The notes under the pieces are model-generated. The model made no database searches and was not told the origin of the DNA. It was given only the letters and a program-made list of their open reading frames with translations. This document shows, one piece after another, positions 1-64,000 of a stretch of DNA of 64,000 bases (its first letter is position 1; each line of letters begins with the position of its first letter). Origin of the DNA: an uncultured Desulfovibrio sp. (lineage in GTDB: Bacteria; Desulfobacterota; Desulfovibrionia; Desulfovibrionales; Desulfovibrionaceae); the NCBI GenBank assembly GCA_913063155.1, contig CAJXYU010000004.1, forward strand, positions 338,834 through 402,833. Direction: 5' to 3'. The translations under genes were made by a program, and so were the position numbers.

Positions 1-184
1 GCTTGATGATGACTCCCTCTTCGAAGTCGACCTGAACACCTCCTACACCATCTACGACGAACTGACCGCCTACGTGGAACTCGGTTGGATCTCCGCAGAC
101 TGGGATTCCAAGTGGGAAGACCAGGGCATCGACACCGAAGACGAAGCCTACAAGGTTTCCATGGGTCTTGCTTACGAGTTCTAA
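1..184 (+). CDS. C-terminal end of an outer-membrane porin (partial)
   Basis: Only the last 60 residues are in the window; the frame starts at base 2 and ends with TAA at 182-184. The segment alternates polar and hydrophobic residues as in beta strands (for example TAYVELGWISADWDSKW). It ends in Tyr-Glu-Phe, the terminal aromatic residue recognised by the BAM complex in outer-membrane barrels. It is acidic, with many Asp and Glu in presumed loops. The call as a trimeric porin of the Desulfovibrio type is inferred from this tail; any other beta-barrel protein remains possible. A strong terminator follows at 221-254. Confidence 0.6.
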   Translation, partial: LDDDSLFEVDLNTSYTIYDELTAYVELGWISADWDSKWEDQGIDTEDEAYKVSMGLAYEF

Positions 185-220
185 GAACTCATCGCTTTTC
201 ACCTGATACGTCATACACTG

Positions 221-254
221 GCCGGGACCTTCGGGTCCCGGCCTTCTTCTTTTG
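221..254 (+). terminator. Intrinsic terminator after the porin gene
   Basis: A perfect 9-bp stem (GCCGGGACC / GGTCCCGGC) closes a TTCG tetraloop and is followed by a T-rich run. It separates the porin gene from hisD. Confidence 0.9.
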
Positions 255-377
255 GTTCCTAGGCATCTTCTCGACTTTTGAAACCCTCTCGGCTATAGAT
301 GGCTCTCCCCGGCAGGCACGTACAACCGCCCTGTCCGGCATGTCACAAACAAGCTCAAACTCACCATAAGGACAGAC

Positions 378-1682
378 ATGCCCTGTAAAACAATTACATA
401 TTCCTCCAAGGCCGATTGGGCGTCCATCGACGGATGGCTTGCGGCGCGCAAAGACCCGGATACCAATGTGGACGGCATTGTCCGCGACATCCTGGCCGAT
501 GTCCGCAAAAACGGAGACTCCGCCATCGCCCGATATACCGTCCAATTCGACTGTGAGAATTTCCAGTCCTCCAATATCCGCGTCCCGGCCGAGGCCATAC
601 GGGCTGCCGTGGAGGCACTCCCGGCGGACGATCTGGCGATTTTGAAGGAATCCATCGCCAACATCCGAAAATTCCATGAAAACCAAAAAGAAAAATCCTG
701 GTGGACCACGGCCGAGGACGGCACCATCCTGGGCCAGATGGTTCGACCGGTGGACCGCGTGGGGCTCTATGTCCCCGGCGGCCAGGGCGGCGAAACGCCG
801 CTCATCTCCAGCCTGATCATGAACGCCGTGCCCGCGCAGGTGGCAGAGGTTCCCGAAATCGCGGTCATCTCGCCGCCCCGCAAGGACGGCACCCTGAACC
901 CGTACATCCTGGCCACCGCCGCCCTGCTCGGATTGAGCGAAGTGCACCTGGCGGGCAGCGCCTGGGCCATAGCGGCCCTTGCCTATGGAACGAAGACCAT
1001 TGCCGCCTGCGACGTCATCGCCGGCCCTGGCAACATTTTCGTGGCCACAGCCAAGGCCCAGCTCATTGGCCAAGTCGGCATCGACATGTTCGCAGGGCCC
1101 AGCGAAATCGCCATCCTGGCGGACGACTCCGCCAATGCGTCCTGGCTGGCTGCCGACATGCTTTCCCAGGCTGAACATGATCCGCTGGCCGCCTCCATCC
1201 TGGTGACCACCAGCCACAAACTGGGCGTCGCCGTGTGCAAGGAACTCAAAAGCCAGACCGCGGCCCTGCCCAGAAGCGAAATCGCCCGGAAGTCCCTGGA
1301 GGATTGGGGGGCGGTCATCACCGTGCCCGACCTAAACATCGGCGCGGAGCTCATCAATCTGCTGGCTCCCGAACACCTGGAACTGGCCTTGGACGACGCA
1401 TGGTCCATGCTCGGCAAGATCCGCCACGCAGGAGCAATCTTCATGGGACACCACTCCCCCGAACCTGTAGGGGACTACTTTGCAGGCCCGAACCACGTAT
1501 TGCCCACACTGCGCACGGTCCGCTTCTCCTCTGCCCTTTCCGTGGAAACCTTTGTCAAAAAATCGAGCGTCATCGCCACCAGCCCGGACTATGTGCACGA
1601 GAATGCCGACAAGATCGCCCGTCTTGCCCGGCTCGAAGGCCTCGAAGCCCACGCCCGCTCCGTGGAATGTCGCAAGAAATAG
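378..1682 (+). CDS. hisD: Histidinol dehydrogenase
   Basis: This enzyme carries out the last two steps of histidine synthesis, oxidising L-histidinol to histidine with two NAD+; it is cytosolic and Zn-dependent. The 434-residue length is normal for HisD. Recognisable blocks are VPGGQGGETPL near residue 133, the nucleotide/substrate region AGPGNIFVATAK, the FAGPSEIAILAD block, the AEHD zinc-ligand region near residue 265, and GDYFAGPNHVLPT near residue 373. The ATG at 378 has a good ribosome-binding site (ATAAGGA, spacing 5). purC follows 47 bp downstream on the same strand, so the two are probably co-transcribed. No other his genes are nearby. Confidence 0.96.
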   Translation: MPCKTITYSSKADWASIDGWLAARKDPDTNVDGIVRDILADVRKNGDSAIARYTVQFDCENFQSSNIRVPAEAIRAAVEALPADDLAILKESIANIRKFHENQKEKSWWTTAEDGTILGQMVRPVDRVGLYVPGGQGGETPLISSLIMNAVPAQVAEVPEIAVISPPRKDGTLNPYILATAALLGLSEVHLAGSAWAIAALAYGTKTIAACDVIAGPGNIFVATAKAQLIGQVGIDMFAGPSEIAILADDSANASWLAADMLSQAEHDPLAASILVTTSHKLGVAVCKELKSQTAALPRSEIARKSLEDWGAVITVPDLNIGAELINLLAPEHLELALDDAWSMLGKIRHAGAIFMGHHSPEPVGDYFAGPNHVLPTLRTVRFSSALSVETFVKKSSVIATSPDYVHENADKIARLARLEGLEAHARSVECRKK

Positions 1683-1729
1683 GCACGTTGTTACAGCAAT
1701 AGCCCAAAACCAACACTCACGAGGAAACA

Positions 1730-2626
1730 ATGAAACCCGTCATCGAGACAGACATCAAGGACTACCCGCTGCTGTCGCGCGGCAAAGTCAGAGACATCTA
1801 CGACATCGACGAGGAGACCCTGCTCATCGTCACTTCAGACCGCATTTCGGCCTACGATGTGATCATGCCCGACCCCATTCCCCAGAAAGGCGTGGTGCTC
1901 AACCAGATCACCCTGTTCTGGATGGAAATGATGGAGGATCTGGTGGAAAATCATATCATCGCCTCTGCAGTGGACGACTTCCCCGAGCCTCTCAAGGCAT
2001 ATCGGGACCAGCTGGAAGGGCGCGCAGTGCTGGTCAAGAAGGCCAAGCCCCTGCCCATCGAATGCATTGTCCGCGGTTTCATCACCGGCTCCGGTTGGAA
2101 CGACTACCGGAAGACCGGCAATGTCTGTGGCCACGTGCTTCCCGCCGACCTCCAGGAGTCGGATATGCTGAAAGAACCTTTGTTCACCCCGTCCACCAAG
2201 GCGGATCTGGGCGACCATGATGAAAACATCACCCTGGACAAGGCTGCGGAGCTTGTGGGAGAGGAAATGATGCGCAAGGTGGAAAAGCTCTCCCTGGACA
2301 TATACTCCCGCGCCCGCGATTACGCCAAGCAGCGCGGCATTCTTATCGCCGACACCAAATTCGAGTTCGGCACCATCGGCGACCGCCTCATCCTCATCGA
2401 CGAGGTGCTCACCCCGGACTCCTCGCGATTCTGGCCCATGGAAGGGTATGCGCCCGGCAAGTCCCAGCCCAGCTTCGACAAGCAATTCCTTCGCGACTGG
2501 CTGGTGGACATCGGCTTCAACAAGCAGCCCCCGGGACCGGCCATTCCCCAGGACATCAACGACCAGACCCGCTCCAAATACGTCGAGGCTTACCGCCTTT
2601 TGACCGGACAGGATCTGGGCATTTAG
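1730..2626 (+). CDS. purC: Phosphoribosylaminoimidazole-succinocarboxamide synthase
   Basis: SAICAR synthetase of de novo purine synthesis, joining CAIR and aspartate with ATP. The 298-residue length fits the longer, yeast ADE1-like form. The N-terminal LLSRGKVRDIYDI and the SDRISAYDVIMPDPIP block are family hallmarks, as are the RGFITGSGWNDY and LIDEVLTPDSSRF segments. A GAGGA ribosome-binding site lies 5 nt before the ATG. The stop codon is part of the AGGAGG ribosome-binding site of the next small ORF at 2636, so purC and the two small ORFs are likely one transcript. Confidence 0.97.
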   Translation: MKPVIETDIKDYPLLSRGKVRDIYDIDEETLLIVTSDRISAYDVIMPDPIPQKGVVLNQITLFWMEMMEDLVENHIIASAVDDFPEPLKAYRDQLEGRAVLVKKAKPLPIECIVRGFITGSGWNDYRKTGNVCGHVLPADLQESDMLKEPLFTPSTKADLGDHDENITLDKAAELVGEEMMRKVEKLSLDIYSRARDYAKQRGILIADTKFEFGTIGDRLILIDEVLTPDSSRFWPMEGYAPGKSQPSFDKQFLRDWLVDIGFNKQPPGPAIPQDINDQTRSKYVEAYRLLTGQDLGI

Positions 2627-2635
2627 GAGGATGCC

Positions 2636-2782
2636 ATGAAGGCTCTCATTTTGTTGGGTTGTTTTGCAGCGGGCTACTTCGCCATCACTTGGCTGGCCCC
2701 GAAGCTCGGCCTCAGCGGCAAATGAACGGCAAGCAAACAGTGCGACTGGAAGCCGCCGCAAGACGACGAAAATAAACAATGA
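2636..2782 (+). CDS. Predicted small membrane selenoprotein 1 (in-frame TGA = Sec30)
   Basis: With TGA read as stop, this is a 29-residue peptide behind a strong AGGAGG (spacing 5). Several facts argue the TGA at 2723-2725 is selenocysteine. (1) The frame stays open for 18 more codons and then ends at 2780-2782, overlapping the ATG of the next ORF as ATGA. (2) A hairpin starts 12 nt after the TGA. (3) The neighbouring ORF has its own in-frame TGA also at codon 30. (4) Both extensions carry Cys-x-Trp-Lys-Pro. The 48-residue product has a hydrophobic helix (residues 3-21), then LAPKL, Sec30, Cys36 and a hydrophilic acidic tail. selB and selA are in this window. Function is unknown; a membrane-anchored Sec/Cys redox peptide is an inference. 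Confidence 0.75.
2726..2755 (+). promoter_or_regulatory. SECIS-like hairpin of small selenoprotein 1
   Basis: Twelve nucleotides after the TGA lies CAGT-GCG-ACTG (2738-2748), with a lower stem CGGC (2727-2730) pairing with GCCG (2752-2755). Bacterial SECIS elements bind SelB through a short hairpin about 11 nt downstream of UGA with G in the apical loop. Spacing and loop fit; the apical stem is only 4 bp, so folding support is moderate. Confidence 0.6.
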
Positions 2783-2940
2783 AGGGAGTACCGCTCTCCT
2801 TCCTTCATATCGGCATTGCCTTGGCTGTGGGGTTTTATGTGGCCCCACGGCTCAAGTTCTGGGGCTGAATGACCGGGGAATGCGGCTGGAAGCCGCAATC
2901 CGGAGCCCGCAAGAATGCTGACAAGAAAAACAAAAAGTGA
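2779..2940 (+). CDS. Predicted small membrane selenoprotein 2 (in-frame TGA = Sec30)
   Basis: This paralogue of the preceding ORF starts at the ATG that overlaps its read-through stop (ATGA). The TGA at 2866-2868 is codon 30, exactly as in the first ORF, and the frame continues to TGA at 2938-2940, giving 53 residues. It has a hydrophobic helix (about residues 4-21), VAPRL (LAPKL in ORF 1), Sec30, Cys35, then Gly-Trp-Lys-Pro and a lysine-rich tail. There is no good ribosome-binding site before its ATG, which fits translational coupling. Coupling would only work if the first TGA is read through. Cys-containing homologues in other species would confirm the call. The function is unknown. Confidence 0.75.
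2869..2903 (+). promoter_or_regulatory. SECIS-like hairpin of small selenoprotein 2
   Basis: After a 12-nt spacer from the TGA comes a perfect 7-bp stem, TGCGGCT / AGCCGCA (2881-2897), with a GGA apical loop. A second helix, CCGG (2873-2876) with CCGG (2900-2903), can stack below it. Spacing and guanines in the loop match bacterial SECIS elements, and this is the stronger of the two hairpins. Confidence 0.68.
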
Positions 2941-2953
2941 CATACTGCGTCAC

Positions 2954-2982
2954 TTGACAGTTTTTCGCAAAGGACATAAGTA
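2954..2982 (+). promoter_or_regulatory. Sigma-70 promoter of the rpsF operon
   Basis: TTGACA at 2954-2959, a 17-nt spacer, then TAAGTA at 2977-2982. The start point would lie near 2989, about 60 nt upstream of rpsF. The -35 hexamer is perfect. Confidence 0.75.
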
Positions 2983-2995
2983 GCCTCTTCTTTAG

Positions 2996-3040
2996 CCTTG
3001 CTCTCTCTTTTCTCCGAAGAGGGGGCCAATGACCACAAGG
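2996..3040 (+). promoter_or_regulatory. Putative rpsF leader (S6:S18 autoregulatory RNA)
   Basis: CCTTG (2996-3000) can pair with CAAGG (3036-3040). Inside, CTCTT and AAGAG form a stem whose loop ends in CCG. Bacterial rpsF leaders use a CCG-containing loop to bind the S6:S18 complex and shut off the operon. The general layout fits; the detailed motif has not been aligned to known leaders. Confidence 0.42.
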
Positions 3041-3050
3041 AGGAACAAGA

Positions 3051-3344
3051 ATGGCTAATTACGAAACCCTTCTGCTGCTCTCCCCGGAACTGGGTGAAGA
3101 CGGCCGCAAGGAAATCATGGAAAAGTTGGCCGGCGTCATCTCCACCCAGAATGGTGAGATCGCCGAAGTCGATGACTGGGGCATGCGCACTCTCGCCTAC
3201 CCGGTGGAAAAGCAGACCCGTGGTTACTACATCCGCCTCGTTTACGGAGGTCCCGGCCCGATCGTTGCCGAACTGGAACGCAACATCCGCATCACTGACG
3301 GCATCTTCAAATTCATGACCGTCAAACTCGAAAAGGCCGCTTAA
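3051..3344 (+). CDS. rpsF: 30S ribosomal protein S6
   Basis: S6 of the small subunit platform, which pairs with S18. The 97-residue length is typical. The N-terminal NYETLLLLSPEL and the GMRTLAYPVEKQTRGYY block are classic S6. The start has a strong AAGGAGG upstream. First gene of the rpsF-rpsR-rplI-dnaB operon; a single-stranded DNA-binding protein gene often found between S6 and S18 is absent here. Confidence 0.98.
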   Translation: MANYETLLLLSPELGEDGRKEIMEKLAGVISTQNGEIAEVDDWGMRTLAYPVEKQTRGYYIRLVYGGPGPIVAELERNIRITDGIFKFMTVKLEKAA

Positions 3345-3356
3345 GGAGGTATCACC

Positions 3357-3620
3357 ATGGCATTCCGCAAGAAATTCACCCCGAGAAAAAAGTTCTGCCG
3401 TTTTTGCGCCGATAAAGAGATGCCTCTGGATTACAAGCGTCCGGACATCCTGCGTGATTTCGTGACCGAGCGCGGCAAAATCATTGCCCGCCGTATCACC
3501 GGCACCTGCGCCAAGCACCAGCGCCGCCTGACCACCGAGATCAAGCGCGCACGACAGATGGCTCTGATGTTCTACACCACCGTCCACTCCACTGAAGTGA
3601 AGAAGAAGACCAACCTGTAG
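3357..3620 (+). CDS. rpsR: 30S ribosomal protein S18
   Basis: S18, partner of S6 on the small-subunit platform. The 87-residue protein has the CRFCADK segment (residues 14-20) of the Cys-containing S18 form. It also has [34 protein letters not shown], quoted here only as the region at residues 25-58. It follows rpsF by 12 bp with an AAGGAGG ribosome-binding site, and it ends in the basic, RNA-binding style usual for S18. Confidence 0.98.
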
Positions 3621-3632
3621 GAGGAGAGCCAC

Positions 3633-4181
3633 ATGAAACTTATTCTGCGTGCCGACGTCGACTCCCTGGGTCGTCTCGGAGATATTGTTACCGTCAAGCC
3701 CGGCTATGGCCGCAACTTCCTGGTCCCCCAGGGATTGGCCATGCCCGCCACCGATGCCAACCTGAAGCAGTTCGAACTGGAGCACAAAAAGCTGCAGGTC
3801 AAGGCTGACGCCCTCAAGGCCGCCGCCGAAGAACTGGCCACCAAAATCGCCGCCACCCCGGTCTCCATCACCGTGCGCGTGGGCGAAGGCGACAAGCTCT
3901 ACGGTGCCGTTACCGCCGCCAACATCGGCGACGCTCTCGCCGAAGCTGGTGTGGAAATCGATCGCCGCAAGATCGTCCTGAGCGACCCCATCCGCTCCCT
4001 CGGTGAGTTCGACATTGAAGTCAAGCTGCACCCCGAAGTTCGCGGTGAACTGAAGTTGACCGTTGTCAAGCATATTCGCCCCGGCGAAGAAACCGAAGAA
4101 GCTCCGGCAGAAGAAGCCGAAGCTGAAGTTGTCGAAGCTGAAGTAGCCGATGCAGAATCTGAAGAATCCGCAGAGGCCTAG
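3633..4181 (+). CDS. rplI: 50S ribosomal protein L9
   Basis: L9 sits at the base of the L1 stalk. The 182-residue protein has the N-terminal domain with GYGRNFLVPQGLA (residues 25-37), the long connecting helix and the C-terminal domain ending near residue 150. It then carries an unusual acidic Glu/Ala tail of about 30 residues (EEAPAEEAEAEVVEAEVAD) not found in the E. coli protein of 149 residues. Its 3' end overlaps the predicted dnaB start by 32 bp. Confidence 0.96.
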   Translation: MKLILRADVDSLGRLGDIVTVKPGYGRNFLVPQGLAMPATDANLKQFELEHKKLQVKADALKAAAEELATKIAATPVSITVRVGEGDKLYGAVTAANIGDALAEAGVEIDRRKIVLSDPIRSLGEFDIEVKLHPEVRGELKLTVVKHIRPGEETEEAPAEEAEAEVVEAEVADAESEESAEA

Positions 4182-5601
4182 AAAGCAAGGTCAAGGCAAT
4201 TCAACGGAAGAAGCCCTTTCGAGGGCTTCTTCCGACTTACTACGCAAAGTTCCCCCTCACAATCTCGAAGCCGAGCAGTCCGTGCTGGGCGGCGTCTTCC
4301 AGTCCCCCACCATGTTCAGCACCCTGGTGGAGATCGTCGAGCCGGATCATTTCTACTCTCCGTCCCACAAAGTCATCTTTGAGGCGTTTTCCGAGCTCTA
4401 TCGCACCAACAAGCCCATCGACCTGATTACGGTCACGGACTTTCTCAACTCGCAAGGAACATTGGACACCATCGGCGGGCCGGTCTACCTGGCCGAAATC
4501 GCCGACTCCGTGGTCAGCGCATCCAACGCCGAGTACCACGCCACCATAGTTCGCGACAAAGCCATCCTACGCGAACTCATCGATATTTCCGGCACCATCA
4601 TCAGCGACTGCTACGAGGCAGCTGATGTGGACGTGGTCCTGAGCGAATCGGAAAAGAGGATTTTCAAAATCGCCCAGGCAAAATCCTCCAAGAACATGCT
4701 GGCCAGCGACAAGCTGATCGTCAAAGTCTTCGAGGAACTGCAGGCAAAATACGAAAACAAGTCCGCCATCACAGGCATTCCCACCGGCTATACCGACTTC
4801 GACTCCATGACTGCGGGCCTGCAGAACTCCGACCTGATCATCATTGCGGCGCGTCCTGCCATGGGTAAGACCGCATTCGCCCTGAACATAGCCCTTCGTG
4901 CGGCAGCCCGCGCCGAAGTGCCCACGGCCGTATTCTCCCTGGAAATGGCCATGGAGCAGCTCATGGTGCGCCTGCTTTCAGTCCAAAGCCGGGTGGAGAT
5001 GGGCAACCTGCGTACCGGATACCTGGACGATCAGGACTGGAGCGCGCTTTACGAAGCAGCCGACGTGCTGTCCCGGTCCCCCATTTTCATCGACGACACG
5101 CCCGCCCTGTCCACCTTGGAGCTGCAGGCCAAATGCCGCCGCCTCAAGGCCGAACACAACCTGGGCCTCATCGTGGTGGATTACCTCCAGCTCATGCGCT
5201 CCAGCGCCCGCACGGACTCCCGCGAACAGGAAATTTCGGACATTTCCCGAAGCCTCAAGGCACTGGCCAAAGAACTCAACGTGCCGGTCATCGCCCTGTC
5301 GCAGCTCAACCGCAAGGTGGAGGAACGCACCGACAAGACCCCCATGATGTCGGACCTTCGCGAATCCGGCGCAATCGAACAGGATGCGGACATCATCATC
5401 TTCCTTTACCGCGATGCGGCCTACAACAAGAGCGAGGACAACCCACGCAAGAACGAGGCCGACATCATCATCGGCAAGCAGCGCAGCGGCCCCACCGGCA
5501 CCTGCACGCTGTACTTCAAAAAGGAGTGCACCCTGTTCGGCAACCTGGACACCACGCCATATCCGTCCGAGTTCCCCGGAGAGATGCAAGGCAACGATTA
5601 A
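4150..5601 (+). CDS. dnaB: Replicative DNA helicase DnaB
   Basis: Hexameric 5'-3' helicase of the replication fork. The 483-residue protein has the N-terminal domain starting PPHNLEAEQSVLGG (residues 35-48) and the RecA-like domain with Walker A ARPAMGKT near residue 236. Walker B is IVVDYLQLM, followed by QLNRKVEERTDKTPMMSDLRESGAIEQDAD, of which the DLRESG block is diagnostic. No intein interrupts it. The ATG at 4150 is inside the end of rplI; a shorter protein from a later rare start cannot be excluded because the first 30 residues look linker-like. Position after rplI matches many bacteria. Confidence 0.95.
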   Translation: MQNLKNPQRPRKQGQGNSTEEALSRASSDLLRKVPPHNLEAEQSVLGGVFQSPTMFSTLVEIVEPDHFYSPSHKVIFEAFSELYRTNKPIDLITVTDFLNSQGTLDTIGGPVYLAEIADSVVSASNAEYHATIVRDKAILRELIDISGTIISDCYEAADVDVVLSESEKRIFKIAQAKSSKNMLASDKLIVKVFEELQAKYENKSAITGIPTGYTDFDSMTAGLQNSDLIIIAARPAMGKTAFALNIALRAAARAEVPTAVFSLEMAMEQLMVRLLSVQSRVEMGNLRTGYLDDQDWSALYEAADVLSRSPIFIDDTPALSTLELQAKCRRLKAEHNLGLIVVDYLQLMRSSARTDSREQEISDISRSLKALAKELNVPVIALSQLNRKVEERTDKTPMMSDLRESGAIEQDADIIIFLYRDAAYNKSEDNPRKNEADIIIGKQRSGPTGTCTLYFKKECTLFGNLDTTPYPSEFPGEMQGND

Positions 5602-5625
5602 TTTCCAACAAACGAAGGGGCAGCC

Positions 5626-6924
5626 ATGTACTACCATCCGGAGGAATCGTTCAAACGTTCCGAACTGGATAAACTGCAAACCGAACGTCTGCGCGCCGTT
5701 GTCGAAAACGCCAAAAAATCTCCATTTTATGGGAGCCTGCTCAAAGACTTTGATGTCAGTGAGCTCAATACCGCCAAAGACATCACCAAGCTGCCCTTCA
5801 CCACCAAGGACGACCTTCGCTCCCAGTACCCCTACGGCCTGCTGACCCGTCCCCTGGACGACTTCGTGCGCCTGCATGCGTCCTCGGGCACCACGGGTTC
5901 ACCAACGGCAATTCTTTACACCCAAAACGACATTGACCTATGGGCCGCCCTCATGGCCCGGTCCATGTACGCCGCGGGCATACGCCGATCGGACGTGCTC
6001 CAGAACACTTCCGGCTACGGTCTGTTCACCGGCGGACTGGGCATTCACTACGGCTCCGAACGCCTCGGCTGTCTGACGGTCCCGGCAGGTGCAGGCAACA
6101 CCCGCCGCCAGATCAAGCTCATTCGCGACTTCAACGTCACGGTGCTGCACATCATACCCTCCTTTGCCCTCTACTTTGCACAAAAAGTGGCCGAAGAAGG
6201 TTTCGATCCTGCGGAAATGCCCTGGAAGATCGCCCTCATCGGCGCGGAGCCGCACACCGAAGAGACCCGCCAACGCATTGAGGAACTCATGCACATCAAG
6301 GCTTACAACTCCTACGGGCTGACAGAAATGAACGGCCCGGGGGTAGCCTTCGAGTGCACCGAGCAATCAGGAATGCATGTCTGGGAGGACGCCTACATCG
6401 CCGAGATCATCGACCCGGCCACGGGCGAGCATGTCCCGGAAGGAGAGATTGGCGAACTGGTCATGACCACCCTGACTCGGGAAGGCATGCCCATCATCCG
6501 CTACCGCACCCGCGACCTGACCAGGTTCATTCCCGGCCAATGTGCCTGCGGGCGTGAACATCGCCGCATCGACCGCATCGCGGGACGCGTGGACGACATG
6601 TTCATCGTCAAAGGCGTGAACATCTACCCCATGCAGATCGAACAGGTGCTCATGAGCATGCCGGAAGTGGGTCAGAACTACGTCATCGAACTTATCCGCG
6701 AAGGCTTCATGGACCAGATCCGCGTCAAGGTGGAGGTCAAGGAGGACTACTTCGTCGAAGACATGCGCGTGCTGCAGAAGCTGCAAAAAAGCATAGCCAG
6801 CCGCCTGTGCAACGAAGTCCTGGTCACTCCGCGGGTTGAACTGGTCATGCACGATTCCATTCCCAAAACCGCGGGCAAGGCCATTCGCGTGGTGGATCTC
6901 CGCGACAAGGAAGAGGAAGGTTAG
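5626..6924 (+). CDS. paaK: Phenylacetate-CoA ligase family protein
   Basis: Adenylate-forming enzyme that makes acyl-CoA from an aryl acid, ATP and CoA. The 432-residue length is the PaaK size. Visible blocks are the P-loop-like HASSGTTGSPTAILYT (near residue 84), YGLTEMNGPGV (near residue 229), the YRTRDLT segment and the C-terminal lysine region IPKTAGKAIRVVDL. Desulfovibrionaceae often carry PaaK copies without the aerobic paa pathway, where they may serve indolepyruvate or aromatic amino acid fermentation; that role is inference. A DUF456 gene follows 4 bp later. Confidence 0.9.
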   Translation: MYYHPEESFKRSELDKLQTERLRAVVENAKKSPFYGSLLKDFDVSELNTAKDITKLPFTTKDDLRSQYPYGLLTRPLDDFVRLHASSGTTGSPTAILYTQNDIDLWAALMARSMYAAGIRRSDVLQNTSGYGLFTGGLGIHYGSERLGCLTVPAGAGNTRRQIKLIRDFNVTVLHIIPSFALYFAQKVAEEGFDPAEMPWKIALIGAEPHTEETRQRIEELMHIKAYNSYGLTEMNGPGVAFECTEQSGMHVWEDAYIAEIIDPATGEHVPEGEIGELVMTTLTREGMPIIRYRTRDLTRFIPGQCACGREHRRIDRIAGRVDDMFIVKGVNIYPMQIEQVLMSMPEVGQNYVIELIREGFMDQIRVKVEVKEDYFVEDMRVLQKLQKSIASRLCNEVLVTPRVELVMHDSIPKTAGKAIRVVDLRDKEEEG

Positions 6925-6928
6925 CCCA

Positions 6929-7426
6929 ATGGAATACGTCTGGGCCAGCTTGGTCATCCTGCTCCTCTTCGCTTCCCAGGTACTGCAGATCTTCGGCGGT
7001 CCGGCCAACTGGATCGGTGTGGGGCTCGTGGCTCTCTGGAAATGGCTTTATCCGGCTTCCATGGATTGGGACCTGGTGTTCATCCTCGCGGGAATCGCCG
7101 TCGTGGGCGAAATCATGGAATTCGCGCTTCAGACCTGGGGCTCCAAAAAGTACGGCGCAGGACGGGCCGGGAACATCGGCGGCATCATCGGCGCCATTGC
7201 CGGGGCCATCACCTGTGCTCCGTTCCTGTTCGGCATAGGCGCTCTGCTCGGCGCCCTGGGGGGGGCCTACCTGGGCTGCCTCATCTTCGAGATGCCGGGC
7301 AAAAATTTTGCCGAAGCGCGCCACGCCGCTCTGGGGGCATTCTGGGGCAAGGCTTTCGGGATGACCCTCAAAATGGCTCTCGGCGCCGTCATCGTTGTTC
7401 TGGGAACTCCGGCCATCTGGCCTTAG
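6929..7426 (+). CDS. DUF456 family membrane protein
   Basis: The 165-residue protein is almost wholly hydrophobic, with about four or five membrane segments rich in glycine (NIGGIIGAIAGAITCAP, GALLGALGGAYLG). The DUF456 pattern is seen in the glycine-rich central part and the EMPGKNFAEARHAALGAFWGK motif. Function of the family is unknown. The ATG at 6929 starts 4 bp after the paaK stop, so it is probably translated from the same message. Confidence 0.8.
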   Translation: MEYVWASLVILLLFASQVLQIFGGPANWIGVGLVALWKWLYPASMDWDLVFILAGIAVVGEIMEFALQTWGSKKYGAGRAGNIGGIIGAIAGAITCAPFLFGIGALLGALGGAYLGCLIFEMPGKNFAEARHAALGAFWGKAFGMTLKMALGAVIVVLGTPAIWP

Positions 7427-7427
7427 A

Positions 7428-7454
7428 AAAACGGGCCTTTCGCCTTCCCGTTTT
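7428..7454. terminator. Bidirectional terminator between convergent genes
   Basis: AAAACGGG pairs with CCCGTTTT over an 11-nt loop, giving a stem with a U-tract in both directions. It lies between the plus-strand DUF456 gene and the minus-strand gene ending at 7453. Confidence 0.7.
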
Positions 7455-7803
7455 ATTCTGACAACAACTCCTTTTCCGTCAGATAATCCACAACCCTTGT
7501 GATCTGCCCCAGAGCCATCGTCCCGCCCAGGGAAAGGGCCACGGAACAGGCCTCCAAAATCTCATCCGGGGATGCTCCCAAAGCCAGGGCCTGTTCCGTC
7601 TGATAAAGGATACAGGCCCTGCTGCCGCCGCTCAAGGCTCCCACCAAGGCCATAAGCCGTTTGTGTTTGGCTCTAATATACCCATCTTTATACACTTCCT
7701 GGGTCAAAGCAGTGTATGGTTCCGCCACCTCGGGCAACAACCGTTTGAACTCGGCGGCATTCCGCCCTATCCGCGCTTTCAGTGCGATCTGGCTTTCAGT
7801 CAT
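7453..7803 (-). CDS. Carboxymuconolactone decarboxylase (AhpD-like) family protein
   Basis: A 116-residue all-helical protein with the CMD/AhpD core: YIRAKHKRLMALVGALSGGSRACILYQ followed by the amphipathic ALALGASPDEILEACSVALSLGG (each region seen as continuous helices at residues 43-90). AhpD enzymes use a CxxC; here only one Cys remains in that stretch (SRACILYQ), so peroxidase-type activity is doubtful. The start at 7803 is preferred over 7833 because GAGGAG lies 7 nt upstream of it. The gene is divergent from a LysR regulator (start 7891), which suggests that regulator controls it. Confidence 0.82.
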   Translation of the reverse strand: MTESQIALKARIGRNAAEFKRLLPEVAEPYTALTQEVYKDGYIRAKHKRLMALVGALSGGSRACILYQTEQALALGASPDEILEACSVALSLGGTMALGQITRVVDYLTEKELLSE

Positions 7804-7890
7804 GATTCTCTCCTCGTGGTTGACGATCTTCATACCTTGGCCTCGGTTTCACAATTAGACAAACAAATGTTTTTAATACATCATATAAAA

Positions 7891-8763
7891 ATGAATTATG
7901 GAAAGATGTTGCCACAGCTTTCACCGGACATGCTCTGCGCCTTCCTTGCCGCCGCCGATACCGGCAGCTTCACCAGCGCAGGCCACGTCGTGCACCGCAC
8001 CCAGGCGGCTATAAGCTTACAGATGAAAAAATTGGAAACCGAACTGAATCACCCTCTTTTTCAGCGGGAAGGCCGGGGGGTGACCCTGACGCATGAGGGA
8101 GAGCTCTTTTACCACTTTGCCCAGCGATTCCTGGAGCTTCACCAAGAAGTCCTGACGGCTTTCGACAAGCCTCCCCTGCATGGAATGATCAGGTTCGGTG
8201 CGCCCGAGGACTATGCAGCCCAATTCCTTCCGGGGATCCTGAAAAGATTCTCCAGCGCGTATCCCAAGGTGCAGATCAGCGTGGCATGCGACTCTTCCGC
8301 TTTCCTGCGGCAACAACTCCGCAACAGGGAACTGGATGTAATTTTAACCACGGAAGACAGACTGGATAAAACGGATTCCAAAGAACTGCCTTTGGAATGG
8401 GCCGTGGCCGAACGCGGCGCTCCGGTGGACATGCGTCCGCTTCCCCTGGCCCTGTACCATCCGGGCTGCCTTTACCGGCGCAACACCCTGGCCGCGCTGG
8501 ACGGGGCGGGCATTCCCTATCGCGTCGCATACAGCAGCCCAAGCCTGGCCGGAGTGCTGGCAGCAGTCGCCGCGGGCTTGGCTGTGGCTCCGGTCTCCAG
8601 CGGCGCCCGGTTTCCTGGTTGCCGAATGGCCGGGCCGAAGGAGAAGCTCCCTCCAATTTCCCCTGTGGCCATCAAGATGACTACGGCGGCGGACGACGAT
8701 ACTGACATAGTGAAAACTTTTGCCGTATTCATCCGGCAGGAGCTGGGCCTGACGCCTTTGTAA
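7891..8763 (+). CDS. LysR-family transcriptional regulator
   Basis: A DNA-binding regulator of 290 residues. The winged helix-turn-helix is at residues 13-70 (GSFTSAGHVVHRTQAAISLQ, then LFQREGRGVTLTHEGELF), and the effector domain starts near residue 95. The upstream open frame continues to 7663 but that part is not LysR-like. The ATG at 7891 is chosen from family length; an ATG at 7906 is an alternative, and neither has a clear ribosome-binding site. The divergent 87-bp gap to the CMD gene would hold the operator. AT-rich DNA (7855-7890) marks this promoter region. Confidence 0.9.
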   Translation: MNYGKMLPQLSPDMLCAFLAAADTGSFTSAGHVVHRTQAAISLQMKKLETELNHPLFQREGRGVTLTHEGELFYHFAQRFLELHQEVLTAFDKPPLHGMIRFGAPEDYAAQFLPGILKRFSSAYPKVQISVACDSSAFLRQQLRNRELDVILTTEDRLDKTDSKELPLEWAVAERGAPVDMRPLPLALYHPGCLYRRNTLAALDGAGIPYRVAYSSPSLAGVLAAVAAGLAVAPVSSGARFPGCRMAGPKEKLPPISPVAIKMTTAADDDTDIVKTFAVFIRQELGLTPL

Positions 8764-8877
8764 ACAACGCCCCGCATGCTGCTTGACTTGCCCTGCAGTA
8801 CCTTTTAAGCCACTCTTTATTGCTTCAACAACCGGCTGGTTCGTCCAGCCCAACCTTTCCCAACAGGATAATTAAGG

Positions 8878-10326
8878 ATGACTGCCGACATTTTCCCCTC
8901 CTACCGCGGACGCATGGAATACTTCTGCCTTGGTTGCGGCAAGCGGTTTCCCGCTGATGAACTGTACTACACCTGCCCGGATTGCGGTGGCGTATTCCTG
9001 CTGGAAAACCTGGATTTCGACCGGCTCAAGGAGACCTCCGGCGAGGAGTGGCGCAAAATTTTCGATGATCGCGCGGCAACCAAGAACACAGCTCTGCGCG
9101 GCATTTTCCGCTTTTATGAACTCATGGCTCCGGTGCTTGAAAAGGAAGACATCGTTTACCTCGGCGAAGGCAACACTCCCATAGTGGAATCCAGCAGCAA
9201 CCTGACCCGCGCAACACGCATGGCCACGGCCTACAAGAACGACGGCCAGAACCCGAGCGCGTCCTTCAAGGACCGGGGCATGGCCTGCGCGCTCAGCTAC
9301 CTGCGCTCCCTGGTTCGCGCCAACGACTGGGACCAGCTCCTGACGGTCTGCGCCTCTACGGGCGACACCTCCGCAGCCGCGGCCCTGTATGCCTCCTACA
9401 TCGGCGATCCCATCAAATCCGTGGTCATCCTGCCGCACGGCAAGGTCACCCCGGCCCAACTTTCCCAGCCGCTCGGCTCCGGCGCAACCGTCCTGGAAGT
9501 TCCAGGCGTGTTCGACGACTGCATGAAAGTGGTCGAACACCTGGCAGACAACTATCGCGTGGCGCTCTTGAACTCCAAAAACGCCTGGCGCATTCTGGGA
9601 CAGGAATCCTATGCCTTTGAAGTCGCCCAGTGGTTCAATTGGGACATGGAAAACAAAAACATTTTCGTGCCCATCGGCAACGCGGGCAACATCACCGCCA
9701 TCATGTCCGGTTTTCTCAAGCTCTACGAGTTGGAAATCATAGACGAACTGCCGCGCATGTTCGGTGTCCAGTCGCACCATGCCGACCCGGTCTACCGATA
9801 TTACAGCGTGGAAGACGCCGAGGAACGCTCTTATGAGCCGGTGACCGTCACACCGAGCGTGGCCCAAGCGGCCATGATCGGAAACCCGGTCTCCTTCCCG
9901 CGCGTCAAGCATTTCGCCGAGAAGTACGAGACCATAGGGGGCGAGGACGCCTTCCACGTCATCCAGGTCACCGAGCAGATGATCATGGACTCCATGATCC
10001 AGGCAAACCGCAACGGGCACATCGCCTGCACCCAGGGCGGCGAATCCTTTGCCGGCGCCAAACGCGCCAAGGAGCTTGGGCTTGTTTCCAGTGACGAACT
10101 GTGCATCCTGGACTCCACAGCACATCACCTCAAGTTCGTGGATTTCCAAACCATGTACTTTGAGAACTCCTTCCCGGCAGAATTCGAGGTGGTTCCGGAC
10201 CAGAGCCTGTCCAACACCCCGGAACTGGTCATCAGCCCCGAGAAAAAAGCAGCGCTCAGCCCTGAAGAATACACCAGGACAACCGCCGAAAAGGTGGTGG
10301 CCAAGCTGGGCCTTGAGAGCAAGTAA
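8878..10326 (+). CDS. thrC: Threonine synthase
   Basis: PLP enzyme converting O-phosphohomoserine to threonine. The 482-residue protein begins with a zinc-ribbon-like CLGCGKRF...CPDCGG (residues 17-38), then a leader region. The catalytic core has the PLP lysine in SASFKDRGMA (near residue 130) and the phosphate loop GNAGNITAIM (near residue 267). The zinc-ribbon leader with fold type II core is a known ThrC variant. The stop is followed 10 bp later by the GTG of tlyA. A TTGACT element near 8783 could be the -35 of its promoter. Confidence 0.93.
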   Translation: MTADIFPSYRGRMEYFCLGCGKRFPADELYYTCPDCGGVFLLENLDFDRLKETSGEEWRKIFDDRAATKNTALRGIFRFYELMAPVLEKEDIVYLGEGNTPIVESSSNLTRATRMATAYKNDGQNPSASFKDRGMACALSYLRSLVRANDWDQLLTVCASTGDTSAAAALYASYIGDPIKSVVILPHGKVTPAQLSQPLGSGATVLEVPGVFDDCMKVVEHLADNYRVALLNSKNAWRILGQESYAFEVAQWFNWDMENKNIFVPIGNAGNITAIMSGFLKLYELEIIDELPRMFGVQSHHADPVYRYYSVEDAEERSYEPVTVTPSVAQAAMIGNPVSFPRVKHFAEKYETIGGEDAFHVIQVTEQMIMDSMIQANRNGHIACTQGGESFAGAKRAKELGLVSSDELCILDSTAHHLKFVDFQTMYFENSFPAEFEVVPDQSLSNTPELVISPEKKAALSPEEYTRTTAEKVVAKLGLESK

Positions 10327-10336
10327 CGGGGATCTC

Positions 10337-11077
10337 GTGCCCAAAAAACGCGCTGATCAACTCATAGCGGAGTTGGGCCTTGCCGAAAGCCGTGAAAAGG
10401 CCAAACGCCTGATCATGGCAGGCAAGGTCCATTATCTGGAGAAAGGACACAAGATTCCCGTGTCCAAACCGGGGCAGCAGTTCCCGGACGGCACGGAATT
10501 CACGGTTCCCGAGGATGAACGCTTCGTCAGCCGCGGCGCTCACAAACTGCTCACGGCCATAGAGCGCTTCGGCCTGAATATCAAAGGCAAGGTGGCTCTG
10601 GATGCAGGGGCATCCACCGGCGGGTTTACGGATTGTCTGCTCCAACATGGGGCCGTACGCGTCTATGCCGCGGATGTGGGCTACGGCCAACTGCATGAAA
10701 AATTGCGCACGGACAAGCGCGTCATCAACCTGGAACGTACCAACATCCGCCACGCCGAGCCGACTCTCATTCCCGAGCCCGTGGATCTCGTCGTTGCCGA
10801 CGTCTCCTTCATTTCCCTGACCAAAATCCTGCCCGCCTGCATGCAATTCCTGCGCGACACAGGTGAAATCGTCTGTCTGATCAAACCCCAATTTGAACTC
10901 GGCCCAGGCCAGACCGACAAGGGGGTCGTCCGCGACGCATCCCTGCGCGAACAGGCCGTTCAGATCGTCAAAAATTTCTGCGAAGGCGAACTCGGCCTCA
11001 TAACCGTGGGAGTGGTCCCCTCCAAGATCAAAGGGCCCAAGGGCAATCAGGAATATCTCGCCTACTTCCGACGATAA
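10337..11077 (+). CDS. tlyA: TlyA family rRNA (cytidine-2'-O)-methyltransferase / putative hemolysin
   Basis: The 246-residue protein combines an N-terminal S4 RNA-binding domain (KRADQLIAELGLAESREKAKRLIMAGKV region, residues 3-32) with an FtsJ/RrmJ Rossmann domain. The S-adenosylmethionine loop is ALDAGASTGGFTDCLL near residue 89, and SLTKILPACM and IKPQFELG follow. TlyA methylates 16S and 23S rRNA and sets capreomycin sensitivity in mycobacteria. The GTG at 10337 is chosen because the S4 domain begins there; longer upstream frames overlap thrC. Likely co-transcribed with thrC. Confidence 0.92.
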   Translation: MPKKRADQLIAELGLAESREKAKRLIMAGKVHYLEKGHKIPVSKPGQQFPDGTEFTVPEDERFVSRGAHKLLTAIERFGLNIKGKVALDAGASTGGFTDCLLQHGAVRVYAADVGYGQLHEKLRTDKRVINLERTNIRHAEPTLIPEPVDLVVADVSFISLTKILPACMQFLRDTGEIVCLIKPQFELGPGQTDKGVVRDASLREQAVQIVKNFCEGELGLITVGVVPSKIKGPKGNQEYLAYFRR

Positions 11078-11161
11078 CCGCACAATCATTCCCGTTTTCC
11101 GGGGCCCTCTTGCCCGGCCCAAGATGCGGCTGCTCAAGATACAGCAAGAGCTGGATGAAGC

Positions 11162-11794
11162 CTAATCATCAAGCATTTCCGCAATCTGTTTGAGTGAATC
11201 GTAAATGGCCCTGGGAGGAACGCTTCCCGAATCCTGAAAAACAAGACCCAAAAAATAACGGCCGTTCTCCACCCCGTTGCCTGCCACCCTGGCCTTGAAC
11301 GGAAATGGCTTTTCAGCGCCGATGGGCATGATTGACCCACTTACGAAATCGCCTTCCGCGACCTCTGGAGCCTCCTCTACCGATGCATCCAGCAAAAAAC
11401 GACAGCCGCCTTCGCTAATGTCCACGGTCACTCCCTTCCAGGCATCCTCATTCTTGGTCACGGTCGTGGCGAACCTGCAACGGAGCCGCTTTTCCTTGCG
11501 CAAGTCATGTCTTTCGATCCGGTCCGGATAACGAACAAAGGCAATTGAAAAAGGCGTAGCCTGATACAGAATGACCTCGGTACGAAATCCCATGAGGCTC
11601 CCTTCATGGAGATAACGGAAATCGATGACGGCGCCTTCGCCAAAGCGTTCCCTAACGCCGGGGGCCAACGGCACACGGACGGCCACGAATTCATCGGGCA
11701 TGAGCCCTATGAAACGGCAGTTCATCCGTTCCCGCGCCGGGGGAAACTCCAAAATCATCCTGGAGTACAAACCGATGCGCAGGGGCTCTTTCAT
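11162..11794 (-). CDS. PilZ-domain protein with YcgR-like N-terminal domain
   Basis: A 210-residue protein with the flagellar-brake layout: an N-terminal YcgR-like beta domain (residues 1-100) then a PilZ domain that binds cyclic di-GMP. The PilZ signature is present as RKEKRLRCR (near residue 100) and DISEGGCR (near residue 125). It probably couples c-di-GMP level to motility or a surface process. Its ATG overlaps the stop of the rhodanese/ferritin gene by 4 bp (ATGA), so both are one operon. Confidence 0.85.
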   Translation of the reverse strand: MKEPLRIGLYSRMILEFPPARERMNCRFIGLMPDEFVAVRVPLAPGVRERFGEGAVIDFRYLHEGSLMGFRTEVILYQATPFSIAFVRYPDRIERHDLRKEKRLRCRFATTVTKNEDAWKGVTVDISEGGCRFLLDASVEEAPEVAEGDFVSGSIMPIGAEKPFPFKARVAGNGVENGRYFLGLVFQDSGSVPPRAIYDSLKQIAEMLDD

Positions 11795-12627
11795 ACCTGC
11801 TCCCCGAATTTGTCCATACGACGTCCCAACAGCTTGAGGTGAGCCAACTCCTCGCGGGCGAGCATTTCGAACGCCTCATGCGTTTCCCGGCTGTTGCTGG
11901 CCCGGGAACAGCGCATGTAGTAGTCATAGGCCTGAGCCTCGATCATCATGGCCAAGATAACGATGCCCTCCAGCCCGTCGAAAAGGTCGCCATGTTCTTC
12001 AAGGAAAGCCTCGATCTCCACCCCGCCTTCGGTCATGCCGCGGGCGGAACCGGTCACTTCCCGCTCAAAGACATCCCTGGTCAAAGGCGCCGTCTCAACC
12101 CTGGCATAAATTCTGTAAAGCACATCTTTATGGCGCTCTTCGAAACCGGCCAGTTCCGCAAAGAGCTTCATCCCCTCCTCATTCTCGGCCTCGTCGCCGC
12201 AACGCCGATAATAGGACTGGAGGTTGTCTTCCATATCATAGGCTTTGATCACGGCCTCACCCGGCGTTTCATTACCTGTGAAGTCGGTCAACCCCAGATC
12301 AACTGGACCATACGCCGCCTGCCCCTGCCAAGCGGAAGCACCGCCCACGATATTGTTCACATCGCTGAACCCGCTTCCGACCAACATCCTGGCGGCGGCC
12401 ATGCTGCGCCCTCCAGAGCGGCAATAAACCAACACTGGCTCATCCGGCTCCATTTCATCCAAATGGTCCGCCAACTCGGGCAGCGGCACCAGCAACGCCC
12501 CAGGAATGTGAAACTCTTCGTACTCCCAAGGCTGGCGCACATCCAACAAAGTGTATTCCTCGGGCCTCATGCCAGCCATCACTTCTTCCGCCTCTTTGGG
12601 AGCCAGGCTCTTGATCATACCGCTCAT
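11791..12627 (-). CDS. Rhodanese-ferritin-like (rubrerythrin-type) fusion protein
   Basis: The N-terminal 110 residues form a rhodanese domain with the active loop VYCRSGGRS (cysteine near residue 71). The rest is a four-helix ferritin-like domain with paired di-iron ligands: EERH near residue 179 and EELAH near residue 265. Rhodanese moves sulfane sulfur and rubrerythrin-type domains reduce peroxide, so a role in sulfur or oxidative stress handling is inferred. The ATG at 12627 has GGAG 8 nt upstream; an ATG at 12651 does not. The pairing of these two domains in one chain is seen in sulfate reducers. Confidence 0.87.
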   Translation of the reverse strand: MSGMIKSLAPKEAEEVMAGMRPEEYTLLDVRQPWEYEEFHIPGALLVPLPELADHLDEMEPDEPVLVYCRSGGRSMAAARMLVGSGFSDVNNIVGGASAWQGQAAYGPVDLGLTDFTGNETPGEAVIKAYDMEDNLQSYYRRCGDEAENEEGMKLFAELAGFEERHKDVLYRIYARVETAPLTRDVFEREVTGSARGMTEGGVEIEAFLEEHGDLFDGLEGIVILAMMIEAQAYDYYMRCSRASNSRETHEAFEMLAREELAHLKLLGRRMDKFGEQV

Positions 12628-12717
12628 ATTCACTCCGACAGGAAAACACATTGATTTTCGCTCATGCGTTCAGTAGGTTCCTGACAGCCCAGTTACCATA
12701 TCACCAGCAAAAAACGA

Positions 12718-13212
12718 ATGACAATCAATATGATCAGGCGAACCTTCAAGGAGATAGCTCTCCTCCTGGCCCTTTCCCTGTTGGTGGCCGCAGCTACCTA
12801 TACGGTCAGGGACGACGTACCGGTTCTCTTTTCCAAGAATTCGGCTCCCACCCTGCAGGCCCCCATGAACATGCCCACGGCTCCGGCACCCCTGACCCCG
12901 GAACAGGCACATGAAGCATTCACTACCGAGGATGTTCTCTTCGTGGACGGCAGGGACAACTTCGACTACGACATGGGCCACATTCCCGGCGCCCTGAACA
13001 TACCGCTCCACGAGGCCACCGCCGACCCGGCGATCCTGGCTGTCCTGCCCAAGGACAGGCATCTGGTGGTCTATTGCAGCAACGATCTGTGCGGAAAGGC
13101 TCAGAAACTGGCCGCCTTGCTCACCGAACGAGGTTACCGTGCAGATACCTTCCCCGGCGGCTACCAGGAATGGACAACCCACGGGTGGAAAACAGAGGAG
13201 GCCCTGCAATGA
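12718..13212 (+). CDS. Membrane-anchored rhodanese-like protein
   Basis: A 164-residue protein with an N-terminal hydrophobic anchor or signal (IALLLALSLLVAAATYTV, residues 13-30) followed by a rhodanese domain (residues 58-160). The active loop VVYCSNDLCGKA carries two cysteines. It is therefore probably periplasmic. The gene is divergent from the cytosolic rhodanese-ferritin gene, and its stop overlaps the next start as ATGA. A second start (residue 5) is possible; neither has a clear ribosome-binding site. Confidence 0.85.
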   Translation: MTINMIRRTFKEIALLLALSLLVAAATYTVRDDVPVLFSKNSAPTLQAPMNMPTAPAPLTPEQAHEAFTTEDVLFVDGRDNFDYDMGHIPGALNIPLHEATADPAILAVLPKDRHLVVYCSNDLCGKAQKLAALLTERGYRADTFPGGYQEWTTHGWKTEEALQ

Positions 13213-13649
13213 GGATACCCACGGCCCTTCCCCGCATTCTTGTAGGGGGAATCTTCATTTATGCATCCGTGGACAAGCTGCTGGCTCCCACGGCATTCGC
13301 TGCGGCCATCGCCAACTATCAACTGCTTCCTCAGGGACTCATCAATCCTGTGGCGGTCTGGTTGCCGTGGCTGGAACTATTCGTAGGGTTGGGCCTTGTG
13401 AGCGGCAAACTCATCAGGGGGGCTGCGGCCATCGCCACCACACTCATGGGCATATTTACTGTCGCCGTGGCCTACAGCTACATCAGGGGGCTGGACATCA
13501 ACTGCGGGTGTTTCACCATGGATCCGAAATCCATATCCGACATGCGCCTGGTTCTGGTCAGGGATATCGGCCTCATGGCTCTCTGCCTCATGGCCCTGTA
13601 CCGGGCCGTCCTAGAGCAGCAGAATTCCCAGAACAAAAAGACCGAGTAG
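13209..13649 (+). CDS. MauE/DoxX-family redox-associated membrane protein
   Basis: A 146-residue protein with four hydrophobic segments and the MauE-like region LASVDKLLAPTAFAAAIANYQLLP near the N-terminus (seen at residues 18-43). After the third helix it has DINCGCF, a Cys-x-Cys motif typical of this family. MauE proteins assist disulfide formation in the periplasm; here, paired with a periplasmic rhodanese, transfer of electrons or persulfide across the membrane is a reasonable inference. The start overlaps the previous stop (ATGA). The 3' end overlaps the convergent ecfT gene by 39 bp. Confidence 0.83.
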   Translation: MRIPTALPRILVGGIFIYASVDKLLAPTAFAAAIANYQLLPQGLINPVAVWLPWLELFVGLGLVSGKLIRGAAAIATTLMGIFTVAVAYSYIRGLDINCGCFTMDPKSISDMRLVLVRDIGLMALCLMALYRAVLEQQNSQNKKTE

Positions 13650-14321
13650 GCAGCCGGCCCACGCATCCCTGGGCTCCCAATTGAAAGAGGAACTCCAGGC
13701 CGCAGCGCTGTCCAATCCCCGAACGGTTACGGCCAATGTCTGGTTCCATGTCTTTTGTCCCATGAAACGCAGAATCATCTGCGGCAACAGTACCATTTTT
13801 CTGTAGAATCCCGCCGAGGGGATGCGCATGGCCAGAGCCTGCCTGGCCAAATGGATCGCCTGGATGCATTGGGGGATGAAATGAACCATGAGAGCCATGG
13901 TCAACGCCATTCTCCAAGCCCGTTCCCGTCCGATCAGCGGCCTGAGCGCCCAGACCAGGCTTTGGCCAATCTGACGAGCAGAGGTGGTCAAAAACAAGGC
14001 GAGTCCCAAAAGCAATAAAAGAAACAATCTTGCCCCGAAAAACAACGCTCCACTCATGGAGACGATACCAGGCACATCACCGATCAAGCCCAATGCCAAT
14101 TTCAAAAGTGTCCAGAAAAGAGTAAACCAGAGAAAGCCCTTGAACATTCGCAACGCTTCCTCCCGCAAGGATATGGTCACAGCCAGAATGGGAGCAAGCA
14201 TGGCTCCACACAGCGCCACCCCCCACCAGCCCGTATTCCACAAGGCGACACCCAGAAGCAGAACTGCGGCGATCTTGACCCGCGGGTCCACGTGCAGGAG
14301 CTGTCTTGCCGTATCAGTCAT
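13611..14321 (-). CDS. Energy-coupling factor transporter transmembrane protein (EcfT/CbiQ family)
   Basis: A 236-residue membrane protein with about five hydrophobic helices and the EcfT coupling segment (SLVWALRPLIGRERAW, then ALAMRIP, AVTVRGLD) that contacts the ATPases. Its ATG at 14321 overlaps the last codons of the upstream ATPase gene, so the two are translationally coupled. No substrate-binding S component (BioY, CbiM, RibU, ThiT) is next to the pair, so the substrate cannot be told; biotin or nickel/cobalt are common in this group. The convergent overlap with the MauE gene is unusual. Confidence 0.83.
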   Translation of the reverse strand: MTDTARQLLHVDPRVKIAAVLLLGVALWNTGWWGVALCGAMLAPILAVTISLREEALRMFKGFLWFTLFWTLLKLALGLIGDVPGIVSMSGALFFGARLFLLLLLGLALFLTTSARQIGQSLVWALRPLIGRERAWRMALTMALMVHFIPQCIQAIHLARQALAMRIPSAGFYRKMVLLPQMILRFMGQKTWNQTLAVTVRGLDSAAAWSSSFNWEPRDAWAGCLLGLFVLGILLL

Positions 14322-15042
14322 CCCACGGCCTGACCTGTTTTTCAAGAAGCCACGAACATGGAGGGCGCACACCGTGCTTCAGAACGATATCGAGAACCTC
14401 TTCCGGCCTTCCCAAGCCCACCAGCTTTCCCTGGCTCAATACAGCCAACCTGTCGACAAGATCCACAAGACACTCCAGGTCATGCACTGCCACCACCTGG
14501 GTCAGCCCGGCCTCACCGTTGCTGCGGATCATGTGCCGCATTTCCTTTATTCCTGAGTAATCCAGACCGCTGAAAGGTTCGTCGAGCAGCAGCACTTGAG
14601 GAGAATCCAGCAGTGCAGTGGCCAGGCAGAGCTTCTTCTTGGTTCCCCAGGAAAGATTCTGCACAGGAGTGTCCCACTGCTCGAGCAGACCGAACGAGCG
14701 GGCCATTCTCCGGGCCCTCTCAAGAGCGGCGGCCCCTTTCTCTCGCCCCACCAGAAGGTCTTCCGACACGGTGGCCCCGATGATCTGCAGGTCGGCATCC
14801 TGCATGACCAGGCGGCACTGGGAACGGACGCCGCTTTCGGGAGACGTCTCATCCCCTTCGACCCGGAGGGAACCGGAGGTGGGAACGTACAGACCGGCCA
14901 GTAGCGACAGCAACGTGGACTTCCCGCTGCCGTTGGCCCCCACCAATCCGAGAGTTTCCCCCCGCGAGATGGTCAGGGAAACCGAACTCAGGACTGACCT
15001 CCGGCCCAAATAGGAAAAAGAGACCTCGTCAAATCGTATCAT
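14314..15042 (-). CDS. ECF-type ABC transporter ATP-binding protein
   Basis: ABC ATPase of 242 residues with Walker A GANGSGKST (near residue 36), Q-loop VMQDADLQIIG, Walker B VLLLDEPFSGLD and H-loop VAVHD. The signature motif is degenerate (LSWGTKKKL rather than LSGGQ), which occurs in small ECF ATPases. It would dimerise to drive uptake through the EcfT partner encoded directly downstream. The gene stands alone upstream, after the terminator of the TodX gene at 15093-15125. Confidence 0.88.
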   Translation of the reverse strand: MIRFDEVSFSYLGRRSVLSSVSLTISRGETLGLVGANGSGKSTLLSLLAGLYVPTSGSLRVEGDETSPESGVRSQCRLVMQDADLQIIGATVSEDLLVGREKGAAALERARRMARSFGLLEQWDTPVQNLSWGTKKKLCLATALLDSPQVLLLDEPFSGLDYSGIKEMRHMIRSNGEAGLTQVVAVHDLECLVDLVDRLAVLSQGKLVGLGRPEEVLDIVLKHGVRPPCSWLLEKQVRPWDD

Positions 15043-15092
15043 GCATCTTCCTCATCTGAATCAGTTGAGCAGCGCGACCATCCACTGTCAAC

Positions 15093-15125
15093 CAAAAGAA
15101 AAGACCCCCCGCATGGCGGGGGGTC
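15093..15125 (-). terminator. Intrinsic terminator of the TodX/FadL gene
   Basis: A perfect 10-bp stem (GACCCCCCGC / GCGGGGGGTC) with a 3-nt loop is followed on the minus strand by a U-rich tract. It separates the porin gene from the ECF ATPase. Confidence 0.9.
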
Positions 15126-15148
15126 CGTATATCCTTATCCGGGAGTAA

Positions 15149-16354
15149 TCAGAATTCATAGCCAACAGAGATGCCGCCGAGCCAAGCGTGGCTGTTGGTG
15201 ATCTCTGTGTCCTCGACACCAGAGACATCATTGTCGCCAGCGTCAATGCTCGTATCTCTCATATTCAGATACATCAGAGAAAGGTCGATTTTCCAGGAAT
15301 CCATCTTGAACCCGTAACCGGCCGAGTACATCTGGCGATCATTGGTGGGAAGCATATAGTCCCTGTATTCTTCGTTAATGGGGCTCTGGTCCCAGACAAA
15401 TCCCAAACGCAGGGTATTATGCGCATCAATATCGTACTCGGTACCAAGCTGGAAACGCCACGCGTTATGCCATTTCTTGGTCGAATCGCTCGACAACGCC
15501 GCCAGGTCGTCAAAGCGAAATTCGATTTGACTGTAATCAGACCAGTTCGTGAAAACGACATCACCTTCAAAGCGCCAGGAGTCGGTGGGCTTGACGGCAA
15601 AACCTACGGTGGCGCTTCCCGGCAGGGTGGCGCGCATGGTCAAATCGTCGTCGGTGGCTCCGAAAGTGGCATCCCCGCTTCCGACAAGACGCTGGGGAGT
15701 CCTGTAAACGGCGCCCAGGGAAAAGTATTTGTTGAATTCATAATGGGTGGAAATGTTTCCGCCCCAGGCCCAACCCGAGTTGCTCATGCGAAGGTCGACA
15801 TCGGTTCCCATGTTGACATACTTCCGAAGGTCGAAAGTCAGCCACATGGCGTCGATCGCGGCGCCAACAGACCATTTGTCGGTGATTTTGTATGCTACTG
15901 CGGGACTGAACGTATGGGACCGCAAACTGGCCTTGTAGACATTGTACTTGCCTGCCCAGTCGTGCTCATAGTTGGTCCCGAGCCCGAAACGGGTATAGGT
16001 TCCGAATCCGACCCAAAGGTCATCATTCATCTGATGAGTCATGTAAGCGTGAGGCGGCAAATACACTTTGTTTTTCGAATGATATTTTGTCCCCTTCACT
16101 TCAAGGTCCGCCCCGGGAGCGATAATCGTGGAGCCCACCAGCGTCTGGGTTCCCTCTGCCTTGGTCATGGCGGCGGGGTTGTAAGCAATGGCCGAAGCAT
16201 CATCGACAAGCGCAGTAAGAGCGCCACCCATGCCGTTTCCTCGGCTGCTCCACTCGTAAAGCGCAAATCCGGCGGCATAGCCATTGGAAACGCTGATGAC
16301 GGAGAGCACACACGCCATCAGGCACATACAGAACATCAGAACAGTTTTTTTCAT
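15149..16354 (-). CDS. TodX/FadL-type outer-membrane transport protein
   Basis: A 401-residue outer-membrane barrel that would import hydrophobic compounds such as fatty acids. It has a signal peptide (MKKTVLMFCMCLMACVLSV, cleavage after YAA), then GFALYEWSSRGNGMGGALTA. The DDASAIAYNPAAMTK block near residue 48 is the family's N-terminal hatch motif, and the protein ends in Tyr-Glu-Phe as BAM substrates do. The start at 16354 (MKKT) is chosen over 16369 because of the signal peptide, although the purine-rich stretch GGGGGAAGG sits very close to it. A terminator follows. Confidence 0.92.
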   Translation of the reverse strand: MKKTVLMFCMCLMACVLSVISVSNGYAAGFALYEWSSRGNGMGGALTALVDDASAIAYNPAAMTKAEGTQTLVGSTIIAPGADLEVKGTKYHSKNKVYLPPHAYMTHQMNDDLWVGFGTYTRFGLGTNYEHDWAGKYNVYKASLRSHTFSPAVAYKITDKWSVGAAIDAMWLTFDLRKYVNMGTDVDLRMSNSGWAWGGNISTHYEFNKYFSLGAVYRTPQRLVGSGDATFGATDDDLTMRATLPGSATVGFAVKPTDSWRFEGDVVFTNWSDYSQIEFRFDDLAALSSDSTKKWHNAWRFQLGTEYDIDAHNTLRLGFVWDQSPINEEYRDYMLPTNDRQMYSAGYGFKMDSWKIDLSLMYLNMRDTSIDAGDNDVSGVEDTEITNSHAWLGGISVGYEF

Positions 16355-16631
16355 CCTTCCCCCTATCATAAGACACGGCGCACACTTTTCTTATATTTTC
16401 CCCTGTCATGCACACCAAACCTCCACGGTTTCTCTCCGGTACGCAAAACAATGGCTTAAGCGCCGATAAAACTGCGAAGTTTTAACACAATAGCTTGGGA
16501 AGTAAACCAAAAATTCCAACACGTTATTCAAACACAAATTTGAAAGTTGTGTTTGAATGAAAATTCTTCCACGGCATGAATCTGGCATTGCCTCCAAAAA
16601 GGGAAAGAATTTCCTTATCATGGAGCAACAT

Positions 16632-17099
16632 ATGAAACTTGAACTCGACACCAAGGAAAAAGGGTTCTACGGCATCATGCTGGTTGGCGGCATGGCCAGC
16701 CTCATCGAGGGGACCCTGGCCCACGGCTTTGCCGTTCACTACATATTTCCGGGAACTGTGTTGAACATTGCTGCGACATTCCTTGGGGGACTCCTGGGGT
16801 TCATCCTCAAGGACATTCTGCGAATCAGCCGGGGATTGAAACCATACTCTCCCATATACAATGACGGCATGGTGCTCGGAGCGTTCATGGGCGCGCTGAT
16901 CGGAACGCTTTTCCAAATCGCCCTGAGCGCGACCGGAGCGAACATCCTGGTGGGCAGCCTCGCGGGCTGTTGCTGTGGAGCAATGGGCGGCGCAATGCTC
17001 GACGAGTACGTCTCCCCCATCCTGCACCTGCTGCAGGAAAACGCTTCAGAGGGAGAACTGTCATTCTTCTCACGGCTTTTCCCCCAAAAATCACAATAG
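16632..17099 (+). CDS. Glycine-rich membrane protein of unknown function
   Basis: No known family is recognised. The 155-residue protein has at least three membrane segments (LVGGMASLIEG, FPGTVLNIAATFLGGLLGFIL, VLGAFMGALIGTLFQIAL) and a glycine/cysteine patch, SLAGCCCGAMGGAM. Small residues every fourth position resemble glycine-zipper helices. The ATG at 16632 is chosen because GGAG lies 6 nt upstream; longer frames start at 16557 and 16620. It is transcribed alone, between the TodX promoter region and a terminator at 17102-17126. The DNA from 16355 to 16631 has no gene and should hold the divergent promoters. Confidence 0.65.
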   Translation: MKLELDTKEKGFYGIMLVGGMASLIEGTLAHGFAVHYIFPGTVLNIAATFLGGLLGFILKDILRISRGLKPYSPIYNDGMVLGAFMGALIGTLFQIALSATGANILVGSLAGCCCGAMGGAMLDEYVSPILHLLQENASEGELSFFSRLFPQKSQ

Positions 17100-17101
17100 A
17101 A

Positions 17102-17126
17102 AAGCCCGCCGAAGCGGGCTTCTTTA
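17102..17126 (+). terminator. Intrinsic terminator
   Basis: AAGCCCGC pairs with GCGGGCTT, followed by TCTTTATT. It ends the glycine-rich membrane protein gene. It also resembles the terminator 3' of the DUF4198 gene near 17914-17943. Confidence 0.8.
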
Positions 17127-17144
17127 TTCCACGAAAAGACATTG

Positions 17145-17262
17145 CTATTTCATTTTCATCAGCAGAACCGCGTCCAGCGCAAATCCAAATGCCTTTGCCA
17201 AGGCCGACGCCGGAGAGCCTTGCCGCTCTTTTACAGACGAATCCAAGCGATACGAGTGATGA
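17145..17262 (-). pseudogene. Decayed 3' end of a second DUF4198-type gene
   Basis: On the minus strand the frame ends FALDAVLLMKMK-stop, close to the tail of the intact DUF4198 gene (LELGAVLWVEMK-stop). Similarity runs on past the stop into the spacer and terminator, about 75 nt in all: both have ATGAAATAGCAA, then a T-rich stretch and a CCCGC/GCGGG hairpin. No DUF4198 body can be found upstream; the frame before it is broken and a 39-residue ORF lies there instead. This looks like the remnant of a tandem duplication. Confidence 0.5.
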
Positions 17263-17288
17263 AAATTGATGGGTAAGGATGGATATAC

Positions 17289-17408
17289 TTATGCTACCAT
17301 CCCCCAGAGCATCTTGAGGTGTTGCCATACGGCAACGGCCCCCAGGTACATGCTGTAAATCGCGAACAAGATCCATGCGCCAATTGCTGTGATCATCATT
17401 CTGCTCAT
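17289..17408 (-). CDS. Small membrane protein (39 residues)
   Basis: ATG at 17408 with GAGGG 7 nt upstream; TAA stop at 17289-17291. The peptide has one hydrophobic helix (ITAIGAWILFAIYSMYLGAVAV) between a positive N-terminus and WQHLKMLWGMVA. It matches no family that I recognise. It lies just upstream (on the minus strand) of the DUF4198 remnant. DUF4198 proteins often accompany nickel or cobalt uptake operons that also contain tiny membrane subunits, so it could be left from such an operon; that is inference. A TATACT-like -10 element lies about 130 nt upstream. Confidence 0.55.
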   Translation of the reverse strand: MSRMMITAIGAWILFAIYSMYLGAVAVWQHLKMLWGMVA

Positions 17409-17835
17409 TCGTCCGCCCTCTCTTTTTCCTCTTTCAAATTTACGACAATAGCTACTCCCCGGGAGGTACATTCGCTTCAGGTGTTGGCGCCGGCGCTCGT
17501 GGTGACCGAATGCAATGGGATGAACAAAAACATGCGTAGGAGTATACAATGAAGCCTTAGCAAAAGCCGTTCCGGTTCGCGCGGCTCCACTCCGACGGCA
17601 AAAAGCTCGACCAGTGTCAGGGAAAACTTCATCCAATATACTCTATATTTGAAGGAAAATTTCAGTCCAAGAGCACAGCCTGCCAACATTTTCGAAGTTG
17701 TCAAAATCTTGCCGCCGAGAGAGAGCTCACAGCCTATCTCCCAGACATTCAGGCATAAGGTCCCGGATCCTCGGAATATGCTCAAGAAAGCCATCAAAAA
17801 AGAAGTCGAAGGACAGTGGACATCTACACCTTCTC
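17409..17835. other. Intergenic region with no supported gene
   Basis: No frame on either strand has both a ribosome-binding site and plausible coding content. On the minus strand a TTTGCT/TATACT-like promoter (near 17540-17560) could serve the 39-residue ORF. A minus-strand frame with an in-frame TGA at 17477-17479 is discussed as a weak selenoprotein candidate. Confidence 0.4.
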
Positions 17836-17896
17836 CCGGAACGGCTCTGTCTGCATGTGACCAGAGCCTTCGTTCCGGAGGAAGAGGCAGTTTTTT
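17836..17896 (+). terminator. Long hairpin with T-run (possible terminator of an unknown small RNA)
   Basis: CCGGAAC-GGCTCTG (17836-17849) pairs with CAGAGCC (17862-17868) and GTTCCGG (17872-17878), with a 3-nt bulge. A run of six T follows at 17891. No plus-strand gene precedes it within 700 bp, so it may end a small RNA or be an old gene's terminator. Confidence 0.45.
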
Positions 17897-17913
17897 CGCA
17901 CGACTTTTTTCTC

Positions 17914-17943
17914 ATAAAAAAAGGCCCGCAACAGCGGGCCTTT
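17914..17943 (-). terminator. Terminator of the DUF4198 gene
   Basis: AAAGGCCCGC pairs with GCGGGCCTTT around a 4-nt loop. The A-run at 17916-17922 gives a U-tract for minus-strand transcripts. Confidence 0.85.
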
Positions 17944-17964
17944 GAATTTCACAAGAAAACGTTG

Positions 17965-18714
17965 CTATTTCATTTCCACCCACAGGACTGCGCCCAATTC
18001 AAGCTCGCGTCCCTTGTACTCTTCGGCTGCCGTATTCAAGCCGGCAAAGCCCCACCAGCCCTTCCAGGGACAAGCGAAGGTAAACACACCGTTGCCGTCG
18101 GCCATGACCTCCTGGGTGACCATGCGATCGTTCGGGGCATGGCGCTTGCCGTCCTTGTTGTAATACTCCACCTCCACACGGGTGTAGGGAGCGGGCTTAC
18201 CGTCAAGATAGACGATCCCCTGAAAGACATTGCCTGCGTAATTACCGAACGGACGGGTCAGGGGAACGATCTCGGTACGCAGGCCGAGCGGCTGCATCCA
18301 GTCCTCGCCTTCGCCATATGCATCCACGACCACCTTGGTGATGTGCTGGATATAGTTGTTTTCAGCGTCTTCCTTGTAGGGAACCGGAACAAAGGCAAAG
18401 GTGTAAAGGCCGGGAGCCTTGGGCGTGAAGGAGGTCTTCCAGGCCCTGAAGTCCATGACCTTTGTCTCCTTCAGCGTGCCGAGGAGGTCGGTCTTCGTTT
18501 CGTTGTCCTGGACTACAAAAAACTGCTGGGGTTTCTCCAGCACCATCCCCTGTCCTTCCATGGGATGGGAGAATGACAGAACCAAATTGATGTTCCGCTT
18601 TCCCTGGTTCACCTCGTCAGTATCGGGAATCAACATGCCAAAATGGGCAAATGCGCTGGAAGCACAAGCAATAATCAGAACCGCAGCCGCAATGGATATC
18701 ACCAGACGCCTCAT
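17965..18714 (-). CDS. DUF4198 periplasmic protein
   Basis: A 249-residue exported protein: signal peptide (VISIAAAVLIIACASSAFA, residues 4-22) then HFGMLIP, the usual start of mature DUF4198 proteins, with a His at the new N-terminus. The body is rich in beta strands (DFRAWKTSFTPKAPGLYTFAF, EVEYYNKDGK). Members are linked to nickel or cobalt uptake; the N-terminal His is thought to help bind metal. The ATG at 18714 has GGAGG 6 nt upstream. The promoter region carries an inverted repeat (18776-18790), so a metal regulator is plausible. Confidence 0.85.
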   Translation of the reverse strand: MRRLVISIAAAVLIIACASSAFAHFGMLIPDTDEVNQGKRNINLVLSFSHPMEGQGMVLEKPQQFFVVQDNETKTDLLGTLKETKVMDFRAWKTSFTPKAPGLYTFAFVPVPYKEDAENNYIQHITKVVVDAYGEGEDWMQPLGLRTEIVPLTRPFGNYAGNVFQGIVYLDGKPAPYTRVEVEYYNKDGKRHAPNDRMVTQEVMADGNGVFTFACPWKGWWGFAGLNTAAEEYKGRELELGAVLWVEMK

Positions 18715-18775
18715 ACGTTTCCTCCAATACAAGTCGAAATTTGAATATTATTTTCTACCGCATCACAATGGATGG

Positions 18776-18790
18776 ATATGAATATCATAT
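18776..18790. promoter_or_regulatory. Inverted repeat in the DUF4198 promoter
   Basis: ATATGA-N3-TCATAT (read on the minus strand), 62 nt upstream of the DUF4198 start. On the minus strand a TTGACG element lies just upstream with the repeat at the -10 position, a usual place for a repressor. The regulator is unknown. Confidence 0.45.
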
Positions 18791-18851
18791 TAGTAACACA
18801 CGTCAAGCGTTACTTGAAAAATGGAGTAGCATCAGCTCGGTAATACAGACG

Positions 18852-19778
18852 TTAATTATCGAGTTTACGCCAAAGACCGGCCAAGGAAACACCGAATACA
18901 TTGTGCCAAAGACTGAAGAGCGCACCGGGCAAGGCGGAAGCTGCGCCGAAATATTTGGCAGCCAACGCCACCCCGAGCCCGGAGTTCTGCATGCCGACTT
19001 CAATGGCCAAGGTTCTGGAGTCTCGTTCGGAACATCCGAATACTCGCCCGGCCCCGTAACCGATGGCCAACCCCAGGCAGTTGTGCAGTGCGACAGCACA
19101 GAAAATGAGCACAGGAAACGCAAGCAGCGTCTTCTGATTCAAACCTATGATGCAGGCGATGAGCAGCGCTATGACCGTTATGGACACGGACGGAAGCAAG
19201 GGCAAAACCGGTTCGAGTCGTTTGCGGAAAAGCCTGCGGAAAATAAGACCGTCGACAAGGGGAAAAATAACGATCCAAAAGACGGATGTGACCATGCCGC
19301 CGAAATCTATGGCGACTTGCTTTTCAAGAATGAAATAGATGATCGAAGGCGTTAAAAGAGGCGCCAGGGCCGTGGAAGCCAGGGTCATTGTTACAGACAA
19401 TGGCACATTGGCCCGGGCCAAATAGGCAATGACGTTTGAGGCCGTCCCTCCGGGACAGGCTCCGATCACGACCATCCCGATAACCGCCTCGGCCGGAAGT
19501 CCGAAAACATGTGCAAGAAGTACCGCCAGGACAGGCATGACGGTGAACTGCAGGGCCATTCCCAACCCCACAAGCCTCCAGCTGCGGAAGATCTTGCGGA
19601 AATCCTCAAAATCGAGAGTCAGCCCCATGCCGAACATGATGATGCCCAGCGCCAGCGGAATATGCGGCTTGATCCAGGTGAAGAGGAATGGTTGCCAGAG
19701 TGCGATGCCGGTGAGCACAATGGCGATGAGAACAAAGTGCCTTTCGAGGAAACGAGGGATGGCAAGGAGCCAGGACAT
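18852..19778 (-). CDS. Bile acid:sodium symporter (BASS) family transporter
   Basis: A 308-residue inner-membrane protein with about ten hydrophobic helices. Family motifs are LGIIMFGMGLTLDFEDF (residues 42-58), GACPGGTASNVIAYLA near residue 105 and EVGMQNSGLGVALA near residue 262. Members move organic anions with Na+, for example pantoate, keto acids or bile acids; the substrate here is not known. The ATG at 19778 has GGAGG 6 nt upstream; the longer frame to 19853 overlaps the SRP RNA terminator and is rejected. Confidence 0.9.
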   Translation of the reverse strand: MSWLLAIPRFLERHFVLIAIVLTGIALWQPFLFTWIKPHIPLALGIIMFGMGLTLDFEDFRKIFRSWRLVGLGMALQFTVMPVLAVLLAHVFGLPAEAVIGMVVIGACPGGTASNVIAYLARANVPLSVTMTLASTALAPLLTPSIIYFILEKQVAIDFGGMVTSVFWIVIFPLVDGLIFRRLFRKRLEPVLPLLPSVSITVIALLIACIIGLNQKTLLAFPVLIFCAVALHNCLGLAIGYGAGRVFGCSERDSRTLAIEVGMQNSGLGVALAAKYFGAASALPGALFSLWHNVFGVSLAGLWRKLDN

Positions 19779-19803
19779 GGCGGACCTCCAACGGAGTTTA
19801 CAT

Positions 19804-19834
19804 AAAAAAACAGGGACGCTCCGAAGAGCGCCCC
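19804..19834 (-). terminator. Terminator of the SRP RNA gene
   Basis: On the minus strand GGGGCGCTC-TTCG-GAGCGTCCC is followed by TG and seven T. It sits directly downstream of the SRP RNA closing stem. Confidence 0.9.
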
Positions 19835-19837
19835 TAT

Positions 19838-19928
19838 GAGGGAAGCCAGACACCCGATAGCAACCACTACCGCTGCTCCCTTTCGGGCCTGACGGGGTTC
19901 GCGGCGATACCGCCGTCCGGCTTCCCTC
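19838..19928 (-). ncRNA. ffs: Signal recognition particle RNA (4.5S-like)
   Basis: The minus strand contains the conserved domain IV, GTCAGGCCCGAAAGGGAGCAGC, in two parts: GTCAGG...CCGAAAGG and GGAGCAGC. The ends pair perfectly (GAGGGAAGCC with GGCTTCCCTC), closing a 91-nt rod. This is the short bacterial form without an Alu domain. It works with Ffh and FtsY to target membrane proteins. A strong terminator follows. Confidence 0.92.
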
Positions 19929-19985
19929 TGCCTTTCAGCTTCGTAAAGCGGAAAGACTGTCTATCGCAGTGACATGTTACAGTCA

Positions 19986-20014
19986 AGAAAAAGGGCCTGC
20001 ACTTCTGCAAGCCC
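19986..20014 (-). terminator. Terminator of tRNA-Ser
   Basis: On the minus strand GGGCTTGCA-GAAG-TGCAGGCCC forms a 9-bp stem with one G-U pair, followed by TTTTTCTT. It lies between the tRNA and the SRP RNA. Confidence 0.85.
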
Positions 20015-20028
20015 ATTATCCTCTCGAA

Positions 20029-20120
20029 TGGCGGAGAGGAGAGGATTTGAACCTCCGGTACGGTTTCCCGCACACACGCTTTCCAGGCGTGCTCCTTCAG
20101 CCGGACTCGGACACCTCTCC
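20029..20120 (-). tRNA. tRNA-Ser (anticodon GGA)
   Basis: A 92-nt class II tRNA on the minus strand. The acceptor stem GGAGAGG pairs with CCTCTCC, discriminator G, and CCA is encoded (20029-20031). The anticodon GGA is at 20082-20084 in loop CTGGAAA. The long variable arm (TGTGCGGGAAACCGTACC) and TTCAAAT T-loop fit tRNA-Ser. It is not tRNA-Sec, which would read UCA. Confidence 0.96.
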
Positions 20121-20209
20121 GCGTCGTGGAGATGTGTATTTAGCGAAACGCTCCATGCTTGGCAAGGAAAAATTCCACTAAAAATACATTTTTTTTCAAT
20201 AACCTGAGA

Positions 20210-21127
20210 TTACACGGGAATGACAAGGCTTCCACGATACTCCTCAAGACTTTCGGCTCCGATTTCCCGAAGCATCTTCGCCATGTCAGCGGCCAATGAA
20301 AAGGCGAAGTCAGGCCGCATGAAGTTCGCAGTGCCCACCTGCACGGCGTGTGCGCCCACCAGAATGAACTCGAGGGCATCCTCCGCCGAGGCTATGCCGC
20401 CGATTCCAACCACCGGGACATCCACCGCCCGGCAGACCTGATGTACGCAACGCAAAGCCACGGGCTTGATGGCCGGGCCGGAAAGCCCCGCCACCACATT
20501 GGCGATGCGCGGCCGGCGGGTGTGGGCGTCCACAGACATGCCGACGAGCGTGTTGATGAGGGAAAGGATGTCCGCCCCGCCGTCCACGGCGGCTCTGGCA
20601 CATACCACGATGTCCGTCACGTTGGGCGAAAGCTTGACCATGACCGGCTTGTCGCCCGCACGCTTCTTGACCGCTTCCGTGACCTTGGCGATCTGACGCG
20701 GATCCTGTCCAAAAGCGGCCCCCCCCTCCTTCACATTGGGGCAGGAGACATTCACCTCCAAAGCCGCGATCTTCTCCTCAGCGGCCAGGATGGCCCCTAA
20801 TTCGGCGAACTCCTCGGCATCGCAGGCATAAAGGTTGGCAACCACAGCCACATCCTTTTTCCTGAGCGCCGGCAGGATGGATCTGACGAAATACTCCACA
20901 CCCGGATTCTGGATACCGATGGCGTTGAGCATGCCGCAGGGAGTCTCGGCAATACGCGGCATGGGATTGCCTTCGCGCGGCTTCAGGGAAAGCCCTTTGA
21001 CGCAAATACCGCCAAGCCTTTCCAGATCGCCGTAGGGCGCAAACTCAAGGCCGTTGCCGAATGTACCGGAGGCGGTCATGACCGGATTCTTCATGTCCAG
21101 TCCGCCGAAAGATACGTTCATATTCAT
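20210..21127 (-). CDS. pyrD: Dihydroorotate dehydrogenase, catalytic subunit (type 1B)
   Basis: FMN enzyme oxidising dihydroorotate to orotate in pyrimidine synthesis. The 305-residue protein has ASGTFGNG (residues 19-26), the active-site cysteine in EVNVSCPN (near residue 130) and the phosphate loops VPVVGIGGI and GAHAVQVGTA. The next gene upstream is pyrK, so this is the NAD-linked, heterotetrameric class. AGGAGG lies 8 nt before the ATG; pyrK ends 13 bp upstream. Confidence 0.95.
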   Translation of the reverse strand: MNMNVSFGGLDMKNPVMTASGTFGNGLEFAPYGDLERLGGICVKGLSLKPREGNPMPRIAETPCGMLNAIGIQNPGVEYFVRSILPALRKKDVAVVANLYACDAEEFAELGAILAAEEKIAALEVNVSCPNVKEGGAAFGQDPRQIAKVTEAVKKRAGDKPVMVKLSPNVTDIVVCARAAVDGGADILSLINTLVGMSVDAHTRRPRIANVVAGLSGPAIKPVALRCVHQVCRAVDVPVVGIGGIASAEDALEFILVGAHAVQVGTANFMRPDFAFSLAADMAKMLREIGAESLEEYRGSLVIPV

Positions 21128-21139
21128 TATACCGCCCTC

Positions 21140-21922
21140 CTACAACTCAATCTTGTCGGCCCAGAACACCGGCCCGTTGGTACACACCTGAGTATGCTTG
21201 CCCTGATCGTTCTTGCAGACGCAGCCGAGACAAGCTCCCACGCCACAAGCCATATGGTTTTCCAGAGAAACCTGCAGGCGCGCGCCGTGCTCCAGAGCAA
21301 ATTTCCTCGCCGTACGCATAAACGGAGTCGGGCCGCAGCACAGGATCAGACCGCCCTCGGCATACTGCTCAACCTGCACCCCTATTTCATCGATGATGCC
21401 CTGAAGGTCCTCAGGAGTTTCCTCGATCATACACTGGCTCTGTACGGATTCGGCCATGGCCTCGATAGGATAGCACTCCAAGGGCATGCGATGGGCAAAA
21501 AAAAGTTTGAGGTTCCCAAGCTGAGGGTGCCGCTTGATGTAGCCGCGGAACGGGGCAAGCCCGATGCCGCCCGCCAGCAAGAGCGTGGGGGTATCGGTTT
21601 CCACGGCAAAACCGTTACCCAAAGGCCCCCACATGGCCACTTCATCCCCCTTATGCAGCTCAGCCAGCCGGGAAGTGCCTCGGCCCACGTTCTGAATAAA
21701 CAGGGTCACAGTGTTCCTGTCGGCGGAAGAAATGGAAAAAGGTCGCCCCCAGAGAATTTCCGGCCCCCAACTTACAGGGCGGATCATGACGAACTGACCG
21801 GGGTTCCAAGCATCCCAATCCGGGTTTTCCAACACCAACTCGAAAAAATCCCCGGGCCTTTTTGATTGACCAACGGGGACAACATCCAATACCTTCACGT
21901 TCCGGCAATCTCTTAACGACAT
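21140..21922 (-). CDS. pyrK: Dihydroorotate dehydrogenase electron transfer subunit
   Basis: The FAD/[2Fe-2S] partner that passes electrons from PyrD to NAD+. The 260-residue protein has an FAD domain (GRPFSISSADR near residue 61), an NAD-binding domain (LLLAGGIGLAPF near residue 114) and the C-terminal cluster CGVGACLGCVCKN...C (from residue 224). The start is set at 21922 where the ferredoxin-reductase fold begins; the open frame continues far upstream but crosses the divergent U32 gene. Only 15 bp separate the two divergent starts. Confidence 0.93.
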   Translation of the reverse strand: MSLRDCRNVKVLDVVPVGQSKRPGDFFELVLENPDWDAWNPGQFVMIRPVSWGPEILWGRPFSISSADRNTVTLFIQNVGRGTSRLAELHKGDEVAMWGPLGNGFAVETDTPTLLLAGGIGLAPFRGYIKRHPQLGNLKLFFAHRMPLECYPIEAMAESVQSQCMIEETPEDLQGIIDEIGVQVEQYAEGGLILCCGPTPFMRTARKFALEHGARLQVSLENHMACGVGACLGCVCKNDQGKHTQVCTNGPVFWADKIEL

Positions 21923-21937
21923 AATACCATCCAGAAT

Positions 21938-23926
21938 ATGAGTAAAAACGAATATACACCTGAAATCATGGCCCCGGCGGGTGACCAGAGTTCCTACCTT
22001 GCCGCAGTCGCTGCGGGTGCGGACGTCGTCTATCTCGGCCTCAAGCACTTTTCCGCCCGCATGCAGGCCAAGAACTTTTCCATCAGCGACCTTTCCGCCC
22101 TGGCAAGCCTCGGCCGCGAACACGGCACCAAGACTTACGTGGCAATGAACACCCTGGTCAAGCCCGACGACGCACAATCCGCAGGGAGGCTCATCCACCG
22201 TCTGGCCGCCACGGTGAAGCCCGAGGCGCTCATCGTCCAGGACCTTGCCATGCTCCAACTGGCACGGCAAGCGGGATTCAAAGGGGAGCTGCATCTTTCC
22301 ACCCTGGCCAACGTCACCCATCCTTCCGGACTCGCCACCGCCAAGGAGCTCGGAGCAAATCGCGTGGTGCTGCCTCGAGAGATGAATCTCGATGAAATCC
22401 GGGAAATGGCCAAGGCCTGCCCCAAAGGTTTGGATCTTGAGGTATTCGTGCACGGCGCCCTGTGCCACTGCGTGTCCGGACGTTGCTACTGGAGCAGCTA
22501 CATGGGGGGCAAAAGCGGTCTCCGCGGCCGTTGCGTGCAACCCTGCCGCCGTCTGTACAAGCAGGGAAAAGACCACGATCCCAAAAGGCTTTTCTCGTGC
22601 ATGGATCTGAGCCTGGACGTACTGACCAAACCGCTGCTGGACATCCCGCAGGTCTCTTCCTGGAAAATCGAAGGCCGCAAGAAAGGCCCCCACTACGTCT
22701 ACTACACGGTCAAGGCCTACAAGACCCTGCGCGACAATCCCAAGGACGCCCAGGCCAAAAAGATGGCCGAAAGCCTGCTGGAACAGGCCCTTGGACGGCC
22801 CACCAGCCATTCCGTATTTCTGCCGCAACGCCCGTTCACGCCTATCAGGCCTCTGGAGGAAACCAGCTCGGGCCAGCTCATCGGTCAGATCAAAAAGGAT
22901 GGCAAGTCATTCTATTTTTCCACCCGCGAGGAGCTCCTGCCCGGCGACCTGATCCGCGTGGGGTATGAGGACCAACCCGGGCACCGCACCCTGAGTATCC
23001 GCAGGCGTATCCCCAAACGGGGACGCTTCGACATTCCCTTCAAGAAAAACCTCAAGGGACCTGCTCCACGCTCCGGCTACAAGGTCTTTCTGGTTGACCG
23101 CCGTGAAAAGGAATTGAGCAAACTCATCAAAGGGTTGGAAAAAGAGCTGGAGAAATTCGAAAAGCCGGCCCCCAAAGAATCGAATTTCGAACCGAAGATG
23201 CCCAAAGGCACGGGTCGGCGCAGTAAGCAGCGTAGCGTACACATGCAGGTCAACCGCACCCTGCCCAAGGGGCGCATCCAGGGCAGTCCGGCCCTGTGGC
23301 TGGAACGATCCTCCCTGCAGGGAGTCTCGCGCCAGACCATCCCCCGCGCCATCTGGTGGCTGCCGCCCGTCATCTGGCCGGGCGAGGACGCCAAGTACCG
23401 CAGGCTGATCAAGGACGCCCAGCGTAACGGAGCGGCCACTTTCGTTCTCAACTCCCCCTGGCAGATCGAATACTTCAAGGACCGCAAAGCCGAACTCATC
23501 GCCGGGCCGTTCTGCAACATAGCCAACCACTTGGCTTTGGCCGCCCTCAAGGGACTGGGCTTTTCCTCGGCCATCATCAGCCCGGAGCTCCCGGCAGAGG
23601 ACGTCTACGCCCTGGCAAAAAAGCCCATCATCCCGCTGGGCATCGTGGTCAAGGGTCTCTGGCCTTTCGGCATTTCCCGAATCCTGGCCGACGAAGTCAA
23701 GGAGGAAACGCCCATCAAAAGCCCCATGCATGAAGTGGCCTGGGTCAGGAAGCACGGACAGAATTACTGGATCTATCCCGGCTGGGAGATGGACCTGACC
23801 TCCGAGATCAAACACCTGGAAGGGGCCGGAATCAAGACCTTCGTCTACCTTCATGAGCCTTGGCCTCGGACTGTTCCCCGCCCGCGCCGAACAAGCACTT
23901 TCAACTGGAAACTCAAGCTCCTCTAG
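21938..23926 (+). CDS. Peptidase U32 family protein
   Basis: A 662-residue protein of the U32 family, now linked to RNA hydroxylation (TrhP on tRNA, RlhA on 23S rRNA) rather than proteolysis. The first half is the catalytic barrel: MAPAGDQSSYLAAVAAGADVV and VYLGLKHFSAR, then the cysteine cluster CHCVSGRCYWSSYMGGKSGL through CVQPCRR near residues 170-205. These cysteines would hold an Fe-S cluster. The second half is an extra domain of about 300 residues with basic patches. No ribosome-binding site is visible before the ATG, and the start is 15 bp from pyrK. Confidence 0.85.
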   Translation: MSKNEYTPEIMAPAGDQSSYLAAVAAGADVVYLGLKHFSARMQAKNFSISDLSALASLGREHGTKTYVAMNTLVKPDDAQSAGRLIHRLAATVKPEALIVQDLAMLQLARQAGFKGELHLSTLANVTHPSGLATAKELGANRVVLPREMNLDEIREMAKACPKGLDLEVFVHGALCHCVSGRCYWSSYMGGKSGLRGRCVQPCRRLYKQGKDHDPKRLFSCMDLSLDVLTKPLLDIPQVSSWKIEGRKKGPHYVYYTVKAYKTLRDNPKDAQAKKMAESLLEQALGRPTSHSVFLPQRPFTPIRPLEETSSGQLIGQIKKDGKSFYFSTREELLPGDLIRVGYEDQPGHRTLSIRRRIPKRGRFDIPFKKNLKGPAPRSGYKVFLVDRREKELSKLIKGLEKELEKFEKPAPKESNFEPKMPKGTGRRSKQRSVHMQVNRTLPKGRIQGSPALWLERSSLQGVSRQTIPRAIWWLPPVIWPGEDAKYRRLIKDAQRNGAATFVLNSPWQIEYFKDRKAELIAGPFCNIANHLALAALKGLGFSSAIISPELPAEDVYALAKKPIIPLGIVVKGLWPFGISRILADEVKEETPIKSPMHEVAWVRKHGQNYWIYPGWEMDLTSEIKHLEGAGIKTFVYLHEPWPRTVPRPRRTSTFNWKLKLL

Positions 23927-23935
23927 GATTCGCGT

Positions 23936-24817
23936 ATGGGTACATTCAAGGCCGCCGGCATCGGTGAAATCCTTTGGGACATGATCCCGGGAGGCAGGAA
24001 GCTGGGTGGTGCCCCCGCCAATTTCGCCTACCACTTCAAAGCATTGGGAGGCGAGAGCATCACCATCTCCCGTGTGGGGAACGACGATCTCGGCAGGGAG
24101 GCGCTGCGGATACTGGAAGCTCACGCCCTCGACACCAGCGCGGTGACCATCGACCCCAGCCATCCCACGGGGCGAGTGGACGTGAGCATCGACAACCAAG
24201 GCGTTGCTTCCTATGAATTCCCGGACAATGTCGCCTGGGATTTCATCGAGGCCAACGAAGCCGCACGGGTCGTTCTTCCGGAACTGAATGCGGTCTGCTT
24301 CGGCACCCTGGCCCAGCGCTCTGAAGTGTCGCGGCAGGCCATCCTGGAGCTGCTCCGGGAATTACCGAAGACAGCGCTCAAAATCTACGACATCAATCTG
24401 CGCAAAAACTTCTTTTCCAAGGAAATCATTCGGGAATCCCTGCATCTGTCCGATGTGCTCAAGCTCAATGACGACGAGTTGGAAATAGTGGGTCCCATGT
24501 TCAACCTCCAGGGAGATCAGCAGAGTATGCTCGCCGGACTGGTCGACATGTTTTCACTCAAATTGGGAGTACTCACCCGGGGGGGCAAAGGCAGCCTGCT
24601 GCTCACGCCCGACAATATCTCGAATTTCAAGGGCATTGCCGTGCGGGTGAACGACACCATCGGCGCGGGCGACACTTTCACCGCCGCCATGGCCCTGGCC
24701 TGGCTCAAAGGCAGGCCTCTGGACGAAATCAACCGGTACGCCTCGGAAACGGCCGCCTATGTCTGCACACAGGCCGGGGCCATGCCGCCGGTTCCAGACG
24801 AATACAAGCTCAAATAG
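23936..24817 (+). CDS. PfkB-family carbohydrate kinase (fructokinase-like)
   Basis: A 293-residue sugar kinase. It shows the PfkB N-terminal GEILWDMIPGG...LGGAPANFAYH (residues 10-36) and the C-terminal signature DTIGAGDTFTAAMA (near residue 238), whose Asp is the catalytic base. The GAPANFAYHFKALGG pattern fits fructokinases. The gene begins 9 bp after the U32 gene, and a lyxose isomerase faces it across a shared terminator, so the pair may handle ketohexose or pentose sugars; that link is inference. Confidence 0.88.
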   Translation: MGTFKAAGIGEILWDMIPGGRKLGGAPANFAYHFKALGGESITISRVGNDDLGREALRILEAHALDTSAVTIDPSHPTGRVDVSIDNQGVASYEFPDNVAWDFIEANEAARVVLPELNAVCFGTLAQRSEVSRQAILELLRELPKTALKIYDINLRKNFFSKEIIRESLHLSDVLKLNDDELEIVGPMFNLQGDQQSMLAGLVDMFSLKLGVLTRGGKGSLLLTPDNISNFKGIAVRVNDTIGAGDTFTAAMALAWLKGRPLDEINRYASETAAYVCTQAGAMPPVPDEYKLK

Positions 24818-24825
24818 ACCAACCC

Positions 24826-24855
24826 AAAAGCCGCCCGGAAAACCGGGCGGCTTTT
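24826..24855. terminator. Bidirectional terminator
   Basis: AAAAGCCGCCCGG pairs with CCGGGCGGCTTTT around a 4-nt loop. It serves the sugar kinase gene (plus strand) and the lyxose isomerase gene (minus strand). Confidence 0.92.
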
Positions 24856-24876
24856 CTTATTCTCGCTCAATTCAAT

Positions 24877-25548
24877 CTAAATGTATTTCGGATAATCCGT
24901 GCACAACAGGTGGACCGGCGTTTCATCCTCGTCGATATCAGGAAAACGCGGCATGGACCGGTGAAAACGATTGTCCGTGTTGTCGTCGTTGACCGAGGAG
25001 ACCTCTCCCACCAGAACATTGCCTTTGCCAGGCTCGCCGTAAAAGCGATGGTACACACCCTTTTCAAGGGTGATGGACTCGCCCGGTTCCAGAACCACGG
25101 AACCGCCCGGCTCCACAGTATGGGCAATGCCGTCCATCATAACCGTCACCGGCTTGCCGGAGAACTCTTCATTTTCGTTTGAGCCGTGCAGATCAATAAC
25201 CAGGTTGCCGCCGCCCCGATTGATGATGTCCTCCATCTTGGACCAATGAAAATGCATGGGACAGATCTGGTTCTCACGCACGATCATGATCTTCTCGGCG
25301 TACGGCTTGGGGTGCCCCGATTGCAGATTGCCGTTGCGGATGGTAAACAGGATCAACCCGCGTTCCTCGAACCTGCCTGCGCCGTAGTCGGTCAGGTCCC
25401 AGCCAAGCTGATTCGCGACGATTTCGGTATCCCCCATGCCCTTCCACTCCTCAGGCTTCCAGAAAGCCCACTTGGGGAGCCTGAAGTTCATGGCTTCGAA
25501 AAAAATCTTGGCGTCCTCGATGAGTGCGTTGATTTCACTACGTTTCAT
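24877..25548 (-). CDS. D-lyxose isomerase family protein (cupin)
   Basis: A 223-residue cupin close to D-lyxose ketol-isomerases of about 228 residues. Metal ligands are visible in CPMHFHWSKMEDIINRGGG (two His and a Glu) and in the later YHRFYG (His). Mn-dependent interconversion of D-lyxose and D-xylulose, or mannose and fructose, is the known activity of the family. The ATG at 25548 starts the recognised fold; upstream frame to 25656 overlaps phzF. PhzF gene lies just upstream on the same strand. Confidence 0.85.
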   Translation of the reverse strand: MKRSEINALIEDAKIFFEAMNFRLPKWAFWKPEEWKGMGDTEIVANQLGWDLTDYGAGRFEERGLILFTIRNGNLQSGHPKPYAEKIMIVRENQICPMHFHWSKMEDIINRGGGNLVIDLHGSNENEEFSGKPVTVMMDGIAHTVEPGGSVVLEPGESITLEKGVYHRFYGEPGKGNVLVGEVSSVNDDNTDNRFHRSMPRFPDIDEDETPVHLLCTDYPKYI

Positions 25549-25580
25549 TGGCCCGGCCTTCCTTGTGTTTCGATCATCGG

Positions 25581-26366
25581 CTACAGAAAAATGGTTCCCT
25601 GCATGTAGGTCACGGCCTTGCCGGAAATGCGAACACGGTCCCCGGCAAGCTCGCAACCGAGTAATCCGCCGCGTTCCGAGGCCTGAAAGGCACGCAGTTG
25701 ATCACGCCCCAAGCGCTCGGCCCAGTAAGGCGTCAGCGTACAATGCGCCGAGCCCGTGACGGGATCCTCGGGAATGCCCGCCCCGGGGCAAAACACGCGG
25801 GAAACAAAATCATGGTCCGTCCCCGGAGCCGTGACGATCAGGCAGACCGCATCAAGCTCATCGATCCTACGGAAATCCGGCTTGAGGGAACGCAATTCCT
25901 CCTCCGTGCCCACCACGGCCATCATATCGCGATCGCCCGCATAAAGCGCCAGCGGCCGAACGCCGATGGAATTTGACACACGCTCCGTGACCTGAATTTC
26001 CTTGGCGTCCCATGCGGGGAAATCCATGGTATACGAGCCCTTTCCCTCCCGGTCCACGAACAGCCTGCCGCTTTTGGTCACAAAGACCACGGCAGGATCC
26101 TCGTAGCCGCCATGTTCATAGATGACATGGGCGGCGGCCATGGTTGCATGGCCGCACAGGTCTATCTCGAACTCGGGGGTAAACCAACGCAATTCGAAAT
26201 ATTCCCCTTTGGGAACGTAAAACGCTGTTTCCGACTGGTTGTTCTCTTTGGCGAGGTTCAGCATAAGGTCGTCACTCGGCCATTCATAAAGCGGAATGAC
26301 CGAGGCGGGATTACCACTGAACACCCCTTCGGCAAACGCATCCACCTGATAGATATCCAGTTTCAT
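25581..26366 (-). CDS. PhzF family isomerase/epimerase
   Basis: A 261-residue protein of the PhzF/YddE family (diaminopimelate-epimerase fold). It has YQVDAFAEGVFSGNPASV at the N-terminus, the catalytic glutamate region NNQSETAFY (near residue 44), CGHATMAAAHV and the C-terminal GAGIPEDPVTGSAHC. Members act as isomerases in varied pathways; the substrate is unknown here. The ATG at 26366 is used because GGAGG is 5 nt upstream; a GTG two codons earlier would be too close. Confidence 0.88.
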   Translation of the reverse strand: MKLDIYQVDAFAEGVFSGNPASVIPLYEWPSDDLMLNLAKENNQSETAFYVPKGEYFELRWFTPEFEIDLCGHATMAAAHVIYEHGGYEDPAVVFVTKSGRLFVDREGKGSYTMDFPAWDAKEIQVTERVSNSIGVRPLALYAGDRDMMAVVGTEEELRSLKPDFRRIDELDAVCLIVTAPGTDHDFVSRVFCPGAGIPEDPVTGSAHCTLTPYWAERLGRDQLRAFQASERGGLLGCELAGDRVRISGKAVTYMQGTIFL

Positions 26367-26381
26367 TTTCACCTCCCGTCG

Positions 26382-28727
26382 TTAAAAGACCTGCTTGAAG
26401 AGATCGTCGTCCGAAGCTGAGGCGGCACCGCTACCGTCGCCCGAGGAACCAGCCATCTGCGTCGGCTGCGTACCGGACTTGAACGGCAGGAAGTAGACCT
26501 CCTTGGAGTCAGGCCCGGCCAGCCGACCGCTTCGACCGTCAATTCGCACCATATCAACTCCCGGGGGTTGGGTGAAGTCCTGGTACGGGTAGTCCTGTTC
26601 CACGGCTTTGCGATAGTCCACCCAGATGGGACTTGCCGCACGGGACCCGGTCTCCCACTTGCCTTGCGGGGTGAGCTCATCGAAGCCCACATACACGCCA
26701 GAGAGCAAATACGGAGTATAGCCCATGAACCAGGCGTCCTGCTCATTGTTGGAGGTGCCGGTTTTTCCAGCCACAGGACGCCCCAACACGCGTGCTCGCC
26801 AGCCGGTGCCGTCGCGCACCACTTCCTTCATGAGCGTGGCCATGATGAAGGCGGTCTGCGGACTGATGGCGTCCACGGCCTCAGGCTCGGACACATACAT
26901 CTCCTCGCCCCAGGCGCTCTGCACCGAGAGTACAAGCCGCGGCTTGATGTAGGAGCCGCCACGGGCGAACGCGGTATATGCCTCGCACAGGTTGATGAGG
27001 CTCACGGACGCGGAGCCCAGAGAAACGGAAAGATCCTTGGGGAAATCGGCTTTCAACCCCAAGGCCTTGGCCCGCTCGATGATCTTGTTGATGCCGAGCT
27101 TCTGGGCCACGCGGATGGTCACCAGGTTGCGCGATTTAACCAAAGCGGTGCGCAACAGAGTGGGACCGTAGAACTTGTTTTCAAAGTTTTCTGGACGCCA
27201 GAGCTTGCCCTGCGCGTTGTTGGCAAAAACAATGGGTGCATCCAAAACAATGGATGCCGGAGTGTAGCCGTTGTCGATGGCCGTGGAATAGACGATGGGC
27301 TTGAAAGCCGAACCGGGCTGGCGTTTGGCCTGGGTGGCCCGGTTGAACTGACTTTTGTGGAACGAGTATCCGCCCACCAAAGCCAACACCTCACCTGTGT
27401 CCGGCTTCATGGAGACAATGGCCCCTTCGACTTTGGGCTCACGCTCCAGGCCGAGTTTCCAAACGGCGCTGGGAATCTCCGGAATATCGGTTATGGATAC
27501 CCAGACCACGTCCCCCTTCCTGAGCACCTTGCGGGCATCCTTGGGATCGGGCACATCCTCATGAGATTTCTTGATATCCGGCGTGCGACACCACCACATG
27601 GATTTCAGGGTAATGAATCCGTTAAAAGCACCGAACACGGCTTCGGCCCCGTCCTGCCTCACATTGGTGACCAACGCCTTGACCCGGCCCCCCTTTTCCA
27701 GCCCCTGCGCATCCTGGGGGCCCTCGTTCTGAATGCGGGAGGCATCACCCATGCTGACATTCTCGATGGGGCCGGTCCACCCTCTGCGCTTGGCAGACTC
27801 TTCCAACCCCTTGCGCAAGGCCTTTTCCGCTGCCTCCTGATGCTTCAGGTCGCAGGGCGTGGTCACGGTCAGGCCTCCGTTGTAGACGAGATCCTCGCCG
27901 TATTTGTCGATGAGCCACCGCCTGACTTCTTCAAGATAATACGCCCCGGTCTTCCATGAAGGATCGGGCATGCTCTGGTAGACAATCTCCTTGGCCATGG
28001 CCTCATCGTACTGCACCCGGGTGATCCAGCCCAGATTGAGCAGTTGCTGGAGCACGTACTCCTGACGGGCACGAGCGCGTTCGGGGTGGCGCAACGGATT
28101 GTAGCGGCTCGGAGCCTGGGGCAGACCGGCAAGAACAGCGGCCTCGGCCAAATCCAGATCCTTGGCATGTTTGCCGAAATAGACGCGAGCCGCTGCCTCG
28201 ACGCCATGGGAACGGGCTCCAAGGGGAATCTGGTTCAGATAAATGGTCAGAATTTCATCTTTGGTCAGATAGTGCTCAAGCCGGAAAGCCAGAATGCCTT
28301 CCTTGATCTTGCGCTCGTATTTCTTTTCCGAAGTCAGCAACAGGCGCTTGATGATCTGCTGAGTGATGGTCGAACCGCCCTGCTTGATGTGCCCGGCCTT
28401 GAGGTTGGCCACGAATGCACGCGCAATGGCGGTCAGATCAACGCCCTCGTGTTCGTAGAAGCCCGCGTCTTCGGCGGCCAGAAAGGCTTTTGGAATCCAC
28501 GGACTCATCTGGTCCAGAGTCGCCAGGAATCGCTTTTCCTTGTAAAAGTATCCCAGCACCTCATTGTTCTTGGCGTATACGGTGGTCACCAGAGGGGGGT
28601 TGTAATCGGTAATTTTCTTGAAACCGGGCAGATCCTTGGCAGCCCAGTTATACAGAAAGACAGCGCCGCCTATGGCGGCGATGATAAAGACCAAAAAAGT
28701 GATCAGGAATATTTTGAGTACTTTCAT
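26382..28727 (-). CDS. mrcA: Penicillin-binding protein 1A (bifunctional transglycosylase/transpeptidase)
   Basis: Class A PBP of 781 residues. It has an N-terminal membrane anchor (IFLITFLVFIIAAIGGAVFL), the glycosyltransferase 51 domain with AAEDAGFYEHEG (Glu near residue 87) and KQGGSTITQQ, an OB-like insert, then the transpeptidase domain. Transpeptidase motifs are SAFKP (Ser in RQPGSAFKP, near residue 455), SRN and KTGTSN. It polymerises and cross-links peptidoglycan in the periplasm. It ends in a short Ser/Gly-rich tail. YkgJ gene lies 9 bp upstream. Confidence 0.95.
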   Translation of the reverse strand: MKVLKIFLITFLVFIIAAIGGAVFLYNWAAKDLPGFKKITDYNPPLVTTVYAKNNEVLGYFYKEKRFLATLDQMSPWIPKAFLAAEDAGFYEHEGVDLTAIARAFVANLKAGHIKQGGSTITQQIIKRLLLTSEKKYERKIKEGILAFRLEHYLTKDEILTIYLNQIPLGARSHGVEAAARVYFGKHAKDLDLAEAAVLAGLPQAPSRYNPLRHPERARARQEYVLQQLLNLGWITRVQYDEAMAKEIVYQSMPDPSWKTGAYYLEEVRRWLIDKYGEDLVYNGGLTVTTPCDLKHQEAAEKALRKGLEESAKRRGWTGPIENVSMGDASRIQNEGPQDAQGLEKGGRVKALVTNVRQDGAEAVFGAFNGFITLKSMWWCRTPDIKKSHEDVPDPKDARKVLRKGDVVWVSITDIPEIPSAVWKLGLEREPKVEGAIVSMKPDTGEVLALVGGYSFHKSQFNRATQAKRQPGSAFKPIVYSTAIDNGYTPASIVLDAPIVFANNAQGKLWRPENFENKFYGPTLLRTALVKSRNLVTIRVAQKLGINKIIERAKALGLKADFPKDLSVSLGSASVSLINLCEAYTAFARGGSYIKPRLVLSVQSAWGEEMYVSEPEAVDAISPQTAFIMATLMKEVVRDGTGWRARVLGRPVAGKTGTSNNEQDAWFMGYTPYLLSGVYVGFDELTPQGKWETGSRAASPIWVDYRKAVEQDYPYQDFTQPPGVDMVRIDGRSGRLAGPDSKEVYFLPFKSGTQPTQMAGSSGDGSGAASASDDDLFKQVF

Positions 28728-28736
28728 AACTGTTTG

Positions 28737-29324
28737 TCAGAACTTCTTTTTCACGGCATTCATACCGCGCTTGGGAGGCAGGTTCCAGGCCAGCCTGAGC
28801 CGACCGAACAGATCGCGGATTTCGGCTTTGCTGATACCGATGCTGTCAAGCATCCGCTTGAGGGTACGGGCTTCACGCCGGGCAAGGCAGCTTTGTGCAT
28901 CAAAAACGATGACCTCACTACCCACCATCCAGAAAGGGAACAAACGACAATAGTAGGGCCGAATCTCCCTGGGAATGGTACAACCGGAAGCACCGAGGAA
29001 CCGGCAGGCACCGTCCTTGCCGAGAGCCAGCCGGTAATGGGACTTGGACTTGGGAAAGAGTTCGCGGACCGTTTCTTCCTCGCCGGGAAACAGGCGACAG
29101 ACATTGTCCACGAAAGCCTCGGAATTCTTTTCGAGTACGAAACCGCCCCTGGCGGGCATGATTTCGCGAATTCGTTCCTTTTCCGTGTCGGACACCGGAA
29201 AGCAGAATTCCTCATGACCGGGGGCAAGATGGCAGCACGTGGGGCCGAGACTTGCACACCGTGCGCAAATTCCCGGGTCCGTCATGGACGCGCCGTTCAC
29301 AATATTTGCCTTGCCGGAAAACAT
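28737..29324 (-). CDS. YkgJ family cysteine cluster protein
   Basis: A 195-residue protein with the conserved cysteine pattern CARC...TCC (residues 21-31), then FCFP, CRFLGASGC and RPYYCRLFPFW, expected to bind an Fe-S cluster or zinc. The family has no settled function. The start at 29324 is preferred because GTGGAG lies 7 nt upstream; an internal ATG at 29285 is possible. It begins 3 bp after kdsD stops, so the kdsD-ykgJ-PBP1A genes form an operon. Confidence 0.83.
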   Translation of the reverse strand: MFSGKANIVNGASMTDPGICARCASLGPTCCHLAPGHEEFCFPVSDTEKERIREIMPARGGFVLEKNSEAFVDNVCRLFPGEEETVRELFPKSKSHYRLALGKDGACRFLGASGCTIPREIRPYYCRLFPFWMVGSEVIVFDAQSCLARREARTLKRMLDSIGISKAEIRDLFGRLRLAWNLPPKRGMNAVKKKF

Positions 29325-29326
29325 GT

Positions 29327-30340
29327 CTATGCTCCACTTTGCCCGAACGATCCATTGGAAAATTTAAGTTTACCTTTACCCAACAGATCATGCAGGTGCA
29401 CAATTCCTGCCAAGCAGCCGTCGTGACCAACCACAGGCAGCACCGTGATCTGGTGGATTTCCATGAGATCCAGTACCTGAGCGGCCGACTCACCAACCTT
29501 AACACTACGAGGTGACGATGTCATGACGCTATCCACCGTGTTCCGCGGATCAAGGGAACCGGCAATGACCGCACGCCGCACGTCTCCGTCAGTGAGTACG
29601 CCGAGAAGCTTGCAGTTCTCCTCGACAATGGCCACCAGCCCGAAACCGCCCTTGTGCAGAACGTTCAAAGCGTCGCTGAGTTGTGTCCCGGCATTTACCT
29701 GCGGCGGATTGTCGCGGTGCATGAGTTCGTCCACGCACAATGACAGCCGCTGCCCCAGTGAACCGCCCGGGTGGTAGCGCTTGAAATCCTTCTGGCTGAA
29801 AGCCTTGATCTCCATGAGGCACACGGCCAGGGCGTCGCCCACCGCCAGATGCGCCGTGGTGCTCGCCGTGGGGGCCAGGCCGATGGGGCACGCCTCGCGG
29901 GGCACCTTGGCCAGTATATGGATGTCCGACAACTCGGCCATGGCCGAACACTCGTTGCCGGTCAGGGAAATGACGGTGGCCCCCAGGGACTTGAGCGTCG
30001 GAATTATGGCGTTGACTTCGTCGGTGTTGCCGCTGTTGGAGATGGCCAGGACCACGTCCTCCTTGCGGATCATGCCCATATCGCCATGGGCGCCTTCCAC
30101 CGGATGCAGAAAAAAGGACGGCGTCCCGGTGCTGGAAAGGGTCGCCGCGATCTTGCGGCCCACCAGCCCGGATTTGCCCACGCCGGTAATGACCACCCTG
30201 CCCGTGCAGGCGGCCATTGCTTTCACGGCTTCGCTGAAGCCGCCGTCCAACTGGCCGCGCACCGCTTCCAGTCCCTGTATCTCAATATCCAAGGCCCTGC
30301 GGGCCACTTCCAGCATCTCGCCGGATTGACGACATCCCAT
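29327..30340 (-). CDS. kdsD: Arabinose-5-phosphate isomerase (KpsF/GutQ family)
   Basis: A 337-residue enzyme making arabinose-5-phosphate for KDO and lipopolysaccharide. It has an N-terminal SIS domain (GRVVITGVGKSGLVGRKIA, STGTPSFFLHPVEGAHGDMG, SNSGNTDE) and two C-terminal CBS domains (DELMHRDNPPQV, VDSVMTSSPRSVKVGE). This is the usual length and domain order for KdsD. Promoter-like elements lie in the 149-bp gap to purF. Followed directly by the YkgJ gene. Confidence 0.93.
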   Translation of the reverse strand: MGCRQSGEMLEVARRALDIEIQGLEAVRGQLDGGFSEAVKAMAACTGRVVITGVGKSGLVGRKIAATLSSTGTPSFFLHPVEGAHGDMGMIRKEDVVLAISNSGNTDEVNAIIPTLKSLGATVISLTGNECSAMAELSDIHILAKVPREACPIGLAPTASTTAHLAVGDALAVCLMEIKAFSQKDFKRYHPGGSLGQRLSLCVDELMHRDNPPQVNAGTQLSDALNVLHKGGFGLVAIVEENCKLLGVLTDGDVRRAVIAGSLDPRNTVDSVMTSSPRSVKVGESAAQVLDLMEIHQITVLPVVGHDGCLAGIVHLHDLLGKGKLKFSNGSFGQSGA

Positions 30341-30489
30341 TCAGTTCTGTTCCTGATAGAGGTTTTCGGCTCAGGATGTACCATAAGCCAATGCAAGGGA
30401 AAGACAATCCGCTTTTTTGCGGATTTGTCAATACCTTGCACAGCATTCCTTTGGGCGGCGCTCCCCGCCCGCTCACGAGAGGGAAGAAT

Positions 30490-31914
30490 CTAGCAGTATT
30501 CCTTGATGATGCCGGGTCTGCCGCCGTTGTCCTCCAGACACATCTTGCCTGCACTGTCTTCTACCTTGACCGGGTAGTTCCCGTCAAAGCATGCCAGACA
30601 ATATTCGTTTTCCCGGCTCACGGCACTCAGCAGGCCGGGAATGGTCAGGTAGTGCAGGGAATCCAGACCCAGGAAACGGGCTATGTCCTCCACGGAATGA
30701 TTGGCGGCGATGAGCTCGCCCTTGGACGAGAAATCGATGCCGTAGAAACACGGATGTTTGATAGGCGGACAACTCACACGCATGTGGATTTCCCGCGCGC
30801 CCAATTCGCGCAGTTTCTTGACCCTCGTCCGTATGGTGGTGCCACGTACGATGGAGTCCTCCACAATAATGATCCTCTTGCCCTGGATCATGCTCTTGAC
30901 CGGGTTGAGTTTCACGCGCACGCTGAAATCGCGCATTCCCTGAGTCGGCTGGATAAAGGTCCGCCCCACGTAATGGTTGCGGATCATGGCCAGTTCCAAG
31001 GGCAGGCCGGATTCCTGAGAATAGCCGATGGCCGCATAATTTCCCGAATCCGGAAACGGCATGACCAAGTCAGCATCCACCGGAGCCTCTCGGGCCAGCA
31101 CCTTGCCCATTTCCTTACGACGTTCGTAAACCACTTCGCCGAACACGTAGGAATCCGGACGGGCAAAATAAATGAGCTCGAAAATGCACTGTTTTTTGGG
31201 CTGCAGTTCCTCGAACATCTGCATGGAGTGCATCTTGCCGTCCTCGATGACCACCATTTCACCAGGAGAAAGGGGGCGCAGGTATTCGGCCTCAATGAGA
31301 TCAAAAGCACAGGTTTCGGACGCCAGTACATAATTGTCGCCGAGGCGACCGATGGCCAAAGGGCGAAACCCGTTGGGGTCCTTGACCGCAATGAGCTTGT
31401 CGTTGGCCATGATGAGCATGGAGTAGGCGCCCTTGATGCGCCGGCAAGCCAGACGCACGGCCTCCTCGATGGGGTTGTCGTGCAGGTGGCGAATGATGAG
31501 GTGCACGAACACCTCGGTGTCCATGGTGGTCTGGAAGATGCTGCCCTGCGCTTCCAGTTCCTCGCGCAGAGTCTTGGTGTTCACCAGGTTGCCGTTGTGA
31601 GCCACGGCCAGGCGAAGATCACCGTGACGCACCAAAAACGGCTGGGCATTTCGCAACAGCGACGCCCCCGTGGTGGAGTACCGGATATGCCCCATGGCGA
31701 TGTCGCCCTTGAGTTCCCTGCCGATATGCCGTTCGTTGAAAACGTCGGCCACAAGCCCCATACCCTTCTGTTCACGAATCTTTTCGCCATCCCAAGTGAC
31801 GATGCCGGCCGACTCCTGGCCCCTGTGCTGCATTGCATAAAGGCCGAAATAAGTCATCCTGGCCGCTTCCGGGTGTCCATAAACACCGAAGAGTCCGCAG
31901 TATTCTTTTTTCAT
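30490..31914 (-). CDS. purF: Amidophosphoribosyltransferase
   Basis: First committed enzyme of purine synthesis, moving the glutamine amide to PRPP. The 474-residue protein has a short propeptide MKKEY before Cys6, the N-terminal nucleophile, then GLFGVYGHPEAA and MQHRGQESAG. The phosphoribosyltransferase domain has the PRPP loop RIIIVEDSIVRGTT. Cysteines in SCPPIKHPCFYGID and YCLACFDGNYPV match the Fe-S containing Bacillus-type enzyme. It starts 24 bp after carB ends, so carB-purF are co-transcribed, linking pyrimidine/arginine and purine precursors. Confidence 0.96.
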   Translation of the reverse strand: MKKEYCGLFGVYGHPEAARMTYFGLYAMQHRGQESAGIVTWDGEKIREQKGMGLVADVFNERHIGRELKGDIAMGHIRYSTTGASLLRNAQPFLVRHGDLRLAVAHNGNLVNTKTLREELEAQGSIFQTTMDTEVFVHLIIRHLHDNPIEEAVRLACRRIKGAYSMLIMANDKLIAVKDPNGFRPLAIGRLGDNYVLASETCAFDLIEAEYLRPLSPGEMVVIEDGKMHSMQMFEELQPKKQCIFELIYFARPDSYVFGEVVYERRKEMGKVLAREAPVDADLVMPFPDSGNYAAIGYSQESGLPLELAMIRNHYVGRTFIQPTQGMRDFSVRVKLNPVKSMIQGKRIIIVEDSIVRGTTIRTRVKKLRELGAREIHMRVSCPPIKHPCFYGIDFSSKGELIAANHSVEDIARFLGLDSLHYLTIPGLLSAVSRENEYCLACFDGNYPVKVEDSAGKMCLEDNGGRPGIIKEYC

Positions 31915-31938
31915 GATTCCTGTTTCCCTGTTCGTGGG

Positions 31939-35172
<3,234 letters not shown>

Positions 35173-35224
35173 GAATAGTTCGCCAAGGGGTTTGAGTTAC
35201 GTTTCGGGGAATCTGATACGTAAA

Positions 35225-35262
35225 CACCCCGGCGGGCAGGCAACCCCGCCGCCCGCGGGGTG
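35225..35262 (-). promoter_or_regulatory. GC-rich hairpin in the carB leader
   Basis: CACCCC pairs with GGGGTG and, inside, CGGGC with GCCCG, closing a loop about 50 nt before carB; on the minus strand TTTACG follows. It could be a terminator/attenuator in the carB leader or the terminator of the upstream ABC genes. A TTGGCA-N18-ATATAA promoter-like pair lies just upstream (about 35300-35335). Confidence 0.5.
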
Positions 35263-35457
35263 AGTGGGGTAATACTCATTTCCTCGTGGGAAAGCAATGC
35301 TTATATGCCCCATCCGCCAAGGAATGCCAAGGGCTGACACACTTTGGAAGCTAACTAATCTTCACCACGTTCGAAAAACGCAACCAGGTTTCCCCCAAAA
35401 ACGAAAAGCGCAATCCACACTCAAAGAAGAGAGAATAAAAGAAAGACGAGAAAGCGG

Positions 35458-36270
35458 TTAACGAATCCTTTTCCGCTCCAGCTGGCGGACCAGCAACGAA
35501 AGCGTAATGGTCATGATCAGATAGAGATACGCGACCACGTTGTAGGTCTCGAAAAACTTGAAAGTCGACGAGGAATAAACCTTGCCCAGTTGCGTGATGT
35601 CCTGAACGCCAAGGGCGGAGACCAGGGCCGAATCCTTGATCATGGCCACAAAGTCGTTGCCCAGTGCGGGCAAAACGTTGCGTAGGGCCTGGGGCAGGAT
35701 GACATGACGCATGCACTGCCAGCGAGTCAGGCCCGAAGACCGGGCCGCTTCACGCTGACCTCGGGGAACGGATTCGATGCCCGCGCGCACGATCTCGGCA
35801 ATGAAGGCGCTATAGCCGATAGTCAGGGCTATGATGGCCCGCCAAGTGAAATTCAGTTCACGCACACTGATCTTGGCCATGACCCCGGCCTTGATCAACG
35901 GCGACAGGAGCCAGTTGAATGAGTCAACCAGCCCCGGCGCCCCCACAAACGCGATGTAATAGAGGATGACCAGCATGGGCACACCGCGAATGAGTTCGAC
36001 GTAAAACGTGGCCGCTTCCCGAAGGACGCGAAAGCGGGAAAGACGCATGAGCCCCATGCCGAGCCCCAGAAGCATGGAGAAGGCAAAGGCCGCCACCGCC
36101 ACCCATGCCGTGGTACCGATCCCTTTGGTGATGGCCACCAGGATGGCGAAATACGAATCGTCCGAGGTCATCCTCCACAAAGCAACGACGCCGATGACGA
36201 CCAAAAGCAACAGCCAATACGGCGTATTGCCGAGAATCCTCTGCTTCTTGCTGGGAACGGGGTTTCGCAT
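35458..36270 (-). CDS. Amino acid ABC transporter permease (HisM/GlnP type)
   Basis: A 270-residue inner-membrane subunit with about five hydrophobic helices. The EAA-loop that docks on the ATPase is GQREAARSSGLTRWQCMRHV near residue 190, followed by the conserved ILPQALRN and LGNDFVAMIKDSAL. This is the HisMQ/GlnP polar amino-acid permease family. The binding-protein gene lies 41 bp upstream on the same strand. No ATPase gene is adjacent: the next gene on the strand is carB. Confidence 0.9.
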   Translation of the reverse strand: MRNPVPSKKQRILGNTPYWLLLLVVIGVVALWRMTSDDSYFAILVAITKGIGTTAWVAVAAFAFSMLLGLGMGLMRLSRFRVLREAATFYVELIRGVPMLVILYYIAFVGAPGLVDSFNWLLSPLIKAGVMAKISVRELNFTWRAIIALTIGYSAFIAEIVRAGIESVPRGQREAARSSGLTRWQCMRHVILPQALRNVLPALGNDFVAMIKDSALVSALGVQDITQLGKVYSSSTFKFFETYNVVAYLYLIMTITLSLLVRQLERKRIR

Positions 36271-36311
36271 GAAATATTATGAAATGGACAGGAGGAATCC
36301 ACCCTGCCCGT

Positions 36312-37094
36312 CTATTTATTGAGTTCGTAGAACCATTTACGGGTCAACTTGTTCAAGGTGCCGTCGACTTCCATGGTGTCGATGGCGGCATCGAACGGAG
36401 CCACGAGGTCGGAACCGGGGGTGAAGATGAAGCCGAATTTTTCGGTTCCCAGCGGACCTCCCACATTCTTGAGCCTGCCCTTGAAATGCTTGATATACCC
36501 TTCGCTGGTGGAAGCATCCATAAGCACCATGTCCACATCACCGGCCATAAGGGCCTGGGCCGAAGCGCCAAAGGTTTCGAACAGTTTGATTCGCGGGTTG
36601 TTTTCATTACCGTCCAGCACGTTGTAGACCGCCACATAAAAGTTGGTGGTGCCGGCCTGAGCCCCGATCAACAAAGTGTCATCGGTCCTGAATTCCTCGG
36701 GAGAGGAAAAACGGCTCTCTTCGGCACGCACAAGCATGAACTGCTGAGAAATCATGTACGGCCTGGAAAAATCAACCTGCTTGGAGCGTTCCTCGTTGAT
36801 GGTGATGCCATCCATGCCCACGTCAAACTGCCCGTTACGAACAGCTGCAATCATGGTCTCCCAAGAGGAAACCCGCCAGTCGACCTTACAGTTCAGGCGT
36901 CGGCAGATCTCGTTGACAGCGTCATATTCCCAGCCAATGCCTTTGCCGGTTCCAGGATCAACGAAATTCAGGGGCTTGTAGTCATTCCCCGTCACAGCCA
37001 CCACCACCCGGCCATGCAGATTCGGCAGTTCGGACGCATCGGCAAAAGCAGGCAGCAACAGACAAAAAACAAATGCGTACAGTATTGTTTTCAT
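36312..37094 (-). CDS. Amino acid ABC transporter substrate-binding protein
   Basis: A 260-residue periplasmic binding protein. A signal peptide (ILYAFVFCLLLPAFADA) is followed by the family fold: VVVAVTGNDYKPLNFVDPGTGKGIGWEYD at residues 30-58, DVGMDGITINEERSKQVDFSRPY and the ligand-binding Asp/Arg region. It would deliver a polar amino acid to the permease encoded downstream. The gene reads from the divergent intergenic region shared with feoA (37095-37257). Confidence 0.9.
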   Translation of the reverse strand: MKTILYAFVFCLLLPAFADASELPNLHGRVVVAVTGNDYKPLNFVDPGTGKGIGWEYDAVNEICRRLNCKVDWRVSSWETMIAAVRNGQFDVGMDGITINEERSKQVDFSRPYMISQQFMLVRAEESRFSSPEEFRTDDTLLIGAQAGTTNFYVAVYNVLDGNENNPRIKLFETFGASAQALMAGDVDMVLMDASTSEGYIKHFKGRLKNVGGPLGTEKFGFIFTPGSDLVAPFDAAIDTMEVDGTLNKLTRKWFYELNK

Positions 37095-37207
37095 ACAGCC
37101 ATCCTCCTCGAACCAAGGGCCTATGTGCTCGGGCGTTCAATGTCAAGTCAGCAGCAATTGTTACAAAAACCGGACGGTCGGGAAACAACATTTTCCCAAC
37201 TCAATTG

Positions 37208-37238
37208 TTGACACCCGGGAGGGTGATTCTTATTATCA
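37208..37238 (+). promoter_or_regulatory. feoA promoter with overlapping Fur box
   Basis: TTGACA (37208-37213), a 17-nt spacer and TATTAT (37231-37236) form a near-perfect sigma-70 promoter. TGATTCTTATTATCA (37224-37238) overlaps the -10 and matches the Fur consensus TGATAATNATTATCA except in the left half-site. Iron-dependent repression of feoA is inferred. Confidence 0.75.
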
Positions 37239-37257
37239 CTCTCAACGAGGGAAGAAA

Positions 37258-37533
37258 ATGCAACCAAAGCCACTCAATTGTTTTTGCAAAGGGTCTACTG
37301 TGCGGGTCATGGATATCGAAGGCGGCTGCTCTGCTCGGGCGCGTCTTCTGGCCATGGGCTTGACGCCAGGCTGTCCAGTCGAACTCATGTCCGACGGCTG
37401 TGGCCCGGTGAAGATCAAGGTCCGGGACTCCGAAGTAGTTCTCGGACAGGGGCTGTGCGACAAGGTACTAGTCTGCGAATCCTGCGGCTGTCCCATCTGC
37501 CCGGAGGAAAAATGCAAAGCAAAAGCAAGCTGA
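37258..37533 (+). CDS. feoA: FeoA family ferrous iron transport protein
   Basis: A 91-residue SH3-like protein. The core is FeoA: GSTVRVMDIEGGCSARARLLAMGLTPG (residues 12-38), then VELMSDGCGPVKIKVRDSEVVLG. It ends in an extra cysteine-rich tail, CESCGCPICPEEKC, five cysteines not found in E. coli FeoA, that could bind metal or a cluster. The ATG at 37258 has GAGG 7 nt upstream. feoB is not adjacent. It is under a Fur-box promoter. The next gene's ribosome-binding site is in a hairpin 18 bp downstream. Confidence 0.88.
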   Translation: MQPKPLNCFCKGSTVRVMDIEGGCSARARLLAMGLTPGCPVELMSDGCGPVKIKVRDSEVVLGQGLCDKVLVCESCGCPICPEEKCKAKAS

Positions 37534-37550
37534 TTTCCTAGTGCACCTTC

Positions 37551-37594
37551 GCCTCCAATGATATAGCATCAATACGCAAATCTTCATTGGAGGC
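37551..37594 (+). promoter_or_regulatory. Hairpin covering the ribosome-binding site of the DUF523/DUF1722 gene
   Basis: GCCTCCAATGA (37551-37561) is a perfect 11-bp complement of TCATTGGAGGC (37584-37594), with a 22-nt loop. The right arm contains GGAGG, the Shine-Dalgarno of the gene starting at 37601 (spacing 7). When folded, the site is closed. It could also act as a weak terminator of feoA; a T-run is lacking. Confidence 0.7.
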
Positions 37595-37600
37595 TTCTTC

Positions 37601-38554
37601 ATGTCCGAAGCAATCCGACTCGGCGTCAGCGCATGTCTGCTTGGCCGGGAGGTCCGCTACAACGGTGGTCATCAGCTGAACAGATACCTGACGGACACGC
37701 TGGGGCCCTTCGTGGAATACGTGCCCGTATGCCCGGAAGTGGAAACAGGCATGAGCATCCCCCGTGAGCCGGTCAGGCTGGTGGGCGACGTCGGAAGTCC
37801 CCGCATCGTGGGGCGCCGGAGCGGAGAAGACTGGACCGATCGCATGCGTGTCTGGACAGGGAAAAAACTCGGAGAACTGGCAAAGGAAGACCTATGCGGT
37901 TTCGTGTTCAAGGCCAAGTCTCCATCCAGCGGCATGGCCAGGGTCAAGGTCTATCCTCCGGAGGGAGGACAGCCCCGCTACGACGGGCGAGGTTTTTTCG
38001 CAGGCATGTTCCAGGATCGCTTCCCGCGGCTTCCGGTCGAGGACGACGGCAGACTTAACGACGCAAGACTGCGCGAAAACTTCATCACCCGCATCTTCAC
38101 CATGAAGCGATGGCGGGATACAGTGGAGAAAGAGAGATCCGTCGGCAGCCTTGTGCAGTTCCACACCAGACATAAACTTCTGATCATGTCCTGCAGCGTG
38201 GAAGCCTGCCGCAAGCTCGGCAAACTGGTGGCCCAAGCCGGAGAGATCGATCTGGGCACGTGTCTTGACTCCTACCTGGGACAACTGATCCAAGCGCTGC
38301 AACTCAAAACCACCACCAAGAAAAACGTCAATGTCCTTCAGCACATCCTCGGCTATTTCAAAAAAGAACTCACCGGGGATGAAAAACAGGAGTGCCTGGA
38401 CTTGGTCGAGGCCTACCATAAGGAACTTGTGCCTCTCATCGTCCCGATAACGCTCATGAACCACTACGTGCGGAAATACGGCAAGGACTATCTGGCCGGA
38501 CAAGTCTACCTGCACCCTCACCCTCTTGAACTGAAGTTGAGGAATCATCCCTGA
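37601..38554 (+). CDS. DUF523 and DUF1722 domain protein
   Basis: A 317-residue two-domain protein. The DUF523 part is residues 1-160: GVSACLLGREVRYNGGH, CPEVETGMSIPREPVRL, FKAKSPSSGM. The DUF1722 part (YbgA-like) is residues 190-310: FHTRHKLLIMSCS, LGYFKKEL, YLHPHPLELKLRN. Conserved cysteines (Cys11, Cys47) in DUF523 are thought to bind a cluster or thiolate. YbgA-type proteins are often near DNA photolyase genes in other bacteria; not here. Its expression may depend on the hairpin at 37551-37594, and perhaps on feoA read-through. Confidence 0.88.
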   Translation: MSEAIRLGVSACLLGREVRYNGGHQLNRYLTDTLGPFVEYVPVCPEVETGMSIPREPVRLVGDVGSPRIVGRRSGEDWTDRMRVWTGKKLGELAKEDLCGFVFKAKSPSSGMARVKVYPPEGGQPRYDGRGFFAGMFQDRFPRLPVEDDGRLNDARLRENFITRIFTMKRWRDTVEKERSVGSLVQFHTRHKLLIMSCSVEACRKLGKLVAQAGEIDLGTCLDSYLGQLIQALQLKTTTKKNVNVLQHILGYFKKELTGDEKQECLDLVEAYHKELVPLIVPITLMNHYVRKYGKDYLAGQVYLHPHPLELKLRNHP

Positions 38555-38647
38555 CCGGCTTAAATATTCCCGAGCATGCAAAAAGGGCAGTGTCTCACAA
38601 TGGCGAGGCGCTGTTTTTCATTCTCGGCGCGGAATGACGGTAATCAG

Positions 38648-40354
38648 CTACGTGACATGCTCTTCCAGCGTCGGGTACATGGGTTGTTCAAGCCGCAGCG
38701 TGATCTCGAATTCCGTGCTGGGGTCCAACCTCAGTACCCCGGAATGCCCCTTGGCCAAAGCCTTTTCCAAAGTCTCGCGGTTCCTTTTGAGCACCGTGAA
38801 GGGATAGTCCTGCATGGCATTGTCCAAGTGCACCCGGGCTGCGTGCAAATCCCCTGCTGCGGCGCTGATGGCGGCCAAAAGATTCAATCCCAGCCCCGGC
38901 AGCGGGTATCCGCTCTGGAGACTTTGCATGAGGTAGGCGAGGGAGTCCTTGAGCTTGCCGGCCCGGAACAGGGCCTCGGCCATTTCCATGAGCGCCGCAT
39001 GGTGACCGGGAAGATGTTTCAACACCCGCCTGCGGTCTGCCACGCCGTACTCCCAATGATCGCGAAAACTGTTGTCCCGTACATCGTTCCAAATGGCATC
39101 TCGATCCTTCAAGTCTCCTGCAAAGAACTCGAACTGCGGGACGTCGCTGGTGAAAAAGATATCCGACTTCATGCCCCCTGACTGCAGAAACTCCCAGTCC
39201 CCAGTTCCGGGCACTGCGGAAAGAATGCTGAACACGGACTTGTTGGGCCGGGCCTTCTCAATGAAATCACAGGATTCCTTGTAGGTCTGCAACGTCTCGC
39301 CCCTATTCCCCACGATCATGTAGTAACGGATCTGAAAGCCGTATTTGCGGGCCATCTCGGTCGCTTCAATCACCTGCTCGGGGGTAATGCGCTTGCATAT
39401 GTTGGCCAGGATATCCCGGTTGGCCGACTCCACCCCGACGCTGATGCGCTGGCAGCCGGACAAACGCATTTCATACAACAATTCTTCGTTCAGGTAATCC
39501 ACCCGCGTGTCGCAACTCCACAGGAAGTTGAGACCGCGCTCACGAATACCGCGACATATCTCCAGAGCCCTTGACTTGGCCGAGGTGAAGGTGTCGTCCT
39601 TGATAGCCAGAGCCCGCAGGCCATGCTTCCGGACAGCCAACTCAATGGAATCCAACACTTTGCCCACGGACAAAAACTTGAGCCGCCTCCCCCATATGGT
39701 GCTGCTGGCGCAGAAGGTGCACTTTCCCGGGCATCCCCGGGATGTCATGATGACATCCGTGGGGTACAGCTCCTGGGGTTGCACAAGGGAATCCAGGTCT
39801 GCAATCCTCTCGCGCGGCGGCCCCTCATGGAGGCCGTCGGCATTCCGCCACATGATGCCGGGCATACCTTCAAGCGACTCGCCTTTCTGCAGGCGATCCA
39901 ACAAATCCAGCAAAGTCATCTCGCCTTCGCCAATGGCCACGGAATCGATGAAAGGATAATGTTCCAACGTTTCCCGAGGCAAGGCCGTCACGTGCGGACC
40001 GCCCACGGTCACATGCGCCTCGGGATGGTGCTTCTTGATGCACTCGGCCACGGCAGCCATGCCGCGACGGTTGAGGGTCATACAGGAAATCCCGTATACA
40101 TCCGCGGGGTTGTTCCTGATGATGTCCTCCACCGTCTCCCACAAAAAGTTGGACATATTCAAAACAATGGCCTTGTGCCCCGCTCTTTTCGCCTGGGCGG
40201 AAAGTGAAAGCAGCCCGTAAGGCACGGAGAGATAATCAAGATCGATGACCTTCAGATGCTCCCCGGCCAGCGGCGGGGGAAAGCTGAACTCCTTCCTTTC
40301 CTGGTCGGGGGCCGGGATCTGCCACGGCGGCGGATGAATGAATAAAATACGCAT
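38648..40354 (-). CDS. B12-binding-domain radical SAM protein
   Basis: A 568-residue protein with an N-terminal cobalamin-binding fold (MRILFIHPPPWQIPAP, then AEAHVTVGGPHVTALPRETL near residue 115) and a radical SAM core. The cluster motif is CPGKCTFC (near residue 214). The C-terminal third is helical, ALMEMAEALFRAGKLKDSL to DLHAARVHLDNAM, like tetratricopeptide repeats. Members methylate or rearrange carbon in lipids, cofactors or natural products. The substrate is unknown. The start at 40354 begins the fold; the preceding frame is unlike any protein. Confidence 0.87.
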   Translation of the reverse strand: MRILFIHPPPWQIPAPDQERKEFSFPPPLAGEHLKVIDLDYLSVPYGLLSLSAQAKRAGHKAIVLNMSNFLWETVEDIIRNNPADVYGISCMTLNRRGMAAVAECIKKHHPEAHVTVGGPHVTALPRETLEHYPFIDSVAIGEGEMTLLDLLDRLQKGESLEGMPGIMWRNADGLHEGPPRERIADLDSLVQPQELYPTDVIMTSRGCPGKCTFCASSTIWGRRLKFLSVGKVLDSIELAVRKHGLRALAIKDDTFTSAKSRALEICRGIRERGLNFLWSCDTRVDYLNEELLYEMRLSGCQRISVGVESANRDILANICKRITPEQVIEATEMARKYGFQIRYYMIVGNRGETLQTYKESCDFIEKARPNKSVFSILSAVPGTGDWEFLQSGGMKSDIFFTSDVPQFEFFAGDLKDRDAIWNDVRDNSFRDHWEYGVADRRRVLKHLPGHHAALMEMAEALFRAGKLKDSLAYLMQSLQSGYPLPGLGLNLLAAISAAAGDLHAARVHLDNAMQDYPFTVLKRNRETLEKALAKGHSGVLRLDPSTEFEITLRLEQPMYPTLEEHVT

Positions 40355-40450
40355 GTTTTTCCTGCTGACGCAAAATTGACAGAACAAACGTTGCCAATGG
40401 AACAATAGCAAAAGACTTGCCAGAATCGGAAAGCCCATATGGCAGCGCAT

Positions 40451-40482
40451 AAAAAAGTCCCGGAGCCTCTGGCTCCGGGACT
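40451..40482 (-). terminator. Intrinsic terminator of metG
   Basis: AGTCCCGGAGCC pairs with GGCTCCGGGACT around a 3-nt loop; the A-run at 40451-40456 gives a U-tract on the minus strand. Confidence 0.92.
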
Positions 40483-40506
40483 TCGGAAGATCAAATGCAG
40501 CGAACG

Positions 40507-42453
40507 CTAACTGACTTTGCTGCCATTGATGACTTCAGCGGAGGAAGTCAGCAGCTCCATGCCCTCTTCAGTCTTTATGGCCAGGATCATGCCTTGGGAA
40601 ACCTGCTTGCGCAACTTGCGGGGCTTGAGGTTGGCCACCACGACCACCTGCCTGCCCTCAAGATCTTCCGGCGAGAAAAATTCGGCCAGCCCGGCGACAA
40701 CCTGACGCGGTTCGTCCTCTCCGAGGTCAACACGAACCAGCAACAGACGGTCCGCATCCGGATGTCTTTCCACGGTCAACACAGTGCCGACCCGCAGATC
40801 CAACTTCTGAAAGTCCTCGAACTCGATGAATTCGTCACCCTCTTCCTTTCCGGCCTTCTTCCCGTCGCTCGTTTTGACGGCCTTGCCGTTACCGTTCTTA
40901 GCCACGGGTTGCGGCTCGGGCAGCTCCACACGGGGAAACAAATTGGAACTTTTGGCCACCTCGGTACCGGACTCCAAAAGGCCCCAAACATCGGGCTCCT
41001 TGGTCAAAACGAATTTTCTCGGATCGAACTGGATGCCGAGTTGTTCAAGCATTTCTTCGCTGGCTTCCGGGATGACCGGCCAAACATGAACCGCAATCTT
41101 ACGCATGTTCTCAAGCAGCACATACATGACCGTGCTCAAGCGATCCATATTCTTTTCCTTGAACAGAGCCCACGGAGCAGTCGTGTCGATGTACTTGTTC
41201 AGACCACGCACCAATTCCCAAAGCCCTTCCAGGGCACGGGGGAAACGAAGTTTGGCAAACTCTTCCTGGTAGGTATGCATGGCCTGCTGGCCAAGCTTCT
41301 TGATCTCGACATCCTCGATTTCCTCGTCCATGGGACTGGGAACCACGCCACCGAAATACTTGTGGGTCATGGACAGGGTGCGGTTGAAAAGATTGCCCAA
41401 ATCATTGGCCAAATCGGCATTGAGCCTGCCCACCAGGGCCTCCTCCGAAAAACTGGAGTCCTGCCCAAAGGACATCTCGCGAAGCAGGAAGTATCTAAAG
41501 GCATTGATGCCGTAGGTATCCTTCATCTTGAGCGGCTCCACCACATTGCCCAGGGACTTGGACATCTTGGTGTCCTTGATCAGCCAGTAGCCGTGAACAT
41601 TGAGGTTCTGATACGGCTCAATCTCTGCGGCCTTGAGCATAGTGGGCCAAAAAACGGCATGGGGTTTGAGAATGTCCTTGGCGACCAGATGATTGACCAC
41701 CGGCCAAAATTCCTTGAATTTTTCATCCTCTGGATAACCGATTGCCGAAATATAGTTGATCAGCGCATCAAACCAGACATAGGTCACGTAGTCCTTGTCG
41801 AATGGAAGCTCGATCCCCCAGGTGAGCCTGGATTTCGGACGGGAGATACACAGATCCTCGAGAGCGCCGGACTCCAGCAGACTCAGGACCTCGTTACGGT
41901 ACTGTTCAGGACGAATGAAGTCCGGATTGTTCAGGATGTGCTGCTTGAGCCAGTCCTGATATTTGCCCATCTTGAAGAAGTAGTTCTTCTCGGAGATGTA
42001 TTCCGGTTCGGTCAGGTGATCCGGGCATTTGCCGTCCACCAGTTCCTTTTCAGTGTAGAACCGCTCGCACCCGTAGCAGTAGTGGCCGCCATACTCGCCA
42101 AAATAGATGTCGCCCTTGTCGTAGACTTTCTGCAGAATATCCTGGACCACCTTCACGTGGCGGGGCTCGGTGGTGCGGATGAAGTCGTTGTGTTCGCACT
42201 GCAGGTCCGGCCACAGGTTGCGGAACAAAGCGCTGATGGTGTCCACATACTCCTGCGGGGACTGGTTATTGGCCTCTGCGGCCTTGACGATTTTGTCGCC
42301 ATGTTCGTCGGTACCCGTCAAAAAATAGGTATCCTTACCCATCAACTTGTGAAACCGGTTGAGAGAATCGGCCACAATGGTGGTGTATGCGTGTCCCAAA
42401 TGGGGCTTGGCGTTCACATAGTAAATGGGTGTGGTAATATAAAAACTATCCAA
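40507..42453 (-). CDS. metG: Methionyl-tRNA synthetase
   Basis: Class I synthetase of 648 residues that charges tRNA-Met. HIGH motif is HLGHAY (near residue 18); KMSKS is TKMSKSLGNV (near residue 293). A zinc-binding knuckle with CYGCERFY...C lies in between (residues 125-145). The C-terminal 110 residues are a tRNA-binding EMAP-like domain (EFEDFQKLDLRVGTVLTVERHPDADRL region), which makes it a dimer form. The start is 47 bp after ricT stops, so both are one operon. Terminator at 40451-40482. Confidence 0.97.
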   Translation of the reverse strand: MDSFYITTPIYYVNAKPHLGHAYTTIVADSLNRFHKLMGKDTYFLTGTDEHGDKIVKAAEANNQSPQEYVDTISALFRNLWPDLQCEHNDFIRTTEPRHVKVVQDILQKVYDKGDIYFGEYGGHYCYGCERFYTEKELVDGKCPDHLTEPEYISEKNYFFKMGKYQDWLKQHILNNPDFIRPEQYRNEVLSLLESGALEDLCISRPKSRLTWGIELPFDKDYVTYVWFDALINYISAIGYPEDEKFKEFWPVVNHLVAKDILKPHAVFWPTMLKAAEIEPYQNLNVHGYWLIKDTKMSKSLGNVVEPLKMKDTYGINAFRYFLLREMSFGQDSSFSEEALVGRLNADLANDLGNLFNRTLSMTHKYFGGVVPSPMDEEIEDVEIKKLGQQAMHTYQEEFAKLRFPRALEGLWELVRGLNKYIDTTAPWALFKEKNMDRLSTVMYVLLENMRKIAVHVWPVIPEASEEMLEQLGIQFDPRKFVLTKEPDVWGLLESGTEVAKSSNLFPRVELPEPQPVAKNGNGKAVKTSDGKKAGKEEGDEFIEFEDFQKLDLRVGTVLTVERHPDADRLLLVRVDLGEDEPRQVVAGLAEFFSPEDLEGRQVVVVANLKPRKLRKQVSQGMILAIKTEEGMELLTSSAEVINGSKVS

Positions 42454-42500
42454 GCTGAAAGCTCCTTCTGCTCTATTTCACAGACCGCTGAAAACCGCGG

Positions 42501-43697
42501 CTATTGCTGTTTGGTCCGGGGAGGACGCCGACGACGCCGACGCGGACGTTTAGGCTTGGCGGGCTCGCCACTTTTGGCTTCCCCCCGTTTGTCCTCATCG
42601 CGCTTTTGCGGCTGGGGCTGTTTTCGTGGCTTCGGCTTGCGGCCCGTCCCGCCTCTACGACCTTCCGAGCGTCTTTCCCCGCCCGCTTCCTCGCGGCCGG
42701 CGTCGTCCCTTTTTTCAGGGGCCCTGCCCCGAGGCTTCTTCTCGCCGCCCTTTCGGCCAGACTCCAAGGAAATATCATCCTTCTCCGCCCTGCCGCCATC
42801 CTTGCGGGGCTGTTCACCACGCGGCTGTTTGCGCTGTCCCCTGCGGACAGGGCGTTCCGGAAGATCCTTCCCTTCAAGCCCCTCGCCGGGGGCCTTGTTG
42901 ACAATATCCTTCCACTCGTCAAGGGAAATCTCGCGTTCTTCCCCGTCTTCAAAGAACAAGCTCAAACTCTTCTTAAAGAAGTTGGAACGAAGCACCTTGG
43001 CTTTACCGTAGGACGTATTGTATTTCTTACCGATCTTGGGACACTCGCGATGAAATTCTTCATAAGCGTCCTGTTCAAAACTCAGGCAACACAAAAGCCT
43101 ACCACAAATACCTGAAATTTTAGTCGGATTAAGGAAAAGATTCTGTTCCTTGGCCATCTTGATGGTCACGGGAACAAACTTGCGCATGAAACGGCGGCAA
43201 CAACAGAGTTGACCGCAGTTGCCTATGGCTCCGAGCATCTGGGTTTCGTGACGCACCCCGATCTGGCGAAGCTCGATGCGAGTGCGATATTCCTTGACCA
43301 GGTCCTTGATCAATTCACGGAAGTCTATACGGCCCGGAGCCGTAAAGTAGAAAATCATCTTGCTGCGGTCGAAAAAGACTTCAACATCGACAAGCTTCAT
43401 TCCCAAATCATGCTTGGCAATACACTCCCGGCAAAACCGATACGCTTCACGGGAAAGATCCGTATTTTCGCCCACCGACTCCATGTCTTCGTCATTGGCC
43501 AGCCGATAGATCGGCTTATGATCCTCGGCTTCCTCGCCTTCGGGCGGCGCCTGCCGGATCATGACGACCTTGCCAAGCCCCATCCCCTGGTCCGTCTTGA
43601 CGATCACATGCTGCCCCTCCCGGACGACGAAAGGGCCTGAAGAAAAGTAGTAGACCTGACTGTAATCGTTAAATTTGACACCAAGAATCTGGCTCAT
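42501..43697 (-). CDS. ricT: PSP1-domain regulatory iron-sulfur protein (RicT/YaaT)
   Basis: A 398-residue protein. The PSP1 core is residues 1-245, with the conserved cysteines in GNCGQLCCCRRFM and GICGRLLCCLSFE that bind a [4Fe-4S] cluster in Bacillus RicT, a partner of RNase Y. After that comes a highly basic low-complexity tail of about 130 residues (many Arg, Lys, Gly, Pro), ending PRRRRRRPPRTKQQ. The tail is unlike the short Bacillus protein and looks like an RNA- or ribosome-binding extension. ricT-metG order is conserved in sulfate reducers. Confidence 0.88.
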   Translation of the reverse strand: MSQILGVKFNDYSQVYYFSSGPFVVREGQHVIVKTDQGMGLGKVVMIRQAPPEGEEAEDHKPIYRLANDEDMESVGENTDLSREAYRFCRECIAKHDLGMKLVDVEVFFDRSKMIFYFTAPGRIDFRELIKDLVKEYRTRIELRQIGVRHETQMLGAIGNCGQLCCCRRFMRKFVPVTIKMAKEQNLFLNPTKISGICGRLLCCLSFEQDAYEEFHRECPKIGKKYNTSYGKAKVLRSNFFKKSLSLFFEDGEEREISLDEWKDIVNKAPGEGLEGKDLPERPVRRGQRKQPRGEQPRKDGGRAEKDDISLESGRKGGEKKPRGRAPEKRDDAGREEAGGERRSEGRRGGTGRKPKPRKQPQPQKRDEDKRGEAKSGEPAKPKRPRRRRRRPPRTKQQ

Positions 43698-43816
43698 TCA
43701 AACCTGCCTGTATATGCGGACTCCCATGGGAGGGCGCGTTCATTTGGAGCGGGTAATATAGAAGAATTCCTTCACAACTTCAAATGGGAATCCCGCCAGC
43801 ACGCTGCTGCCCCGAG

Positions 43817-43856
43817 AAAAGCAAAAAGCCGCAGGCGGGCCTTCCCGCACACGGCT
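43817..43856 (-). terminator. Terminator of the HDOD-receiver operon
   Basis: On the minus strand AGCCG-TG-TGCGGG pairs with CCCGC-C-TGCGGCT-type sequence and is followed by TTTTTGC. It lies just after the receiver gene (stop 43881). Confidence 0.75.
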
Positions 43857-43880
43857 CATGCGCACAAAAAAAAGGTGATA

Positions 43881-44279
43881 CTAACCGATAAGCCCGATGC
43901 TCCGGACCTCACCCAGCAGCTTCTTCTCGTCGATGGGCTTGACCAGATAGGAAGTGGCGCCCCCGAGAAAAAAGGCGTCATGAGTTTCTTTCTTGTCATC
44001 CAGCATGGTGGTGACGATAACCTTGGCTTCGTTGTCTGGGTGGACCTCAAATTCCTTTTCTATGGCCCGGATCTCCTTCAAAGCATCCTGCCCATCCACT
44101 TCGGGCATCACGAGATCCAGACAGACGAGATCGTAAGGTTCACCTCGATTCATGGCTTCACGAAAGGCGAAAATGGCTTCTTCCCCGTTGACTGCAATGT
44201 CGCAGGAGGCATGAGGTCGAAGAATTTCGTGAATCATATTGCGGCTGTAAAAATCGTCGTCTACGATCAGGGCTTTCAT
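43881..44279 (-). CDS. Single-domain response regulator (CheY-like)
   Basis: A 132-residue receiver domain without an output domain. It has the acidic pair IVDDDFYS (residues 5-7), phospho-acceptor Asp in LVCLDLVMPEVDGQ (near residue 54), Thr in VIVTTML and Lys in YLVKPID. It acts by protein contact, as CheY does. The ATG at 44279 follows GGAGG by 4 nt. It ends the operon HDOD - two MBL genes - receiver. Confidence 0.92.
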   Translation of the reverse strand: MKALIVDDDFYSRNMIHEILRPHASCDIAVNGEEAIFAFREAMNRGEPYDLVCLDLVMPEVDGQDALKEIRAIEKEFEVHPDNEAKVIVTTMLDDKKETHDAFFLGGATSYLVKPIDEKKLLGEVRSIGLIG

Positions 44280-44388
44280 CGTTCCTCCGGGCTTAACGTG
44301 GCAATCCAAATTATGGCCGAGAAATTCGTCGCACGATTGTGAATAGAAATCAAGTGCTCGCAAACGGTTCCGGCCCACGGCCTCCGAG

Positions 44389-45228
44389 TCATATTCTTAC
44401 GACCCTGTCCTGTGCCATGGCAAAACATTCCAATACAGCTCCACGCCGGACTATCTCTTCACGGCAAGCCTCAACCATGCGATCCACATCATGATCAGCC
44501 CGATCCTGATTGTGATGAAAAAGCCCAAGACATTTCACGTCGGCAGCCAGGGCAAGTTCAAGGGCCTCCATGTAATGAGAATGTCCCCATGTCGCCCTTC
44601 CCGGATACTCATCAGGCATATACTCAGCATCGTGGATCAGGAAGTCGGCCTCTCGAGAGAAAGCCACATAATCCTCGAACCTCCCGCCCCCAGGATGCCT
44701 GTACGAAAGCTCATTGTCGGTAAGAAAGACAAAGGACTTCCCATCCTCTATGAGCCGATAACCCACCCCCTTGTTGGGATGGCTCAAAGGTATGGTCGTG
44801 ATCTGAACGGATCCTATTGAAAATTCGTCCTCGCAAAATTGCTCATACTCGATTCGGGCCTTGATGACGTCATAGGGAACCGGAAAGTGCGGGGCACTCA
44901 TGGTATGGGAAAGCAACTTCTGCATATTGCCCTGATCCAGCGGGCACCCCGTAATGGTGATATGAGTACGTTGGTCGTAAATGGGACGAAAAAACGGAAA
45001 CCCCATGACATGATCCCAATGGGCATGGGTGAACAGTAATGAAAAGCGAAAACGTCCCTCTTCGATAAGCCGGTTGCCGAGTCTGCGAATACCTGTTCCG
45101 GCATCCAGAATGATCAGGTCGTTATTTCTGCTGCGAACTTCAATGCAGGAAGTGTCCCCCCCGTACTTCACAAACGGTGTTCCCGACACACCGACAGATC
45201 CGCGCGCACCCCAACAACGAATTATCAC
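44389..45228 (-). CDS. MBL-fold metallo-hydrolase (second copy)
   Basis: A 279-residue metallo-beta-lactamase-fold enzyme with the metal-binding FTHAHWDHVMG (HxHxDH form with Trp), then LSHPN, LTDNE, and HDAEY. The N-terminus IIRCWGARGSVGVSG...YGGDTSCIEV is typical of a group often placed next to signalling genes and may be a phosphodiesterase or nuclease. The GTG at 45228 is chosen because the fold begins there; a TTG at 45264 is possible. It is a paralogue of the gene at 45356-46237. Confidence 0.8.
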   Translation of the reverse strand: MIIRCWGARGSVGVSGTPFVKYGGDTSCIEVRSRNNDLIILDAGTGIRRLGNRLIEEGRFRFSLLFTHAHWDHVMGFPFFRPIYDQRTHITITGCPLDQGNMQKLLSHTMSAPHFPVPYDVIKARIEYEQFCEDEFSIGSVQITTIPLSHPNKGVGYRLIEDGKSFVFLTDNELSYRHPGGGRFEDYVAFSREADFLIHDAEYMPDEYPGRATWGHSHYMEALELALAADVKCLGLFHHNQDRADHDVDRMVEACREEIVRRGAVLECFAMAQDRVVRI

Positions 45229-45355
45229 GCCAGCACCCCATCGTTTGCGACAAAAAGCCCCCAAAAGACAACCCGATACGCAACAACCTTTTCCGGACCA
45301 AATGCGAAAATACGCCCAGGCGCCAGTGGTGTAAACGGTATTAGATCAACAAAAA

Positions 45356-46237
45356 TCAGATATCGAACCAAACACCTTCCCGGGCAAGATGGATTTCTAC
45401 GCCACAGCCTCCCCATTCGGCCTGCAGGCCGTCCCATATGGCATCCAATTCGACATCGGTACGAGTGGTTTCATGATGGGTCAGGTAAAGCCTTTTCACC
45501 CCGGCTTCCATGGCCAGTTCCAGATTCTGCCGAAAGGTGGAATGCCCCCAGCCTTTCTTGGTTTCGTATTCCTGGTCCGTGTACTGGGAATCGGCCACGA
45601 GCACATCGACATCCGCAAGGAAATCAACGAGTCCCTGCCTGCGCTCGCAAACAATGTTGTCATATTCCTCGTAACCGGCGTCGCCCGGCTCATAGATGTT
45701 GCCAAACGGTTCATGATCGCCGGTAAAAAAGAAAACTTTTCCTTTGTACTTCAACTTGATGCCGAAATTCATGGCCGGATGGTTCATAAGCAGAGTCGAG
45801 GCCGTGGCGAAACCAAGGTCGATGACCTGGTGGTCCTTGAGGGTCGCATACTCGATGTTCGCTGCAAGCTCGTCCCTGCGTACAGGGAAATGCGGGTAAG
45901 CCAATTGCTTGTCCAGCACCTCCTCCACCCCGGCCAAATCCACGGGATTGGGAGGCCCATATATGCGAATCGAGTTGCCGGGCACAAACAGGGGGACGAA
46001 AAACGGCAAACCATGGATATGGTCCCAATGGGTATGAGAAATGAAAATATCGCAGTCGATGGGCATGGACCTGGCCAGCTCAAGTCCCAAAGGCCGGATG
46101 CCCGACCCTCCGTCATGAATGATCAAACGATCGTCGCAACGGACTTCCAGGCAGGTGGTATTCCCCCCATAACGCAAAGTCTCCGGTCCGGGCGCGGGCA
46201 TGGAGCCGCGCGTGCCCCAAAAACGAAACCTCATCAT
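45356..46237 (-). CDS. MBL-fold metallo-hydrolase (first copy)
   Basis: A 293-residue enzyme with the same plan as its downstream paralogue: MRFRFWGTRGSMPAPGPETL, YGGNTTCLEV, then the metal motif ISHTHWDHIHGLPFF, FFTGDHEP and ADSQYTDQEY. Histidine and aspartate ligands are all present. The start overlaps the HDOD stop by 4 bp (ATGA), so it is translationally coupled to it. The target substrate, perhaps a cyclic nucleotide, is unknown. Confidence 0.84.
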   Translation of the reverse strand: MMRFRFWGTRGSMPAPGPETLRYGGNTTCLEVRCDDRLIIHDGGSGIRPLGLELARSMPIDCDIFISHTHWDHIHGLPFFVPLFVPGNSIRIYGPPNPVDLAGVEEVLDKQLAYPHFPVRRDELAANIEYATLKDHQVIDLGFATASTLLMNHPAMNFGIKLKYKGKVFFFTGDHEPFGNIYEPGDAGYEEYDNIVCERRQGLVDFLADVDVLVADSQYTDQEYETKKGWGHSTFRQNLELAMEAGVKRLYLTHHETTRTDVELDAIWDGLQAEWGGCGVEIHLAREGVWFDI

Positions 46238-47097
46238 GAAGCCGACTCCCCGAGTTTGATGAAAACCCGCGCCCCGTCCACTTCCTCGTCCAACGAATCG
46301 AGTTCGGCGATGATCTCATCAAGGTTCATGCCGAATCTTTTGACTATCCTTTCCGGCAACGGGGCCACTTCAAAATTTCCCGCATTGCCGAAAGTGAGCC
46401 TCTTGCTGATCTGGTTGCCCACGAACACGCATTCCACCAATTGGGAAGCCACGCTCTTTTCCGGCTCATGATGGTGGGCAATAGCATCCTTGAGCTCGAC
46501 CGGCAGATGCCACTTTTCGGCCAGCAACTCCCCGATCTCCGCGTGGTCCATTCCGATGACCTCGCGTTCAGCATCGTAAAGCCGCTTTCCAGGGGCTATG
46601 GCCAACCCCAGAGCCTCGGTGAATTCATCGGCAAGATACAGAGCGAAAACCACCTTTCCCACATCGTGCAACAGGCCGGCCACGAAATAGTCGCCGGCTT
46701 CATCCGGAGTGGCTCCCAAGCGCTCCCCAAGCATTCGCGAAACCGAGGCCACGGCCAGAGAATGGAGCCAAAAAGCCCCCATATCCAGACCGGCGACGCT
46801 TTTCTTGGGAATGGCGCCGATGACGGCCAGCCCGAGGGCAACGTTCTTAAGCGTATTGAGTCCCAGATACACGCTGGCGTGGTGGATGGAGGTCACCTCC
46901 TGGGAAAGCCCGAAAAAGGGGGAATTGACCAGTCGCAGAATTTTGATGGTGAATACCGGATCATTCTTGATGACCTCCACCAATTCCTTCTGCGGGCAAT
47001 TGATGTCTCCGGCCAGAGCCAGAACTTGTTGGACGCTCTTGGGGAACGCAGGCATCTTCTCCACTGCCTTGAACACCCGATCTTGAACGTCGCTCAT
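46234..47097 (-). CDS. HDOD-domain signalling protein
   Basis: A 287-residue protein with an HDOD domain: PAFPKSVQQVLALAGD (residues 16-31), IKILRLVNSPFFGL, LGLNTLKNVALGL, then LLHDVGKVVFALY (residues 140-155). HDOD proteins lack most metal ligands of HD phosphohydrolases and serve as signalling scaffolds. Here it sits with two MBL hydrolases and a receiver, so it may detect a cyclic nucleotide or partner protein. It has no other domain. Confidence 0.9.
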   Translation of the reverse strand: MSDVQDRVFKAVEKMPAFPKSVQQVLALAGDINCPQKELVEVIKNDPVFTIKILRLVNSPFFGLSQEVTSIHHASVYLGLNTLKNVALGLAVIGAIPKKSVAGLDMGAFWLHSLAVASVSRMLGERLGATPDEAGDYFVAGLLHDVGKVVFALYLADEFTEALGLAIAPGKRLYDAEREVIGMDHAEIGELLAEKWHLPVELKDAIAHHHEPEKSVASQLVECVFVGNQISKRLTFGNAGNFEVAPLPERIVKRFGMNLDEIIAELDSLDEEVDGARVFIKLGESAS

Positions 47098-47209
47098 TCA
47101 CGTTTCTCCTCAATTCGAACAGTCCACGATCCGTCCAGTATGTGTCCCTACAACGCTCCCAACAAACTCCACCCCAAGAATACAAGGCCGGCAGAACAAT
47201 TACAACCAA

Positions 47210-49672
47210 CTAGAATAACAGTTCATCAAACATGGAAACAACGCGCTTCGACTCTATATTATCAAAGATCTCCAGTGATTGTGAACCACGTTTCCATCTA
47301 ACGGAGACCATTCCCCTTTCCGAGGTGGTAAGCAGGGGAATTCTTCGCCTCTCCAGCGAAAAGCGGATTGCATCGGCCGGAAAACCATACCGATTCAAAA
47401 AGCCGCAGGAAGCCACAGCCGCCCGCGCCCCCACCTGGTCATACAAAGAATCGCTCAAACTCGCCCCACTGCCGTGATGCGGCAACACCAACAACTGCGC
47501 CGAAAGTTCGTCTCCGTGCCCCAGCAGAGTCACTATACCATGCGGCCCGATATCGCCAGGAATCAGGGCTACCGGCTGCTCCCCTTTCAGCACGCGCAGC
47601 ACCAGAGAATTTTCGTTAACGTCTTTGCTGGTGGAATCACCGGGGTGCAGGACCTCAATCGCAAACGCCCCGTCCCCGATCACGTCACCACGCACCAGCG
47701 GCTCAGGGCTCTGTTTTTTCTTCAGAAGGGCCTGACGCATCATATTTCCGATTCGGCCCGTGGGCATATGACCGTTGGTATAGAAGGCTTTCCACTCGAA
47801 ATTTCCGAGAACATGCACCAATCCCCGCGCATGATCCATGTCGGGATGGCTCATGAACACGGCCTCCAGGCGAGGAGGCCGTCCATAGGTCAAAGCTGCG
47901 CCCACCACAGCCTTGCCGATGTCAAATGTCGGGCTGTTGGTTCCTCCTCCATCCACCAGATATCGCCTTCCACCGGGAGCAGTCACCAAAACGGCCTGGG
48001 CCTGGCCCACATCCAATACGGAAACACGCACCTCGTCACGCATGTCCACAGCCATGACAAGCCAATGCGGCAGCATAAGCAACCCCAGCCCAAGCACCGC
48101 CAAGCTCCAGACAACCCGACGTTCTCGGGCCAAGGCAACGAGAACCGCCACCAAAAGAATCGAGAAGCCAAGGATTTCAGGCCAGAGAGGCCGAAGCACG
48201 GTTATCTGCGGAGCCCAACCTTGGGCGCACACCGCACGCAACGTTTCCAACATGAAGTCCATCCCCCGTCCCGTACTCGCCAGCAGGAAACCTCCGGCCG
48301 AGGAAAAGACAGGCATAAACGATAATCCCAGCCCTGCCACGCCGAACGGAATGACCACAAAACCGAGCAAAGGCAGCCAGGCGAGATTCATGAGTAAATT
48401 AGGTGTCAACGTACCGAAGTACCAAGCCATGAGCGGCATGAGTACGATGTTGGCGCAAAAGCTTATGCCGAGCAACTCCACCCCCCAACGGCACACCCTT
48501 TTTCCAGGTGTGTTTCCCCCGGGCGACAGCCGCCGGACAAGCGAAAACAGGAACGCTATACCGGCCACGGCGCAGGCCGAAAACTGCAGGCTGAGATCGA
48601 ACACGGCAAGCGGATTCCAGAGAACGATAACGGCCAAGGCGGCAATAAGCCCGTCCAGCAGAATGCGGCCCCGTCCCGTCAGGAGCAGCGCCCCCCAGAA
48701 GCCGAACATCAAAGCGGCGCGGGTCAGGGAGGCCGACGGTTGCCCGAGCCAGGCATAACCGAACACAAAGGGAGCGGCGCACAGCACCATGAGCTTGGGT
48801 CTGGGGATAAGCAAATATATGCGCGGAAAACAGAAACCCGCAGCATAGGCCAGAAACATGCCGAACAAGGCCACAAAGCCCACGTGCAGTCCGGAGAGCG
48901 CCAAAGTATGCGCCAAGCCGGCCCGGCGCATCAAATCGATGGTGTCCGGTGAAAGCCAAAACCGGTCACCCGTGAGCAAGGCCAGCACCATGGCCCCGCC
49001 CTGAGTCTTGGGCGTCGCGTGAACAACGGCGTCACGCACGGCTTTGCGGAGGCTCCCCCCCACAGCCCGAGGCTGGTCGCCCCACTGAGCCTGAACGCGT
49101 TCCCCCATGGTCCAGGTCTGCCAATACGTATCCCGCAACCGCCAGTACCAGGCGGAATTCCATACCCCGGGATTGCGGAACCCCTTTACCGGCCGAACCC
49201 GCAGCATGGCTTGCACGGCCTGGCCCGGATCGGGCCTGAAGGAAGGATACTTCCAAGTCCAGAGCAGCTTTCCGTCAAGGACCTGTTGTGAACCGTCCGG
49301 CAAGGTGCAGTGAACATCCCGCAGCAAAAGCCTGATGGTGGTGTTGGGCCTGGGGAGCACTTCGTCCACCACGGCGTCCACCTGCACCTTGAGGCGCTGC
49401 TGCATCCAGGCAGGAGTGACCGGGGCCGGATCCGGCAGGTTGAGCAGGGCGTATCCATACCCTGCAAAGGAAAACACGATCAGGGCATTGACGAGCAGGG
49501 CCCTGCCCCGAAGGCGGCTGTCCACGAACCAGATGATTGCCAGGCCCGCAACGGACGGGAGAGGAAAACGAACGGAAAAGATTCCCAGCGCAAAGGCGAA
49601 AAAATAAACCTGCCAGGGCAACAGCCCCGGCAGGTTGTATTCAAGAGTTTTCAGTTCGCGCCCGAAAGCCAT
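47210..49672 (-). CDS. comEC: DNA internalization-related competence protein ComEC/Rec2
   Basis: An 820-residue inner-membrane channel for single-stranded DNA uptake. It has N-terminal membrane helices, the DUF4131-like region with a putative OB fold (residues 25-180), and the Competence domain helices (LSGLHVGFVALFG near residue 270). The C-terminal MBL-like domain (residues 540-820) keeps LDVGQAQAVLV, LVDGGGT, SHPDMDHARGL and LPHHGSG. The ATG has GGAGGG upstream but inside murA, so it is coupled to murA, which ends 2 bp before. Function in natural transformation is plausible; other com genes are not visible here. Confidence 0.93.
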   Translation of the reverse strand: MAFGRELKTLEYNLPGLLPWQVYFFAFALGIFSVRFPLPSVAGLAIIWFVDSRLRGRALLVNALIVFSFAGYGYALLNLPDPAPVTPAWMQQRLKVQVDAVVDEVLPRPNTTIRLLLRDVHCTLPDGSQQVLDGKLLWTWKYPSFRPDPGQAVQAMLRVRPVKGFRNPGVWNSAWYWRLRDTYWQTWTMGERVQAQWGDQPRAVGGSLRKAVRDAVVHATPKTQGGAMVLALLTGDRFWLSPDTIDLMRRAGLAHTLALSGLHVGFVALFGMFLAYAAGFCFPRIYLLIPRPKLMVLCAAPFVFGYAWLGQPSASLTRAALMFGFWGALLLTGRGRILLDGLIAALAVIVLWNPLAVFDLSLQFSACAVAGIAFLFSLVRRLSPGGNTPGKRVCRWGVELLGISFCANIVLMPLMAWYFGTLTPNLLMNLAWLPLLGFVVIPFGVAGLGLSFMPVFSSAGGFLLASTGRGMDFMLETLRAVCAQGWAPQITVLRPLWPEILGFSILLVAVLVALARERRVVWSLAVLGLGLLMLPHWLVMAVDMRDEVRVSVLDVGQAQAVLVTAPGGRRYLVDGGGTNSPTFDIGKAVVGAALTYGRPPRLEAVFMSHPDMDHARGLVHVLGNFEWKAFYTNGHMPTGRIGNMMRQALLKKKQSPEPLVRGDVIGDGAFAIEVLHPGDSTSKDVNENSLVLRVLKGEQPVALIPGDIGPHGIVTLLGHGDELSAQLLVLPHHGSGASLSDSLYDQVGARAAVASCGFLNRYGFPADAIRFSLERRRIPLLTTSERGMVSVRWKRGSQSLEIFDNIESKRVVSMFDELLF

Positions 49673-49673
49673 C

Positions 49674-50924
49674 TTATTCTTTTTCCCTCCAGATCCTGGC
49701 GCCTACGGCGGAGAGCTTCTCCTCAATGCGTTCGTAACCTCGATCCAGATGATAGATACGGGAAATATGGGTCTTGCCCTGGGCGGCCAGACCGGCAATG
49801 ACCAGAGAAGCGCTTGCACGCAGGTCCGAGGCCATGACCGGAGCGCCCACCAGGCCGTCCACGCCGCGCACGATGGCCATCCGTCCCTTGAGGGTGATGT
49901 TCGCTCCGAGGCGGGCCAGTTCCTGCACATGCATGAAACGATTTTCGAAGATCTTTTCCTCAATGGATCCGGTGCCGGCAGCCACACACATGAGAGCCAT
50001 GAGTTGGGCCTGCATGTCCGTAGGGAAACCGGGATGGGGCTGGGTGATCACGTCCACGCCTTTCAGCGTGCCGTTGCGATGCACCAGCACGCCCTCTTCG
50101 GTCTCTTCCAGCCAGACACCCATTTCGCGCAGCTTGTAGCATACGGCGTCCAGCTCCTGGAACGGGCAGTCCTCCACCAACAATTCGCCGTTGGTGATGG
50201 CGGCGGCGGCCAGATACGTTCCGGCCTCGATTCTGTCAGGCATGACCCGATAGGCACAGCCGGTCAACGACTCCACACCTTCCACGCGGATGACGCTGGT
50301 GCCCTGGCCGGTTATCTTGGCTCCCATGGCGTTGAGGAAATCGGCCAGATCCACCACTTCCGGCTCTCGGGCCGCATTTTCCAGTACGGTTTCCCCTTCC
50401 GCCAGGCTGGCCGCCATAAGCAGGTTTTCGGTGCCGCCCACCGTGGGGAAATCAAAGGTGATGTGAGCTCCTTTGAGCCGTTTGCTTTTGCCAAGAATAT
50501 ACCCTTCGGTAAGTTCAAACTCGGCTCCCATGCGCTCCAGTCCCTTGAGATGCAAATCCACGGGACGCGCACCGATGGCGCAACCTCCGGGCAGGGCCAC
50601 GCGAGCCTCGCCGAGCCGGGCCAGCAACGGACCGAGGCAAAGCACCGAGGCACGCATGGTCTTCACCAGATCGTAAGGGGCTTCCGGAGAAAGATTCTTC
50701 ACCTCTGAAGTGGCTTCATTTCCCTCAAAGGAGGTTTCGCAACCCAGAATATCAAGAAGACGCAGAGAAGTATGAATATCCCGCAATCTCGGCACGTTGG
50801 AGAGTTCCACCTTTCCTTCGGCCAGCAGACAGGCCATGAGAATGGGCAGTGCGGCGTTTTTTGCTCCGCTCACCCGAATTCTTCCTTTCAGAGGTGTCCC
50901 ACCTTCAACGATTAGTTTTTCCAT
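49674..50924 (-). CDS. murA: UDP-N-acetylglucosamine 1-carboxyvinyltransferase
   Basis: First step of peptidoglycan synthesis, target of fosfomycin. The 416-residue protein has [19 protein letters not shown] near residue 18, the catalytic cysteine in [16 protein letters not shown] (near residue 115) and [15 protein letters not shown]. Ends [20 protein letters not shown] and GYERIEEKL, usual for MurA. The ATG at 50924 has AGGAAA upstream. Upstream on the plus strand is tRNA-His. Confidence 0.96.
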
Positions 50925-50995
50925 TTTATTTCCTTTTTTTGAAATCTTCGCTTGACCACCAAGGTCGAGTTCGATAAAGGTACATCCCTCGACGC

Positions 50996-51072
50996 GGTGG
51001 GTGTAGCTCAGTTGGTAGAGCACTTGGTTGTGGCCCAAGTGGCCGTGGGTTCAAGTCCCATCACTCACCCCA
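50996..51072 (+). tRNA. tRNA-His (anticodon GTG)
   Basis: The acceptor stem GTGGGTG pairs with CACTCAC (G-U wobble), discriminator C69, and CCA is encoded. G-1, needed for His identity, is present at 50996. Anticodon loop TTGTGGC carries GTG; T-arm GGGTTCAAGTCCC is normal. Its last bases overlap the stop region of the SYLF gene on the other strand. Confidence 0.96.
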
Positions 51073-51829
51073 AGGAAGAACCAAGGACGGGAACATCGTT
51101 TCCGTCCTTTTTCTTTTCCTCAAAACGGGTTCGATTCAGCAGACCGCGCAAAGCGTCGGCCCCGAAATTCACGCGCACCCCCTCGTACAAAACTTCCTCC
51201 ACGGTAACATTCCTCACACCATAGTAGGACTCCATGAGCGGCTCGCGGACAGTAACGCCCACTCCACCGACGGAAGCCCCGGCGTAAAACCCTTCCCAGT
51301 CCACGTACATATAGGCATCCAGTCCATGCACCAGGGACGAGGTATCCTGTCCTTCGGACACATTCAGAATGGTGAAGCCGCCGCGGGCGTCCAGGGCCAG
51401 CTTGCCCTCCTGAGCGTCGTCAAAGAGGGCCCGACTCATGTAGATGATCATGACCGGCCCCCGCTTGATACCCAGCTGCAGGCCAAAGCCGCCTCCGCCC
51501 ATGGCAGTGAAGACGGGGTAGCTCCAACCGCGCTCGGTACGCGCCAAAGAAACGCCCGAACCACCTTTGAACGAGCCGAGAAATCCGAACTTGGCCACAT
51601 TGGGAAAAATCATGATACCGGCGGCGTTTTCAATGAGAAAGGCAATACCGCCATCTTTGTCCTTGGCAAGAAAATGTTCCAATGCCCCGGTGGACTTGTC
51701 CACGAGATCCTGGGCAAAGGACGTTTTGGCCGCCGCGGAGGAACCGCCCGAAGGCTTCCCGGCGCACCCGGCAAGCAGAAAGAAAGAGAGTATGAGCACA
51801 GGCAGTCTGAGCGCAAAAATCATAGTCAT
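51065..51829 (-). CDS. SYLF/Ysc84-domain lipoprotein
   Basis: A 254-residue protein with a lipoprotein signal (VLILSFFLLAGCAGKPSGG; lipobox LAGC at residues 19-22), so outer-membrane or periplasmic anchoring is expected. The SYLF domain follows: DLVDKSTGALEHFLAKD, NAAGIMIFPNVAKFGFLGSF, GGSGVSLARTERGWSYPVF, GFGLQLGIKRGPVMIIYMS. The family binds phosphoinositides in eukaryotes; its bacterial role is unclear. The gene's 3' end overlaps tRNA-His by 8 bp on the opposite strand. Confidence 0.88.
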   Translation of the reverse strand: MTMIFALRLPVLILSFFLLAGCAGKPSGGSSAAAKTSFAQDLVDKSTGALEHFLAKDKDGGIAFLIENAAGIMIFPNVAKFGFLGSFKGGSGVSLARTERGWSYPVFTAMGGGGFGLQLGIKRGPVMIIYMSRALFDDAQEGKLALDARGGFTILNVSEGQDTSSLVHGLDAYMYVDWEGFYAGASVGGVGVTVREPLMESYYGVRNVTVEEVLYEGVRVNFGADALRGLLNRTRFEEKKKDGNDVPVLGSSLG

Positions 51830-51893
51830 GCCCTAAAAGGTGGATACGGCCATGTCAAGGAGTAACCGTTTCCTGCATGGGAGACCCCAAGGC

Positions 51894-53804
51894 CTATACG
51901 CCGGATTTTCGCAGGTGGCGCACGTCGCCCACTCGCACGGTGAGTTTTTCCTTATCGAAATACTCCAGCACCGGGATGGCGAACTTACGGGAAAGGTCGG
52001 TAAGCGCCTTGAAGTCCTGTGCGCCCATCTCTTCGTTTTCTTTAAAGAAAGTAATGATACGGCTGCGAATGTCCTCCAGCGCGGGCGTATGGTAATACAT
52101 GTCTTCCTTGATCTTGGTCAGCACCCCTTCGTCCTGCAAATGGCGAAACAGAGGCGCAGCCTCCTTGAAACTCATCCGGGTCGGCGCCAGCACATCCTTG
52201 AGATTCGGCGGCCGGATGCCACCCTGTTCGTAAGCGTCCAGAATGATCTCGCGCACCTTGGCCGTGTCCGAGGCCAGAGACACCTTGTGCCCCTTGAGAC
52301 GCAGAATTTCCTGTTCGCCGACCACCTCGCCTTTCTTGACCATACGCTCCAGCACCAGATGAAAAAGCTTGGGCGGCAGTCCCCTGCCCCAAGTGGAGGC
52401 AAGCTCCCCCCGCTGCACGCCGGGCTTCATGGAGTCCTTCCTGTGAAAATCGGCCAGAAACGCAAGCAGGCTGTCGCAGAGCCTCTCCACCAGTGCGCCG
52501 CCGGCAAACCTGCGGTCATCCTTGTCGAACATGAGAGCCTGCTGTCTCCCGGCCATGCCGGTGAGTTCCTTATCCAATGCCTTGGATTCCAGGTTGGACA
52601 TGGTCATGAGTTCGGCAAAAGACACCCCGGCCGCACCGGCCAGCTCAAGCTGTTGCAGAATCACGGCGGCGGAATCGTCACCGGCCAAGGCTTCCAACGC
52701 CCCGACCTGCCCTGAGAACCGCTTGATCTTGTGCCCGGCCGGACTGATGATCCGACCGCCGGCAATGGTGCGCAGGGGCGAAAAGGAACGCAGCACAACG
52801 CGATCCCCGTAGACCCCGGCCATGGGTTCGTCAAAACGCACCTGGCAGACGCATTGCTCCCCGGGAAGGATTTTCTCGCGGTCAACAAAGTGAATACGGG
52901 CCATGACCTCGCGGGAGCCATGATGGAAATGCACTTGCTTGCGGTGCTTGAGCGGAAGCGGCGAGGACTCGAGCATGGACAGCTCGATATCCCACACGGT
53001 TGCCGGGAACATGGTTCCGGGCCTGGCCAGAATCTCGCCCCGGGAAATATCCTGGACCTCGACCCCTTGCAGGTTCACGGCGGTCCTGCGTCCTGCCGGA
53101 GCCTCCTCGACAGTCGCACCGTGGGACTGCAGGCCCCGCACCTTGGTTGCCGCCCCTCCGGGATAAAGCATCACGTCGTCGCCGACCTTGAAGCTGCCGG
53201 AAATAAGCGTGCCGGTAACCACGGTGCCATACCCTTTCATGGTGAAGACGCGGTCCACAGGCAGCCGGGCCAGGTCGGAACGGCGCGTGGGTTTGAATTC
53301 GTCCATGAGCTTTTTGAGTTCGCCCTTGAGGACGTCCAGCCCCTCCTCGGTATGTGCGGAGACGGGCACGATGGGTGCGCCGGCCAGGAATGTCTGCTCC
53401 AGGTAGGAGGCAACCTCCTCCTGCACCATTTCCAGCCAGTCTTCGTCCACCATATCGGTCTTGGTCAGGGCCACCACGCCTGTTTCTATGCCCAACAGGG
53501 AACAGATTTCCAAATGCTCACGGGTCTGAGGCATAATACCTTCGTCCGCGGCAATGACCAAAAGTACGAAGTCGATGCCCGCCGCCCCTGCCACCATATT
53601 CTTGACGAACCGTTCATGGCCGGGCACGTCCACCACGGACAAACGTGTGGAATCGTCGAAATCAAGAAATGCGAACCCCAGTTCGATGGTGATGCCGCGC
53701 TTCTTTTCTTCGGAAAGGCGATCACAGTCGATCCCGGTCAGGGCTTTGATGAGAGTGGTCTTGCCATGGTCGATATGACCGGCGGTACCCATGACGACAG
53801 GCAT
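51894..53804 (-). CDS. selB: Selenocysteine-specific translation elongation factor
   Basis: SelB delivers Sec-tRNA to UGA codons marked by a SECIS hairpin. The 636-residue protein has EF-Tu-like GTPase motifs: [13 protein letters not shown] (near residue 6), [12 protein letters not shown] and ALTKTDMVD. Beta-barrel domains follow to residue 370. The C-terminal winged-helix array (residues 380-636) that binds the SECIS is present, ending [20 protein letters not shown] good AGGA lies 7 nt before the ATG. Together with selA in this window it shows the organism makes selenoproteins; selC and selD are not in the window. Confidence 0.96.
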
Positions 53805-53920
53805 GCGGATTCCTTGCGGTTGAATGAGTTGAAATTCGGAGTGCGATATTAAAGGAAACCCGACGCAATCTCAAGAAAACACGGCTTTATTTTCCCGTGC
53901 TCCACGGTTACCATGCCTTC

Positions 53921-54751
53921 ATGCAGCCCAACCGGAAAGCATATCGGGAACATCGTCCCTGCGCCGCTCTCGCTCCCCTGGTCAAATGCTATTGGACCAT
54001 TACCGGCCCCATAGATGAAGACAAACGCGTGGTCCGCATCCTGCCCGACGGCTGCATGGATATCATCTTCGACCTGAGGGGCGGACTGCTTCCAGCGCAT
54101 CTGCCAGAAGCGGCCACAGGCCCGTCGGCCTTTCTCTGCGGCGTCATGCACACGCACCTGTTGGTCCGCCAGCCCCGGAACACGGTCATCGCGGGCATCC
54201 GTTTCCGGCCAGGAGGAGCCGGAATCCTGCCGGCTCCCGCCACGGAATTCGCGGACCGGAATATCCCGATCAAAGATATTTTTCCGGGGCTTGCGCCCAT
54301 GGCGGATTTCCTTGCGGAAGCACAGCCCACTTCAAAGCAGCTCGTCCGGGTCATGGAAAACCATTTGCTGGACCGCCTGAGACTCGACGGGCTGGAGAAC
54401 AGCATGACCCTGGCCGCCGCCACACGGCTGGGCAGTCTCCACATGCCCATACCGGTTGCAGCATTGGCAAAAGACATGGGGATAAACCAGAAAACCCTGG
54501 AACGCTCCTTCAAGCGCCTCATCGGGCTGACACCAAAAAAATTCGCCCGCGTCAACCGGCTCCTGCATTCGGTGCAAAGGCTTTCCAAGGCAACTCGTTC
54601 GCTGGCGGATCTCGCCCTGATATCCGGCTATACGGACCAGGCCCACTTCACCAGGGAATTCAAGGAATTCACCGGGGTCACTCCATCGCAATTCCAGGCC
54701 AAGCCGGATACTGTCGATTTTCTACAAGACGTGCCGCATTGCCGAGAATAA
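53921..54751 (+). CDS. AraC-family transcriptional regulator
   Basis: A 276-residue regulator with an N-terminal DUF6597-type domain (PLVKCYWTITGP, DGCMDIIFDL) and a C-terminal AraC helix-turn-helix pair: IPVAALAKDMGINQKTLERSFKR and ADLALISGYTDQAHFTREFKEFTG. The ATG at 53921 is used; a GTG at 53897 would add eight residues. The VOC gene follows 25 bp later and may be its target, as such pairs are common. Confidence 0.86.
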   Translation: MQPNRKAYREHRPCAALAPLVKCYWTITGPIDEDKRVVRILPDGCMDIIFDLRGGLLPAHLPEAATGPSAFLCGVMHTHLLVRQPRNTVIAGIRFRPGGAGILPAPATEFADRNIPIKDIFPGLAPMADFLAEAQPTSKQLVRVMENHLLDRLRLDGLENSMTLAAATRLGSLHMPIPVAALAKDMGINQKTLERSFKRLIGLTPKKFARVNRLLHSVQRLSKATRSLADLALISGYTDQAHFTREFKEFTGVTPSQFQAKPDTVDFLQDVPHCRE

Positions 54752-54776
54752 TCTCCGCCAAAAACAGGAGAATACA

Positions 54777-55256
54777 ATGACCATCACTTTTGCGGGACCG
54801 GCGGCGTTCGTTGCCGACATAGACCGTTCACGCGCATTCTACGAAAAGATCCTGGGCCAGGAAGTGGAGGCCGACCACGGCCGGCATGTTGCTTTCAAAG
54901 GCGGCTTTTCCCTCTGGCAGGCCGATGCCGCTGTTACGGTCATCTACGGGCAGAAGAAACAACGCCAAGGCTCTCTGGCCGCAAAGAACTTCGAGATGTA
55001 TTTCGAAAGCGACGATATCCGCGCCGAATGGGAACGCGTCAAAGGCTGCTGCGATTCCATCCTCAATGAACTGGAAGCCGCCCCATGGCTGCAGCTCGGC
55101 TTTCGCGTACTTGACCCGGACGGCCACATAGTGGAAGTAGGAGAGCCGCTTCCCCTGCTCATCAAACGACTGCACCGGGAAGGCATGGCCCCGGAGGACA
55201 TCCACAAAAACACCTCCATCCCCCTGGAATTCGTGACGCACACACTGAACAACTAG
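54777..55256 (+). CDS. VOC (glyoxalase/bleomycin-resistance) family protein
   Basis: A 159-residue vicinal-oxygen-chelate protein: GPAAFVADIDRSRAFYEKILG at residues 7-27, a central strand region, and LQLGFRVLDPDGHIVEVGE with the His and Glu metal ligands (residues 103-121). Substrate unknown. It lies directly behind an AraC gene and before a hairpin terminator at 55265. Confidence 0.86.
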   Translation: MTITFAGPAAFVADIDRSRAFYEKILGQEVEADHGRHVAFKGGFSLWQADAAVTVIYGQKKQRQGSLAAKNFEMYFESDDIRAEWERVKGCCDSILNELEAAPWLQLGFRVLDPDGHIVEVGEPLPLLIKRLHREGMAPEDIHKNTSIPLEFVTHTLNN

Positions 55257-55264
55257 GCATCTAC

Positions 55265-55297
55265 GGGAGAGGTCCTTTCAAAGGGCCTCCCTTCCCA
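55265..55297 (+). terminator. Probable terminator of the AraC-VOC pair
   Basis: GGGAG-a-GG-t-CCTTT pairs with AAAGG-GCC-TCCC, a stem with small bulges, followed by TTCCC. The U-tract is weak. Confidence 0.55.
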
Positions 55298-55370
55298 CGC
55301 CTTGGCCGTCGCCATATCCTCTGCTCATAGTTTGGGTTGCACTTTTCAAAGCCTGATGAAATGGTGCCCC

Positions 55371-56135
55371 ATGATACTTTATCTCGGCTTCGACGACACC
55401 GACGACAAGGACGCCCCCATGGGCACAGGGCGACTGGTCCGCGAATTCATATATTCCCTTCCCGACGAATACCAAGCCATAGGCGTGGTTCGCCACCAGC
55501 TCCCCCGTCTGGACGCCATCCCCTACACCTCCAACAACAGCTCCGCCTGCGCCATCATTGAAATGAGGGACGTCGATGGCCTGGACGTTTTACGCAATCT
55601 GGCCGTGAAGCATCTGCAAACCTGCTGCGCGCCCGGCAGCGACCCGGGTCTGTGCATAGCGCCAAGAGATGCGGTCGACGGCTCATTGATCGAATTCGGC
55701 CAGACCGTGACCGGACGAAGAGTGACCCAGCAGGACGCCGTAAATCAGGCCAAAAACATCGAACTGTATGGCTTGGGCGGCACCAACGACGGCATCATCG
55801 GAGCCTGTGCCGCCGTGGGGCTGACCAAGTTCGGCTGGTGCGGCAGGTTCATCGAGTTCGGCGCGCTGCGCAAGCTCGGCTCTTCCCCCCTGGTCAGAAA
55901 TCTGAACGAAGCGGGCATCCAGGTGGTCTCGGTAGACCGCGACCCACTTGTCCCCCAGGCCTCGGACCGCGTGGTCAACGCAAGCTGGCTTCGCCCCTCT
56001 CTCTGGGCGGGCAAACCCGTGCTGCAGGTGCGTGGCGTTGAACCCGGCGTCTGGGAAACGGCCCACACCAAACGCAAAAAACAGCACGGCGCCAAACCGG
56101 ACAAGGCCGTCAGGACTCCTTGTACCGCCGAATAA
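55371..56135 (+). CDS. TiaS-like protein (agmatinylcytidine-synthetase catalytic-type domain)
   Basis: A 254-residue protein whose start LYLGFDDTDDKDAPMGTG (residues 3-20) matches the catalytic-loop motif of archaeal TiaS, which attaches agmatine to C34 of tRNA-Ile2. Later blocks, NNSSACAIIEMRD, APGSDPGLCIAP and GLGGTNDGIIGACAAVGLT, also fit the TCKD/FLD part. It lacks the OB-fold and zinc ribbon that TiaS (about 420 residues) uses to bind tRNA. Bacteria normally use TilS, so the activity here is unclear; a nucleotide- or amine-modifying role is possible. The start at 55371 has no obvious ribosome-binding site. Confidence 0.72.
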   Translation: MILYLGFDDTDDKDAPMGTGRLVREFIYSLPDEYQAIGVVRHQLPRLDAIPYTSNNSSACAIIEMRDVDGLDVLRNLAVKHLQTCCAPGSDPGLCIAPRDAVDGSLIEFGQTVTGRRVTQQDAVNQAKNIELYGLGGTNDGIIGACAAVGLTKFGWCGRFIEFGALRKLGSSPLVRNLNEAGIQVVSVDRDPLVPQASDRVVNASWLRPSLWAGKPVLQVRGVEPGVWETAHTKRKKQHGAKPDKAVRTPCTAE

Positions 56136-56454
56136 AGGCGTCCAGTCTATCACGCTGGCGTTCCATGTGAAGAATCCAGGCCTCCAGTATTTCCAGCCCT
56201 TCCTGGGTGATGGAATACACCCTTTTGGCCGGTCCGTCGCCCTCCGCGTCCCAGGAGGACTCCACAAGACCTTCCTCATCCATCTGACGCAAATGGCGGT
56301 AGACCATTCCCGGAGGCGCATCCCCGCGCAAGAATCCGTATTCCCCGATGGACTGGATAAGCTGGTATCCGTAGGAAGGTCCTTTCCTGAGAGCCATGAG
56401 CAGCGAGGGCTGCATATAACGTTGCGGTTTTCCGCCGCCTACTTTTTGTGACAT
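56110..56454 (-). CDS. PadR-family transcriptional regulator
   Basis: A 114-residue winged-helix protein: LLMALRKGPSYGYQLIQSI, then GDAPPGMVYRHLRQMDEEGLVESSW, and a C-terminal dimerisation helix LEAWILHMERQRDRLDAFI. The ATG at 56454 starts the domain. It faces the small gene at 56552 across a region with an operator-like inverted repeat (56470-56507), so autoregulation and control of that gene are likely. Its 3' end overlaps the TiaS-like gene by 26 bp. Confidence 0.88.
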   Translation of the reverse strand: MSQKVGGGKPQRYMQPSLLMALRKGPSYGYQLIQSIGEYGFLRGDAPPGMVYRHLRQMDEEGLVESSWDAEGDGPAKRVYSITQEGLEILEAWILHMERQRDRLDAFIRRYKES

Positions 56455-56469
56455 CTTCCACAGTCCTTC

Positions 56470-56507
56470 TTGACTATATGTTCTTAGAGGATATATATTC
56501 AATATAG
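56470..56507 (+). promoter_or_regulatory. Promoter and PadR operator candidate
   Basis: TTGACT (56470-56475), 17-nt spacer, ATATAT (56493-56498) forms a promoter toward the small gene. CTATAT (56474-56479) and ATATAG (56502-56507) are inverted repeats flanking it, a spacing usual for a PadR dimer. Confidence 0.55.
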
Positions 56508-56551
56508 CCTAATATCCATAAAGGCACAATCGTGCCGCAAGGAGGAGCACC

Positions 56552-56758
56552 ATGAAGATCTTTGTGAGAGAACGCCGCAGGGCGGATCATGGCGAAAAGA
56601 GGCCGAGATTCCGTGTCGTCGGGGTCACAGGCGGAGACCTGAAGATCTACGCCAAGCGTATACGCAAGTGCGAACTCGACGAGATTGCCTCCCATACCGG
56701 CGCTGAAGTCGTCTATCTTCCGCGTGACGGAAAGGGAGACGGCAAGGGTCGGGACTGA
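56552..56758 (+). CDS. Small conserved-looking protein of unknown function
   Basis: A 68-residue protein that I do not recognise. It has a strong AGGAGGAG ribosome-binding site 4 nt before the ATG and a clean terminator (56780-56810). It is basic (Arg/Lys-rich at both ends) with a central strand-helix pattern: FRVVGVTGGDLKIYAK, then ELDEIASHTGAEVVYLPRD. Fully independent small gene, facing a PadR regulator and likely controlled by it. Confidence 0.7.
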   Translation: MKIFVRERRRADHGEKRPRFRVVGVTGGDLKIYAKRIRKCELDEIASHTGAEVVYLPRDGKGDGKGRD

Positions 56759-56779
56759 CCGCACCTGCTCAAATCCAAA

Positions 56780-56810
56780 GACCGGGAGCACGTGCACTCC
56801 CGGTCTTTTT
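56780..56810 (+). terminator. Intrinsic terminator of the small gene
   Basis: GACCGGGAG pairs with CTCCCGGTC around an 8-nt loop, then TTTTT. Confidence 0.9.
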
Positions 56811-56842
56811 CATGTCCGTTTTCTCATATCGAAAGCCCGAAA

Positions 56843-57691
56843 TCACTTGTAGACGATTGTCCCCACCAGTTCGCCGTTGAGGGCGGCATGGATATGCTCC
56901 GGATGCCGCAAGGCATCGATGATCTGGAACTGCTTGAGCGTCTTGGCGTTTTTCAGGAACGTCAGCACAGGGCGCTCCACAATGAGATCCTCGAGGTCCA
57001 TCTCAATGAGCTCATCCACGTGAATCTTATCGAAAAACTTCAGGGAATCGAGATTCTCGGCCTTTTTCGGATCGTTTTCATACAAGCCCCGTTCATCCTT
57101 CAGATAAATGAGGCTCCTGGCCCCGATATTCTCGGCCAGCAGACAGGCTCCGGAGTCGGTCCTGTGCGGAGGAATGGAGCCCAACTCAGCCGGGTGCTCG
57201 AAAAAACCGTAGGGCGGGATGCCGGTGGTGATGGGCAGGTAGCCGAGCCGGCAATACATATTGAGCTGCTCCAAATGGTCGCCGTGTCCGATCTTCACCC
57301 CTCCGTGCTTGGCCAGAAGTACGGAAAGCATCTCCGCATTCTGCCAGGAGACCTTGTCGCCCAGCTTGGAGAGAACGCCCGTGGGCATGCCCAAGTCCAC
57401 GCCGATATTGTAGACATGGCGGGCGCGAGTGCCGCCACCGGTCATAAGCAGAATCTTGTGGTCGTCCTTGGCCTTGACCAGCTCGTCGAGAATGGGCAGC
57501 AAAGCCTTTGCGCCGCGGTCCATGATGGACTGTCCGCCAATCTTGATCACATTGACGTCCGGCTGCATACGGAAATATTCACCGGCCTCGGTGCGCCGCA
57601 GCAAGGCCTTGCCCACCAGGGATTCCCCCATCAGGGGCGTATCGATATGCAACCGCCCCTTTTCGTCCTTCTCCTTGATCAATTTTCCCAT
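56843..57691 (-). CDS. Molybdenum storage protein-like amino acid kinase-fold protein
   Basis: A 282-residue protein of the amino-acid kinase fold. VNVIKIGGQSIMDRG (near residue 47), GGGTRARHVYNIGVDLG and SIPPHRTDSGACLLAENIGA strongly resemble the subunits of the Azotobacter Mo/W storage protein (about 270-280 residues), more than a standard uridylate kinase of about 240. It has a 45-residue N-terminal extension. Such proteins bind ATP and deposit molybdate or tungstate as polyoxometalate. Mo/W enzymes (formate dehydrogenases) are plentiful in sulfate reducers. GGAGG lies 7 nt before the ATG. Only one subunit gene is visible. Confidence 0.75.
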   Translation of the reverse strand: MGKLIKEKDEKGRLHIDTPLMGESLVGKALLRRTEAGEYFRMQPDVNVIKIGGQSIMDRGAKALLPILDELVKAKDDHKILLMTGGGTRARHVYNIGVDLGMPTGVLSKLGDKVSWQNAEMLSVLLAKHGGVKIGHGDHLEQLNMYCRLGYLPITTGIPPYGFFEHPAELGSIPPHRTDSGACLLAENIGARSLIYLKDERGLYENDPKKAENLDSLKFFDKIHVDELIEMDLEDLIVERPVLTFLKNAKTLKQFQIIDALRHPEHIHAALNGELVGTIVYK

Positions 57692-57793
57692 GTGCGGACC
57701 TCCGGTTTGAAAGCTCTTATTCTGCGATCATTAAATCAATAAAACAAAATGATGTGGAAATAACAAGATACTTTCACTCAGTTGGGGCTGAAC

Positions 57794-57852
57794 AAAAAGC
57801 CCGCACTCCGGGCGAAAACGAGAAAGCCCCCAGCAAATGGGCCGGGGGCTCT
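57794..57852 (-). terminator. Tandem terminators
   Basis: Two hairpins in minus-strand order: AGCCCCC...GGGGGCT (57825-57850) and GCCCG-N5-CGGGC (57799-57813), each followed by a U-rich run on the minus strand. They end a transcript that has no gene in it (57853-57985), and stand before the storage-protein gene. Confidence 0.7.
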
Positions 57853-57985
57853 CAAAAGGATTTAACGTTCGTTGCAAATTTCCCGGGAACGGTCCTCAGT
57901 CAAATGACTTCAGGTTTGTTAGGAAGTTACACGTAAGCCAATCCTTTAGACTCGATTACATCATACGCCACTTCCAGGATGATGC
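57853..57985 (-). other. Intergenic transcript candidate between terminators
   Basis: About 130 bp without any plausible reading frame lie between the M18 peptidase terminator and the tandem terminators. A small RNA could start just after 57985 and end at 57794, but no clear promoter can be shown. Confidence 0.3.
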
Positions 57986-58025
57986 AAACAAAAATGCGCC
58001 ATTTTTCAACAAAAAAATGGCGCAT
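57986..58025 (-). terminator. Terminator of the folC-selA-M18 operon
   Basis: ATGCGCCATTTTT pairs with AAAAATGGCGCAT (13 bp) around a 6-nt loop and is followed by a T-rich run on the minus strand. Confidence 0.9.
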
Positions 58026-58048
58026 TGCATCATTCTGATTTCTTTAGA

Positions 58049-59434
58049 CTAATTCTTGAAGAATTCCCGAAACGCCAATGTGGTTGCATACATGTCCGCT
58101 TTGGTGGTCAGTTCGAAGGGACTGTGCATGGAAAGCACCGGCGCCCCCACATCAATGATGTCCATACCGTACACGGCCAGGAACTTGGCGACGGTCCCGC
58201 CGCCTCCGGCATCCACTTTGCCCAGTTCGGACATCTGCCACGGAATGCCTGCATCATCCAGGATCCTGCGCAACCAACCGATGAATTCCGGATGGGCGTC
58301 ATTGGCTCCCACCTTGCCGCGATGTCCGGTGAACTTGTTGAAGCACGGTCCATAGCCCAGGTACGCGGAATTGCGTTCCTCGGATACGTCCTTGAAGTCT
58401 GGGTCCACCGCCCCGGCCACGTCGGCCGACAGCGCGGTGCCGTTCAGCATAACCCGCGAGAGCTTGGTTCCCGGCTCCCAAGAGTCGATGAGGTCTTCCA
58501 AGGTATACTCGAAGAACAGGGACTTGGCTCCGGTTGCACCGTCCGAGCCGATCTCCTCCTTGTCCCAGAACAACGCGATCTGAGTGTACTCGGGCCTGGA
58601 TTCGGCCAGAATCGCCTCCAGGGCGCAGAACACGCTGGAACGGTCGTCATGGCCGTAGCCGCCGATAAGCGAAGAATCCAGCCCCACATAACGGGCCGGG
58701 CCTGCGGGCACTATCTGCAGTTCGGCGCTGAAAAAGTCGGATTCGGTGATGCCGTAGCGGTCGTTCAACAGTTTAAGAATGTGCTTTTTGACTTTGCCCT
58801 TCTTGTCGTCGTCACTTTTCCCGGAAAGCGGGCTCTGACCAAGGACGATGTTCAGCTTTTCCGCCTCAAAGGCCACGCCGACCTTCTTCTCCACTTCCTT
58901 GTAGGCCAGGTGCGGCAGCAGATCGGTGATGGTCAGCACCGGGTCGTCCGAAGCCTCGCCCACGACCACGGGCACCACTGCGCCGTCCTTCTTGACCACC
59001 ACACCGTGCAGGGCCAGTTGCGACGTCAGCCACTGGTACTTGCGGATGCCGCCGTAATAGTGGGTCTTGGCCAGACAGATCTCCGTGTCCTCGTAAAGCG
59101 GATTCTGCTTGAGATCCAGGCGAGGGCAATCGGCATGAGCGCCGATGAGCCGGAAACCTTCCGACAACGGGCGTTTCCCTTTTCGGGCAATAAAACCGGC
59201 CTTGCCGCGCTGGAGCCGAAAAACAGCGTCCCTGGAAAAATCCTCGGAAAACCCTTCGGCCTCCACCTGTTCGCGAACATGGTCCATGACCAGACGTTCG
59301 GTCTTGCAACGGCTCAAAAAGCCGATGTACTTGTCGGCCAGTGCGTCCATGGCCGCCATATGTTTTTTGGAGGAATAAACCTCCCACGCGCTTTTCGGTT
59401 TATGCTCCAACTCGATATCTTTTTTCTTGGACAT
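58049..59434 (-). CDS. M18 family aminopeptidase (aspartyl-type)
   Basis: A 461-residue zinc aminopeptidase. Metal ligands are in LIGAHADCPRLDLK (His near residue 94) and SLIGGYGHDDRSSVF, DKEEIGSDGATGA, with a second His near the end (VLSMHSPFELTTKADMYAT). The usual length is about 430-480. It trims N-terminal acidic or neutral residues in the cytosol. The start at 59434 is chosen because AAGGA lies 7 nt upstream; it follows selA by 70 bp. Last gene of the folC-selA-M18 operon. Confidence 0.92.
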   Translation of the reverse strand: MSKKKDIELEHKPKSAWEVYSSKKHMAAMDALADKYIGFLSRCKTERLVMDHVREQVEAEGFSEDFSRDAVFRLQRGKAGFIARKGKRPLSEGFRLIGAHADCPRLDLKQNPLYEDTEICLAKTHYYGGIRKYQWLTSQLALHGVVVKKDGAVVPVVVGEASDDPVLTITDLLPHLAYKEVEKKVGVAFEAEKLNIVLGQSPLSGKSDDDKKGKVKKHILKLLNDRYGITESDFFSAELQIVPAGPARYVGLDSSLIGGYGHDDRSSVFCALEAILAESRPEYTQIALFWDKEEIGSDGATGAKSLFFEYTLEDLIDSWEPGTKLSRVMLNGTALSADVAGAVDPDFKDVSEERNSAYLGYGPCFNKFTGHRGKVGANDAHPEFIGWLRRILDDAGIPWQMSELGKVDAGGGGTVAKFLAVYGMDIIDVGAPVLSMHSPFELTTKADMYATTLAFREFFKN

Positions 59435-59504
59435 GATGATTCCTTGAAGAGTTGTCGGGGAAAAACCCCTTTGTAAAAGTCTCCGCCCTTCGGCTTTCGG
59501 GCCG

Positions 59505-60902
59505 TTATATTCCAAGAGCCTGCTTCAACGCCGATGCAGCGAGTTTGTTTTCCTTTGGATCAAGCGTGCGCGGGTCGAGACAGAAAAGCTCGTCCTCGAT
59601 GCGGGCCACCAGGGGAGGCTCGGTAGCCAGCAGACGTTCCTTGAGTTCGCGCACGGAAATATTCCCGGGGGCCACGGCAACAAGGGAGGTCGGAATATCC
59701 TGCTCCGGGAACGCGCCGCCGCCCACGCGGGAAACGCCCTTGCGGATGGAGATTTCCGCGGCATCCCCCAGTTCGGAACGCAACACCTTGGCCAGCCGCC
59801 CGGCCCTGCCGCGCAGCGTCTTGTACTCCATGGTGATCATGTTCAGGGTGGGCACGGTCTCGCGCACCTTGTCCTTGTCCAGATAAAGCCGCAAGGTGGC
59901 CTCCAAGGCAGCCAGGGTCACCTTGTCGATGCGCAGGGCACGGTTGAGGGGATTGCTTTTGATCCGGTCGATCCACTTCCTGCGGCCCACGATGATCCCG
60001 GCCTGCGGTCCGCCGAGCACCTTGTCGCCCGAAAAGGAAACCACATCCGCGCCTTGGGCCACCACTTCCTGCACCGTCGGCTCGTCGCACAATCCGGCGC
60101 CTTCGAACCGGAACAGGCTGCCGCTTCCCAAATCCTCCAGCACGGGCAAACCGTAGCGGTCTCCCAATTCGCGCATCTCCTCCAGGGAGACATCCTTGGT
60201 AAAACCGATGAGCCGGAAATTGGAAGTATGCACACGCATAAACGCAGCAGTGTTGTCGTTGACGGCCTGCTCGTAATCCTTCAAGTGGGTCCGGTTGGTG
60301 GCCCCCACCTCGTGGAGGATCGACCCGCTCTTGGCCATGACGTCGGGGATACGGAACGAACCGCCGATCTCCACCAGCTGACCGCGTGAAACCACCACCT
60401 CGCGCCCCTTGGCCAGAGTTTCCAGCATAATGAACACGGCCGAGGCGTTGTTGTTGACCACCAGTGCGGCCTCCGCGCCGGTGATGTCGCAAAGCAGCTT
60501 TTCCACGTGGCTATAGCGGCTGCCCCGCTCTCCCGTGACAAGGTTGAATTCCAGATTGGAATAGTGCGCGCAGGCGTCCACCACAGCCTCGACAGCTTCC
60601 CTGGCCAACAGCGAGCGGCCCATGTTGGTGTGAACAACGACGCCCGTTGCGTTGAGCACGCGACGAAAATGAGGCCGCGCCTTGACGCGGATGAAGGACT
60701 CCAGCCTCGGCAGAAGATTTTCGAGCGCCAGTTCCACGGCATCGGTCACAACGCCGGACTTGATCTCCTCGCGCTTGATGTCCAGGAATTCGTTGACCAG
60801 ATCGCGCACCAACGGGCGCGGCAGACCGCGCAGGCCGGAATCTTTGTCCAGCTCGCCGAAAACACTGTCCACGGACGGCAGATGACGGAAGAGTTGCGAC
60901 AC
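59505..60902 (-). CDS. selA: L-seryl-tRNA(Sec) selenium transferase
   Basis: SelA turns Ser-tRNA(Sec) into Sec-tRNA(Sec) with selenophosphate; a PLP decamer. The 465-residue protein has an N-terminal tRNA-binding region, RRVLNATGVVVHTNMGRSLL (near residue 80-100), VNNNASAVFIMLETLA and the PLP lysine in VSFSGDKVLGGPQAG (near residue 292). The length is standard. The start is GTG with AAGGAG 7 nt upstream. It lies between folC and the M18 gene on one strand. With selB, it supports real selenocysteine use, relevant to the TGA codons at 2723 and 2866. Confidence 0.97.
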   Translation of the reverse strand: MSQLFRHLPSVDSVFGELDKDSGLRGLPRPLVRDLVNEFLDIKREEIKSGVVTDAVELALENLLPRLESFIRVKARPHFRRVLNATGVVVHTNMGRSLLAREAVEAVVDACAHYSNLEFNLVTGERGSRYSHVEKLLCDITGAEAALVVNNNASAVFIMLETLAKGREVVVSRGQLVEIGGSFRIPDVMAKSGSILHEVGATNRTHLKDYEQAVNDNTAAFMRVHTSNFRLIGFTKDVSLEEMRELGDRYGLPVLEDLGSGSLFRFEGAGLCDEPTVQEVVAQGADVVSFSGDKVLGGPQAGIIVGRRKWIDRIKSNPLNRALRIDKVTLAALEATLRLYLDKDKVRETVPTLNMITMEYKTLRGRAGRLAKVLRSELGDAAEISIRKGVSRVGGGAFPEQDIPTSLVAVAPGNISVRELKERLLATEPPLVARIEDELFCLDPRTLDPKENKLAASALKQALGI

Positions 60903-60926
60903 TCGTATCTCCTTGGAGCTCTTGTG

Positions 60927-62180
60927 TTATTTTCCCTGCAACTGCAAGAATTCCGGATATATCTCATAAAAAGCCCCCAGTAAATACAGGGAGCCGCACA
61001 CGAGCACCGGCCCCTGCATTTCCCTGACCCGCTCCAGAGCGGTTTCAAGATCGTCCACCGCAATGGCCCGCCTGCTGATCGCGGCGGCCGTATCCGCAGG
61101 TTTGGCGGCCCGCTCGAGCGCTATCGCGGGACAAAATACGAGTCCGTCCGTAAGGCCCCGCAAAAGCGGCAGCATGGCATCCAGTTTCTTGTCGGACATG
61201 CAGTTGAAGATCACGGCTTCCGGACGAATGTTCTCTTCCAGCAACACCTGTTGCAACGCCTTCAACGCATGACAATTGTGCGCGCCGTCCAGAATGAGAC
61301 CAGGCATGCCCTCGGGCCGCACCACATGAAAACGGCCCGGGATGAAGGCCTGTTCCAGCCCCCGCGAAACGGCTGCTTCATCATGAGAAACTCCGTATTT
61401 ATCCGCGAAGATCCGCCAGGCCGCACCGGCCAGTCGGGCATTGTCCCGCTGGTGAGCGCCACGCAAACCAAGAGAGGAAGTCACCGGCCCGGCCACATCC
61501 GAGGCCTGTTGCAATTCGATCCCCAGTTCTCCAGCCCTGGCGCGCAGCACCCGCATTGCCTCTTCCTCCTGCCGCCCGGTGACGACATGGCCCCCGATGT
61601 GCATTGCCCCGGCCTTGTCCGTGGCGATGGCCTCGATGGTCGGACCCAAAATCTTTTCATGATCCAGGCCGATGGGCGTGTACAAGGTCAGCTGCGGGGA
61701 AAAGACGGTGGTGGCGTCGTATTTGCCCCCCAATCCGGCCTCCATGACCGCCACATCAACATCTTTGTCGACATAGGCGAGCATGGCCAGGCAGGCCAGG
61801 AACTCGAAGTAGGTCAGCTTGTCACCGCCGGGCGTTTCCATCACCATGTTGGCCAGACGCACCCAATCCTCGCGGGAAAGCATGCGGCCGTCGACCTTGA
61901 TGCGTTCGCGCGGGGTCACGAAATGAGGCGAAATGAACACTCCTGTGCGCAGCCCGTGTTCGCGGGCCAAGGATTCGAAAAATGTGGAGGTGGACCCCTT
62001 GCCGTTGGTGCCCACCACGTGCACAATGGGAAAGGACGGGGCCGCGTGTTCGGCCCGGAAAGCCTCCATGCGCCCAAGGCTGAGGTCCATGCTGAACAGG
62101 CCCAGCCTGTCCATATATGCCCTGACGGCGTTGTATGTCTGAAAATGCACTACATGCGCTCCTTGTGTGAGCGTCCACAT
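60927..62180 (-). CDS. folC: Bifunctional folylpolyglutamate synthase / dihydrofolate synthase
   Basis: A 417-residue Mur-ligase-type enzyme adding glutamate to folates. The ATP loop is HVVGTNGKGSTSTF (near residue 54), then FISPHFVTPRERIKV, VMEAGLGGKYDATTV and the C-terminal domain with LILDGAHNCHALKAL. The first codon is set at 62180; a GTG nine codons later is an alternative. It is 24 bp upstream of selA and probably heads the operon. Confidence 0.92.
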   Translation of the reverse strand: MWTLTQGAHVVHFQTYNAVRAYMDRLGLFSMDLSLGRMEAFRAEHAAPSFPIVHVVGTNGKGSTSTFFESLAREHGLRTGVFISPHFVTPRERIKVDGRMLSREDWVRLANMVMETPGGDKLTYFEFLACLAMLAYVDKDVDVAVMEAGLGGKYDATTVFSPQLTLYTPIGLDHEKILGPTIEAIATDKAGAMHIGGHVVTGRQEEEAMRVLRARAGELGIELQQASDVAGPVTSSLGLRGAHQRDNARLAGAAWRIFADKYGVSHDEAAVSRGLEQAFIPGRFHVVRPEGMPGLILDGAHNCHALKALQQVLLEENIRPEAVIFNCMSDKKLDAMLPLLRGLTDGLVFCPAIALERAAKPADTAAAISRRAIAVDDLETALERVREMQGPVLVCGSLYLLGAFYEIYPEFLQLQGK

Positions 62181-62253
62181 AGCAGGAATGTTTCCGGCCG
62201 AAAACCTTTTGCTTGACCATCCGGCCGGGCTTGTTTAGAAAATGGCCCTTCAC

Positions 62254-62330
62254 GCGCCAGTAGCTCAGTTGGATAGAGCATCGGCCTTCTAAGCCGACGG
62301 CCGGGGGTTCGAATCCTCCCTGGCGCGCCA
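62254..62330 (+). tRNA. tRNA-Arg (anticodon TCT)
   Basis: Acceptor stem GCGCCAG pairs with CTGGCGC, discriminator G, CCA encoded. Anticodon TCT at 62288-62290 in loop CTTCTAA; T-loop GGTTCGAATCC. It ends 65 bp before the terminator-flanked minus-strand genes. The 3' end could be an integration site, but no repeat of it is seen in the window. Confidence 0.96.
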
Positions 62331-62337
62331 CAAGCCG

Positions 62338-62379
62338 AAAAAAACGCCGCACCACGTATCGTGGGGCGGCGTTTTTATT
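62338..62379. terminator. Terminator after tRNA-Arg (bidirectional)
   Basis: AACGCCGC-A-CCACG pairs with CGTGG-G-GCGGCGTT over a 3-nt loop; A-run and T-run on either side. Confidence 0.9.
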
Positions 62380-62394
62380 TGATGGTATTCTTCG

Positions 62395-62706
62395 TTACGA
62401 ATTCACATCATCCGTGGGCGTTTCATCCCAGATGACGTGGGAAACGTCGACCATGTGCACATCCATGCCAGGGCCGGGGTCCACGTCGACGTCATCCACG
62501 TGGAAGGCGGCCATTGACTGTACAAGCTCATGGGGGTTCAGGTCCACATGGACATCCGCATGGGCAGTATCCATATGCTGATCCACCGGAACGTCCACAT
62601 GTGCGGCGGCATCGACATGAGTCAGACCATGGTCATGGAGGTCGGTTTCCGCTTCCAGGATCTCGGCCACTTTATCGCGAATCTCGTTCGTGAGTTGCTC
62701 CTTCAT
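62395..62706 (-). CDS. His/Asp-rich protein, function unknown
   Basis: A 103-residue protein. Residues 1-20 are a normal helix (MKEQLTNEIRDKVAEILEAE). The rest is dominated by His-x-Asp units: HVD, HVD, HMD, HAD, HVD, HVDD, altogether 11 His and 17 Asp. Such a composition would bind divalent metals. The first helix recalls an acyl carrier protein start, but no phosphopantetheine serine is seen. The ATG overlaps the stop of the ketosynthase stub (ATGA), so it was the next gene of that operon. No known family. Confidence 0.6.
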   Translation of the reverse strand: MKEQLTNEIRDKVAEILEAETDLHDHGLTHVDAAAHVDVPVDQHMDTAHADVHVDLNPHELVQSMAAFHVDDVDVDPGPGMDVHMVDVSHVIWDETPTDDVNS

Positions 62707-62806
62707 GATTCCCCTTCCCCCTTGTAGCGTGCGAAGACGGTCGCACAATTGTTGCCGCCGAAGGCAAACGCGTTGTTGAGAACGGCCTTCACCTCAGCCT
62801 CACGCA
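62703..62806 (-). pseudogene. 3' stub of a beta-ketoacyl-ACP synthase gene (FabF-like)
   Basis: Reading on the minus strand, the last 34 residues of a ketosynthase remain: MREAEVKAVLNNAFAFGGNN then CATVFARYKGEGES and stop. NNAFAFGGNN is the conserved C-terminal KAS block. No active-site region precedes it: just upstream, at about 62,807, the sequence changes to AT-rich DNA of another gene. The stub's stop overlaps the His/Asp-rich gene start. It is either a disrupted gene or the edge of an inserted segment. Confidence 0.75.
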
Positions 62807-62977
62807 TGACGTATTGTATGGATTGCTGGGATCACTTAAAGAAGATCCATATTTTTGATAACCTGCGGCAGTTGTCATAATGCCGCCACAGAGAGAAGGC
62901 TTTCCTATAAGCGTCTTCTCCTTATCATAAATATGTTTATCCCTATTTTTGCCGCCGCTACCACCATCACTACCCAT
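62789..62977 (-). CDS. Truncated ORF in AT-rich DNA
   Basis: An ATG at 62977 with AGGAG 7 nt upstream opens a 62-codon frame: MGSDGGSGGKNRDK at the start, then KTLIGKPSLCGGIMTTAAGYQ. It follows the Sel1 gene by 27 bp. The last six or so residues come from the ketosynthase sequence in another frame, so the true 3' end of the gene appears to be lost at the junction near 62,807. No family recognised. Confidence 0.4.
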   Translation of the reverse strand: MGSDGGSGGKNRDKHIYDKEKTLIGKPSLCGGIMTTAAGYQKYGSSLSDPSNPYNTSCVRLR

Positions 62978-63004
62978 CTCAAAACTCCTAAAATATAAAG
63001 AGTA

Positions 63005-63976
63005 TTACTGCATTGACTTCAATATAGATGAAGCACGAGCATTTCCCCGCTGAGAGGATTTCACCAGCCACGCTATCCCCTCCTTTCTATCTTTTTCTAC
63101 TCCCAACCCCTTCAAATACATTACTCCGACCATCTCCTGCGCCTTATCATCATTTTGTACAGCAGAAGCCATCGCCCATTTAAAAGCCTCTTGGTAGTCT
63201 TGATCTCCGCCATGACCATAAAAAATCATAACAGCCAAATTATATTGAGCAGTAGCACTTCCTAGTAGTGATGCCCGTATATACACTTCTCTTGCTTGTT
63301 CAAGATTCTTACGCTTTCCAACACCATTTCTTAAACATTTTGCGAATATGAGCATAAACTGAATGTCATCCTGAGCTGCAATTTGCTCAATCATTTTCAG
63401 CGCTGATGTAGAATCTATATTTCTCCCAAGCCCGTATAATTTTTCTAATGCTATTTTTTTGTTATAATAATCGCTTTCTTTATCTATTTTATCAAGGTAA
63501 TACTCTGCCTTACTATAATCTACAGAAACACAGCCGCCTTCAATATAGGATAGCGCTAAGTTAATGATCGCTAACGGAAACCCAGACTCTGCGGATATAG
63601 AGTACCACTTAACATATTCTTTACAGCTTTTTTCAACTCCACTTCCACTTAGATACATTGAACCAAGATTAGTCATTGCTGCCGCACAGCCAAGCTCTGA
63701 TGACTTCTTATAATACTGAAAGCTTATCTTATAATCCCTATCAACACCTAAGCCATACTTATATATCTTACCTAGATAATTGTTTGCTTCAGCATGATTC
63801 TGCTCAGCCAACTCTTCAAAAAGCAAACGCGCTTTAGTATATTGTTTTTGGTTGAAAAGGCTAACAGCTTCACCATATGAACTATCAGAAAGGCTTCCCT
63901 TCCCTTGCTTACACCCAACAACAGCAAGCAACAGCAGCACTAAAAACAGAACACGATATTTCATCAACATTCGCAT
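63005..63976 (-). CDS. Sel1-repeat lipoprotein (AT-rich)
   Basis: A 323-residue protein with a lipoprotein signal (YRVLFLVLLLLAVVGCKQG; lipobox VVGC) and about seven Sel1-like repeats of 36 residues, for example EANNYLGKIYKYGLGVDRDY, AAAMTNLGSMYLSGSGVEKS, TAQYNLAVMIFYGHGGDQDY and AQEMVGVMYLKGLGVEKDR. Sel1 repeats bind other proteins. Codon use is AT-rich, unlike the GC-rich genes to its left, so horizontal transfer is likely. ATG at 63976 has GGGGAG 7 nt upstream. The gene runs close to the window edge. Confidence 0.8.
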   Translation of the reverse strand: MRMLMKYRVLFLVLLLLAVVGCKQGKGSLSDSSYGEAVSLFNQKQYTKARLLFEELAEQNHAEANNYLGKIYKYGLGVDRDYKISFQYYKKSSELGCAAAMTNLGSMYLSGSGVEKSCKEYVKWYSISAESGFPLAIINLALSYIEGGCVSVDYSKAEYYLDKIDKESDYYNKKIALEKLYGLGRNIDSTSALKMIEQIAAQDDIQFMLIFAKCLRNGVGKRKNLEQAREVYIRASLLGSATAQYNLAVMIFYGHGGDQDYQEAFKWAMASAVQNDDKAQEMVGVMYLKGLGVEKDRKEGIAWLVKSSQRGNARASSILKSMQ

Positions 63977-64000
63977 TATTTCTCTCCCCTCATTTTTGTC

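What the first reader, a model, noticed from the sequence alone, without database searches (positions are those of the whole stretch)
2636..2940. Tandem pair of paralogous mini-selenoproteins hidden by in-frame TGA codons
Seen directly: both ORFs carry TGA at codon 30, an open frame after it, and a conserved Cys-x-Trp-Lys-Pro after a spacing of 4-5 residues. A short hairpin starts 12 nt after each TGA. The first ORF's read-through stop (2780-2782) overlaps the second ORF's ATG (2779) as ATGA. Before the TGA both share a membrane helix and (L/V)AP(K/R)L. Established: bacterial SECIS hairpins start about 11 nt after UGA; selA and selB occur in this window. Inference: membrane-anchored selenopeptides, perhaps a Sec/Cys redox pair. 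Gene finders would call two 29-residue peptides or nothing. I do not recognise the family and cannot claim nobody has described it.
Basis: partly seen in the sequence, partly recalled or inferred. Interest (0 to 1): 0.93.

Follow-up and report, generated by a model that had tools for sequence, protein, structure and literature searches.

The report
Tandem membrane mini-selenoproteins, unnamed widespread family
Two overlapping bacterial mini-genes each carry a UGA codon predicted to be read as selenocysteine; they belong to a family of about 50-residue, predicted membrane-anchored peptides found in several bacterial phyla, not described in the databases and papers searched here, and likely to pass electrons or sulfur at the membrane.

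Summary
Both ORFs (2636-2782, 2779-2940) have TGA at codon 30, an open frame behind it and Cys-x-Trp-Lys-Pro downstream. They belong to a large family that matched no Pfam or NCBIfam model. Its profile hits 161 of 348 genomes of the order and 154 of 395 sampled in the phylum (some hits are chance or other Cys-rich peptides). A scan keyed on residues upstream of the TGA gave 80 named loci in several phyla: 66 TGA, 14 Cys, nothing else. selB is over cut-off in 28 of 34 genomes with the TGA form and 2 of 14 with the Cys form. The hairpin behind the TGA covaries (52 double-sided changes against 18 in shuffles). Selenocysteine insertion is thus very well supported, without experiment. Function is inferred: a membrane-anchored Sec/Cys pair, likely a thiol or sulfane-sulfur relay, because some relatives are fused to thioredoxin or to a sulfide:quinone-reductase-like protein, or lie beside persulfide-type genes. 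The window pair itself lies between purC and rpsF, which says nothing about function. ORF1's hairpin is imperfect. The overlapping pair was seen in only two genomes of its genus.

The parts
2625..2630 (+). AGGAGG, ribosome-binding site of gene 1
   Evidence: sequence
2636..2782 (+). gene 1: 48-residue read-through ORF with TGA at codon 30 and a final TGA
2723..2725 (+). TGA predicted to encode selenocysteine, gene 1
   Evidence: same place in relatives
2738..2756 (+). imperfect SECIS-like region of gene 1: 4-bp CAGU-GCG-ACUG (2738-2748) overlapping GCGAC-UGGAA-GCCGC (2742-2756, one A.C mismatch)
2779..2782 (+). ATGA: start of gene 2 overlapping the stop of gene 1
   Evidence: the same overlap in G023
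2779..2940 (+). gene 2: 53-residue read-through ORF with TGA at codon 30 and a final TGA
2866..2868 (+). TGA predicted to encode selenocysteine, gene 2
2881..2897 (+). SECIS-like hairpin of gene 2, 7 bp, loop GGA
51894..53804 (-). selB, selenocysteine-specific elongation factor
   Evidence: Pfam SelB-wing_2 and SelB-wing_3
59523..60890 (-). selA match
   Evidence: TIGR00474, 607.6 bits; coordinates converted

Best explanation
Two tandem, overlapping genes are predicted to make about 50-residue single-pass membrane selenoproteins in which UGA is read as selenocysteine and a Sec/Cys pair, likely facing the cytoplasm, would act as a membrane-anchored thiol or sulfane-sulfur relay. Shown from sequence: the TGA is kept in relatives, Cys takes its place in genomes mostly without selB, the hairpin behind it covaries, a hydrophobic segment is followed by positive charges, and the genome has selA, selB and tRNA-Sec. 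Inferred: that UGA is decoded as Sec in this cell, the topology, and the redox or sulfur-transfer role, which rests on fusions and neighbours in other lineages. Also inferred: gene 2 has no clear ribosome-binding site and starts inside the stop of gene 1, so its translation would depend on ribosomes that have read through the Sec codon of gene 1.
For: G023 has both genes, each with one TGA. Profile hits in 161 of 348 order and 154 of 395 phylum genomes. 80 named loci found by a pattern upstream of the site: 66 TGA, 14 Cys, 0 other. selB over cut-off in 28 of 34 Sec-form and 2 of 14 Cys-form genomes, p 1.7e-5. Hairpin in 103 of 106 TGA-bearing genes, mean score 15.6 against 4.1 (sd 0.48) in codon shuffles. 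Covariation 52 cells against 18.1 (0 of 500 shuffles). Stem of 5 bp or more in 55 of 66 Sec and 4 of 14 Cys genes. Profile comparison aligns the Sec column with Cys, probability 97.6. More positive charge behind than before the helix in 103 of 106. Fusions to thioredoxin (L193, L240) and to a Pyr_redox_2 protein (L220). Redox, sulfur or FmdB-type neighbours within 1.5 kb in 33 of 80 and 17 of 51 loci against 0 of 35 control loci.
Against: No experiment. ORF1's hairpin is imperfect and folds no better than shuffles; ORF2's only weakly so. In 7 of 106 genes no Cys follows the Sec within 2-7 residues, so the pair is not universal. The window genes have purC and rpsF as neighbours, none of the redox genes. 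The neighbour queries were taken from the neighbourhoods themselves, and the 35 control loci come from the window's order, not from planctomycetes. Six of 34 Sec-form genomes lack selB over cut-off (probably draft gaps). A profile of the Cys forms finds nothing in the own genome. In one search one of five measures, the number of pair types, is not above shuffles (152 of 500).
Confidence: 0.72

Rival explanations
1. The TGA codons are ordinary stops: 29-residue membrane peptides are made, and a separate short ORF may restart behind them (TGAATG).
For: 32 of 106 genes, ORF2 among them, have ATG right after the TGA; 96 of the 120 listed database proteins are 28-31 residues long.
Against: 74 of 106 have no ATG there; 19 of the 24 longer listed proteins run through with Cys at that place, and Met follows that Cys in many; covarying hairpins; 28 of 34 against 2 of 14 for selB; conserved downstream Cys.
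Confidence: 0.04
2. These are selenopeptides, but one copy of the tandem pair is decaying or is read only poorly.
For: The stem has a mismatch in the window's gene 1, and in G023 the stem of gene 2 is interrupted. Only 2 of the 34 genus genomes with a hit have two.
Against: Frames, TGAs and downstream motifs of both genes are kept in both genomes at 78% and 65% identity.
Confidence: 0.12
3. The Sec/Cys site binds a metal or serves iron or zinc handling rather than redox or sulfur transfer.
For: Same layout as FeoB-associated Cys-rich membrane peptides (L025 scores 14.5 bits on PF12669, cut-off 27; L125-L127 and L130 look like them); zinc-ribbon (FmdB-type, recalled label) neighbours in 9 of 51 and 5 of 80 loci.
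Against: Thioredoxin and Pyr_redox_2 fusions and sulfur-gene neighbours; Sec usually marks redox sites (established knowledge).
Confidence: 0.15

Closest known systems
Catalogued prokaryotic selenoproteins (table of 119 families in PMC13188914; NCBIfam selenoprotein models)
   Same: In-frame TGA, SECIS-like hairpin, Cys homologues, Sec machinery in the genome.
   Different: No entry of that table fits by name or motif and no NCBIfam model matched over cut-off; about 50 residues, one membrane helix, no thioredoxin fold of its own.
FeoB-associated Cys-rich membrane protein, PF12669
   Same: About 50 residues, one N-terminal helix, Gly/Cys motif right behind it.
   Different: Best family member scanned scores 14.5 bits against a cut-off of 27, the window genes have no match.
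Eukaryotic SELENOK and SELENOS (recalled, not tested)
   Same: Small single-pass membrane proteins with Sec in a charged cytosolic tail.
   Different: Unrelated in sequence as far as recalled; Sec near the C-terminus; no comparison was run.
Persulfide-detoxification operons (metallo-beta-lactamase/rhodanese, TauE, sulfide:quinone-reductase-like, YgaP-like proteins)
   Same: Several relatives, mostly from planctomycete assemblies, lie beside or are fused to such proteins.
   Different: The window genes do not; no biochemical link is shown.

Membership tests
bacterial selenoprotein | in-frame TGA at one conserved place, or Cys there | tested here: met
   66 TGA, 14 Cys, 0 other of 80 named loci; 26 further genes besides the window's two
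bacterial selenoprotein | SECIS hairpin behind the TGA | tested here: met
   family: 103 of 106, covariation; window ORF2 yes, ORF1 imperfect
bacterial selenoprotein | Sec machinery in the genome | tested here: met
   selA, selB, tRNA-Sec
bacterial selenoprotein | selenium shown in the protein | not testable with these tools
   needs 75Se labelling or mass spectrometry
FeoB-associated PF12669 | Pfam score over cut-off | tested here: not met
   0 matches for the window genes; best of the 22 family proteins scanned 14.5 bits against 27
families named in NCBIfam, catalogued selenoproteins among them | NCBIfam score over cut-off | tested here: not met
   0 of 22 full-length family proteins over a cut-off, only weak matches
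thiol or sulfane-sulfur redox protein | activity | not testable with these tools
   only fusions and neighbours

The most novel reading that the evidence does not exclude
A trans-phylum family of membrane selenopeptides is a missing component of sulfane-sulfur handling: the Sec/Cys pair takes up persulfide sulfur or electrons at the membrane and exchanges them with thioredoxin or sulfide:quinone-reductase-like proteins. In the window's lineage the ATGA-coupled pair makes synthesis of the second peptide depend on selenocysteine insertion in the first, a built-in selenium gate.
Probability: 0.2. Interest if true: 0.9.

Novelty: new variant of a known kind. Interest (0 to 1): 0.82.

Why it matters
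Gene callers cut these proteins at the TGA: 96 of the 120 database proteins listed are 28-31 residues. A family whose profile hits nearly half of the order's held genomes, with named relatives in planctomycete, acidobacterial, myxobacterial and other assemblies, is therefore read as scraps or not at all. If confirmed it adds an unusually small selenoprotein family, links selenium to membrane thiol or persulfide chemistry, and gives a tandem, translation-coupled pair in which selenium dependence can be tested directly.

Tried and rejected
Own-genome search with ORF1: three further weak hits (L002-L004), judged chance. A single-sequence search with ORF2 found only G023 reliably among 60 relatives; a profile was needed. 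Folding energy as an argument: not significant for ORF1. TGA as Trp: rejected because the same genes can end in TGA and relatives carry Cys; P0003, P0006 and P0012 show Trp there, probably gene calls with code 4 (inference; P0006 is close to L239, which has TGA). Structure prediction: mean pLDDT 69, helix 2-23, nothing confident behind it, so no fold search was made. Fixed-register pairing over all 43 U-x4-C genes is poor because the helix register differs between clades; therefore used 32 of 43, leaving out the ORF2 pair (L034, L035) and nine genes whose loop starts 13-17 nt after the TGA. selB within the phylum is nearly saturated (353 of 395 over cut-off) and only mildly informative: 146 of 353 against 8 of 42 have the family, p 0.004 (tallied by hand, one of the 8 a chance hit). 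The Pfam scan of a signal-peptide fragment told nothing.

Full report
WHAT IS THERE. The window (4.3-Mb genome G000, contig C4) has two short ORFs between purC (1730-2626) and rpsF (3051-3344) (the gene names are recalled from the sequences). Both hold TGA at codon 30 and stay open behind it, to residues 48 and 53. Gene 1 has AGGAGG upstream; gene 2 starts inside the stop of gene 1 as ATGA and has no clear ribosome-binding site (sequence).

RELATIVES. With the read-through peptides as queries G023 has both genes (E 2.5e-20 and 1.0e-15), each with one TGA. Its length, 3,886,744 bp, equals that given for Salidesulfovibrio onnuriiensis IOR2 in a passage of PMC12013277, so it is probably that strain; that paper's row lists 10 known and no further selenoprotein genes there. 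I read 28 family genes from these searches, the window's two and 26 others, picked for a TGA and the motif. Of the genus g1 genomes held then, 18 of 18 (own included) have purC and rpsF on the two sides; five loci of other families keep purC without rpsF in reach, three show neither. The profile A1 hits 161 of 348 order genomes and 154 of 395 sampled phylum genomes at E 0.01 or better; in genus g1 34 of 36, of which only G000 and G023 have two hits. Not every hit is a member: of 20 loci fetched because they lacked a TGA, matched in part or stood for a group, 12 are TGA forms, one is a Cys form (G123), four look like FeoB-associated Cys-rich peptides and three are chance.

THE FAMILY. Outside the window's genus the pattern is a short N-terminus, a helix ending in LNRW(V/I)(F/L)PKLG or similar, then TUMSxSC and a charged tail. 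106 distinct TGA-bearing genes are 44-63 residues long with Sec at 28-31 and end in TAA 40, TAG 36, TGA 30. A Cys follows the Sec after 4 (43 genes), 5 (22), 6 (33) or 7 (1) residues; 7 of 106 have none within reach. The protein database gave 304 hits, 120 listed: 96 of those are 28-31 residues. Of the 24 longer ones, 19 have Cys at the place, 3 Trp, 2 end before it. A scan of named genomes with a pattern upstream of the site confirmed 144 loci and kept 80, with record titles from Planctomycetota, Acidobacteria, Myxococcota, Deltaproteobacteria groups, KSB1, LCP-89, Spirochaetes and Bacteroidetes: 66 TGA, 14 Cys, 0 other. Most are draft assemblies, and L259 (KSB1) and L262 (Bacteroidetes) encode the same peptide, so one may be misbinned. 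hhalign of A1 with the Cys profile A4: probability 97.6, E 4.4e-12, Sec column on Cys column. A model built from 52 phylum and 80 named sequences scores the four tandem genes (12.8-22.7 bits) above all 800 shuffled sequences (best 8.0).

SELENOCYSTEINE. selB is over cut-off in 28 of 34 Sec-form and 2 of 14 Cys-form genomes; 48 of the 80 named loci were queried: all 14 Cys forms and 34 of the 66 Sec forms, chosen outside the deltaproteobacterial titles. A hairpin with a G in the first two loop positions lies behind the TGA in 103 of 106 genes (98 with at least 5 bp); mean score 15.6 against 4.1, sd 0.48, highest 5.2, in 200 codon-shuffled sets. On 32 of the 43 U-x4-C genes all seven pairs show changes on both sides: 52 such cells against 18.1 in shuffles (0 of 500) and 15-27 for slid helices; 76.8% of cells paired against 28.6-42.4% slid; the number of pair types is not above shuffles (152 of 500). 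A stem of 5 bp or more: 55 of 66 Sec and 4 of 14 Cys genes, p 1e-4; codon shuffles of the Sec genes 25%. The Cys gene L230 keeps a 7-bp stem in a genome without selB over cut-off, as after a recent Sec-to-Cys change. In the window ORF2's stem is perfect, ORF1's is not, and folding energies alone prove neither.

FUNCTION. Hydropathy and charge give one helix with more positive charge behind it than before it in 103 of 106 genes, 3 ties. AlphaFold2 gives helix 2-23 for ORF1 and little confidence behind it. L193 (Cys) and L240 (Sec) run on without a stop into a thioredoxin domain, L220 (Sec) into a Pyr_redox_2 domain. Twelve queries of redox, sulfur or FmdB type, taken from these neighbourhoods, match within 1.5 kb in 33 of 80 named and 17 of 51 other loci and in 0 of 35 control loci; without the ten source loci, counted by hand, 27 of 74 and 13 of 47. 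The controls are chance-hit loci of the window's order, so they do not match the planctomycete set. Categories overlap through the rhodanese domain. Pfam supports metallo-beta-lactamase plus rhodanese, TauE, Pyr_redox_2, rhodanese and YgaP-like TM in the loci scanned; the names ETHE1, SQR, CoA-disulfide reductase, CcdA and FmdB are recalled. For the window genes this function is an extrapolation: their neighbours are purC and rpsF.

WHAT IS KNOWN. No Pfam or NCBIfam model matched over cut-off for 22 family proteins. PMC13188914: abstract, passages and section 7 parts 1 and 2 of 3 with its table of 119 families; no entry fits by name or motif. Passages only of PMC12013277, PMC1914089, PMC1242214, PMC4807772 and PMC1794560; none seen describes it. 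Searches without a description. Most subscription papers and all supplements were out of reach, so an earlier mention is possible.

VERDICT. By the computational tests a real, widespread and apparently undescribed selenoprotein family; the overlapping pair is a rare local variant; function inferred.

Noticed in passing
L138 and L139 (G251, G261, genus g37): A second TGA-bearing membrane ORF (MWDNILFLL...GMRGUMPRPPDVWETP) follows the first family gene; it has no Cys behind the TGA. Another tandem arrangement, without overlap.
   Followed up: partly
L132, L133, L134 (genus g46): Family genes keep the TGA but have lost the near Cys and end in GGCGGN; an FmdB-like zinc-ribbon gene starts right behind.
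   Followed up: no
L230 (MAG Planctomycetales bacterium 71-10): Cys form that still has a 7-bp SECIS-like stem at the usual place, in a genome without selB over cut-off: a possible fossil SECIS.
   Followed up: partly
P0003, P0006, P0012: Database proteins with Trp at the Sec position, probably gene calls made with genetic code 4.
   Followed up: no
L125, L126, L127, L130: Cys-rich peptides (GGCGCGCS) with the same layout as FeoB-associated proteins were hit by the family profile; possibly distant kin.
   Followed up: no
window 12292-12633, minus strand: Rhodanese-like match (E about 1e-11) some 9 kb from the pair.
   Followed up: no
window 19834-19929, minus strand: Bacterial small SRP RNA beside a tRNA-Ser.
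   Followed up: no
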